A stretch of DNA of 34,889 nt, taken from Rariglobus sp. GTDB lineage: Bacteria > Verrucomicrobiota > Verrucomicrobiia > Opitutales > Opitutaceae. Positions within the stretch are counted from its first letter, which is position 1. Every line of letters starts with the position of its first letter. Below, piece after piece: positions 1 to 34,889 of this stretch. The notes beneath the pieces are model-generated. The model searched no databases, was not told where the DNA came from, and worked only from the letters and a program-made list of their open reading frames with translations. The stretch is from NCBI GenBank assembly GCA_029266495.1, contig JAQSWS010000063.1:1-34889 (forward strand), given 5' to 3'. The translations under genes and the position numbers were made by a program.

Positions 1-700
1 GGGCGATGAGGGGGACGGTGTTGAAGACGCCGGCCCGGGTGATGACTGTGAGTTCGAGCTGGCCGTCATCGATCTGTGCGCCGGGGGCGATGAAGCAGTT
101 ATTACCGTATTGATCCGAGTTGGCGACCGTGAGGAGAAAGGCGGGCGTCTGCAGAGATGCGGTGCCGTTGCGGATGAGGCACGATTGGGTGCGGTAGTTG
201 AAGAGGGCACTTACGGTGGTGCGCACATAGCCGGGCAAGCCGCGGCGGGTGAGGCGGCTGAAGCGATGGGCGATTTCGGCATCGAAACCGAAGCCCATGG
301 CGTTGAAGAACGGGAGGCCGTTGACTTCGCCGGTGTCGATGGTCCGCACGCGACCCTCGACGAGTGTGCGGAAGGCGCCTTCGCCGGGACCCGGAATGCC
401 AAGATGACGCCCCAGGCCGTTACCCGAACCGCAGGGAATAAGTCCGAAAATCGCGGGTGAGCCGATAAGTCCCGCGGCGACCTCGTTGAGCGTCCCATCG
501 CCCCCGATGGCGACGACGAGATCGCAACCCTCGTCGACCGCGCGACGGGCGAGTTCCGTGGCGTGACCCGGGTGATCGGTGGCCGCCACGCTGGCGTCGA
601 GTGAACGTTCCCGAATAAAGGCGCGGGTGCGTTCGAGCAGACGGGGGTTCCGGCTGTTGTATCCGGAGCGAGGGTTGAAGATGAACCGCGTCTTGAGCAC
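1..700 (-). CDS. Diacylglycerol kinase family lipid kinase (3' end cut off by window edge)
   Basis: I translated this frame by hand; it is open from a GTG at 700 to the window edge, about 233 codons. The protein begins MLKTRFIFNPRSG, the usual first strand of the DAGK/YegS catalytic domain. It carries the nucleotide-binding GGDGT motif at residues 66-70 (context VVAIGGDGTLNE) and the second glycine loop PCGSGNGLGR at 89-98. Members of the family phosphorylate diacylglycerol or related lipids with ATP at the inner face of the membrane. GTG is preferred because an in-frame TGA lies 12 codons upstream and GTG is the first usable start after it. The C-terminal part lies outside the window. The gene is divergent from miaA across about 110 bases. 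The family call is firm; the exact lipid substrate cannot be read from the sequence. Confidence 0.85.
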   Translation of the reverse strand, partial: MLKTRFIFNPRSGYNSRNPRLLERTRAFIRERSLDASVAATDHPGHATELARRAVDEGCDLVVAIGGDGTLNEVAAGLIGSPAIFGLIPCGSGNGLGRHLGIPGPGEGAFRTLVEGRVRTIDTGEVNGLPFFNAMGFGFDAEIAHRFSRLTRRGLPGYVRTTVSALFNYRTQSCLIRNGTASLQTPAFLLTVANSDQYGNNCFIAPGAQIDDGQLELTVITRAGVFNTVPLIA

Positions 701-812
701 CGGACGACCATGGCCGGCGGGCCGGGCTGGTCAATCCACCGGGAGGGAGGGGCTTTGCAGTCCGAAGGAATGTCTCGCGAAGGAGCGACGGACGCGAAGA
801 AATGAGGGCAGC

Positions 813-1721
813 ATGAAAGGAACGATCCACGTGTTGACGGGGCCGACGGCAGTCGGGAAAACCGAACTGGCGCTGCGCTGGGCGGAGTCGAACCATGCGG
901 AAATCGTGTCGTGTGACGCGCTGTTATTTTATCGCGGCATGGACATCGGCACGGCCAAGCCGACGGCGGCGGAAAGGGCTCGTGTGCCACATCACTTGAT
1001 CGACCTGTGTGAGGTGGACGCAGGCATCGATGTCACGGATTACGTGATCAAGGCGCAGGAGGCGGTGGCGGACATCACGGCGCGAGAAAAACGCGTGTTG
1101 GTGGCGGGAGGGAGCGGGTTTTACCTGAAGAGTTTTTTTGCGCCGGTGGCAGACACGGTAACGGTATCGGCAGAGTTGCGCGCGGCCATCGAGGCGAAGC
1201 TCAAGGCCGAAGGACTGGAGGCGCTGGTGGCGGAGTTGAGGCAGCTGAATCCGCAGGGGCTGGGAGCGCTCGATGTGGCGAATCCGCGGCGGGTGACGCG
1301 GGCATTGGAGCGATGCCGGGCATCGGGGAAGACGCTCGCGGTGCTGGCGGAGGAATTTGCGAGGACGCCGGCACCGTTTGCGGGCTGGGACGTGCGATGC
1401 GTGCGTCTGGAGCGCGAGCCGGCGGATTTGGACGCGCGGATTGCGCGGCGGGTGGAGGCGATGCTGGCGGAAGGTCTGGTTGCCGAGGTGGACCGGTTGC
1501 GCACGGCGGGGTTGGAGCGCAATCCCAGCGCGTCACGGGCGATTGGATACCGGGAGACGCTGGCGATGCTGGACGGTGCGCTGCCGCGCGCGGGACTGGC
1601 GGCGGAGATCGCCAAAAATACGCGCGGGCTGGTGAAGAAGCAGCGGACGTGGTTTCGCACGCAGTTGCCGGAGCATCGCGTGGTCGCGGCCGAGGGGGCC
1701 ACGGCGGCGGATTTGTTCTGA
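813..1721 (+). CDS. miaA: tRNA dimethylallyltransferase
   Basis: The 302-residue protein matches MiaA, which transfers a dimethylallyl group to N6 of A37 in tRNAs that read UNN codons. The P-loop GPTAVGKT is at residues 10-17. The motif with the catalytic Asp (D35) is followed by YRGMDIGTAKP at 40-50. Further on come GGSGFYLKS and the C-terminal NTRGLVKKQRTWFR segment typical of the family. The usual SADSMQVY reads SCDALLFY here; the Asp is kept. The open frame extends upstream to 579, but ATG 813 begins at the conserved N-terminus and has a GAGGG purine stretch at a fitting distance, one of the few clear Shine-Dalgarno-like sites in the window. Its stop lies 12 bases from the convergent tolC-like gene, with no visible terminator between them. 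Confidence 0.95.
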   Translation: MKGTIHVLTGPTAVGKTELALRWAESNHAEIVSCDALLFYRGMDIGTAKPTAAERARVPHHLIDLCEVDAGIDVTDYVIKAQEAVADITAREKRVLVAGGSGFYLKSFFAPVADTVTVSAELRAAIEAKLKAEGLEALVAELRQLNPQGLGALDVANPRRVTRALERCRASGKTLAVLAEEFARTPAPFAGWDVRCVRLEREPADLDARIARRVEAMLAEGLVAEVDRLRTAGLERNPSASRAIGYRETLAMLDGALPRAGLAAEIAKNTRGLVKKQRTWFRTQLPEHRVVAAEGATAADLF

Positions 1722-1733
1722 GCCGGGCGCTCC

Positions 1734-3200
1734 TTATTCTTCGAGCTTCACCTCGTAGTGCTCGAGTGACGTGCCTTCGAGGCGGGCGAGCTCGGCGAGG
1801 GCGATGCGGAGATTGACCCTGGCGAGCAGCTCGTTGACACGGGCCGTGTCCATGTCCTGGCGGGAGTCTTCCACGAAACGGTAGGTGGAGAGGCCGGCTT
1901 CGTAGCGGGCTTTCTCGGTCTCGAATTGTTTTTCGCTGAGCCGGGTGGCGAGGGCGGAGACGTCCACGGTTTCGCGACTGGTCTCGACGGCGCGGACGGC
2001 GGAGCGGACTTGCAGGAGGAGGCTCTGGTCGAGGCTTTGAATAAAGGTCTCCTGACGGTTCAGGTTGGTGAGAGCCTGGCGGTAGCGGGCGCGTTCGGCG
2101 CGCAGGCCCCACGGAATCGAGACGGTGAGATCGACCTGCCAGTTGTAGGCATCGCCGGAGGCGGCGCTGTTAAAGGCACCGCCGGCGTTGTCGCGGTCAT
2201 TTCCATTGTAGCCAACGGCGGCGCCAAGATCGACGGCCGGAAGGCGGTTGTTTTTGGCGACGGCGAGGTCGAGCTTGAGCTGTTCCGCGAAGACCTTGCT
2301 GGCGGCGTAGTCGGGCGCGTTGGCAAGGGCGAGGGCGTAGGAGCGCTCGAAGGAGACCTCGGGGGCGGGGACGTCGGGGAGGACGACGGGGCCGAGGCGG
2401 CTGTTGAATTCGAAACGCCCGATGAGGTCGAGCAAGGCGTCCTCGCTGTCGGTCACCGATTGCTGCGCGAGAAGGAGGTCGCGGCGGGCGTTGGCGACAC
2501 CGACCTCGGATTGGAGGACCTCGAGGTTGGTGGCGACGCCGGTGTTGAGGCGGGCATTGTTTTCGTCGAGGAGCGTTTGGGCAACCGTGAGGCTGAGCTT
2601 CCGGACGGCGAGCTGTTCGCGGGCGAAGGCGAGGTTGTAGTAGGCGGACTCGACGTTGCGGATAACGGCGAGGACGACCGCCTTGAAGTCGTAATTGGCG
2701 CGGGTGACGCCGAGGCGGGCGCGCTCGATCGTCGCGCGGTTGATGGTCACGCCAAATCCTTGAAGCAGGGGCTGGGTGAGGGAGAGTGAGAGATCGCTAT
2801 TGTAGACCGGGTTGAAGAGTGGCGGGGAGCTGTAGGGACGTTCCTTGCTCCGGGCGAGCGAGGTGCTTGCGGTCACCTCCGCGCCGGTGACGAGGCGCTG
2901 GGATACCCCGAGGCGGGCAGACTGTTCCTGGATTGAGGTGGTGGTGCCCAGGGTGGCGGTCTTGCTTCCGGCGAGCGCTGTGGTGGCGAAGAGCGTGGGA
3001 TCGTAAATGGCGTCGGCGACGATGACGTCCTCGCGGGCATTGAGGGTGGAGAACTGCTGGAGTTGCAGGTCGAAGTTTTTATTGAGCGCGCGGGCGACGC
3101 ACTCTTCCAGCGTAAGGGGAGCGGGGGTGGTTTCCTGGGCGAAGGAAGGAAGGATGGCGAAGACTGCGAGCGCGGCGCGGAACACGAACGGGCGAATCAT
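1734..3200 (-). CDS. TolC family outer membrane efflux protein
   Basis: This is a 488-residue protein with a Sec signal peptide (MIRPFVFRAALAVFAILPSFAQ region, cleaved near residue 22). Two tandem OEP repeats of long alpha-helical and short beta segments follow, as in TolC: the LTLEECVARALNKNFDL opening, the ARRDLLLAQQSVTDSEDALL coiled segment and the VNLRIALAELARLEG ending. TolC proteins form the trimeric outer-membrane duct of tripartite efflux pumps or type I secretion systems. The open frame reaches a TTG at 3248, but ATG 3200 places the signal peptide at the N-terminus. No Shine-Dalgarno is visible. The gene lies 34 bases downstream of the FmdB-type gene. No membrane-fusion protein or inner-membrane pump lies beside it, so its partners must be encoded elsewhere. 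Confidence 0.85.
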   Translation of the reverse strand: MIRPFVFRAALAVFAILPSFAQETTPAPLTLEECVARALNKNFDLQLQQFSTLNAREDVIVADAIYDPTLFATTALAGSKTATLGTTTSIQEQSARLGVSQRLVTGAEVTASTSLARSKERPYSSPPLFNPVYNSDLSLSLTQPLLQGFGVTINRATIERARLGVTRANYDFKAVVLAVIRNVESAYYNLAFAREQLAVRKLSLTVAQTLLDENNARLNTGVATNLEVLQSEVGVANARRDLLLAQQSVTDSEDALLDLIGRFEFNSRLGPVVLPDVPAPEVSFERSYALALANAPDYAASKVFAEQLKLDLAVAKNNRLPAVDLGAAVGYNGNDRDNAGGAFNSAASGDAYNWQVDLTVSIPWGLRAERARYRQALTNLNRQETFIQSLDQSLLLQVRSAVRAVETSRETVDVSALATRLSEKQFETEKARYEAGLSTYRFVEDSRQDMDTARVNELLARVNLRIALAELARLEGTSLEHYEVKLEE

Positions 3201-3234
3201 TAGCGAAGGGGCGAAAGGTGGAGGAAGGCTGGAG

Positions 3235-3483
3235 TTACTGGCGTTCAAACTCGGTGTCGGAGATGCGTTTTAACACGGTGAAACCCGCTTGTTTGGCCTT
3301 GGAGACGGAGATCGGGGCGAGAAGTTTCGGCGTATTGATCTGCTGAACCAGAACGCGAGTCACGCACTGGCCGCAGGTCGGACAGGTGGTGAGCGCGGCG
3401 TCGGAGGCGTCGTGCCGGTGGTCAAAGCCCTCACCGCAGAGTTTGCAGGGGGTTTTGGCGGGGGCGTAACGGTAGACAGGCAT
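3235..3483 (-). CDS. FmdB-type zinc ribbon protein
   Basis: This small protein of 82 residues starts MPVYRYAP, the usual opening of FmdB-type proteins (MPIYEY). It has a first cysteine pair CKLC (C13, C16) and a second set CPTCGQC (C34, C37, C40), giving a four-cysteine zinc ribbon with one extra Cys. FmdB was named as a putative regulator of a formamidase operon, but no biochemical role is established for most members. The frame stays open upstream to 3552, but ATG 3483 fits the family N-terminus. No Shine-Dalgarno is seen. The gene starts just beyond the terminator at 3553-3579 and runs with the tolC-like gene, so both may share a transcript starting in the 70-base gap. Confidence 0.7.
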   Translation of the reverse strand: MPVYRYAPAKTPCKLCGEGFDHRHDASDAALTTCPTCGQCVTRVLVQQINTPKLLAPISVSKAKQAGFTVLKRISDTEFERQ

Positions 3484-3552
3484 GGAGATTAAAAGGGAAA
3501 CCATGCGACCGGATTTGGCCAGCCCGCTTTGTGCGCGGATTCTGGCATCCAC

Positions 3553-3579
3553 AAAAAAGGCGGGCCGTGGAGGCCCGCC
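3553..3579 (-). terminator. Rho-independent terminator after the SurA/PpiD-like gene
   Basis: Read on the minus strand, GGCGGGCC and GGCCCGCC form a perfect 8-bp GC stem around a 5-base loop, followed directly by six T. It lies about 36 bases beyond the stop of the chaperone gene at 3616 and before the FmdB-type gene. Confidence 0.85.
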
Positions 3580-3615
3580 CGGGTGCCGTTGGCCGCAAGG
3601 GCGGCCTGAAGCGTT

Positions 3616-5283
3616 TTACGGAGTCGCAGGTGCCGATTTGGCGAGTTCGGTTTCAACGATCGAGGCGAGGGCGGCGCTTCCGTTGCGCGAAGCGGTGAAC
3701 CCGGCCAGACGATCACGGGTTTCGACATATTTGGGTGAGGAGGGGTCGGCCGCAGGGAGTTTTTTGTCGGCCACGTAGACGATGAGACCCTGTTCGGCGG
3801 TGGTGACCATCTGGGAGAGCTGGCCTTTTTCGAGACCGTTGATGGCGGCGTAGACGTTGTAGTCCAGGTCTTGAGGCGGGCTCGCCAGGGTAAAGGCCGG
3901 CCAAGTCTTGGTGGACAGCTTGCTGGAGATCACGCTTGAGGAGGCGGTGACGGCCTTCGCGAGGGTGTCGCCGGCTTTCAGGCGGGTTTCCAAGGTGGTG
4001 CGGAGGGAGCGGCCGGCTTCGGCGAAGAGTTTGCGTTTCTCGGCCTCGATGTAGTCGGCGGTGACGCGCTCCTTGACCTCGGCGAGGGCGGGCTGGCGGG
4101 CGGGAAGGGTTTCGTTCCAAGCCAGAATGGCGGCGCCGCGTCCGGTGTTGACCGGGTCGGAGAACGGACGCTGGGGACCGGTTTTGAGGGCTTGATCGGC
4201 GATGTTGCGATCCGTGCCGAGTTCGGCGGGAACGCTTTCGGTGTTGAAGGGCGGGACTTTCTTCAGGGAGAGCTTACGACTGGCGAGGAAACCACCGAGG
4301 GTGGCGGGGGTGACCTTTTCTTCGTAAAGGGCAACCGCGACATCGGCGGCGGCGCCGAGGGCGAGGGCTTGGGCGCGCTCAAGACGGTAGGCGTCTTCCA
4401 CCTGTTTGCGAACGGCGTCAAAGTCGGCGGCCGGGGTGGAGGCGACGGGGGTTTTGTCGCCAGCGGGCTTGGCGAAGCGGGTGGGGTTGGCCTCATAGTA
4501 GGCGCGGAGTCCCACCTCGGTGACGGTCACCTGGCCGACGTAGGCGGCGGCCGGGAAATCGATGTAGGAGACGGCGACTTTCGGGGCGATCTCGTAGCGG
4601 GGGCCGTTGTATTCAAAATATTTTGACAGGGCTTCGTCGGTGACGGGGATGGAGGGCTTGAAGCCGGCGTAGTCGACGGTGACGGCTTCGAGGGTCCAGG
4701 TGGAATCGACGCGGTTGAGCTGGTTTTGCACGTCGAGGGGGAGCACGTAGCCGGGGCCGGAGAGGAGCTTGAGGACCTGCTGGTAGACCACGTCGTCGGC
4801 GAGAACGCGGGTGACGTCGCTTTCATCGAGCTGATCACGGGCCGAGGTGATGTTCTTCTTCAGGCTGTCGCGGAATTCGACGTAGCGCTTGGGATCGAAC
4901 TGGCCGTCGGGGCCGGCGAAGAGTCGCAGGGTGCGAACATGGCGGACGAGATCGTCTTCCGACGGGGCGGGGAGGTTGAGTTCACCGGCGAGGTGAAGGG
5001 CGGCCTGACGCTGGAGGGCGTATTGCTGGAACTGGCCTTCGCTGCGGATCTGCATGCCATGAAGCTGGACGCTCAGGCCGGCATCCTTGAAGAGGCGCTG
5101 GCTCTCTTCATTGGAGTTGAGATTCACGCCGAAGAAGGGGCGGGCGGGGGTCTGTTTCGCGGTATGACCGAAGCCGGAGGAGGCGTTGGTGATGAAGACG
5201 AACGAGACAATGACGATGACCAGCAGGGCAAGGAACAGCCATTTGAAGTGCTGTTGGAAGGTGCGTTGAATCCAGGAAATCAT
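3616..5283 (-). CDS. SurA/PpiD-like periplasmic chaperone without an evident PPIase domain
   Basis: This 555-residue protein has the PpiD layout. A short cytoplasmic N-terminus (MISWIQRTFQQHFKW) precedes one membrane anchor at about residues 15-33, then a large periplasmic part with a SurA_N-like helical region (about 50-180, with LRLFAGPDGQFDPKRYVEFR). Such proteins bind unfolded outer-membrane proteins after Sec export. After the segment ending YYEANPTRFAKPAG, where family members normally carry a parvulin rotamase domain, I see instead an alanine-rich helical stretch and no recognisable parvulin motif. The C-terminal part again looks chaperone-like (AAINGLEKGQLSQMV, related to the parvulin-flanking segments). 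It may therefore act only as a holdase. It sits 90 bases downstream of the BrkB-type gene and ends at a strong terminator. Confidence 0.75.
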   Translation of the reverse strand: MISWIQRTFQQHFKWLFLALLVIVIVSFVFITNASSGFGHTAKQTPARPFFGVNLNSNEESQRLFKDAGLSVQLHGMQIRSEGQFQQYALQRQAALHLAGELNLPAPSEDDLVRHVRTLRLFAGPDGQFDPKRYVEFRDSLKKNITSARDQLDESDVTRVLADDVVYQQVLKLLSGPGYVLPLDVQNQLNRVDSTWTLEAVTVDYAGFKPSIPVTDEALSKYFEYNGPRYEIAPKVAVSYIDFPAAAYVGQVTVTEVGLRAYYEANPTRFAKPAGDKTPVASTPAADFDAVRKQVEDAYRLERAQALALGAAADVAVALYEEKVTPATLGGFLASRKLSLKKVPPFNTESVPAELGTDRNIADQALKTGPQRPFSDPVNTGRGAAILAWNETLPARQPALAEVKERVTADYIEAEKRKLFAEAGRSLRTTLETRLKAGDTLAKAVTASSSVISSKLSTKTWPAFTLASPPQDLDYNVYAAINGLEKGQLSQMVTTAEQGLIVYVADKKLPAADPSSPKYVETRDRLAGFTASRNGSAALASIVETELAKSAPATP

Positions 5284-5373
5284 AGGGATAAAAGGTGGGA
5301 TGCTGGGACGGGGGCAGGGGGATTCAAGAGCGGAATGCGGATCGAATCAGGAAGGCGTCTGCGGAAGGTGAGT

Positions 5374-6852
5374 TCAGACGGTGGTCGCCGGGTATTCCTT
5401 GAACAGTTCGTCGAGCCCCTTGGTGAAGAGTTCGGTTTGTCCGAGATCCTCCAGCGCCTTGTTGTAGTGGTGGACGACGGGATCGAGCTCGGCGAGAAGG
5501 GGGCCATTGGGATCGCCACCGAGGTCATCGTCGAGGCGTTTGAATTCTCCGAGGGAAATGCGGTTGAGCGGGCGGGCGGGTTGATAGCGGTAATCGGTGG
5601 AGTCGCTGTCTTCCGCCGGTGGAATCGGAGTGACGAGGTTCATCTGCACCAGGCGCGTGAGGCTCTCATTGAGGATTTGGGTGGGCACCTTGAGGCGGGT
5701 GCTCAGTTGCAAGGCGGTGCAAGGCGTGAGGCAGGCTTGAAACCGCCGGCCGATCATCAGCAGGACGATGAGGGAAAGCCGTTCGCGCATGGATTCCGCA
5801 AGACTGCTCCAGGCGGCCTGGCTGTTGCGGAAGTTTACGTTTTGGACCGCGTAGCTCACCTGGCCGCCGAGCAGGACGAAGAACCAGAACACATACAGGC
5901 CGAACATGAGGATCGGCAGCAGGCCGAGAGAGCCGTAGAGGCTTTTCTGGAGGACGACCCGCTTGAGGTAGAGGAACGCGAGAAAGTTGTTCAACACGAG
6001 CAGGGCGACGACCACGAGGGCGCCGATCAGGGCGGCCCGCCACCACACATGGGTGTTGGGAATGGTGCGATAGAAGATCGTGAGCATCGCAACCAGCATC
6101 ACGAGCGAGCCGGCGGGGAGGAAGAACTTGAGCAGGGCCACCACCTCGGCCCCGTAGGGGATGCGCGTTTCAAAGGCATTGAACACCGTGCCGGCGGAGA
6201 GGCCGGTGAGCGCGGCGAAAAACAGCACCGCGCCGAGTGTGAGGACGGTCCAGTAAAGGACGACGCGCATGATCCAGGAGCGGCCGCGACGAACGCCCCA
6301 GATCTCGTTGAAAGACGTCTCCACCGAGGTGAACAGCTGAAGGACGATGATGATGAGGGTGATTGCTCCGACTGCACCCACCGCGCCGTTGCGCGAGCCG
6401 GCGATGAAGCCATCGATCATCTGCACGAGTTCGGGGCGGTCGACGGTGGACGCACCGGACGTCTGCGAGGAGGCGGATACGATGGTGCCGGTTGTGGCCT
6501 CCGGCGTGGCGGGAAGCTGGCCCTCGCGGTCGAGTTGCCGGATCTGCGGGGCGATTTTCTCGATGATGTTGCTCAGGGTCTTGGCGGCGAGATCGGGGTC
6601 CTGCTTGTCGAGCATGAAGCCGGCGACGAGCATGGCGATGGCGACGAGCGGGCCGAGGCCGAGAAGAGTGCTGAAGCTAAGGGCGGCGGCACGGCTCGCG
6701 GACCTTGTTTCCACGATGCCCGTGAGCGTGATGGAGATAATCCGGGTGACCGCGTAGAGCCGGCCGCGCAGGGATTTGTCGCCGAGGTAACGGGGCCGCC
6801 AGATTTCCGTCCGATAGATGGTGGGCAGCCGTTGCCAGAGCGGGACGGACAT
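5374..6852 (-). CDS. YihY/BrkB family inner membrane protein
   Basis: The 492-residue protein matches the YihY/virulence factor BrkB family. The signature segment ASRAAALSFSTLLGLGPLVAIAML comes early (about residues 53-76), and about six hydrophobic helices follow, including AITLIIIVLQLFTSVE, WTVLTLGAVLFFAALTG, FYRTIPNTHVWWRAALIGA and VFWFFVLLGGQVSYAVQNVNF. The C-terminal 150 residues are soluble and resemble a winged-helix segment (LSTRLKVPTQILNESLTRLVQMNLVTP), an extension found in many bacterial members. The family is widespread and its function is unsettled; the old ribonuclease BN name was an error. The gene starts 17 bases after the GYF_2 gene ends, so the two are probably cotranscribed. 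Confidence 0.85.
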   Translation of the reverse strand: MSVPLWQRLPTIYRTEIWRPRYLGDKSLRGRLYAVTRIISITLTGIVETRSASRAAALSFSTLLGLGPLVAIAMLVAGFMLDKQDPDLAAKTLSNIIEKIAPQIRQLDREGQLPATPEATTGTIVSASSQTSGASTVDRPELVQMIDGFIAGSRNGAVGAVGAITLIIIVLQLFTSVETSFNEIWGVRRGRSWIMRVVLYWTVLTLGAVLFFAALTGLSAGTVFNAFETRIPYGAEVVALLKFFLPAGSLVMLVAMLTIFYRTIPNTHVWWRAALIGALVVVALLVLNNFLAFLYLKRVVLQKSLYGSLGLLPILMFGLYVFWFFVLLGGQVSYAVQNVNFRNSQAAWSSLAESMRERLSLIVLLMIGRRFQACLTPCTALQLSTRLKVPTQILNESLTRLVQMNLVTPIPPAEDSDSTDYRYQPARPLNRISLGEFKRLDDDLGGDPNGPLLAELDPVVHHYNKALEDLGQTELFTKGLDELFKEYPATTV

Positions 6853-6869
6853 AAGAAGGGACGGCTGTC

Positions 6870-7622
6870 TCAGGTAGTCAGTGCGAAGAAAGCATACCCC
6901 AGCATCCCGGCGAGCCCCAGGCCGGCCGCGAGCCCGATGCCCACGAAGTTAACGAAGACCGTGCAGAAATAAAGTCCCGCCGAACCGACGGCAAAAGCCG
7001 CGAGAGGCATGGTTTGACCATCGATCCAGAGGAGGAAACCGACGAGGCCGACACCCATGGCGGCGCTGAAACGCACCACGGGGTAAGCCTGGGTGACCTG
7101 GAGGATGAGCATGACGGCGAGCAGGAGATTGAATCCTCCGAGCAGGGCCAGCGGATGCTGAAGCAGCATGATCGGGTTAAAATCCGTGAAGATGTCAATC
7201 GATGGCAGGATCAAGGCGGCTGCGCTGATGAGGAGCAGGGTGATCGCGGCGTAGAGCCCGATGGCGGCGGCGCGTTCGCGGGCGATGGCCGGATCAAGGC
7301 GGTCCTGGGTGTCGGCAGTGCGACCCTCGGCGGCGGCGAGCATGTCATCGACCGAAATCGGGGCGGCATTGCTGTCGGGGACGTTGACCGTCTTGAGCTT
7401 CGTCTTGCTCTTCAGTTTGAGGCTGACCTTTTCCGGAAAGACCACGGCGACCAGTTCGGCGTTATCGGTGACGGGAACCCATTGTTCCTTGGTCGCATCG
7501 TAATAGAGAGTCTCCTTGGTGATCTGGCCGGTTTCGGCCAACGAGATAAGGTGCTCGTGGGTAAAAGGGCCGCGGGCTTCGGTTTCGGACGCGTTACGGA
7601 TGTAAAATTCCTGCGTGGCCAT
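6870..7622 (-). CDS. GYF_2 (DUF4339-type) domain membrane protein
   Basis: This is a 250-residue protein. Residues 1-65 form a GYF_2-like domain: EFYIRNASETEARGPFTHEH, then LISLAETGQITKETLYY and the conserved QWVPVTDNAEL. A charged linker follows (KLKSKTKLK), then a C-terminal membrane part with four to five hydrophobic helices beginning near AAIGLYAAITLLLISAAALI. GYF_2 domains are thought to mediate protein-protein contacts at the cytoplasmic face of membranes, but no activity is known. ATG 7622 is chosen because the domain begins there; the open frame upstream to 7925 is low-complexity and overlaps argS. No Shine-Dalgarno is visible. It lies 85 bases downstream of argS and 17 bases upstream of the BrkB-type gene. 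Confidence 0.75.
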   Translation of the reverse strand: MATQEFYIRNASETEARGPFTHEHLISLAETGQITKETLYYDATKEQWVPVTDNAELVAVVFPEKVSLKLKSKTKLKTVNVPDSNAAPISVDDMLAAAEGRTADTQDRLDPAIARERAAAIGLYAAITLLLISAAALILPSIDIFTDFNPIMLLQHPLALLGGFNLLLAVMLILQVTQAYPVVRFSAAMGVGLVGFLLWIDGQTMPLAAFAVGSAGLYFCTVFVNFVGIGLAAGLGLAGMLGYAFFALTT

Positions 7623-7707
7623 AGGGGAGGGAGATGAAGGGAACGGTGCGCCGGTGTAAAAACGGCGCAAGCGTTGTTTTATACCCGGCCCGTCCGGAGA
7701 CGGGGCT

Positions 7708-9483
7708 TTACATGCGGTTGACAGTGCGCAGGCCGAGCAGATCAAGGCCGGTCTCCAGCACGAGCAGGGTGCGGGCGCACAGGAGCAGGCGGCGGGCACG
7801 GACGGCGGGATCGTCGACGGCGACCTTGTCGGCGGCGTAGAAGGCGCTGAATTCCCCGGCGAGTTCGTAGAGGTAGAGGCCGAGGAAGTGCGGGCGCAGG
7901 CTGGACGTGGCGAGCGCGACGGCATCGGAGAACTTCACGAGTTTGCGGGCGAGGGCGAGTTCGGCGGGTGTTTCGAGCGTGTTGGCGGCAGCCTCGGTGG
8001 CGGCGTCGCCGGGGGTGGCGTCGAGTTTGCGGAAAATGGAACGGATCCGCGCGACGGCGTAGAGCAGGTAGGCGGCGGTATTGCCTTCGAGGGAGATCAT
8101 CTTGTCCCACGAGAACAGGTAATCGCTGGAGCGGTTTTGGGAGAGGTCGGCGTATTGGACCGAGCCTACGCCGACAATTTCCGCGATCTGGGCGCGCTCG
8201 GCTTCGGGGAGTTCGGAGCTGCGTTCATCAACCAGGCGGCGGGCGCGTTCAACCGCTTCACGGAGGAGGTCCTTCAGTTTGATGTTTTCCCCGGACTTGG
8301 TCTTGAGCGGCTTGCCGTCTTCTCCGAGGACCGTGCCGAAGGCGACGTGCTCCAGGTGCGGAACCTTGCGACCGGTTTTCTCGAACCATTTTTGTGCGGT
8401 GAGGAAGAGCTGCTGGCAATGGTCGCCCTGGCGCGAGTCGATGACGTAGGCGGCGGCGTCGGCCTTAAGATGTTCGGTGCGGTAGAGAATCGTTGCGAGG
8501 TCGGTCGACGCGTAGTTGGCGGCACCGTCGGATTTGCGCACGAGGAACGGCTGCTCCTTGAACCGGGGGTGTTCGGGATGGAATACGACGAGTGCGCCCT
8601 GGCTTTCGCTGGCGAGACCGCAGTCGGTGAGTTCGCGGTAAACCTGGTCCACCTTGTCGTTATAAAAGCTCTCGCCGAGCGTGTAGTCGAAGCGGATGCC
8701 GAGCAGGTCGTAGATTTGTTGAAAGGCGGAAAAACTGACTTCGCCGATTTTTTTCCAGATCGCGGTGTTTTCGGGATCGTGGGACTGGAGTTTGACGAGC
8801 TCCTGCTGGGCTTCTTTCAAGACGGCGGGATCCGCTTCGGCAGCTGCGTGGCCGGTCTTATAAAGACGCTCGAATTCCACCAGCGGATCGGTCGCCAGGG
8901 CGGTTTCGAGGACGGCGGGTGCGGTCGCGAGGAGTTTTTTATAGGCCCAGATGATCTTGCCGAACTGTGTGCCCCAATCGCCGATGTGATTGTCTCGGAT
9001 GACGCGTGCGCCGCTGAAGGCGAGCAGGCGGCAAACGGCCTCGCCGATCACGGCGGAGCGCAGGTGGCCGACATGCATTTGTTTGGCGGTATTGGGTGAG
9101 CTGTAGTCGACGACCCAGGTCTGTCCGTTGCAGGCGGCGGCGGCGCCGGCGGCGAGTTGTGCACGGGTGGAGAACGTCCGCAGCCATTCCTGCAACGCGG
9201 CGGGTTTCAGTGTGAAGTTGATAAAACCGGGGCCGGCGATCACCACCTCGGCGCTTTCACGGACGTCCGCGGGAAGGGCGGCCACGAGTTTCTCGGCGAG
9301 GGCTCGGGGGTTCTGTTTCGTGCGTTTCGCGTAGGGCAGGACGCCGTTGGCTTGAAAGTCGCCATGCTTGGGCTCCGCGGTGCGCACTTCGGGGGAAAAG
9401 TCGGCGGCATCGAAGCCGGCGGAGGCTGCGGCGGTTTTCAAGGCCGCGTCAAACGTGGCGGCGAGGTTGAACGAAACGTGCAT
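7708..9483 (-). CDS. argS: Arginyl-tRNA synthetase
   Basis: The 591-residue class I synthetase charges tRNA-Arg. The N-terminal add-1 domain (HGDFQANGVLPYAKRTKQNP) is followed by the catalytic signature SSPNTAKQMHVGHLRSAVIG, with HVGH at residues 137-140, then RDNHIGDWGTQFGK. The KMSK-equivalent segment reads LKTKSGENIKL; lack of a canonical KMSKS is normal in ArgS. The DALR anticodon-binding domain ends in LGLRTVNRM, the usual C-terminal recognition end. ATG 9483 fits the family start; the frame runs on to 9519 without homology. Length is typical. It is divergent from the phosphorylase-like gene across 187 bases. Confidence 0.95.
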   Translation of the reverse strand: MHVSFNLAATFDAALKTAAASAGFDAADFSPEVRTAEPKHGDFQANGVLPYAKRTKQNPRALAEKLVAALPADVRESAEVVIAGPGFINFTLKPAALQEWLRTFSTRAQLAAGAAAACNGQTWVVDYSSPNTAKQMHVGHLRSAVIGEAVCRLLAFSGARVIRDNHIGDWGTQFGKIIWAYKKLLATAPAVLETALATDPLVEFERLYKTGHAAAEADPAVLKEAQQELVKLQSHDPENTAIWKKIGEVSFSAFQQIYDLLGIRFDYTLGESFYNDKVDQVYRELTDCGLASESQGALVVFHPEHPRFKEQPFLVRKSDGAANYASTDLATILYRTEHLKADAAAYVIDSRQGDHCQQLFLTAQKWFEKTGRKVPHLEHVAFGTVLGEDGKPLKTKSGENIKLKDLLREAVERARRLVDERSSELPEAERAQIAEIVGVGSVQYADLSQNRSSDYLFSWDKMISLEGNTAAYLLYAVARIRSIFRKLDATPGDAATEAAANTLETPAELALARKLVKFSDAVALATSSLRPHFLGLYLYELAGEFSAFYAADKVAVDDPAVRARRLLLCARTLLVLETGLDLLGLRTVNRM

Positions 9484-9670
9484 CCCATCACTCAACGAAG
9501 CACGCGCACGAGGGTGCAAGCGTGGAGTTGGTTGGTGTTTGCAGAGGCAAATTCCCTGAAATCACGAGGGGCGGGTGGGTAATTTTGGCTCGACATTTCC
9601 AAGGAGGAAGTTCTCTCTCTAAACTTTTCCGGCCATCGGCCTGATCCGCTATTTTACATCTACACACTAC

Positions 9671-11014
9671 ATGACCAAACGCACGATCCCGTCCCGCAGG
9701 TTTATCAAACCGTCGTTTAACTCGCTGATTGAAAAGAAGCGCGACGGCCAGGAATTTACCCAGGAGGAAATTCGTTACATCATTGATTCCACGCTGGATG
9801 AGGAAATCCCGAAGCACCAGCTGGCTGCTCTCTTGGTGACGATTTTCTTCCAGCAGATGTCCGCCCAGGAAACGGCGATCCTGACTGAGGAATTGATGCT
9901 TTCGGGCGAGGTCATCGACCTTTCGCACATCGCCAAGCCCAAGATCGACAAATATTCGACCGGCGGCGTGGGTGATAAAACCTCCCTGGTGCTCGTTCCG
10001 CTCGCGATGGCCAGCGGCGTGGTCGTTCCGATGATGAGCGGTGTGGAGCACGATTATATCATCAGCCCCCTGCAGAAGCTTTCCTCGATCCCGGGCTTCA
10101 AGAGCCACCTTTCGATCGACGCCTTCTCTTCGCAACTTGCCCGGATTGGCGGCGCGATCGTCGATCAGGATCCCAAGCTCGCCCCGGCCGACGCCAAGTT
10201 CTACGAACTCCGCAAGGAAACCGGCACGATTCCCAGCCTTCCCCTCATCACCGGCTCGGTTCTCTCGCGCAAGCTCGCCGAGGGTTCCGAAGGTCTCGTG
10301 ATCGACGTGAAGTGGGGCAACGGCTCCTTCATCAAGGACCTTGAGCAGGCCAAACAGCTTGCCCGTTCGATGACCCGCGTCGGTCGTTCGCTCAAGCGCC
10401 GCTGTGTCGCGCTTGTCACCGACATGAACCAGCCGCTCGGCGACACCGTGGGCACCGCCCTCGAGGTCAAGGAAGCGATCCAGCTCCTCAAGGGCGAGGG
10501 CCCTGAGGATATGAAGGAACTCGTCCTCAAGCTCGGCATGGAGATCGTCCGCCTCGCCGGCGTCGCGGGCTCGACCCTGTCGGCCAAGCAGACCGTGCAG
10601 CGCCATCTCACCGATGGTTCGGCTCTCGAAAAATTCAAGGAGCTCGTCAAGGCGCAGGGCGGCGACACCGCCTACATCGACAGCCCGGACAAGTTCCCGG
10701 CCGCGAAACACATTCGCAAGCTCCCCGCCCCGAAGCGCGGCTACGTGCACACCATCAATGCGGCGATGATCGCCCGCGGCGTGCACCTTCTCGGCGCCGG
10801 CATCGAGAAGCATGGCGAAAAGGTCGATTACTCCGTCGGCGTATCGGAGATCAAGAAGGTCGGCACCCAGGTCAAACAGGGCGAGCCGCTCATGATGATC
10901 CACTACAACGACGAGTCGAAACTCGAGACGGCGCTCAATTACTTCAAGGACGCCTACCGCCTCGCTCCCAAGCGCCCCACGCCTCCGCCGCTGGTCGTCG
11001 AGCGCGTCGCTTAA
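9671..11014 (+). CDS. Thymidine/pyrimidine-nucleoside phosphorylase-like protein with altered active-site loop
   Basis: The 447-residue protein aligns along its length with DeoA/Pdp: a helical N-terminal domain, KYSTGGVGDK at 94-103, SLPLITGSVLSRKLAEG at 189-205, DVKWGNGSF at 212-220, VTDMNQPLG and the C-terminal domain. The family reaction is phosphorolysis of thymidine or uridine to base plus (deoxy)ribose-1-phosphate. The family signature GRGLGHTGGTLDKLE, which carries the phosphate-binding Thr, is replaced at 124-138 by GVEHDYIISPLQKLS with no gap. By remembered E. coli numbering, His85 is Tyr95 and Lys190 is Arg200 here, while Arg171 and Ser186 are kept. Substrate and activity are therefore uncertain. 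The ATG has no Shine-Dalgarno; the leader is A/C-rich. Third positions are strongly C-rich, which hints at good expression. A strong terminator follows. Confidence 0.8.
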   Translation: MTKRTIPSRRFIKPSFNSLIEKKRDGQEFTQEEIRYIIDSTLDEEIPKHQLAALLVTIFFQQMSAQETAILTEELMLSGEVIDLSHIAKPKIDKYSTGGVGDKTSLVLVPLAMASGVVVPMMSGVEHDYIISPLQKLSSIPGFKSHLSIDAFSSQLARIGGAIVDQDPKLAPADAKFYELRKETGTIPSLPLITGSVLSRKLAEGSEGLVIDVKWGNGSFIKDLEQAKQLARSMTRVGRSLKRRCVALVTDMNQPLGDTVGTALEVKEAIQLLKGEGPEDMKELVLKLGMEIVRLAGVAGSTLSAKQTVQRHLTDGSALEKFKELVKAQGGDTAYIDSPDKFPAAKHIRKLPAPKRGYVHTINAAMIARGVHLLGAGIEKHGEKVDYSVGVSEIKKVGTQVKQGEPLMMIHYNDESKLETALNYFKDAYRLAPKRPTPPPLVVERVA

Positions 11015-11043
11015 GACGTTTGTCCGCCTGTTGTTTTTATCCA

Positions 11044-11075
11044 AGGCCGTCCGGCATTGCCGGGCGGCCTTTTTT
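11044..11075 (+). terminator. Rho-independent terminator after the phosphorylase-like gene
   Basis: AGGCCGTCCGGC, loop ATT, then GCCGGGCGGCCT form a 12-bp stem with one G-T pair, followed by a T run at 11070-11075. It lies 30 bases after the stop at 11014 and 65 bases before the carbonic anhydrase start, so that gene probably has its own promoter. Confidence 0.88.
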
Positions 11076-11140
11076 GCGGAGCCGCGGTCGGTGTAATAAA
11101 CAATCGACAACCTCGCGTTCCCTTAAACCCTAGCGCTGCC

Positions 11141-11794
11141 ATGAATTCACTGGATCATCTTTTTGCAAAAAACAAAGCGTGGGCGGATGAGATTCGCGCG
11201 AAGGATCCCCGTTTTTTCGCGAAGCTGGCCGCCCAGCAAAATCCCGAATACCTCTGGATCGGGTGCTCTGACAGCCGCGTGCCGGCGAACGAAATTCTAG
11301 GCCTGCTGCCCGGCGAGATCTTTGTGCATCGCAACATCGCCAATGTGGTGGTGCACACCGATCTGAACTGTCTTTCGGTGATTCAGTTCGCCGTCGATGT
11401 GCTCAAGATCAAGCACATCATGGTCGTGGGTCACTACGGGTGCAGCGGCGTGGGCGCGGCCTTGCGGTGCGAACGCATCGGCCTCGTCGACAACTGGCTG
11501 CGCCACGTGCAGGACGTGAAGGAGAAGCATGATGGCTGCCTGTGCAAAATCACCGACGGGACGGCACGGAGCCTGAAACTCTGCGAGTTCAACGTCATCG
11601 AGCAGGTGGACAATGTCTGTAAAACCTCGATCGTGCGCGATGCCTGGGCGCGAGGGCAGGAGCTGCACATCCACGGGTTCGTCTATGGTTTGAAGGACGG
11701 CCTGCTGCATGACTTGTGTTGCTCGGCCACGGATGTGGACAGTGCGGCTGCGAGCTATAAATCCGCCGTCGCCGCGTTGAGCAGCGGATGCTGA
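11141..11794 (+). CDS. can: Beta-class carbonic anhydrase
   Basis: The 217-residue enzyme interconverts CO2 and bicarbonate. All beta-class metal ligands are present: Cys42 and Asp44 in GCSDSR (Arg46 completes the Asp-Arg dyad), and His98 and Cys101 in VGHYGCSG. The N-terminus MNSLDHLFAKNKAWA is like E. coli Can (MKDIDTLISNNALWS). The C-terminal HGFVYGLKDGLLHDL also fits. ATG 11141 is the natural start; the frame extends further upstream only through the terminator. No Shine-Dalgarno precedes it. The gene is monocistronic between two terminators. Typical roles are supplying bicarbonate for carboxylations and fatty-acid synthesis. Confidence 0.95.
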   Translation: MNSLDHLFAKNKAWADEIRAKDPRFFAKLAAQQNPEYLWIGCSDSRVPANEILGLLPGEIFVHRNIANVVVHTDLNCLSVIQFAVDVLKIKHIMVVGHYGCSGVGAALRCERIGLVDNWLRHVQDVKEKHDGCLCKITDGTARSLKLCEFNVIEQVDNVCKTSIVRDAWARGQELHIHGFVYGLKDGLLHDLCCSATDVDSAAASYKSAVAALSSGC

Positions 11795-11867
11795 GCTGCT
11801 CGAAGGCCTGAATGCGACCGTGGTCCGAGGCGTGCGCCGAGGGAGGTTGCATGGCAGGCCTGCCGGA

Positions 11868-11887
11868 CCCTGAACTCACGTTCAGGG
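11868..11887. repeat. TCAC-loop hairpin repeat, copy 1
   Basis: CCCTGAAC, loop TCAC, GTTCAGGG is a perfect 8-bp stem followed by TCACGA. Related copies with paired base changes lie at 18716-18735 and near 32001-32020. A separate 12-base palindrome, GGCAGGCCTGCC, sits just upstream at 11853-11864. Confidence 0.6.
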
Positions 11888-11912
11888 TCACGATGCCGGG
11901 AGTCAGGCCACG

Positions 11913-11943
11913 AAAAAACCCGCGACATGCGTCGCGGGTTTTT
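11913..11943. terminator. Bidirectional terminator between can and efp
   Basis: A run of A, then CCCGCGAC, loop ATGC, GTCGCGGG and a run of T form a stem with U-tracts on both strands. It lies between the convergent can (ends 11794) and efp (ends 11973), and probably serves both. Confidence 0.88.
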
Positions 11944-11972
11944 AAGAAACGAACGGAGGCGTTCAGCCCGTG

Positions 11973-12379
11973 TTACGCGCGGCCCATGTAGGTGCCGTCG
12001 GCGGTGCTGATGCGGATGATTTCGCCTTCCTTGATGAAGAGCGGCACGTTGACCACGAGGCCGGTTTCGAGGGTGGCGGGCTTCTGGACGTTGGAGGCGG
12101 TGTCGCCTTTGATGCCATCGGAGCTCTCGGTGACCTTGAGATTCACGGAGGAGGGGAGTTCAACGGTGAGCGGCTTTTCGTCGACGAAGAGAACGTCCAC
12201 CTTGCCGTTGGCGGTGAGGTAAAACTTGGACTCACCGATGAGCTGCGCGCTCAGCTCGACCGTTTCGAACGTCTCCGGATCCATGAACGCGAAGTTTTCG
12301 CGGTCGGCGTAATGACGAGGTGGGGTTCGCCGTTGAATTTGATGACTTGGCCTTTGCGAATGTCGTTGGCTGAGGGCAT
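11973..12379 (-). pseudogene. efp: Elongation factor P, internal deletion and frameshift
   Basis: EF-P rescues ribosomes stalled at polyproline. The start ATG 12379 gives MPSANDIRKGQVIKFNGEPH, a normal EF-P N-terminus. After GEPHLV the frame runs into ITPTAKTSRSW and stops at 12251. In the next frame the rest of EF-P begins immediately (HYADRENFAFMDPETFE) and continues to a normal C-terminus (TLETGLVVNVPLF, ending DGTYMGRA) at 11973. Compared with E. coli EF-P, about 50 residues are missing between the two halves, including the loop with the modified Lys34, and the join is out of frame. Either the gene is a recent pseudogene or the assembly collapsed here. If it is real, another efp copy would be expected elsewhere. 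It is divergent from the hydrolase gene across 96 bases. Confidence 0.85.
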
Positions 12380-12475
12380 GACGAGGGTGGGCGGGTTTGA
12401 GTTGTAGAAAGGTTAGGTGGTAACGCCCCGCGCGAGGGGGTGTCAAGTGCGCGGACTTGTGGGGAACGGCAAACC

Positions 12476-13321
12476 ATGGCAACGTTACGCATGTTCAAAA
12501 ACCGACGGCTCCGCCTCCTGTTGCTTCCGGTCGCGGGCTACTTCGGGTTTTGCGCGGCGATGGCCTGCTTCAAGGAAAGTTTGATCTTTCCGCTTCGGGG
12601 CGTGGAGCGCGCCCAGGCGTTGACGCCGCCTCGCGATGCGAAGGTCTGGTGGAACGAGATATCTCCGGGCGTGCGGACCGAAGCGTGGTTTTTTCCGGGC
12701 CGCGGGTGTTCGCCGGAGTCTCCGGGACCGGCGGTCGTGTGTTTTCACGGCAACGGGGAGCTGATCGATGACAACGTCGGGACGGCCCATGCGTTCAACG
12801 CGCTGGGAATTTCCGTGCTGCTGGTGGAGTATCGGGGTTACGGACGATCAGGAGGGGTGACTGACATCGACGGTATTCGGACGGATTCCAAGGCGTGGTT
12901 CGACCGTCTTGCGTCACAGCCGGAAGTGCGTTCGGGCGAGGTGATGACGTATGGTTTTTCCTTGGGAGCCGCCTTTGCCGCCCAACTGGCGGGGGTGCGG
13001 CCCGTCGCGGTGCTGATGATGGAGTCGCCGTTCACCAGCCTGGCCGAGATGGCGCGAAACCAAGGCATTTATCTCTATCTTTCGAGTCAGCGCCTCGACA
13101 CCGGCACCGTGTTGCGTGCGTTGCCGGCCGGGCTGCCGATTATGATCACCCACCAAAAAGGCGACTCGGTCATCCCGGTGACTTTGGGGCGCAAACTGGC
13201 GGCACTACGGCCCGATGCCCTCTATGCCGAGGGTGAGGATGACCACCTTCCGCTGGTCATGAGCGAATTGGGGCATGCCCGGCTGCGCCGGTTTTTGGCG
13301 AAGTTCATTCGTGCGAATTAG
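12476..13321 (+). CDS. Alpha/beta hydrolase, membrane-anchored
   Basis: This is a 281-residue serine hydrolase. An N-terminal basic stretch and hydrophobic helix (about residues 11-30, LRLLLLPVAGYFGFCAAMAC) suggest an inner-membrane anchor with the catalytic domain outside. The oxyanion motif HGNGE is at 91-95. The nucleophile elbow is YGFSLGA with Ser162, the acid is probably Asp230 (HQKGDSVIP) and the base His257 (EDDHLP). The layout matches the BEM46/YfhR-like group of hydrolases whose substrates are mostly unknown. ATG 12476 has GGGGA about ten bases upstream; an ATG at 12491 is an alternative. It is followed by the palindromic element at 13321-13500. Confidence 0.8.
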   Translation: MATLRMFKNRRLRLLLLPVAGYFGFCAAMACFKESLIFPLRGVERAQALTPPRDAKVWWNEISPGVRTEAWFFPGRGCSPESPGPAVVCFHGNGELIDDNVGTAHAFNALGISVLLVEYRGYGRSGGVTDIDGIRTDSKAWFDRLASQPEVRSGEVMTYGFSLGAAFAAQLAGVRPVAVLMMESPFTSLAEMARNQGIYLYLSSQRLDTGTVLRALPAGLPIMITHQKGDSVIPVTLGRKLAALRPDALYAEGEDDHLPLVMSELGHARLRRFLAKFIRAN

Positions 13322-13500
13322 GGTGTGTCTGGGAAAGAATCCAGCCCATCGCTTACGCTCTACGAGTGAATCGAGAAAGGGCACTGGGCCGGCGTTGCCC
13401 TCGGCGGCACGGCCCGCCGGGCCGCCTCCGCCTCGGTCGCCTTGGCCGAGCACCTTTTCTCGCCCACGCTGGCCCGGCTTCTTTCCCTAGGCACACCCCA
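13321..13500. repeat. Long imperfect palindrome (MITE-like element)
   Basis: The outer arms pair GGGTGTGTCTGGGAAAGAA at the left with TTCTTTCCCTAGGCACACCC at the right. Inner arms pair CGAGAAAGGGCACTGGGCC with GGCCGAGCACCTTTTCTCG. The centre is GC-rich and itself palindromic (ACGGCCCGCCGGGCCGCC region, 13410-13427). Total length is about 180 bases. It fills most of the gap between the hydrolase and lpxC-fabZ. No coding signal is convincing. Confidence 0.6.
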
Positions 13501-13583
13501 AGGCGCGGGCTCCCATCAATCGGGGCCGACTCGGCGCTTGCACTGCCTGCCCCGGCTTTCGCAGACTCACCGATTCAACTTCT

Positions 13584-14912
13584 ATGAAACAACGCACGCT
13601 CGCGCGCGCCGTGTCCATTCAGGGCAACGGCCTGCACACCGGCAACCCTGTCACGTTGACCCTCAAACCCGCCCCGGTTGACCACGGCATCGTGTTCAAG
13701 CGCATGGATCTCAACGGCCAGCCGGAGGTCAAACCGCGCATCGAGCTGATCGGCGACCTCGTGCGCAACACCACCGTGCAGGACGGGCACACCAAGATCC
13801 ATCTCGTCGAACACGTGCTCAGCGCTCTCAGCGGCTGCGCCATCGACAACGTTCTCGTCGAACTCGACTCCGCCGAGCCGCCCATCATGGACGGTTCCGC
13901 CAAGCCCTTCGTGAACCTCATTCTCGAGGGCGACCCCGTCGAACAGGATAAGGACCGCGAGTATTTTATCCTCGAGGAGGCGGTGTCCGTCACGCGTGGC
14001 AACTCGTCCGTCATCGCGCTGCCCTGCGACGAGCTCAAGATCACCTGCACCTCGGCCGACGACCGCGGCATTCACACGCAGCATCTCACGCTTACGATCG
14101 ACCCCGATGTCTACATGACGCAGGTCGCCGCCTCGCGCACCTTCACGGTTTACGAGGACATCGAGGAGTTGCTCAAGCTGGGCAAAATCAAGGGCGGTTC
14201 GCTTGACTGCGCCGTCGTCATCAAGGGCGACAAGATCCTTTCCAAGGAGGGCCTCCGTTTCAAAGACGAGTTCGTCCGCCACAAGATCCTCGATATCATC
14301 GGCGACATCGTGCTCCTCGGCATGCCGCTCAAGGCGCACATCATCGCCACGCGCCCCGGCCACGCGATCAATGCCGAGCTCACCAAGCTCCTCTTCGCCA
14401 AGCTTGAGGAAAAGCGCAACGGCCCGAAGAAAAAGCCGCGCCCGACCCGGCTCCTCCCCACCGAGACCGAGCTCGATATTCGCCGCATCATCGAGACGAT
14501 CCCGCACCGTTATCCGTTTGTGATGATCGACCGCGTGGTCGAGTTCATTGGCGCGGACGAACTCGTCGCCATCAAGAACGTGACGATCAACGAGCCCTAT
14601 TTCCAAGGGCACTTTCCCGGCAATCCGGTGATGCCCGGCGTGCTTCAGCTCGAGGCGATGGCGCAGGCCGCCGGTATTCTCATGCTCCGCCGCGGCAGCA
14701 GCGAGGGGAAGACCGCGCTCTTCATGAGCGCCGACAAGGTGAAGTTCCGCAAGCCCGTGCGCCCTGGCGACCAGATCATCATCAACGCCAAGCTCACCAA
14801 GTCGCGCGGCAACAAACTCGCCCAGGCCGAGTGCAACTGCACGGTCAACGGCACGGTGGTGTCCTCCGCCGAGCTGATGTTCACCGTCCTCGACAACAGC
14901 GACGTCGATTGA
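13584..14912 (+). CDS. lpxC/fabZ: Bifunctional LpxC-FabZ: UDP-3-O-acyl-GlcNAc deacetylase / 3-hydroxyacyl-ACP dehydratase
   Basis: The 442-residue fusion joins the committed step of lipid A synthesis to a fatty-acid elongation dehydratase. Residues 1-280 are LpxC: the [14 protein letters not shown] opening, zinc ligands His77 (in HLVEH), His233 and Asp237 ([11 protein letters not shown]), and probable general base His260 (RPGHA). A basic linker ([10 protein letters not shown]) leads to FabZ at about 297-442, with [14 protein letters not shown], catalytic His343 in [12 protein letters not shown] and Glu357 in LQLEAMAQ. The fusion is known from Bacteroidetes and relatives, including Verrucomicrobia. 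Both activities look intact. The start has no Shine-Dalgarno. lpxA follows after 26 bases and is probably cotranscribed; lpxD is not in the window. Confidence 0.96.
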
Positions 14913-14938
14913 TCGCCGCCCGTCCGCCCTCCGCATTC

Positions 14939-15727
14939 ATGCCGACCAAAATCCACCCCACCGCAATCGTTGAGTCGACGGCCGAGCTCGGTGCGGACGT
15001 CGAGATCGGTCCTTTCGCCTACGTGGGTGACGGTGTGCGTCTCGGTGCGGGCACGCGCCTGCACCACCACGCCTCCGTCGAGGGCAACACGCAGCTCGGC
15101 GAGGCGTGCGAGGTGTTCCCCTACGCGAACATCGGGGGGAAGACGCAGGATTTGAAATACAAGGGCGGCAATCCGGGGGTGCGCATCGGTGCGCGCAATG
15201 TCTTCCGCGAGTATTTCACGATCCATGCCGCGACCAACGACGGCGACTTCACCACGGTCGGCAACGACAACACCTTCCTCGCCTACGGACACATCGCGCA
15301 CGACTGCGTGTTGGGCAGCCATATCGTGACGAGCAATTCAGTGATGCTGGCGGGCCACGTCATCATTGACGACCACGTGGTGATCGGTGGTGGCGGTGGC
15401 GTGCATCAATTCTGCCGCGTCGGTGCGCACGCGATGCTTTCGGCCATGGCCAAGCTCGTGCAGGACCTGCCGCCGTTTTTTATTGCCGACGGCACGCCGG
15501 CGGTGGTCCGCGCCTACAACAAAGTCGGCTTGGAGCGCCGGGGGTATACCGCCGAACAACTCGAACGCGTGAGGCAGATCTACCGCGTGCTTTACCGCGA
15601 AAAGCTCAACCGCACCCAAGCCTTGGACAAGCTTCGCGCCCATCCCTCGGCGGATACGCCGGAATTCAAGTGGGTGCTCGATTTCGCCGCCAAGAGCGAA
15701 CGCGGCATCGCCCCGGGGCCGGTCTGA
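14939..15727 (+). CDS. lpxA: Acyl-ACP--UDP-N-acetylglucosamine O-acyltransferase
   Basis: The 262-residue protein, the same length as E. coli LpxA, catalyses the first acylation of UDP-GlcNAc in lipid A synthesis. It opens with the hexapeptide-repeat left-handed beta helix (IHPTAIVESTAELGADVEIG) and contains NIGGKTQDLKYKGG. The catalytic His121 sits in GHIAHDCVLG, followed by SVMLAGHV and the C-terminal helical domain (YNKVGLERRGYTAEQLERVR). ATG 14939 fits the family start; the longer open frame overlaps lpxC-fabZ. No Shine-Dalgarno is visible, so translational coupling to lpxC-fabZ is possible. It converges on the MEKHLA gene. Confidence 0.96.
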   Translation: MPTKIHPTAIVESTAELGADVEIGPFAYVGDGVRLGAGTRLHHHASVEGNTQLGEACEVFPYANIGGKTQDLKYKGGNPGVRIGARNVFREYFTIHAATNDGDFTTVGNDNTFLAYGHIAHDCVLGSHIVTSNSVMLAGHVIIDDHVVIGGGGGVHQFCRVGAHAMLSAMAKLVQDLPPFFIADGTPAVVRAYNKVGLERRGYTAEQLERVRQIYRVLYREKLNRTQALDKLRAHPSADTPEFKWVLDFAAKSERGIAPGPV

Positions 15728-15902
15728 ACGGAGGGGACGGACGGCGGACGGTGAGCCGGACGCCCGGAGGACGGATGTCCGAGGGTCGATGTAGGGCTGG
15801 CGTTCGCGCCATGCCTCGCCGACCCGACGGCAATCGAACTGCGTGCTAAGGGGGTCTGCTCGCCGGCGATACGTTGCCGGGACCTGCGCCCCGGGCATGC
15901 GA
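15728..15902. repeat. Intergenic region with REP-like repeat, copy A
   Basis: This 175-base gap between the convergent lpxA and MEKHLA genes has no gene. At 15790-15823 it holds TGTAGGGCTGGCG, TTCG, CGCCATGCCTCGCC, a copy of the REP-like family also seen at 20254, 20288 and 22209. A hairpin TGGCG-TTCG-CGCCA is its core. An inverted GCCGGG/CCCGGGC pair near 15874-15892 lacks a T run, so I do not call a terminator. Confidence 0.6.
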
Positions 15903-16430
15903 TCAGTCGAGGAAGGTCCAGGTGTTGAACATCGCGGCTTGACCGCAGGGCTGGCCATCGGAGGTCAGGAGATTCCACACGGTTGCTTCGGCGATGCAAA
16001 AACGGCGGCCTGTCCGGCCGATGCGGATACCTGAATAATCGGCGATGAAGCCATCGCGCGTCACCCGTTCCAGCAACCGGGCGCGTTCTTCGCGGTTGGG
16101 GGCTTCGGCGGTCAAGCGGGATGGCATGCGGGTGAGTTCATCCCACGTGGTATCCCAGAGCGTAAGCGCGGCGCGGTTGCCATAGTTGAGAATCGGGTCG
16201 GCCTCGGTGCCGTGGGCGACAAGGACAAACGGCGCCTCGAAGAGAAACCGGGTCCGCTCGCGAGGCCCGGCTATACCGGGCGCCAGATCGCGTCCCGTCC
16301 AGTGCGCGAGACTGCGGATGAGGCACTCGCTGTGGGTGATGATCTCAGGTGTAGTCCAATCCACGTCCGAAGCTGAAAGAGGTAGGGCCGCCAAAGCGAG
16401 TGACAACCGGGCACTGGAGGGGGGATTCAT
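15903..16430 (-). CDS. MEKHLA domain protein
   Basis: The 175-residue protein matches the MEKHLA domain almost end to end: IITHSECLIRSLAHWTGRDL, LFEAPFVLVAHGTEADPILN, YGNRAALTLWDTTWDEL, MPSRLTAEAPNREERARLLE, GIRIGRTGRRFCIAEATVWN and GQAAMFNTW. The domain was described at the C-terminus of plant HD-ZIP III proteins and as free-standing bacterial proteins; it resembles a PAS fold. Its function in bacteria is unknown, and a small-molecule sensing role is only inferred from the PAS likeness. ATG 16430 gives a short N-terminus before the domain; the open frame upstream to 17627 is antisense shadow of the DUF2264 gene. It is divergent from DUF2264 across 75 bases. Confidence 0.8.
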   Translation of the reverse strand: MNPPSSARLSLALAALPLSASDVDWTTPEIITHSECLIRSLAHWTGRDLAPGIAGPRERTRFLFEAPFVLVAHGTEADPILNYGNRAALTLWDTTWDELTRMPSRLTAEAPNREERARLLERVTRDGFIADYSGIRIGRTGRRFCIAEATVWNLLTSDGQPCGQAAMFNTWTFLD

Positions 16431-16505
16431 GCCGGGTCGCAGTTGAGCCCCTTTTTTGCTTCGTGCGTTGATGTCACCGCTGATGATCCGTTTGATTTTG
16501 GATGT

Positions 16506-17660
16506 ATGACCACCCCGCTTTCGCGTTCCGACTGGCTTTCGTTGCTTCTCCGCGTCGCCGAGCCGCCGCTGACCGCGCTCGCGGCGGGCGAACTTCGCAA
16601 GCGGTTTCCCGTGCAATCTCGTCCGGGACATGAGGCGGATCGTGCGCGCTTCACCCATCTTGAGGCAATCGGTCGCACGCTCGCCGGCCTCGCACCCTGG
16701 CTCGCGCTCGAAGCCGTGCCGCCCGGGGAATCCGCCGCGCAGGCGCGCCTCCGTGCGCTCGCCGTTGCCGCGCTCCGCCAAGGGCTCGATCCGGAGTCGC
16801 CCGACGCGTTCAACTTCACGGACGGTGCGCAACCTCTGGTGGACGCCGCGTTTCTCGCTCACGCGCTGCTGCGTGCGCCAGGTCCGCTGTTCGACGCGCT
16901 CGACGCCACCACGCGCGCGCGACTCGTCGGGGCGTTGCGCTCCACGCGGGCGATCACGCCAGGGTTCAACAACTGGTTGCTCTTCGCCGCGATGATCGAA
17001 GCCGCGCTGCTCCGGTTCGATGGCAACGCCGATTTGATGCGCATCGATTATGCGGTTCGTCAGCATGAGCAGTGGTATAAGGGCGACGGGGCTTACGGCG
17101 ATGGACCCGATTTCCACTGGGATTATTACAACAGCTTCGTCATTCAGCCGATGCTGCTCGATGTGCTGGAGACGGTCGACACGCATGACGAACGCTGGCG
17201 CACGCTTTTGCCGTTGGTGCGGCGCCGTGCGGTGAGACACGCCGCCGTGCTCGAGCGGATGATCGCACCCGACGGGACCTTTCCACCGCTCGGACGTTCT
17301 CTGGTGTATCGTTGCGGAGCGTTCCAGCACCTTGCGGTGATGGCGTTGCGCCGCGAACTTCCGGCAACCATCCCGCCCGCCGCCGCGCGCGGCGCGCTCG
17401 GCGCGGTGATCCGGCGCACGCTCGAGGCCCCCGGCACCTTTGACGCCGCGGGCTGGTTGCGTATCGGACTCTCCGGCGAACAGCCCGGTCTGGGGGAATC
17501 GTATATCAGCACGGGAAGCCTGTATCTCTGCACCACTGCGTTTCTTCCGCTTGGCTTGCCCGCGGACGATGCGTTTTGGGCCGGCCCCGACGCGCCTTGG
17601 ACGAGTGTGCGCGCGTGGAGTGGCCAAGACCTTTCCGCCGACTCCGCTTTGTATTCATAA
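16506..17660 (+). CDS. DUF2264 family protein
   Basis: The 384-residue protein shows DUF2264 hallmarks: GFNNWLLFAAMIEAALLRFD, the aromatic motif QWYKGDGAYGDGPDFHWDYY, NSFVIQPMLLDVLE, and IAPDGTFPPLGRSLVYRCGA. The family is thought to have an alpha/alpha-barrel fold and is often found near carbohydrate-degradation genes, but no reaction is assigned. No signal peptide is visible, so it is probably cytoplasmic. ATG 16506 begins a family-like N-terminus (TPLSRSDWLSLLLRV); an upstream start at 16443 would add residues without homology. No sugar-utilisation genes lie beside it here; the divergent neighbour is the MEKHLA gene. It converges with the DUF2200 gene. Confidence 0.75.
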   Translation: MTTPLSRSDWLSLLLRVAEPPLTALAAGELRKRFPVQSRPGHEADRARFTHLEAIGRTLAGLAPWLALEAVPPGESAAQARLRALAVAALRQGLDPESPDAFNFTDGAQPLVDAAFLAHALLRAPGPLFDALDATTRARLVGALRSTRAITPGFNNWLLFAAMIEAALLRFDGNADLMRIDYAVRQHEQWYKGDGAYGDGPDFHWDYYNSFVIQPMLLDVLETVDTHDERWRTLLPLVRRRAVRHAAVLERMIAPDGTFPPLGRSLVYRCGAFQHLAVMALRRELPATIPPAAARGALGAVIRRTLEAPGTFDAAGWLRIGLSGEQPGLGESYISTGSLYLCTTAFLPLGLPADDAFWAGPDAPWTSVRAWSGQDLSADSALYS

Positions 17661-17743
17661 AGCCACACTCTCTTTTCACGCCTGCTTTCCTGCGGGTTTC
17701 GATTCAGCCGCTCATGTCATCCGGACCTCCGGGCTTGGCGGGA

Positions 17744-18094
17744 TCAAGCCGGCAAGATCTTCTCCATCGACCGTCCCTTGGCGAGATCATCGACGAGTTT
17801 GTCGAGATAGCGGATTTCTTTCATCAGCGGATCGTCGATTTCCTCGATGCGCACGCCGCACACGACGCCCTTGATGAGCGAACGCTTGGGGTTCATCGCC
17901 GGAGCCTGGGCGAAGAAGGTCTCGAAGTCGGTCTGTGCCGCGATCTGTCGCTGCAAGGTGACTTTATCGTATCCCGTGAGCCAGCAGATGACGCGATCCA
18001 CTTCGTCCTGCGTGCGTTTCTTGCGCACGGCCTTTTCCACATAGAGCGGATAGACCTTCGAAAACGCGGTCGTGAAAATGCGGTGCTTGGACAT
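17744..18094 (-). CDS. DUF2200 family protein
   Basis: The 116-residue protein fits DUF2200 over its full length: [79 protein letters not shown] and the lysine-containing end KGRSMEKIL. No function is known; it has no membrane segment or signal and is probably cytoplasmic. ATG 18094 is the family start. It begins 13 bases after the YcxB-like gene ends, so cotranscription with that gene is likely. Confidence 0.8.
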
Positions 18095-18107
18095 GACCTG
18101 ATAGATG

Positions 18108-18662
18108 CTAGTCGCCGGTGCTGGCGTTGCGGTGATAATCTTGGGCGGTGCGGACGAAGGCTGCGAATTGCGCAGGATCCGTGAAGGCTCGGCGGGGGAT
18201 GATGGCGGCGGCCAGAGCGTTGATGTAGATGAAGACGTGTTCGTCGGTGGCGACCACACGATCGACGATCGCCCAGGGTGTGGAGCTGTGCCCTTGCCCG
18301 CTCACTTCCGTGATGCCTTCAGGCGTGAGGGTGACCTGATGGCGGCTGAACAGCCCGTGGTTTTTGTCTTCCTTCACCATGGCCTTCACCGTCGCGCGAA
18401 GCCGGCGGCGATGGCTCCAAGGGAAGAATACCAGATACGCCGGCACGCCGAGAAACAGAGGCAACAAATCCTGGAAAGTCTTGAGCGGAGCATTCGCTTT
18501 TTGATTGGCGAGATACCACAGGCCGCTGCAGATCAACAAACCGCCGGCCGCCGGCAGGAACCAGCCGAGCAGATACTGACGGCGCGCCGTGGGTGAATGC
18601 CGGCTGTGGTGCAGATTGAAGGCGCACACATCTTCAGCGGTGAGTTCGTAGTCGGCGATCAT
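18108..18662 (-). CDS. YcxB-like membrane protein
   Basis: The 184-residue protein has an N-terminal segment [20 protein letters not shown], two membrane helices at about 31-51 and 64-82, then a soluble domain with the YcxB-like pattern: [49 protein letters not shown] and a C-terminal FAAFVRTAQ helix. The C-terminal domain resembles a PH-like fold. No function is known. ATG 18662 is the first plausible start; a longer frame to 18767 has no homology. It is followed closely by the DUF2200 gene. Confidence 0.7.
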
Positions 18663-18712
18663 GGGACCGGTGGAAGGTTTTGAGGCGTGAAAACGGGGAG
18701 TTGTGGGGCGAC

Positions 18713-18759
18713 GTTCCCCGAGCTCACGCCCGGGGCCACGAGAGCGGGCCCGCCCTGCC
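18713..18759. repeat. TCAC-loop hairpin repeat, copy 2
   Basis: CCCCGAGC, loop TCAC, GCCCGGGG at 18716-18735, followed by CCACGA. Relative to copy 1 (11868-11887), two stem pairs have changed on both sides, keeping the stem apart from one mismatch. It lies in the gap between hisI and the YcxB-like gene. Confidence 0.55.
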
Positions 18760-18792
18760 TCGGCCATCGTCTGTGAAATACGCGGGTGGCGC

Positions 18793-19251
18793 TTACTTCT
18801 TTTTGTAGACGACCGCAGGGTCGAAGAGGGGCTGGGAGACGAACTGGAGGTTGAAGTTCGTGCCGGCAGCCGCTTCGTCGAGGTTGTCGAGCTTGCGATA
18901 AAAGCAGCTCTTGTATCCGTTGTGGCAGGACGCGTTGGCGGCGCCGCTTTGCTCGACTTTGACGAGGAGCACGTCCTGGTCGCAGTCGGTGTAGAGTTCC
19001 TTCACCCATTGGACGTTTCCGGACTCCTCGCCTTTGCACCAGAGCTTGCCGCGCGAACGGCTCCAGTAGGTGGCTTTCCTGGTCTTGAGCGTGTGGGCGA
19101 GCGACTCCGCGTTCATGAACGCGAACATCAGCACCTGGCCGGTGGCGATGTCCTGCGTGATGCAGGGGATGAGACCGTCGGAGCCGAACTTGGGTTGCAG
19201 CGTGGAACCGAGTTCGATCTCGGCGGTGGTGGTGCGGGCGGGAAAGGACAT
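18793..19251 (-). CDS. hisI: Phosphoribosyl-AMP cyclohydrolase
   Basis: The 152-residue enzyme catalyses the third step of histidine synthesis, opening the ring of phosphoribosyl-AMP. The signature TYWSRSRGKLWCKGEESGN is at 61-79. The Mg-binding TDCDQD contributes Asp89, Asp91 and Asp93, with zinc Cys90, and the zinc-site cysteines Cys109 (SCHNGYKSC) and Cys116 follow. It is a stand-alone cyclohydrolase with no HisE domain and about 30 extra C-terminal residues. ATG 19251 follows a run of A, with no Shine-Dalgarno; a tandem heptamer repeat lies 12 bases upstream. No other his gene is in the window. Confidence 0.93.
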   Translation of the reverse strand: MSFPARTTTAEIELGSTLQPKFGSDGLIPCITQDIATGQVLMFAFMNAESLAHTLKTRKATYWSRSRGKLWCKGEESGNVQWVKELYTDCDQDVLLVKVEQSGAANASCHNGYKSCFYRKLDNLDEAAAGTNFNLQFVSQPLFDPAVVYKKK

Positions 19252-19262
19252 TTTTTTTAAAA

Positions 19263-19294
19263 GTAGCGAGTAGTGAGTAGCGGGTAGCGAGTAG
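19263..19294. repeat. Tandem heptamer repeat GTAGYGR
   Basis: Four head-to-tail copies (GTAGCGA, GTAGTGA, GTAGCGG, GTAGCGA) and a partial fifth lie in the 5' leader of hisI, ending 12 bases before its ATG on the minus strand. Confidence 0.75.
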
Positions 19295-19355
19295 GACGAA
19301 CCGATGAACGCGCGACGTGGCGCGGGGGGCGAAAAGAGGGCGCGAGTCGCGCCTA

Positions 19356-19655
19356 TCAATGTCGGTCGGCGAGCTCGCGGAGGAAGTCGTAGCTGTAGAG
19401 CCCGGTGCGGTGGCCGTCGCTGAAATCGAAGCGGATCGCGTAGTTGCCGACGACCTCCCAGCCGAGGACGGTTACCCCGGGGAACTTCTTCGGACCATCG
19501 CCGCCGTATTGGTTTCCGAGAATGTCGCGTTCGCCAATGTTTTGCGCGCTGGGGGAGGCGGCTCGCAGGTCTTCCATCGGGTAATAAGTCTCCGCACCGT
19601 CCTCCCAGATGATGGCGACTTCGTTGCCGATGAGTTGAATGTTGGCGGGCGTTTT
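19356..19655 (-). CDS. DUF971 domain protein
   Basis: The roughly 99-residue protein matches DUF971: IQLIGNEVAIIWEDGAETYY, LRAASPSAQNIGERD, GWEVVGNYAIRFDFSDGHRT and GLYSYDFLREL. This domain also forms the N-terminus of gamma-butyrobetaine hydroxylases. The usual cysteines of the CPCA-type segment (SPSA here) are replaced, so a metal role is unlikely at that site. The start is uncertain: GTG 19655 (MKTPANIQLIG) best fits the family length, while TTG codons at 19673 and 19700 would add 6 or 15 residues. It is divergent from the Dabb gene. Confidence 0.75.
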   Translation of the reverse strand, partial: KTPANIQLIGNEVAIIWEDGAETYYPMEDLRAASPSAQNIGERDILGNQYGGDGPKKFPGVTVLGWEVVGNYAIRFDFSDGHRTGLYSYDFLRELADRH

Positions 19656-19751
19656 CACGATGCGAGGGATCAACGTGCGGCGTGTCGGCGCCGGGAGCAA
19701 AATTAAATTTGGGCTCGCCGCTGGCTAGCAGGACCGGTGGGGTGAGGGATC

Positions 19752-20054
19752 ATGCTCGTTCATACCGTCATTTTTTACCTGCGCAGCGATCTCACCGAGG
19801 CACAGAAACTGGAGTTCCGCAACGAGGGCTTGGAGTCGCTCCGCCCCATCCAAGCGGTGAAGCACTACTTCGTCGGCGTGCCGGCGGGGATTCCGCCGCG
19901 TCCGGTGGTGGACTTGAGCTTTACGTTCTCGATCACGGCGATCTTCGATGATGTGGCGGGCCACAACGCGTATCAGGTCGATCCGGTGCACAAGGCGTTC
20001 GTCGAGCGGTTCAAGAGTTATTGGACGAAGGTGCAGATTTACGACGCGGAGTGA
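19752..20054 (+). CDS. Dabb family (stress-responsive A/B barrel) protein
   Basis: The 100-residue protein fits the Dabb ferredoxin-like dimeric barrel: MLVHTVIFYLRSDLTEAQK, LRPIQAVKHYFVGVPAG, FSFTFSI-like strand, and HNAYQVDPVHKAFVERF followed by SYWTKVQIYD. Members include plant stress-induced proteins and a few monooxygenase-like or cyclase-like enzymes; most bacterial ones have no assigned reaction. ATG 19752 has GAGGG just upstream. It is divergent from the DUF971 gene, and its 3' flank is a repeat island rather than a clear terminator, although the perfect inverted repeat at 20071-20095 could end transcription. Confidence 0.85.
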   Translation: MLVHTVIFYLRSDLTEAQKLEFRNEGLESLRPIQAVKHYFVGVPAGIPPRPVVDLSFTFSITAIFDDVAGHNAYQVDPVHKAFVERFKSYWTKVQIYDAE

Positions 20055-20070
20055 GGAGCCAGGAGGGCAT

Positions 20071-20095
20071 CTAGCTGCTAGGCACTAGCAGCTAG
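20071..20095. repeat. Perfect 11-bp inverted repeat
   Basis: CTAGCTGCTAG, loop GCA, CTAGCAGCTAG. It lies 16 bases after the Dabb stop and has no T run. Confidence 0.8.
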
Positions 20096-20121
20096 CCGGA
20101 GGACGGAAGACCGGAGGGTTG

Positions 20122-20226
20122 GCCACAAAAAGCACAAAAGGGTCGAGCAGCGGATGAATCTCCCCCGAGCGCCTATAGGCGCTACGCAGGGTTGGGAATA
20201 CCGGACGGCGCTTTGTGTTTTGTGGC
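20122..20226. repeat. 105-bp element with inverted termini and a central palindrome
   Basis: GCCACAAAAAGCACAAAAG at the left is nearly the reverse complement of CTTTGTGTTTTGTGGC at the right. Between them is a perfect 16-base palindrome, AGCGCCTATAGGCGCT, at 20168-20183. No coding signal. Confidence 0.6.
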
Positions 20227-20253
20227 GATTATCCGAGATCGATGGCGTGGGGG

Positions 20254-20280
20254 CGTAGGGCTGCCGCTTGCGGCATGCCT
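20254..20280 (+). repeat. REP-like repeat, copy B
   Basis: GTAGGGCTGCCGCTTGCGGC followed by ATGCCT. The hairpin core TGCCGC-TT-GCGGCA differs from copies C and D by a compensated pair. It faces copy C head to head. Confidence 0.65.
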
Positions 20281-20287
20281 TCAATGT

Positions 20288-20317
20288 GCGAGGCGTGGCG
20301 CAAGCGCCAGCCCTACA
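20288..20317 (-). repeat. REP-like repeat, copy C, contains acyl-CoA dehydrogenase stop codon
   Basis: This 30-base repeat is identical to copy D at 22209-22238, with core TGGCGCAAGCGCCA. The TAG stop of the acyl-CoA dehydrogenase gene (20313-20315) lies inside it. Confidence 0.75.
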
Positions 20318-22196
20318 CGATGCCGCCACGGAGAGCCGTGTGGCGTTCGGCATCCAGGAGGGTTTGGGCGAAGGTGTAGTCGTCGTGATCGTGGTTGTGC
20401 GCGAGACCGGCGAAGGCGGCGGCGATGCGTCCGCGTGACTGGGCGGTGAACGCTTTGATCAAGGCTTCGAGGTCTTCGCGGGAATGCGTGGCGTCGCCGC
20501 GTTTGAGGAGGGCGTCTGCGTAGAGCGCGGTCGCGGTGATCGCGAACAGTTCCGTGCCGATGTCCACCAGACGGGCGAGGAGGAGCTGGCGCTTTTCGAG
20601 CTTCGGGCCGTATTTCGCCATCGCGTGGAAGAGTGTGCGCGCAAGGCGATGGCTCGTGCCGGACACGTAGCGGAGCGCGGGGCGGCAGGCGGGCGAGAGG
20701 TCGGAGGGCAGGCCGCCGGAAGGGAGGTAGAGCCGGGGATACCAGAGCGCGTAGAAGCCGCCGGCTTTCAGGGCGGCGGCGGCGCGTTTGCCGAGGGGCT
20801 GGCGCGAATCGAGGACGGTGCCGGCAACCTTGAGGTGCGGGTCGAGCGCTTCGCGGGCGAGGAAGAGGCGCATGATTTCGGAGGAACCCTCAAAGATGAG
20901 ATTGATGCGGCTGTCGCGCATCATGCGTTCGACGGGGATGGGTTTTTCGCCGCGGCTTTTAAGCGAGGCGGCGGTCTCGTAGCCGCGTCCGCCACGGATC
21001 TGCATGGTGTCGTCGACCGCCTGCCAGGCGGCTTCGCTGCCCCAGAGTTTGCACATCGCGGCTTCGAGGCGGATGTCGGCCTTGTCGCGGTCGACGAGGG
21101 CGGAGGTGAGCATGACCATCGCCTCGGTCGCGAACGTGTTGGCGGCCATGCGGGCGAGTTTGGCGGCGATGGCGGCGTGTTGTCCGATGGGCGAGCCCCA
21201 TTGCACGCGGCTGGCCGACCACTCGCGTGAATAGCCGAGGCAGCGTTTCATGAAACCGATGCAGGCGGCGGGAATGGTGAGGCGGCCGGTGTTGAGGGTG
21301 GTGAGGGCGACTTTGAGTCCGCGACCCTCGCCGCCGACGATGGCGTCGCGGGAGAGGCGGACGCCGGTGAAGCGGACGACGCCGTTGTAGAGTGCGCGCA
21401 GGCCCATGAAGTGGCAGCGGGTGACGACCTCGACGCCGGGGGCGTTCATCTCGACGAGGAAGGCGGTGATCTGGTTGCGCGGTTTGCCATGGACGATTTT
21501 GTCGGGCGTGCGCGCCATGACGATGATCACGCCGGCCTTGACGCTGTTGGTGCACCAGAGCTTTTCGCCGTTGAGGATAAAGTGTTCGCCGTCGGGGGTG
21601 GGTTCGGCGCGGGTTTCCATGCGCGCGGGGTCGGAGCCGACGCCGGTCTCGGTGAGGGCGAAGGCGGAGATTTCGCCACGGGCGACGCGCGGGAGGTATT
21701 TGCGCTTCTGGTCCTCGGTGCCGAAGAGTTTGAGCGGTTGGGGGACGCCGATGGATTGGTGGGCGGAGAGGAGCGCGGTGAGGTTGCCGTCGACGCTGCC
21801 GAGCAGCTGTGCGGCGCGGGAGTAATTGGTCTGCGAGAGGCCGAGGCCGCCGTAGTCCTTGGGGATTTTGATGCCGAAGGCACCGAGGCGGGCGAGACGC
21901 TCGATGAGGGCGTCGGGGATTTCGCCATCGGCATCGATCTGATCGGGGTCGGTTTCGTCGCGGAGGATTTTTTCGAGTTCGGTGAGGAAGGGACGGCCGG
22001 TCTCGACATCGGCGGCGGGCTGGAGGGGAAACGGATAAATGGAATCGAGGGAGAAACGTCCCATGAACAAATCGCCGGCGAAGCTGCGGTAGCCGCTTTC
22101 GGTGCGGGCGGACTCGGTCATTTCGAGAGCCTCGCGCTGGCCTTGCGACATCTTGGAGGTGTCGATCGTGCCGGGAGTGTCGTCGGTGGGAGGCAT
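20313..22196 (-). CDS. Acyl-CoA dehydrogenase, long (VLCAD/ACAD9-like) form
   Basis: The 627-residue FAD enzyme carries out the first oxidation of beta-oxidation. After about 70 leading residues come the acyl-CoA dehydrogenase domains: IPKDYGGLGLSQTNYSRAAQ, FALTETGVGSDPARMETRAE (substrate/FAD binding), WCTNSVKAGVIIVMAR, FTGVRLSRDAIVGGEGRGLK and MQIRGGRGYE. The catalytic glutamate is probably in INLIFEGSSEIMRLF. A further C-terminal region of about 160 residues follows, as in VLCAD and ACAD9. ATG 22196 is taken as the start; MSQGQREALEM 15 codons on is an alternative. It is the last gene of the fatty-acid operon, 37 bases after the FadJ-like gene. Its stop codon lies inside REP copy C. No electron-transfer flavoprotein genes are in the window. 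Confidence 0.9.
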   Translation of the reverse strand: MPPTDDTPGTIDTSKMSQGQREALEMTESARTESGYRSFAGDLFMGRFSLDSIYPFPLQPAADVETGRPFLTELEKILRDETDPDQIDADGEIPDALIERLARLGAFGIKIPKDYGGLGLSQTNYSRAAQLLGSVDGNLTALLSAHQSIGVPQPLKLFGTEDQKRKYLPRVARGEISAFALTETGVGSDPARMETRAEPTPDGEHFILNGEKLWCTNSVKAGVIIVMARTPDKIVHGKPRNQITAFLVEMNAPGVEVVTRCHFMGLRALYNGVVRFTGVRLSRDAIVGGEGRGLKVALTTLNTGRLTIPAACIGFMKRCLGYSREWSASRVQWGSPIGQHAAIAAKLARMAANTFATEAMVMLTSALVDRDKADIRLEAAMCKLWGSEAAWQAVDDTMQIRGGRGYETAASLKSRGEKPIPVERMMRDSRINLIFEGSSEIMRLFLAREALDPHLKVAGTVLDSRQPLGKRAAAALKAGGFYALWYPRLYLPSGGLPSDLSPACRPALRYVSGTSHRLARTLFHAMAKYGPKLEKRQLLLARLVDIGTELFAITATALYADALLKRGDATHSREDLEALIKAFTAQSRGRIAAAFAGLAHNHDHDDYTFAQTLLDAERHTALRGGIV

Positions 22197-22208
22197 GGAA
22201 GGAGGTGG

Positions 22209-22238
22209 GCGAGGCGTGGCGCAAGCGCCAGCCCTACA
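22209..22238 (-). repeat. REP-like repeat, copy D, contains FadJ-like stop codon
   Basis: Identical to copy C over 30 bases. It fills the short gap between the FadJ-like and acyl-CoA dehydrogenase genes, and the FadJ-like TAG stop (22234-22236) sits at the same offset as in copy C. Confidence 0.75.
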
Positions 22239-24339
22239 GGGGCGGGGGTGGTGCGTAGAAGGTGCGGTGGTTGCGGGCCATTTCGCGGAGGTGGTCGCAG
22301 GGGGCGAAGTGAGGGGCGACATCGCGGGCGAGCGCGTCGAGGCGGGAGACGACGGTGGAGGCGCCGAGTGAGTCGGCGTAGCGCAGCGGGCCGCCCCGGA
22401 AGGGAGCCCAGCCGGTGCCGAGGATCATGCCGAAGTCGGCGTCCTCGGGGGAGGCAATCACGTCCTCGGCGAGGCAGCGCGCGGCTTCGTTGACCATGAT
22501 GAGGACCAGCCGGTTGAGGAGCACGTCGCGGTGGTTGCCGGGCGTAGGGTGCGCAGGGCGGAGGAGATCGATGTCGGGATTCGGTTTGGTGCGGGAGGCG
22601 CCGGAGTGGTGCAGGTAGAAGCCCGTGCCGGATTTTTTGCCGAGCCACTTTTGCGTGAGCATGCGCGAGAGCGTATCGTCGAGCGGAGCCAGGTGCGGGA
22701 GGTGATGGGCGAGGTCGCGCGCCACGTGGAGGGCGACATCGATGCCGACCTCGTCGGCGAGGCGCAGCGGTCCCATCGGCATGCCGAAGTCGAGCATCAG
22801 CCGGTCGATGAAGCCGGGGGCGTGGCCTTCGCGGAAGAGGCGGACGGCTTCGACGAGGCAGGGCATGAGGATGCGGTTGACGAGGAAGCCCGGGGAGTCG
22901 TTGACGACGACCGGGAGCTTGCCGATGGCTTTTGCGAACTGAAGCGCGGTGGCGACGGTGTCGGGCGAGGTGCGGGGGCCGCGCACGAGCTCGACGAGCT
23001 GCATGCGGTGGACGGGATTGAAGAAGTGGAGGCCGATGACGCGTTCGGGATGCGCGAGATTGTGCGCGAGGGAGTCGATGGAGAGCGCGGAGGTGTTGCT
23101 GGCGAGAACGGTGTCGGGGCGGACGCGGGCCTCGAGGTCTCGAAAGATCGCCTGCTTGGCGTCGAGTTTTTCGATGGCGGCTTCGATCACGAGATCAATG
23201 GAGGCGAGCGGAACGGCGGTGTGAACGGGGGTGATGCGGTCGAGGCCGGCGGTGGCCTCGGCGCGGGTGAGGAGGTGGCGCTGGGTGGCTTCGCGGTAGA
23301 GCGTCGCGGCGGTGTGCAGGCCATGGGCGAGGGCGCCCGGCGCAACATCTTTCAAAGTGACGGGCAGGCCGCGGGCGCTGGTCCATTGCGCGATGCCGGC
23401 GCCCATGACGCCGGCGCCGATCACGGCGACACGATGCACGGGGCGGGCGGTGGAGCCGGCGGGGGCGGGAAGTTTTTTGGCGCGCTCCTGGAGGAAGAAA
23501 ATCGAGAGAAGATTGCGGCACTCGGGTGTGCGGATGAGCTCGAGGAAGGCGGCTTTTTCGAGGGCGAGCGCGTCAGTGAGCGGGAGTCCGAGGGAGGCGG
23601 TGCAGACTTCGAGGGCCTTGAGCGGAGCGGGGTAGTGTCCACGGGTTTTGGCGAGGACGTCACGACGGGCTTTGGTGGCGACGAGATGTCTGGCGAGCGG
23701 GAGGTGGGAGGCGCGGAAGGCGGGACGCGGGCGTTTGCCGCGTTCAAGGAAGGCGCGAGCGGTGGCGAGGAGGTATTCGGGGTGGGCGAGTTCGTCCACC
23801 AGGCCGAGCTTGCGCGCCTGGATCCCGACGAGCTGGCGCCCGGGGAGAATCATTCCGAGCGCGGCGGGCAGGCCGATCAGTGCGGGCAGGCGGACGGAGC
23901 CGCCCCAGGCGGGAAGGATGCCGAGCTGGGTTTCGGGCAGGCCAATCCTGGTGGGTTTTCCGGTGGAGGCGACGCGCCAGTCGCAGGCGAGGGCGAGTTC
24001 GCAGCCGCCACCCAGGCATGCGCCGTGGATGGCGGCGACAGACGGCACGTGGAGTTGTTGCAGGCGGGTGAAGACGCGGTGACCGAGATCGACGATGGCG
24101 GCGAGGGCGTCCGGGTCGGGGGAACGGACGAATTCGTGGAGGTCGGCGCCGGCGATGAAGATTTTGTCCTTGGCGCTGACGAGAAGGACGCCGCGCAGGA
24201 TGGCCTGCTGTTCGATGACGGCGAGGTGGGCATCGAGTTCTTCGAGCGTTGCACGATCAAAGACATTGGCGGAGGAACCGGCACGATCGAAGGTGAGCGT
24301 GCAGACGTGGTCGTCGTCGATGTGCCGGGTGATGTTCAT
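22234..24339 (-). CDS. fadJ: Enoyl-CoA hydratase / 3-hydroxyacyl-CoA dehydrogenase (FadJ/FadB-like)
   Basis: The 701-residue bifunctional alpha subunit of the beta-oxidation complex. The crotonase domain (1-190) has FIAGADLHEF and HGACLGGGCELALACD with catalytic Glu114, and LPETQLGILPAWGG with Glu136. The NAD domain begins with VAVIGAGVMGAGIAQ at 304-318, followed by ASNTSALSI and GLHFFNPVHRMQLVE with catalytic His438. Two 3HCDH C-terminal domains follow (NDSPGFLVNRIL, LADEVGIDVALHVA, GWAPFRGGPLRYAD). Its ATG overlaps the thiolase stop by four bases (ATGA), so translational coupling is likely. The protein ends in a proline run (APPPPL) and its stop lies in REP copy D. Gene symbol follows the closest layout; fadB would be equally defensible. 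Confidence 0.92.
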   Translation of the reverse strand: MNITRHIDDDHVCTLTFDRAGSSANVFDRATLEELDAHLAVIEQQAILRGVLLVSAKDKIFIAGADLHEFVRSPDPDALAAIVDLGHRVFTRLQQLHVPSVAAIHGACLGGGCELALACDWRVASTGKPTRIGLPETQLGILPAWGGSVRLPALIGLPAALGMILPGRQLVGIQARKLGLVDELAHPEYLLATARAFLERGKRPRPAFRASHLPLARHLVATKARRDVLAKTRGHYPAPLKALEVCTASLGLPLTDALALEKAAFLELIRTPECRNLLSIFFLQERAKKLPAPAGSTARPVHRVAVIGAGVMGAGIAQWTSARGLPVTLKDVAPGALAHGLHTAATLYREATQRHLLTRAEATAGLDRITPVHTAVPLASIDLVIEAAIEKLDAKQAIFRDLEARVRPDTVLASNTSALSIDSLAHNLAHPERVIGLHFFNPVHRMQLVELVRGPRTSPDTVATALQFAKAIGKLPVVVNDSPGFLVNRILMPCLVEAVRLFREGHAPGFIDRLMLDFGMPMGPLRLADEVGIDVALHVARDLAHHLPHLAPLDDTLSRMLTQKWLGKKSGTGFYLHHSGASRTKPNPDIDLLRPAHPTPGNHRDVLLNRLVLIMVNEAARCLAEDVIASPEDADFGMILGTGWAPFRGGPLRYADSLGASTVVSRLDALARDVAPHFAPCDHLREMARNHRTFYAPPPPL

Positions 24340-25622
24340 GGGGTTTCCAGCCAGAGGGCGCCGCCCTGGCCTCCGCCGATGCAGAGGGTGACGAGGGCGC
24401 GGCGGGCCTTGCGGCGGTGCAGTTCCTTGAGGGCGGTGAGCACGAGGCGGGTGCCGCTGGCCCCGACAGGGTGGCCGAGGGCGACGGCGCCGCCGTTGAC
24501 GTTGAGAATGTCGTCGGGGATTTCGCCGAGGGCATGGTCGAGGCCGAGGTGTTCGCGTGCGAAGGCCGAGGAACGGGCGGCGGCCTGGCAGGCGAGGACC
24601 TGGGCGGCGAAAGCTTCGTTGAGCTCGATGAGGCCGGCGTCGGCGAGGCGGAGTCCGGTGCGTTGCTGGGCCCGGGCGATGGCGTGGACGGGGCCGAGAC
24701 CCATGCGGGCGGGTTCACAACCGGCATAGGCATAGTCGACGAGCCGGCCGAGCGGGGTGAGCCCGGTGCGCTTGAGGGCGGCTTCGCTCATGACGAGGAG
24801 GGCGGCGGCACCGTCGGTGACCTGGGACGCGTTTCCTGCGGTGACGGTGCCGCCGAGTTTGTCGAAGAGCGGGCGAAGCTTTTCCAAGGCTTCGAGCGTC
24901 TGGGTTTCGCGAACGCCATTGTCGGCGGTGACGGCGGCGGGTGAATGCGAGGAGGCGGGGTAGACCGGGGTGATTTCCTCCGCAAGGCGGGCGCGGGCGG
25001 ACGTGGCGCGTTGATGGGAGCGGAGGGCGAAGTGGTCCTGGGCGTCGCGGGAGAGCCGCCAGTCGCGCGCGAGGAGTTCGGCGGTCTGGCCCATGTTGAG
25101 CCCGCAGACCGGATCGGTGAGGCCAAGGTGGAGGCTGATGCGCGGGGAAAAATCGGCGGGACGAAAGCGCAGGAATGCGGCGAGTTTTTGGGGAAGGGTT
25201 TTGGCGCGGGCGAGGGTGGTGAATTTACGCGCGGCGCTTTCACTGTAGAGCAGCGGGTAGTGGCTCATGCTCTCGGTGCCGCCGACGAGAAAGATGCCGC
25301 CCCGCCCGGTGGCGATGCGATCGGCGGCGGTGGTGAGCGACTCGAAACCGGAGGCGCAGTTGCGATGGACGGTCATTGCCGGGACGTGGGCGGGCACGCC
25401 GGCTCGCAGGGCGATCACGCGGCTGATATTGACCGCGTCGATGGGCTGGCCGACGCAACCGAAGATGACCTCATCGATGAGCGCGGGATCGAGACCAGTG
25501 CGGGCGAGCACGGCGGTGGCGGCGGCGCGGCCGAGTTCGACGGCGTCGGACGCGGCGAGATCGGTGCCCATCTTGGAAAAGGGGGTGCGCGCGCCGTCGA
25601 CGATGTAGAGCGAGGCGTTCAT
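24336..25622 (-). CDS. fadI: Acetyl-CoA acyltransferase (3-ketoacyl-CoA thiolase)
   Basis: The 428-residue thiolase performs the last, cleaving step of beta-oxidation. It opens IVDGARTPFSKMGTDLA. The acyl-accepting Cys89 is in VHRNCASGFES. NEAFAAQVLACQ, then NVNGGAVALGHPVGASG with His384, and the proton-donor Cys414 in LCIGGGQGGALWLE complete the catalytic set. Length is closer to FadI than to FadA or acetyl-CoA acetyltransferases. It overlaps both neighbours by four bases: its start with the ligase stop and its stop with the FadJ-like start. The family is certain; chain-length preference is not. Confidence 0.93.
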   Translation of the reverse strand: MNASLYIVDGARTPFSKMGTDLAASDAVELGRAAATAVLARTGLDPALIDEVIFGCVGQPIDAVNISRVIALRAGVPAHVPAMTVHRNCASGFESLTTAADRIATGRGGIFLVGGTESMSHYPLLYSESAARKFTTLARAKTLPQKLAAFLRFRPADFSPRISLHLGLTDPVCGLNMGQTAELLARDWRLSRDAQDHFALRSHQRATSARARLAEEITPVYPASSHSPAAVTADNGVRETQTLEALEKLRPLFDKLGGTVTAGNASQVTDGAAALLVMSEAALKRTGLTPLGRLVDYAYAGCEPARMGLGPVHAIARAQQRTGLRLADAGLIELNEAFAAQVLACQAAARSSAFAREHLGLDHALGEIPDDILNVNGGAVALGHPVGASGTRLVLTALKELHRRKARRALVTLCIGGGQGGALWLETP

Positions 25623-27118
25623 CGCTTTGCGGTGGGTTCTGCCACCTTGGACCGGTTGTCGACGACCTTTTGTTCCTTCAGGGCGACGCCGACTTTTTGG
25701 AGGGTGCGCATCTCCTCCGCGGTATGGCTGACGATTTTGTTGGGAGTGAGCTCGAAGTGGGCGTGGAGGAGGTCACGCACGGCGTGGTCGAGCGCGGCTT
25801 CGTTGCCGGAGCCGGCGGGAGTGACGTGAACGTTGAGTTCGTCGAGGTCGAGCGGATCGTCGTGGGCCTTGCGAAGTTCGATCTGCCAGGCGCCGAGGCC
25901 GGGCAGGTCGTCGAGGGCGCGCTCGAGTTCGTTGAAGTCCACGATGGTGCCTTTCACCTTTTGGAAACGCAGGGCGTGGACATCGGAGACGCGGGAGATT
26001 TTTCCCACGAGACGGGGGAGGCGGCGCCCGCAGCACGGGCACGGTTCCCAGGTGATGCCGTGTTCGCAGCGATCGCCGGTGCGGTAGCGCAATACGACGG
26101 TTCCGCGCTGGTCGAGGGGCGTCCAGACGATCTCGCCGCCCACGCCATCCGGGACCGTTTCGCCGGTTTCGGGATTGATAATCTCAATGATGCCCTGGTC
26201 GGCGTAGAGGTGGTAACCGGGGGGCGGGGTGCCGGGGGTGATGGGGCACTCGGTCCAGGCATACTTGGATTCGGTGAAGCCGTAGGTGGCCATGATCTTC
26301 ACGCCGGGTGAACCGACCTGGGCGCAGAGTTCGCCGAGCTTGCGGCGGGTGCCGTCGGGGACTTTGTCGCCACCCAGGACAAGGAGGCGGATGCCTTCGA
26401 GGCGGAGCTTTTGCTCCACGGCCTGCTGGAGCACGTGGTAGAGAAACGTGGGCATGGCGACGAGGATCTGGGGCTTGAGCTTTACGACGGCGCGCAGGTT
26501 GCCCTCGGTGCCCATGACCTTGCCGCCGCCGGTGGCAAGGGCGAAGACGTTACGATCGATGCCCGAGTAATACATATACCAGAACGCGAGGTGGGGCGCG
26601 AAAGGGAACATGTTCACCATGCGCTCGTCGGGGCGCACACCGCCAATCTCGACGATGCGACCGCTGCCGAGGCCGAGCCGGGCGATGTCGTGTTGCGTAT
26701 AGAGAAACGGCACGGGCTCGGTCGACCTCCCCGTGGTGCTGGTCATGAAGATCGGACGCCATTCACGGTCGAGTTCGGCACGAACACGTTCACGGCCCCG
26801 GAGCAGGGCGCGAAGAATTACGGAAGGACGGCGGGCGAGGACCTTGGGATCGGGCTTGAGAACAAAATCGAGGGTCCGGCGCGGGTTCTCCGGCGTGGGC
26901 AGGAGATCCTCCTTGGACGTGAGGGGGAGTTTCGCCAGATCGGCGACGGTGCGGATGTCGTCCGGGGTCAGGCCATGCGTGGCGAAGACGCGTTGGTAAT
27001 GTAACGAAAAAGGCAATACGCAGTCGCGGAGGAAGCGGTGAAGCCGCCGTCCCTGCCATGCGATCGCGGAGTCCCGATCGAGGTCCTGCCAGTGATTCTT
27101 GCGTCGTGGGTTCGACAT
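25619..27118 (-). CDS. PaaK/CapK-type AMP-dependent acyl-CoA ligase
   Basis: The 499-residue adenylate-forming enzyme resembles phenylacetate-CoA ligase more than FadD. The N-terminus has FSLHYQRVFATHGLTPDDIR and LAKLPLTSKEDL, typical of PaaK. The ATP loop reads MTSTTGRSTEPVPF (125-138), the adenylate motif TYGFTESKYAW (278-288) and the ribose motif RYRTGDR (344-350). A CPCCGRR cluster follows at 360-366, then the AMP-binding C-terminal subdomain with GKISRVSDV. It would activate a carboxylic acid with ATP and CoA for the enzymes encoded next to it; whether that is a fatty, aromatic or other acid cannot be read. ATG 27118 begins a typical N-terminus. Its stop overlaps the thiolase start by four bases. 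Confidence 0.85.
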   Translation of the reverse strand: MSNPRRKNHWQDLDRDSAIAWQGRRLHRFLRDCVLPFSLHYQRVFATHGLTPDDIRTVADLAKLPLTSKEDLLPTPENPRRTLDFVLKPDPKVLARRPSVILRALLRGRERVRAELDREWRPIFMTSTTGRSTEPVPFLYTQHDIARLGLGSGRIVEIGGVRPDERMVNMFPFAPHLAFWYMYYSGIDRNVFALATGGGKVMGTEGNLRAVVKLKPQILVAMPTFLYHVLQQAVEQKLRLEGIRLLVLGGDKVPDGTRRKLGELCAQVGSPGVKIMATYGFTESKYAWTECPITPGTPPPGYHLYADQGIIEIINPETGETVPDGVGGEIVWTPLDQRGTVVLRYRTGDRCEHGITWEPCPCCGRRLPRLVGKISRVSDVHALRFQKVKGTIVDFNELERALDDLPGLGAWQIELRKAHDDPLDLDELNVHVTPAGSGNEAALDHAVRDLLHAHFELTPNKIVSHTAEEMRTLQKVGVALKEQKVVDNRSKVAEPTAKR

Positions 27119-27238
27119 GGGAACGAGTTCTGACGTTGGGGTGGAGCGGCGCCGTTTTTTAGGGGTAACGGGCCGCGTGAACGCGGGCGACTTTCCAAGG
27201 AAACCAGTATTCGCGAAACCGCGTGGTCTCAAGGGCAA

Positions 27239-28393
27239 TCACGTCTTTTCCACGTGATCGGGCGCCAGAAGCTGCGCGAGCTCGTCGCGCCGGAGATCAC
27301 CGTCCTGCTCACCGATTTCAATCATGCGGCGGATGTAGCCGGGATGAAACATGACGGTGGCCAGCATGTCTGCCCGACGGGTCTCGCGCGTGCCGAGACC
27401 GCGGGTGGCGAAACGGAAGGTGCGGGGCAGTTCGGACTCAAACTCGTTGGCGATCACCCCGAGGTCCTGCGACGGGCGGACGAGCAGGAGTTTCACCGGG
27501 GTGAAACCCGTTTCCTGCGGACTCGGCCGGGTTTCGAGGAGGGCGTTGATACGGTCGATGGTCAGGGCATCGTAATCGAGCATGTCGAGGAAGATGGAAT
27601 CGAGGAGAAGTCCGATGATCGTCGCCGGGGCGGGATAGTCGTGCGGTTCCTGGCTCATGGCGCCGGGCCGGTTGCCGGCATATTGGGTGGAAATGGCGAT
27701 GACGCGCCGGGCGCCGAGGTGCAGGGCAGGCGAGAGAGGCGCGGTCAATCGCACGCCGCCATCCCCGTGCCAGTCGTTGCCGATCCGTGCGGCGGGAAAA
27801 AACAGGGGCAGGGCGCAGGATGCCATGATGTGATCGATGCCGAGGCGGGTGGTCACGCTGCGACGGCCCGGACGTTCCCAGGCGGAGGGAACGGCGCTTT
27901 GTATCCAGGAATTGGATTCCCCGTTGGTGTAATTCGTGGTGGTCAGGCTGACGGCGGAAAGCCGGCCGGTCCGGATGTTCTCCTCGATGCCGGAGAGGAG
28001 GCCTTTGGTGGCGAGGGCCTTTTCGAGGAAATGCCGCAGCGGACCGGTGTCGACGAGCCCCCGGGCGGGAGGGGAGAGATTGACACCGCCGGAGACGAGG
28101 CGGACGGCCCACCGGACCATGGTAAAGGCGAGCGCGGGCAGATCGGTGCGAAACACCTGGTCGATGGTGATGCCTTCCCACAGCTCGGTGAGCCGTTGCA
28201 CGGTCACGGGGAGCGGATCGCGGCTGTTGGCGAGATGAGCGGCGTTGATGGCTCCCGCGGAAACGCCGGTGACGATCGGAAGCTGAATGTCGGGAAAGTG
28301 ACGGGTCAGGCTTCGTAAAAATCCCACCTGATAGGCGGCGCGCGCGCCGCCGCCCGCCAGCACCAAGGCCAGGCTTCCGGGGTCGGGGTTCAC
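27239..28393 (-). CDS. Patatin-like phospholipase family protein
   Basis: The 384-residue protein has the patatin Ser-Asp dyad. The oxyanion loop is AGGGARAAYQVGFL (13-26), nucleophile Ser45 is in VTGVSAGAINA, and Asp211 is in WHGDGGVRL. The usual GGGxRG ends in Ala here. No clear signal peptide or membrane helix is seen, which fits a cytoplasmic patatin-type lipase that hydrolyses phospholipids or acylglycerols. GTG 28393 is preferred: GGTGA lies a few bases upstream and the domain starts within ten residues. It lies 120 bases upstream of the acyl-CoA ligase gene on the same strand, so it may feed the beta-oxidation operon. It is divergent from the CxxC-protein gene. Confidence 0.88.
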   Translation of the reverse strand: MNPDPGSLALVLAGGGARAAYQVGFLRSLTRHFPDIQLPIVTGVSAGAINAAHLANSRDPLPVTVQRLTELWEGITIDQVFRTDLPALAFTMVRWAVRLVSGGVNLSPPARGLVDTGPLRHFLEKALATKGLLSGIEENIRTGRLSAVSLTTTNYTNGESNSWIQSAVPSAWERPGRRSVTTRLGIDHIMASCALPLFFPAARIGNDWHGDGGVRLTAPLSPALHLGARRVIAISTQYAGNRPGAMSQEPHDYPAPATIIGLLLDSIFLDMLDYDALTIDRINALLETRPSPQETGFTPVKLLLVRPSQDLGVIANEFESELPRTFRFATRGLGTRETRRADMLATVMFHPGYIRRMIEIGEQDGDLRRDELAQLLAPDHVEKT

Positions 28394-28566
28394 GCCGTCA
28401 CCGTATCCAAACCTGGCAAATTGGAAAGTCGGGAATGCACATGAAGCGCCGGCGCGGGCGCGCCGCAAGAAGGCGCCACGGGGTCCCCCCAAAGGGCGGC
28501 TACTTTGAGGGCCCGACGGCGGGCTTTTCTTGCCAGCCGGTGTTTCGTCGGTCTACCTGCCGCTCA
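28394..28566 (+). promoter_or_regulatory. Divergent promoter region and structured GC-rich leader
   Basis: The 173-base gap between the divergent patatin and CxxC-protein genes is non-coding. It contains a hairpin at 28485-28511 (CCCCCCAAAG pairing with CTTTGAGGG around an 8-base loop) and GC-rich inverted stretches. Near the CxxC-protein start is GTCGGTCTACCTGCC, which vaguely recalls a B12 box but is not supported by the rest of that riboswitch. No promoter can be placed with confidence. Confidence 0.35.
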
Positions 28567-28953
28567 ATGCGTCGGAAACTGTCCCTTCTCACAATGCTGA
28601 CCGCGTGGCTGCTGGCCACGGGAAGCCATTGGGATTTGGTGCAGACGTTTGCCTGGGGACGCATGATCGCGACGTATTCGCAAAGCATGTCGCTTTCGCA
28701 GGCGGTCAAACTGACCTTCACATCCGACAACCTGTGCGGCATCTGTGAAAGTGTGAGCGAGGCGAAGCAGCAGCAGGACGCCGCGCTGCCCTCCGAGGGA
28801 AAGGCATTGGGGAAGATCCAGCTCGTGTATCAACCGGCGCCAACGTTTCATCTTGCGCCGTCGGCGGCGGGAACGTGGCGGTTGCGTGATCTCGTGCCGG
28901 CTGATGGGGAGCCGTCTCCGCCTCCCGTGCGACCGCCGTGGGTTTTGGTTTGA
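28567..28953 (+). CDS. Small exported or membrane-anchored CxxC protein, unknown function
   Basis: The 128-residue protein has a basic start and hydrophobic segment (MRRKLSLLTMLTAWLLATGS), which is a signal peptide or anchor. A conserved-looking part follows (WDLVQTFAWGRMIATYS), with a CGIC pair at Cys57 and Cys60 (DNLCGICESVSEAKQ). The C-terminus is proline-rich. The general form, a short exported protein with a cysteine pair directly upstream of a TonB-dependent receptor, recalls DUF2946-type proteins next to copper receptors, but I cannot confirm homology. A metal-binding role is inference. The ATG has no Shine-Dalgarno. It lies 142 bases upstream of the receptor gene. Confidence 0.65.
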   Translation: MRRKLSLLTMLTAWLLATGSHWDLVQTFAWGRMIATYSQSMSLSQAVKLTFTSDNLCGICESVSEAKQQQDAALPSEGKALGKIQLVYQPAPTFHLAPSAAGTWRLRDLVPADGEPSPPPVRPPWVLV

Positions 28954-29095
28954 TCCGTTGATCACGCGTCTGACCGGCGCGTGACGTCCGGGTCCGCCGC
29001 TGTGCGGACGAACTCCCTGCAAATCATCCCGTTGACGTTCCTCCTGCCGCCGTTGCGCGCGTGTGGAAGGCGTGGCGGGCAGCCAACTCCCATCC

Positions 29096-31189
29096 ATGAC
29101 CTTTTCTCGTTTTTCCACTTGTTTCATCCTGGCGCTCGCTGCGTCCGTCCCCGTCCGTGCGGATTCGCCGCCGCCGGCATCCGTATCCGATTCAGCCCCT
29201 CCCGTTGTCCTCGAGGAGGTGGAGGTGACCGCCTTCAAGGATTCGTTGACCGTGCCCACGAGTGCCGCCGCGCGTGTCGACCTTGCCCGCACGCCGGGCG
29301 GCACCGAGGTGGTCGATGCCGGGCGTTATCTGAACGGCCGGGCCTCAACGCTCGCGGATACGTTTTTTTTGTCGGCGGGCGTGTTTGCCCAGTCGCGATT
29401 TGGTTCCGATGAAGCGCGGCTTTCGATTCGCGGCTCCGGTTTGCAACGCACGTTTCATGGGCGCGGCGTTCGCGTGCTGCAGGACGGTGTGCCCCTCAAC
29501 CTGGCCGATGGCGGCTTCGACATGCAGGCGCTTGAACCGACCGCCGCCGCTTACATCAACATCTGGCGCGGTGGTAATGCACTTGCGTATGGCTCGTCCA
29601 CGCTGGGCGGTGCCATCGACTATGTTTCGCGCACGGGACGCACTTCCCCGGGTGGCTTCGCGCGCCTGGAGATGGGGTCCTGGGATTATCTGCGCGCCAC
29701 CGTTGCAGGCGGGCTCGCCGAAACGACGACCGATGCCTATGCGTCGTTCACGCAGCAATCGCAGGAGGGGTTTCGCGATCATGCGGAACAGAACAACCAG
29801 CGCCTGTTCACCAACGCCGGCTGGCGCCTGGCCGAAACGGTTGAGACGCGCCTCTACATTACCGCCGTAAAAACCCGGTCCGAGCTTCCTGGCAACCTCA
29901 CCAAGGATGAGCTCGAAACCGATTCGCGGCAGGCAAACGCGACCAACATCGCCCTCGATCAGCGGCGCGATTTCGAGCTGCTCCGCGTGGCAAGCAAGAC
30001 CACGGCCGTTGCCGGTGATACAAGCGTGGATCTCGTTGTCGCGTGGACCTACAAGGATCTCGATCATCCGATTTTTCAAGTGATCGACCAGTTGTCCAAC
30101 GATGCGTTGCTCGGTCTGCTGTTGACGAACACCAGCGCCGTTTTCGACCACGACCACCGTCTGCGCGCCGGGCTGTTCTTCAATCGCGGGCGCACCGATG
30201 CGGCGAATTACACCAACGTCGCCGGCAATCGCGGGGCGTTGCTTCAACGGGACAGGCAAACCGCCTCGAACCTCGAGGCCTTCGTGGAAAGCCAGCTGGC
30301 GCTCGGTGGTGGTTTCACCGGTGTCACGGGCTTTTCGGCATCGCGCAACCGGCGAGACACGGAACGCACGTTCGGGGCGGCCCCACCCAACAGCAGTTAC
30401 GATCGCACCTATGAGGAACTCGCACCGAAGCTTGGTCTGCGATGGGACAACCCGGAGCGCGATCTACAGCTTTATGCCAATGTCAGTGGCAGTTATGAGC
30501 CTCCGTCTTTTAGCGAAGCAGGCACCGCGATCGTCGCCAATGATGCCCAGACCGCCACCACCTTCGAGATCGGCACCCGCGGGACGCGGCGCTGGTTGCG
30601 CTGGGATGCATCCGCTTATTTCGCAGCCGTAAAAGACGAACTGCTCAGTGTCCAACTGCCGCCGCCCGCCGCGCCCGGCGCGACGGGCACGATCAATGCC
30701 GCGCGCACCCGGCATCAAGGCGTGGAGATTGCCCTCGAAGCGGATCTGCTTGGCCGGAGTCTGGCCGAACGGGTCGATCACCGCCTCGTTTTGCGCACCG
30801 CGTGGACCTGCGGACGCTTCACGTTCGATGATGACCCGACTTACGGGAACAACACGATCGCCGGTCTTCCGCCCCACCTGATTCGTGGCGAACTCGTTTG
30901 GGAAAACGCCGCCGGCTGGTATGCGGGACCGACGTTCGAGTGGGTGCCGGTGAAGAGTTATGTGGATCATCGCAACACGTTCTCGGCCGATCCTTATGCG
31001 CTCATCGGCTTCAAATTTGGCTGTCGTCGCGCCCAGGGGCTCTCGTGGTTTGTCGAGGCGCGCAACCTGACCGACGAACGTTACGCCGCCACGACGAGCG
31101 TGGTCGAAACCTACAATCCCGCCGCTCCCGCGCAGTTTTTGCCAGGAGACGGGCGCTCCCTTTATGCCGGAATCGAGTATCATTTTTAA
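29096..31189 (+). CDS. TonB-dependent receptor
   Basis: The 697-residue protein has a signal peptide (cleaved after VPVRA, about residue 22), a TonB-box-like EEVEVTAF, and a plug domain with LADTFFLSAGVFAQSRFG, ARLSIRGSGLQRTFHGRG, VRVLQDGVPLNLADGGFD and GGNALAYGSSTLGGAIDYVS. A beta-barrel ending in a C-terminal Phe (YAGIEYHF) follows, as required for outer-membrane insertion. Receptors of this plug type resemble ferric-siderophore or citrate receptors. Substrate is unknown; the downstream CusF-like gene, 13 bases away, suggests a metal, possibly copper. ATG 29096 gives the signal peptide; an earlier GTG at 29063 would only extend it. Confidence 0.9.
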   Translation: MTFSRFSTCFILALAASVPVRADSPPPASVSDSAPPVVLEEVEVTAFKDSLTVPTSAAARVDLARTPGGTEVVDAGRYLNGRASTLADTFFLSAGVFAQSRFGSDEARLSIRGSGLQRTFHGRGVRVLQDGVPLNLADGGFDMQALEPTAAAYINIWRGGNALAYGSSTLGGAIDYVSRTGRTSPGGFARLEMGSWDYLRATVAGGLAETTTDAYASFTQQSQEGFRDHAEQNNQRLFTNAGWRLAETVETRLYITAVKTRSELPGNLTKDELETDSRQANATNIALDQRRDFELLRVASKTTAVAGDTSVDLVVAWTYKDLDHPIFQVIDQLSNDALLGLLLTNTSAVFDHDHRLRAGLFFNRGRTDAANYTNVAGNRGALLQRDRQTASNLEAFVESQLALGGGFTGVTGFSASRNRRDTERTFGAAPPNSSYDRTYEELAPKLGLRWDNPERDLQLYANVSGSYEPPSFSEAGTAIVANDAQTATTFEIGTRGTRRWLRWDASAYFAAVKDELLSVQLPPPAAPGATGTINAARTRHQGVEIALEADLLGRSLAERVDHRLVLRTAWTCGRFTFDDDPTYGNNTIAGLPPHLIRGELVWENAAGWYAGPTFEWVPVKSYVDHRNTFSADPYALIGFKFGCRRAQGLSWFVEARNLTDERYAATTSVVETYNPAAPAQFLPGDGRSLYAGIEYHF

Positions 31190-31202
31190 TTTCCCGACTC
31201 AT

Positions 31203-31562
31203 ATGAAAACTTTCTTCATTATTCCGTTTCTGGCCGTTTTCGCGCCATCAATTGCATGGTGCGCCCATGAGGGTTGCACGTGTGGCATGACTGCGGTTGG
31301 AGCCGGTGTTCCGGGTCCGGGCGAAACGGCAGCTCCCGCCCGCCATCCGCTCAAGGGTGTGATCGTCGGGGTGATGACCGACGAGTCCGCATTGTTGATC
31401 AAGCACGAGGAAATCCCCGGCGTGATGAAGGCAATGACGATGTTGCTCAAGGTGGACGAAGCCGCGCTCAAGTCCGTGAAGAAAGGTGATGCCGTCACCG
31501 GCATGCTTGTCCGCAAGGCGGACGGATGGTGGCTGGAGGAGGTGAAGGCGGGAGGCGGGTGA
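31203..31562 (+). CDS. Periplasmic copper-binding protein, CusF-like
   Basis: The 119-residue protein has a signal peptide (cleaved near AWCA-HEG, residue 21), then a short cysteine/histidine-rich start (HEGCTCGM). A CusF-like OB-fold domain follows: GVIVGVMTDESALLIKHEEI, PGVMKAMTMLLKV and KKGDAVTGMLVRKADGWW. In CusF, a His, a Trp and two Met residues bind Cu(I); here His68, Met78 and Met80 are present, and the Trp position is Met/Lys, as in the CusF-like domains linked to SCO proteins. It starts 13 bases after the receptor gene, so they are almost certainly cotranscribed. Confidence 0.8.
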   Translation: MKTFFIIPFLAVFAPSIAWCAHEGCTCGMTAVGAGVPGPGETAAPARHPLKGVIVGVMTDESALLIKHEEIPGVMKAMTMLLKVDEAALKSVKKGDAVTGMLVRKADGWWLEEVKAGGG

Positions 31563-31651
31563 CCGGATTTAACCGGTTGAACCGGAGGCACCCGGGAGCG
31601 GGGGTTTGCATCCAGGGCGGATTATGCCACGGTTTTCGCAACACGTTCATC

Positions 31652-31996
31652 ATGGTTGCGCTCAATCTTCGTTACGTCGCCGAACTCGCGGGGCCGGGCA
31701 GGCTCGGATTTGTAGCCACAAACGGGATACAGGACTACCTGGTGATCGAGGGCGAGCATGAGGACGAGTATCGCCAGCGAATTCGCGAGGGGTGGCGCGT
31801 GGCGGAGATCCGTCCCATTTGCCGGAGCATCAATCCGAAACTCGTGCACACCCATCCGGATCTGCTCAACGCGAGGGCGTTTTCCTACTCCTTGGTGATT
31901 TTGGAGCATCCTGCGCTGGAAGCGCGCGAAGCGGCGGCGAAGGCGGCGGAAGCGCGGGCGGGCGTCCTGCGCGAGGCGGCGCGAGGCGGCGGTTGA
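31652..31996 (+). CDS. Hypothetical protein
   Basis: The 114-residue soluble protein begins MVALNLRYVAELAGPGRLGF. It has a compact N-terminal part (VATNGIQDYLVIEGEHEDEY, then WRVAEIRPICRSINPKL) and a helical alanine-rich tail (AREAAAKAAEARAGVLREAA). I do not recognise a family. It has no signal peptide, membrane segment or metal motif. Codon use resembles its neighbours, and the N-terminal 80 residues look like a real domain. The open frame runs upstream to 31526, but ATG 31652 gives the most natural N-terminus. It is 89 bases after the CusF-like gene and ends at a TCAC-loop repeat. Confidence 0.6.
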   Translation: MVALNLRYVAELAGPGRLGFVATNGIQDYLVIEGEHEDEYRQRIREGWRVAEIRPICRSINPKLVHTHPDLLNARAFSYSLVILEHPALEAREAAAKAAEARAGVLREAARGGG

Positions 31997-32040
31997 GTTC
32001 CGCAAGCTCACGCTCAGGGCCGCGATCAGGCCGGCTTGCC
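31997..32040. repeat. TCAC-loop repeat, copy 3
   Basis: GTTCCGCAAGCTCACGCTCA then GGGCCGCGATCAGG. It aligns with copy 2 (GTTCCCCGAGCTCACGCCCG) but has a weaker stem. It starts one base after the stop of the hypothetical gene and includes the TGA stop of the convergent response regulator at 32026-32028. Confidence 0.5.
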
Positions 32041-32502
32041 GGTGGGTGACGACCGGCCGGTGACACGACGGGAACCGGGAGGGGGCTCGTTGAAGACCGC
32101 CCAGAAAATGCCGAGTTCGCGCACTGCGTTGACGAAGCCCGTGAGATCGCCGGGTTTTATGACGTAGGCGTTCGCCTTGAATTTATACGCGCGCGCGAGG
32201 TCGTCCTTGCGTTGAGATGCGGTGAGCACGACGACGGGGATCGATTGAAGCACCGGGTCATTTTTGATGTGTTTGAGCAGTTCGAGCCCCTCGAGGCCGG
32301 GCAAGGTGAGGTCGAGGAGGACGACCGACGGATTGCCGATGGAGCGTTTGGCGTAGGCGCCCTGCCGAAGCAGATAATCGAGGGCATGTTTGCCGTCGCC
32401 CACCGTCACCACTTCATTGGCCAGGGGAGTCTGGGCGAATGCGCGGAGGGCGAGCGCGACATCGTCGGGGTTGTCTTCAACGAGTAGGATTGGCTTGGGC
32501 AT
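32026..32502 (-). CDS. Single-domain response regulator (Rcp1-like)
   Basis: The 158-residue protein is one receiver domain with a short disordered tail. It opens PKPILLVEDNPDDVALALRA with the acidic pair at 10-13. The phospho-acceptor Asp64 is in VVLLDLTLPGLEG, the switch Thr94 in VVLTAS, and Lys116 in YVIKPGDL. There is no output domain. The NPDDVALALRAF start and DYLLRQGAY insert are typical of Rcp1-type regulators, which often pair with PAS- or phytochrome-linked kinases. It is 165 bases downstream of the hybrid kinase on the same strand and is its likely partner. Confidence 0.9.
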   Translation of the reverse strand: MPKPILLVEDNPDDVALALRAFAQTPLANEVVTVGDGKHALDYLLRQGAYAKRSIGNPSVVLLDLTLPGLEGLELLKHIKNDPVLQSIPVVVLTASQRKDDLARAYKFKANAYVIKPGDLTGFVNAVRELGIFWAVFNEPPPGSRRVTGRSSPTGKPA

Positions 32503-32667
32503 GGGGTAAATGAATCCTCTCCGTGGAATGCGCCTGGGCTCGTGCGGGACAGACACTTGGGTGGAGCCCTGGTTGTTCTTTCCGGCGGGTTTCCGGGGTT
32601 TATTAAGGTTTTTTTACATCGGCGGAGTGGTTGCGACGGGGCGCGGTCCTGCCGTCGGGCCCCTCGT

Positions 32668-34854
32668 TCAGGCGGGGGTATTCCTGCGCGTCGGGATGCC
32701 GGCGAGGGCTTCGGTCAGCGCGGGAAGATTGAGGGGCTTGGTGAGGAAATCATCCATGCCCAGGGCAAGGCAGCGTTCCCGTTCGCCTTTGAGCGCATGG
32801 GCGGTCAGCGCGATGATGTGGATGCGCGGATTAACCGTAGTTGAAGACCGGATACGGACGACGGTTTCGTAGCCATCCATCACGGGCATCTCAAGGTCCA
32901 TGAGAATGGCGTCGAACGGCTCGCGCTCCAGCAGGGCGAGGGCCTGGGCGCCGTCACCAACCAGGCGGGGGTGGTGTCCGAGCCTCAGCAGGAAGGCACG
33001 GATGACGGCCTGGTTGACGGGATTGTCTTCGCAGACGAGCAGGCGCAGGGACGGCGTGGGCGACGAGGCGGAGGCGGTCGCATGCGGAGGCGCGGCGACG
33101 GCCGGCGACGACAGGCGGACCCGCACGGCGGCGGTGAACACGGAGCCTTTTCCCGGTTTGCTGGAAAAGGTGAGGGAGCCGTTCATCAATTCGCACAGCC
33201 GGCGGCTGATGGACAGGCCGAGCCCGGTGCCTCCGAAGCGACGGGTGGTGGAGGCGTCGGCCTGGTTGAACGGCGTGAAGATGCGCGGCTGCTGATCTTC
33301 GGCGATGCCGATTCCCGTGTCGGCCACCTTAAAAACGAGGAGGTCGGGACCGGGTCTTTCCACGTCGAGGGTCACACCGCCGGTCTCGGTGAATTTAACG
33401 GCGTTGCCGAGCAGGTTGGTGAGAATCTGGTTGAGGCGGACCGGGTCGCTGATCACGACGGCGGGGACATCGCTGGCGATGCGGGTGTGGAGGGAGATGT
33501 TTTTTTCGTGTGCAACCGGCACAAGCAGCCGGGTCGCATGGTCGACGATCATGGTGATGTCGCAGGGCACCTGCTCGATCTCGAGCTGATCGGCGGCGAT
33601 TTTCGAATAGTCCAGGACATCGTTGATGATCACGAGGAGTGAACGGCTGCTCTGGTCGATGAGGTTCAGGTAGTCGCGTTGCTCGGTGGTGAGCGACGTG
33701 TCTTTGAGCAGCTGGGTGAACCCGACAACGCCATTCATGGGCGTGCGGATTTCGTGGCTCATCGTGGCGAGGAAGCGGGACTGCGCGTTGCCGGCGGCCT
33801 CGGCGGCGTCCTTGGCAAGGCGGAGCTGACGCTCGGTTTCCTTGCGGCGGCTGATATCGCGCAGGACCATGATGCGGGCGTGGGTGCGGTGATCACCGGA
33901 GGAGTTTACGCCGAACAACGAGACTTCGAAGGTCTCCATGCCCCGGGAGACTTCGGTGCGTTGATTTTCGAGCCGGGCGGGGATTGCGGCGAGGTCGGGC
34001 CAGCCGGTCAGGAGCTCTCCAATGGACCGGCCCAGGGTCCGTCCGGGAGGAAACCCCAGGGTGGTGGCGGCGGCCTGGTTGTAGTCGACGACGCGGTTTT
34101 CATCATCGAGGACGACGATGCGATCCTCGAGCTGTTCGATCAACGCGGCGCGCGCGACGGGCGCGAGGTCGAGCATGCGATGGCGGAGCAACGCCAGGGC
34201 CATGAGGGTGCTCGTGAGCGGGAAAAGGATCGGCGTGTAATTGAGGCCCGCCGGCGTGGTCAGGCCGAAGTGGTGGGCGATGTCCGCCCCGCAACCGATC
34301 AGGCCGGCGGCGAGGAAGAGCAGCCGGCCGCGCCATTCGCGGGGGGTCTGGTGCTTGCGCGGGGCGACGAGCACGAACGAGGTGGTCCACATCACGTAGG
34401 TGTAGCCGTAATACACGAGGCCCCAGGGACCGAGGCCGTTGCGCAGAACGGCCAGCGGTCCGGTTTCGTCGACGTGAAAGGAGTGCCGGAGGAGCGGGTT
34501 TTGTCCCGGGCCGGGAAACCAGACCAGGAGGAGGGAGACCACCGGCACGATGAGGACGCCGGCGAGGGTCCAGCCGCGCAGCAACGCACGCCCCTGGGTC
34601 ATGCGATGAACGGTTTCGAGCCAGGCCGGGGCGTAGAAACAAAGGAACGAGCAGCGGATCTGGAAGAGCAGCAGTTTGTCGTCGAACGACGGGGCGAGCA
34701 GTTCAAGCGCGTAGCCGAGGGCCCACAGGGAGTTGAGGAGCAAGGCCAGGCTGAACGGGCCGGCGGTCGAGGTGCGCAAGCGACCCCGGACGAGGAACAG
34801 CATCACCAGCTCGAAGACGCTGGAGAGTAAAAAAGCTGTGATCTGCCACGGCAC
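32668..34854 (-). CDS. Hybrid histidine kinase: 7TM - PAS - HisKA - HATPase - REC
   Basis: The 728-residue membrane sensor has seven hydrophobic helices over residues 1-225 in the HisK 7TM arrangement (LLLNSLWALGYALELLAP, FLCFYAPAWLETVHRM, WGLVYYGYTYVMWTTSFVL). A PAS domain follows at about 236-345 (DRIVVLDDENRVVDYNQAAA, ending VLRDISRRKETER). The HisKA box is FLATMSHEIRTPMNG with His367. The ATPase N box has Asn484, G1 is ADTGIGIAED (511-520) and G2 GGTGLGLSIS (541-550). The C-terminal receiver (603-720) has Asp653 in ILMDLEMPVMDG, Thr684 and Lys706. GTG 34854 is the first usable start after an in-frame TAG. The ligand is unknown. Confidence 0.93.
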   Translation of the reverse strand: MPWQITAFLLSSVFELVMLFLVRGRLRTSTAGPFSLALLLNSLWALGYALELLAPSFDDKLLLFQIRCSFLCFYAPAWLETVHRMTQGRALLRGWTLAGVLIVPVVSLLLVWFPGPGQNPLLRHSFHVDETGPLAVLRNGLGPWGLVYYGYTYVMWTTSFVLVAPRKHQTPREWRGRLLFLAAGLIGCGADIAHHFGLTTPAGLNYTPILFPLTSTLMALALLRHRMLDLAPVARAALIEQLEDRIVVLDDENRVVDYNQAAATTLGFPPGRTLGRSIGELLTGWPDLAAIPARLENQRTEVSRGMETFEVSLFGVNSSGDHRTHARIMVLRDISRRKETERQLRLAKDAAEAAGNAQSRFLATMSHEIRTPMNGVVGFTQLLKDTSLTTEQRDYLNLIDQSSRSLLVIINDVLDYSKIAADQLEIEQVPCDITMIVDHATRLLVPVAHEKNISLHTRIASDVPAVVISDPVRLNQILTNLLGNAVKFTETGGVTLDVERPGPDLLVFKVADTGIGIAEDQQPRIFTPFNQADASTTRRFGGTGLGLSISRRLCELMNGSLTFSSKPGKGSVFTAAVRVRLSSPAVAAPPHATASASSPTPSLRLLVCEDNPVNQAVIRAFLLRLGHHPRLVGDGAQALALLEREPFDAILMDLEMPVMDGYETVVRIRSSTTVNPRIHIIALTAHALKGERERCLALGMDDFLTKPLNLPALTEALAGIPTRRNTPA

Positions 34855-34889
34855 GATCTAGAAACGACCCGATCAGGCTGAGGGATCAA

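Follow-up and report, generated by a model that had tools for sequence, protein, structure and literature searches.

A 151-base deletion with a frame change in the elongation factor P gene of a draft Rariglobus genome, a probable assembly error

The efp gene and its counterparts in relatives

Elongation factor P (EF-P) is characterized as strictly conserved across bacteria in a passage of PMC2821294. One type, presented in a section of PMC6544042, has an asparagine at the loop tip and a proline two residues earlier, and the same section places a deoxyhypusine-synthase-like protein in some prokaryotes whose tip residue is lysine or asparagine; asparagine tips are mentioned also in a passage of PMC11611912. 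The relatives of the genome studied here agree with this type, 108 of the 109 full-length ones having the loop HRTPGNLRA (PGN, with the tip asparagine placed by the PG-x motif). Among the relatives, of which the nearest named ones are mostly Opitutaceae (Verrucomicrobiota), EF-P was full length and without stops at 109 of 112 loci, a count of loci that are not independent as they may partly share genomes. The exceptions were one gene at a contig end (L104) and two copies of the very gene described below (L001 and L002). At the genome level, the N-terminal domain profile (EFP_N) matched in 49 of 56 genomes, the studied one included; of the seven without a match, six have a completeness of 64-86%, and the seventh, at 93%, has a genome of 0.9 Mb.

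The efp gene that we have examined lies on the minus strand of the window, which is the entire contig C32 (34,889 bases) of genome G000, a draft of 172 contigs and 4,892,833 bases (G, C and L numbers are our own labels). Its start, its 22 N-terminal codons and the region from YADREN to the end match those of Opitutaceae EF-P, and over the 112 C-terminal codons no gap interrupts the alignment to 12 close relatives. It differs by the absence of 151 bases, which in relatives encode the loop and the remainder of domain I, and by the consequent change of frame. Counted from its ATG (12379) through its TAA stop (11975..11973), it has only 407 bases, compared with 558 in relatives. An initial annotation had claimed that the central segment and the frame were lost, that about 50 codons were missing and that two conserved ends were joined directly in different frames. 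The alignment to the 12 close relatives bears this out, showing one gap only, exactly 151 bases long, a length that by itself alters the frame, and pairwise comparison with G002 and G010 put it at the identical point and length (Table 1).

Table 1. Features of the interrupted efp gene (positions in the window)
Feature	Position	Strand	Basis
Assembled efp (elongation factor P) gene with the 151-base deletion and frame change	11973..12379	-	
N-terminal part (22 codons plus 2 bases), MPSANDIRKGQVIKFNGEPHLV	12312..12379	-	EFP_N profile match and alignment
C-terminal part, YADRENFAFMD to stop; holds the complete C-terminal domain and the greater part of the OB domain; other frame	11973..12311	-	domain matches
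Blunt join; the 151 bases of relatives absent, no microhomology	12311..12312	-	alignment
Frame truly open from the efp ATG, 42 codons, ending in an unrelated frame	12251..12379	-	

On the left side of the join the sequence ends in CTCGTCAT, and on the right side it starts with TACGCC. In relatives, GGA continues the left side and AGC precedes the TA of the right side, so that zero bases are common across the join, i.e. there is no microhomology. The gene is not one uninterrupted frame, since the one that starts at the ATG closes after only 42 codons. The N-terminal KOW-like domain, which has the ribosome-facing loop, is incomplete (EFP_N matches at profile positions 1-21 of 58 only). In the downstream frame, positions 7-54 of 54 of the OB domain (domain II, PF01132) are matched, as is the entire C-terminal domain (domain III, PF09285; positions 1-56 of 56). 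Rescue of EF-P by frameshifting was discarded by eye, since no frame would supply the loop or the bulk of domain I.

A second efp, the search for which had been advised in the initial annotation, was not found in the genome, where the EFP_N and the C-terminal domain profiles gave one match each. No copy of the missing 151-base piece was found elsewhere, as a query of the genome gave one weak match (E 0.0165) at the efp locus itself; a second gene and a relocated segment were both rejected on these grounds. Between efp and an lpxC-fabZ-like gene sits an alpha/beta-hydrolase gene (window 12440-13321), with a relative in just 2 of 110 relative loci (L017 and L042), many of these loci being short.

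Loop tip, modification genes and the remaining codons

The initial annotation had the lost loop carrying the modified lysine. The loss of the loop stands and the lysine does not, given the asparagine tip of relatives (the loop of this efp is itself absent); as a reference for the tip residue we used the loop of E. coli EF-P. Among the modification genes, which had also been suggested for a search, no EpmB over the family cut-off was found in 28 genomes, with sub-threshold matches in 26 of them, the studied genome included. Thus neither a lysine tip (judged from relatives) nor an above-cut-off EpmB, as for a lysine-type EF-P modified by EpmA/EpmB, was seen. The search for EarP gave no match, and neither did its control anywhere. 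A protein of the deoxyhypusine synthase (DS) family is present as a nearly full-length match (C68:15167-16096 of the studied genome), and likewise in 13 of 13 searched genomes of the genus, the studied one included, and in 17 of 28 genomes overall. It was not found in G013, whose EF-P (L029) likewise has an asparagine tip. The DS-family gene is no evidence for EF-P modification in the studied genome.

In the codons that are left, the C part has 26 synonymous and 6 non-synonymous differences in 112 codons against each of L013 and L014, and the N part has 2 synonymous and none non-synonymous in 22 codons against the same loci; against L016, efp has 28 synonymous and 6 non-synonymous. Among L013, L014 and L016 themselves, the C part differs by 0 to 2 non-synonymous and 17 to 29 synonymous changes, and the non-synonymous counts reach 7 to 10 in pairs with L007 or L004. 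The remaining codons therefore appear to be without clear decay, as the initial annotation had stated, although replacements are slightly more numerous than among the three nearest loci; with 6 of them against each of L013, L014 and L016, and 0 to 2 among these three, the C part may be slightly relaxed.

Absence of clear decay is what would be expected of a real and very recent deletion that destroyed efp in a strain now living without EF-P. The blunt join without microhomology could be given by end-joining, there is no second efp in the genome, and efp deletion mutants are viable in some bacteria. However, PPP motifs amount to 4.78 per 10,000 residues here (278,357 residues) versus 3.03 in G002 and G010 together (413,100 residues), in sets that are not orthology-matched, and by these counts polyproline motifs are not depleted. 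The intact efp of the relatives examined and the breaks in carA and murD, the latter gene thought indispensable, within the same draft also speak against it, and we regard a real deletion as unlikely. Its biological corollary, a strain that lost EF-P lately and would still translate its proline-rich proteome via other factors, before decay or compensation, seems to us quite improbable.

Other interrupted genes in the same draft

We compared about 1.0 Mb of the studied genome (of 4.89 Mb) with sequence from two relatives, G002 (0.4 Mb) and G010 (1.2 Mb), in gene sets chosen by our own rule of GC by codon position rather than by a gene finder. Frame-changing intragenic deletions appeared in three genes of the studied genome, efp (151 bases), carA (136) and a pabB-like gene (68), over 181,346 aligned bases and 143 genes. 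In the opposite direction five deletions were listed, only one of them inside a gene of the set, and that one in frame. At the protein level, 173 genes of relatives on the studied genome gave 8 split rows in 7 genes, of which four were judged genuine (efp, carA, murD and pabB-like), two fell in upstream non-coding sequence and one was placed in neither class. The mirror test (162 genes, 7 rows) gave five edges upstream of the conserved start, the pabB pair once again and the same gene that fell in neither class. The excess of broken genes is small in these raw counts, with four cases that we judge genuine among 173 gene pairs. Apparent frame breaks discarded as upstream non-coding sequence were those at window 19612-20051 and in the pairs L133/L198, L159/L202 (both), L158/L203, L122/L186 (185 aa) and L198/L133; the 586-aa case of L204/L157 was placed in neither class. 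Genes for LysR, OEP, an aminotransferase and N_methyl were flagged for inner stops.

The closest parallel to efp is carA, which has a blunt, frame-changing internal deletion near its 5' end (C142:81712, equal to L156:1712), of 136 bases instead of 151. These bases are present in 19 of 19 aligned relatives (from 20 loci, L275 having been left out by the gene filter). The sole match of the CPSase small-chain profile in the studied genome starts at position 61 of 126, and in 27 other genomes 25 matches cover 1-125 or 1-126, the other two genomes being without a match. No second carA was found in the studied genome. The pabB-like chorismate-binding gene (C6:5941, equal to L122:5941) lacks 68 bases, with a change of frame, in comparison with one relative, G002, where it forms one frame with an HPPK domain.

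The case of murD (C10:71407-71936) is more complex, and its break was found by scans other than the nucleotide deletion scan, which did not pick it up. The gene is in three pieces (1-40, 55-201 and 260-430), with a TGA, and about 52 bases are gone after residue 40. The gene is thereby broken twice (L165:11407-11506 and 11831-11936), and at the other break an inverted copy of its own sequence replaces part of it, the 100 bases of L165:11831-11930 being repeated in inverted orientation, with 100% identity, at L165:11407-11506. Since 100 bases is a common read length, this suggests a mis-placed read. No second murD copy was found in the studied genome. The gene is required for a peptidoglycan wall, and its loss would be incompatible with such a wall, which we presume for this organism. 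In 17 other genomes, 15 had one match and G009 had the gene split by contig ends. In G001 a single contig (C271:1581-2820) has it as two overlapping pieces, a break particular to that genome, and breaks of this kind are therefore not confined to the studied draft.

The inverted copy in murD bears also on whether the efp deletion may be found in only part of the sequenced population or of the amplified DNA (a mixture of strains or an amplification chimera), and was chosen by the assembler. Such copies resemble amplification chimeras, and a draft in 172 contigs would fit. Short-distance inverted repeats, on the other hand, are not raised overall relative to G002 and G010. The studied genome has 2 in 997,690 bases, one of them a self-palindrome, against 1 in 400,000 bases of G002 and 2 in 1,200,000 bases of G010, both of the latter being self-palindromes, and we consider this explanation very improbable. 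Contigs L141 and L175, made up of N throughout, were part of the frame-break, alignment and protein-level scans and were left out of the searches for inverted repeats and junction words. Apart from these two contigs, there were no runs of N in the approximately 1.0 Mb examined. At the start of contig C1 (L117), the first 99 bases (1-99) recur exactly at 2623-2721, 2.6 kb further on; among 61 contig ends examined it is the sole one with an exact repeat of at least 21 bases in the sequence compared.

Origin of the deletion and its meaning

The cut in efp is most probably an error of the draft assembly, in which two correct stretches were brought together and the intervening 151 bases left out; the efp of the organism itself is most probably a normal gene of full length. 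What favours this reading is that carA, murD and the pabB-like gene are also broken in the same draft, and the need of a walled bacterium for murD makes a technical cause of the breaks likelier than a biological one. The lesions in the four genes would then share such a cause, and the organism's own efp would be intact. An unsuccessful gap fill or a mis-join may have led to the omission of these bases, and the exact step could be gap closing, mis-placement of reads or chimeric amplification, which is a guess on our part. Gap filling is portrayed as prone to mis-assembly in a passage of PMC9575681; as runs of N are absent from the sequence compared, outside the two contigs made up of N, we can only infer it here.

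Counting against an assembly error, there is no repeat or microhomology at the efp join, unlike in a plain repeat collapse; the lack of N runs, the small excess of broken genes, the broken murD of G001 and the few additional replacements in the C part of efp count in the same direction. Repeat collapse was rejected on the first of these grounds and also because sequence words spanning the join, 16-60 bases long, are unique in about 1.0 Mb of the 4.89 Mb. The initial annotation had offered either a recent event or an assembly collapse; the codons agree with recency, the other broken genes favour an assembly error and it is the collapse of a repeat that did not hold.

This reading is a caution against concluding, on the strength of a single draft, that a nearly universal translation factor has been lost. 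In spite of its listed completeness of 99.75%, the draft appears to hold structural errors in conserved genes, and for this reason other claims of gene loss from the studied genome need checks at the level of the reads.
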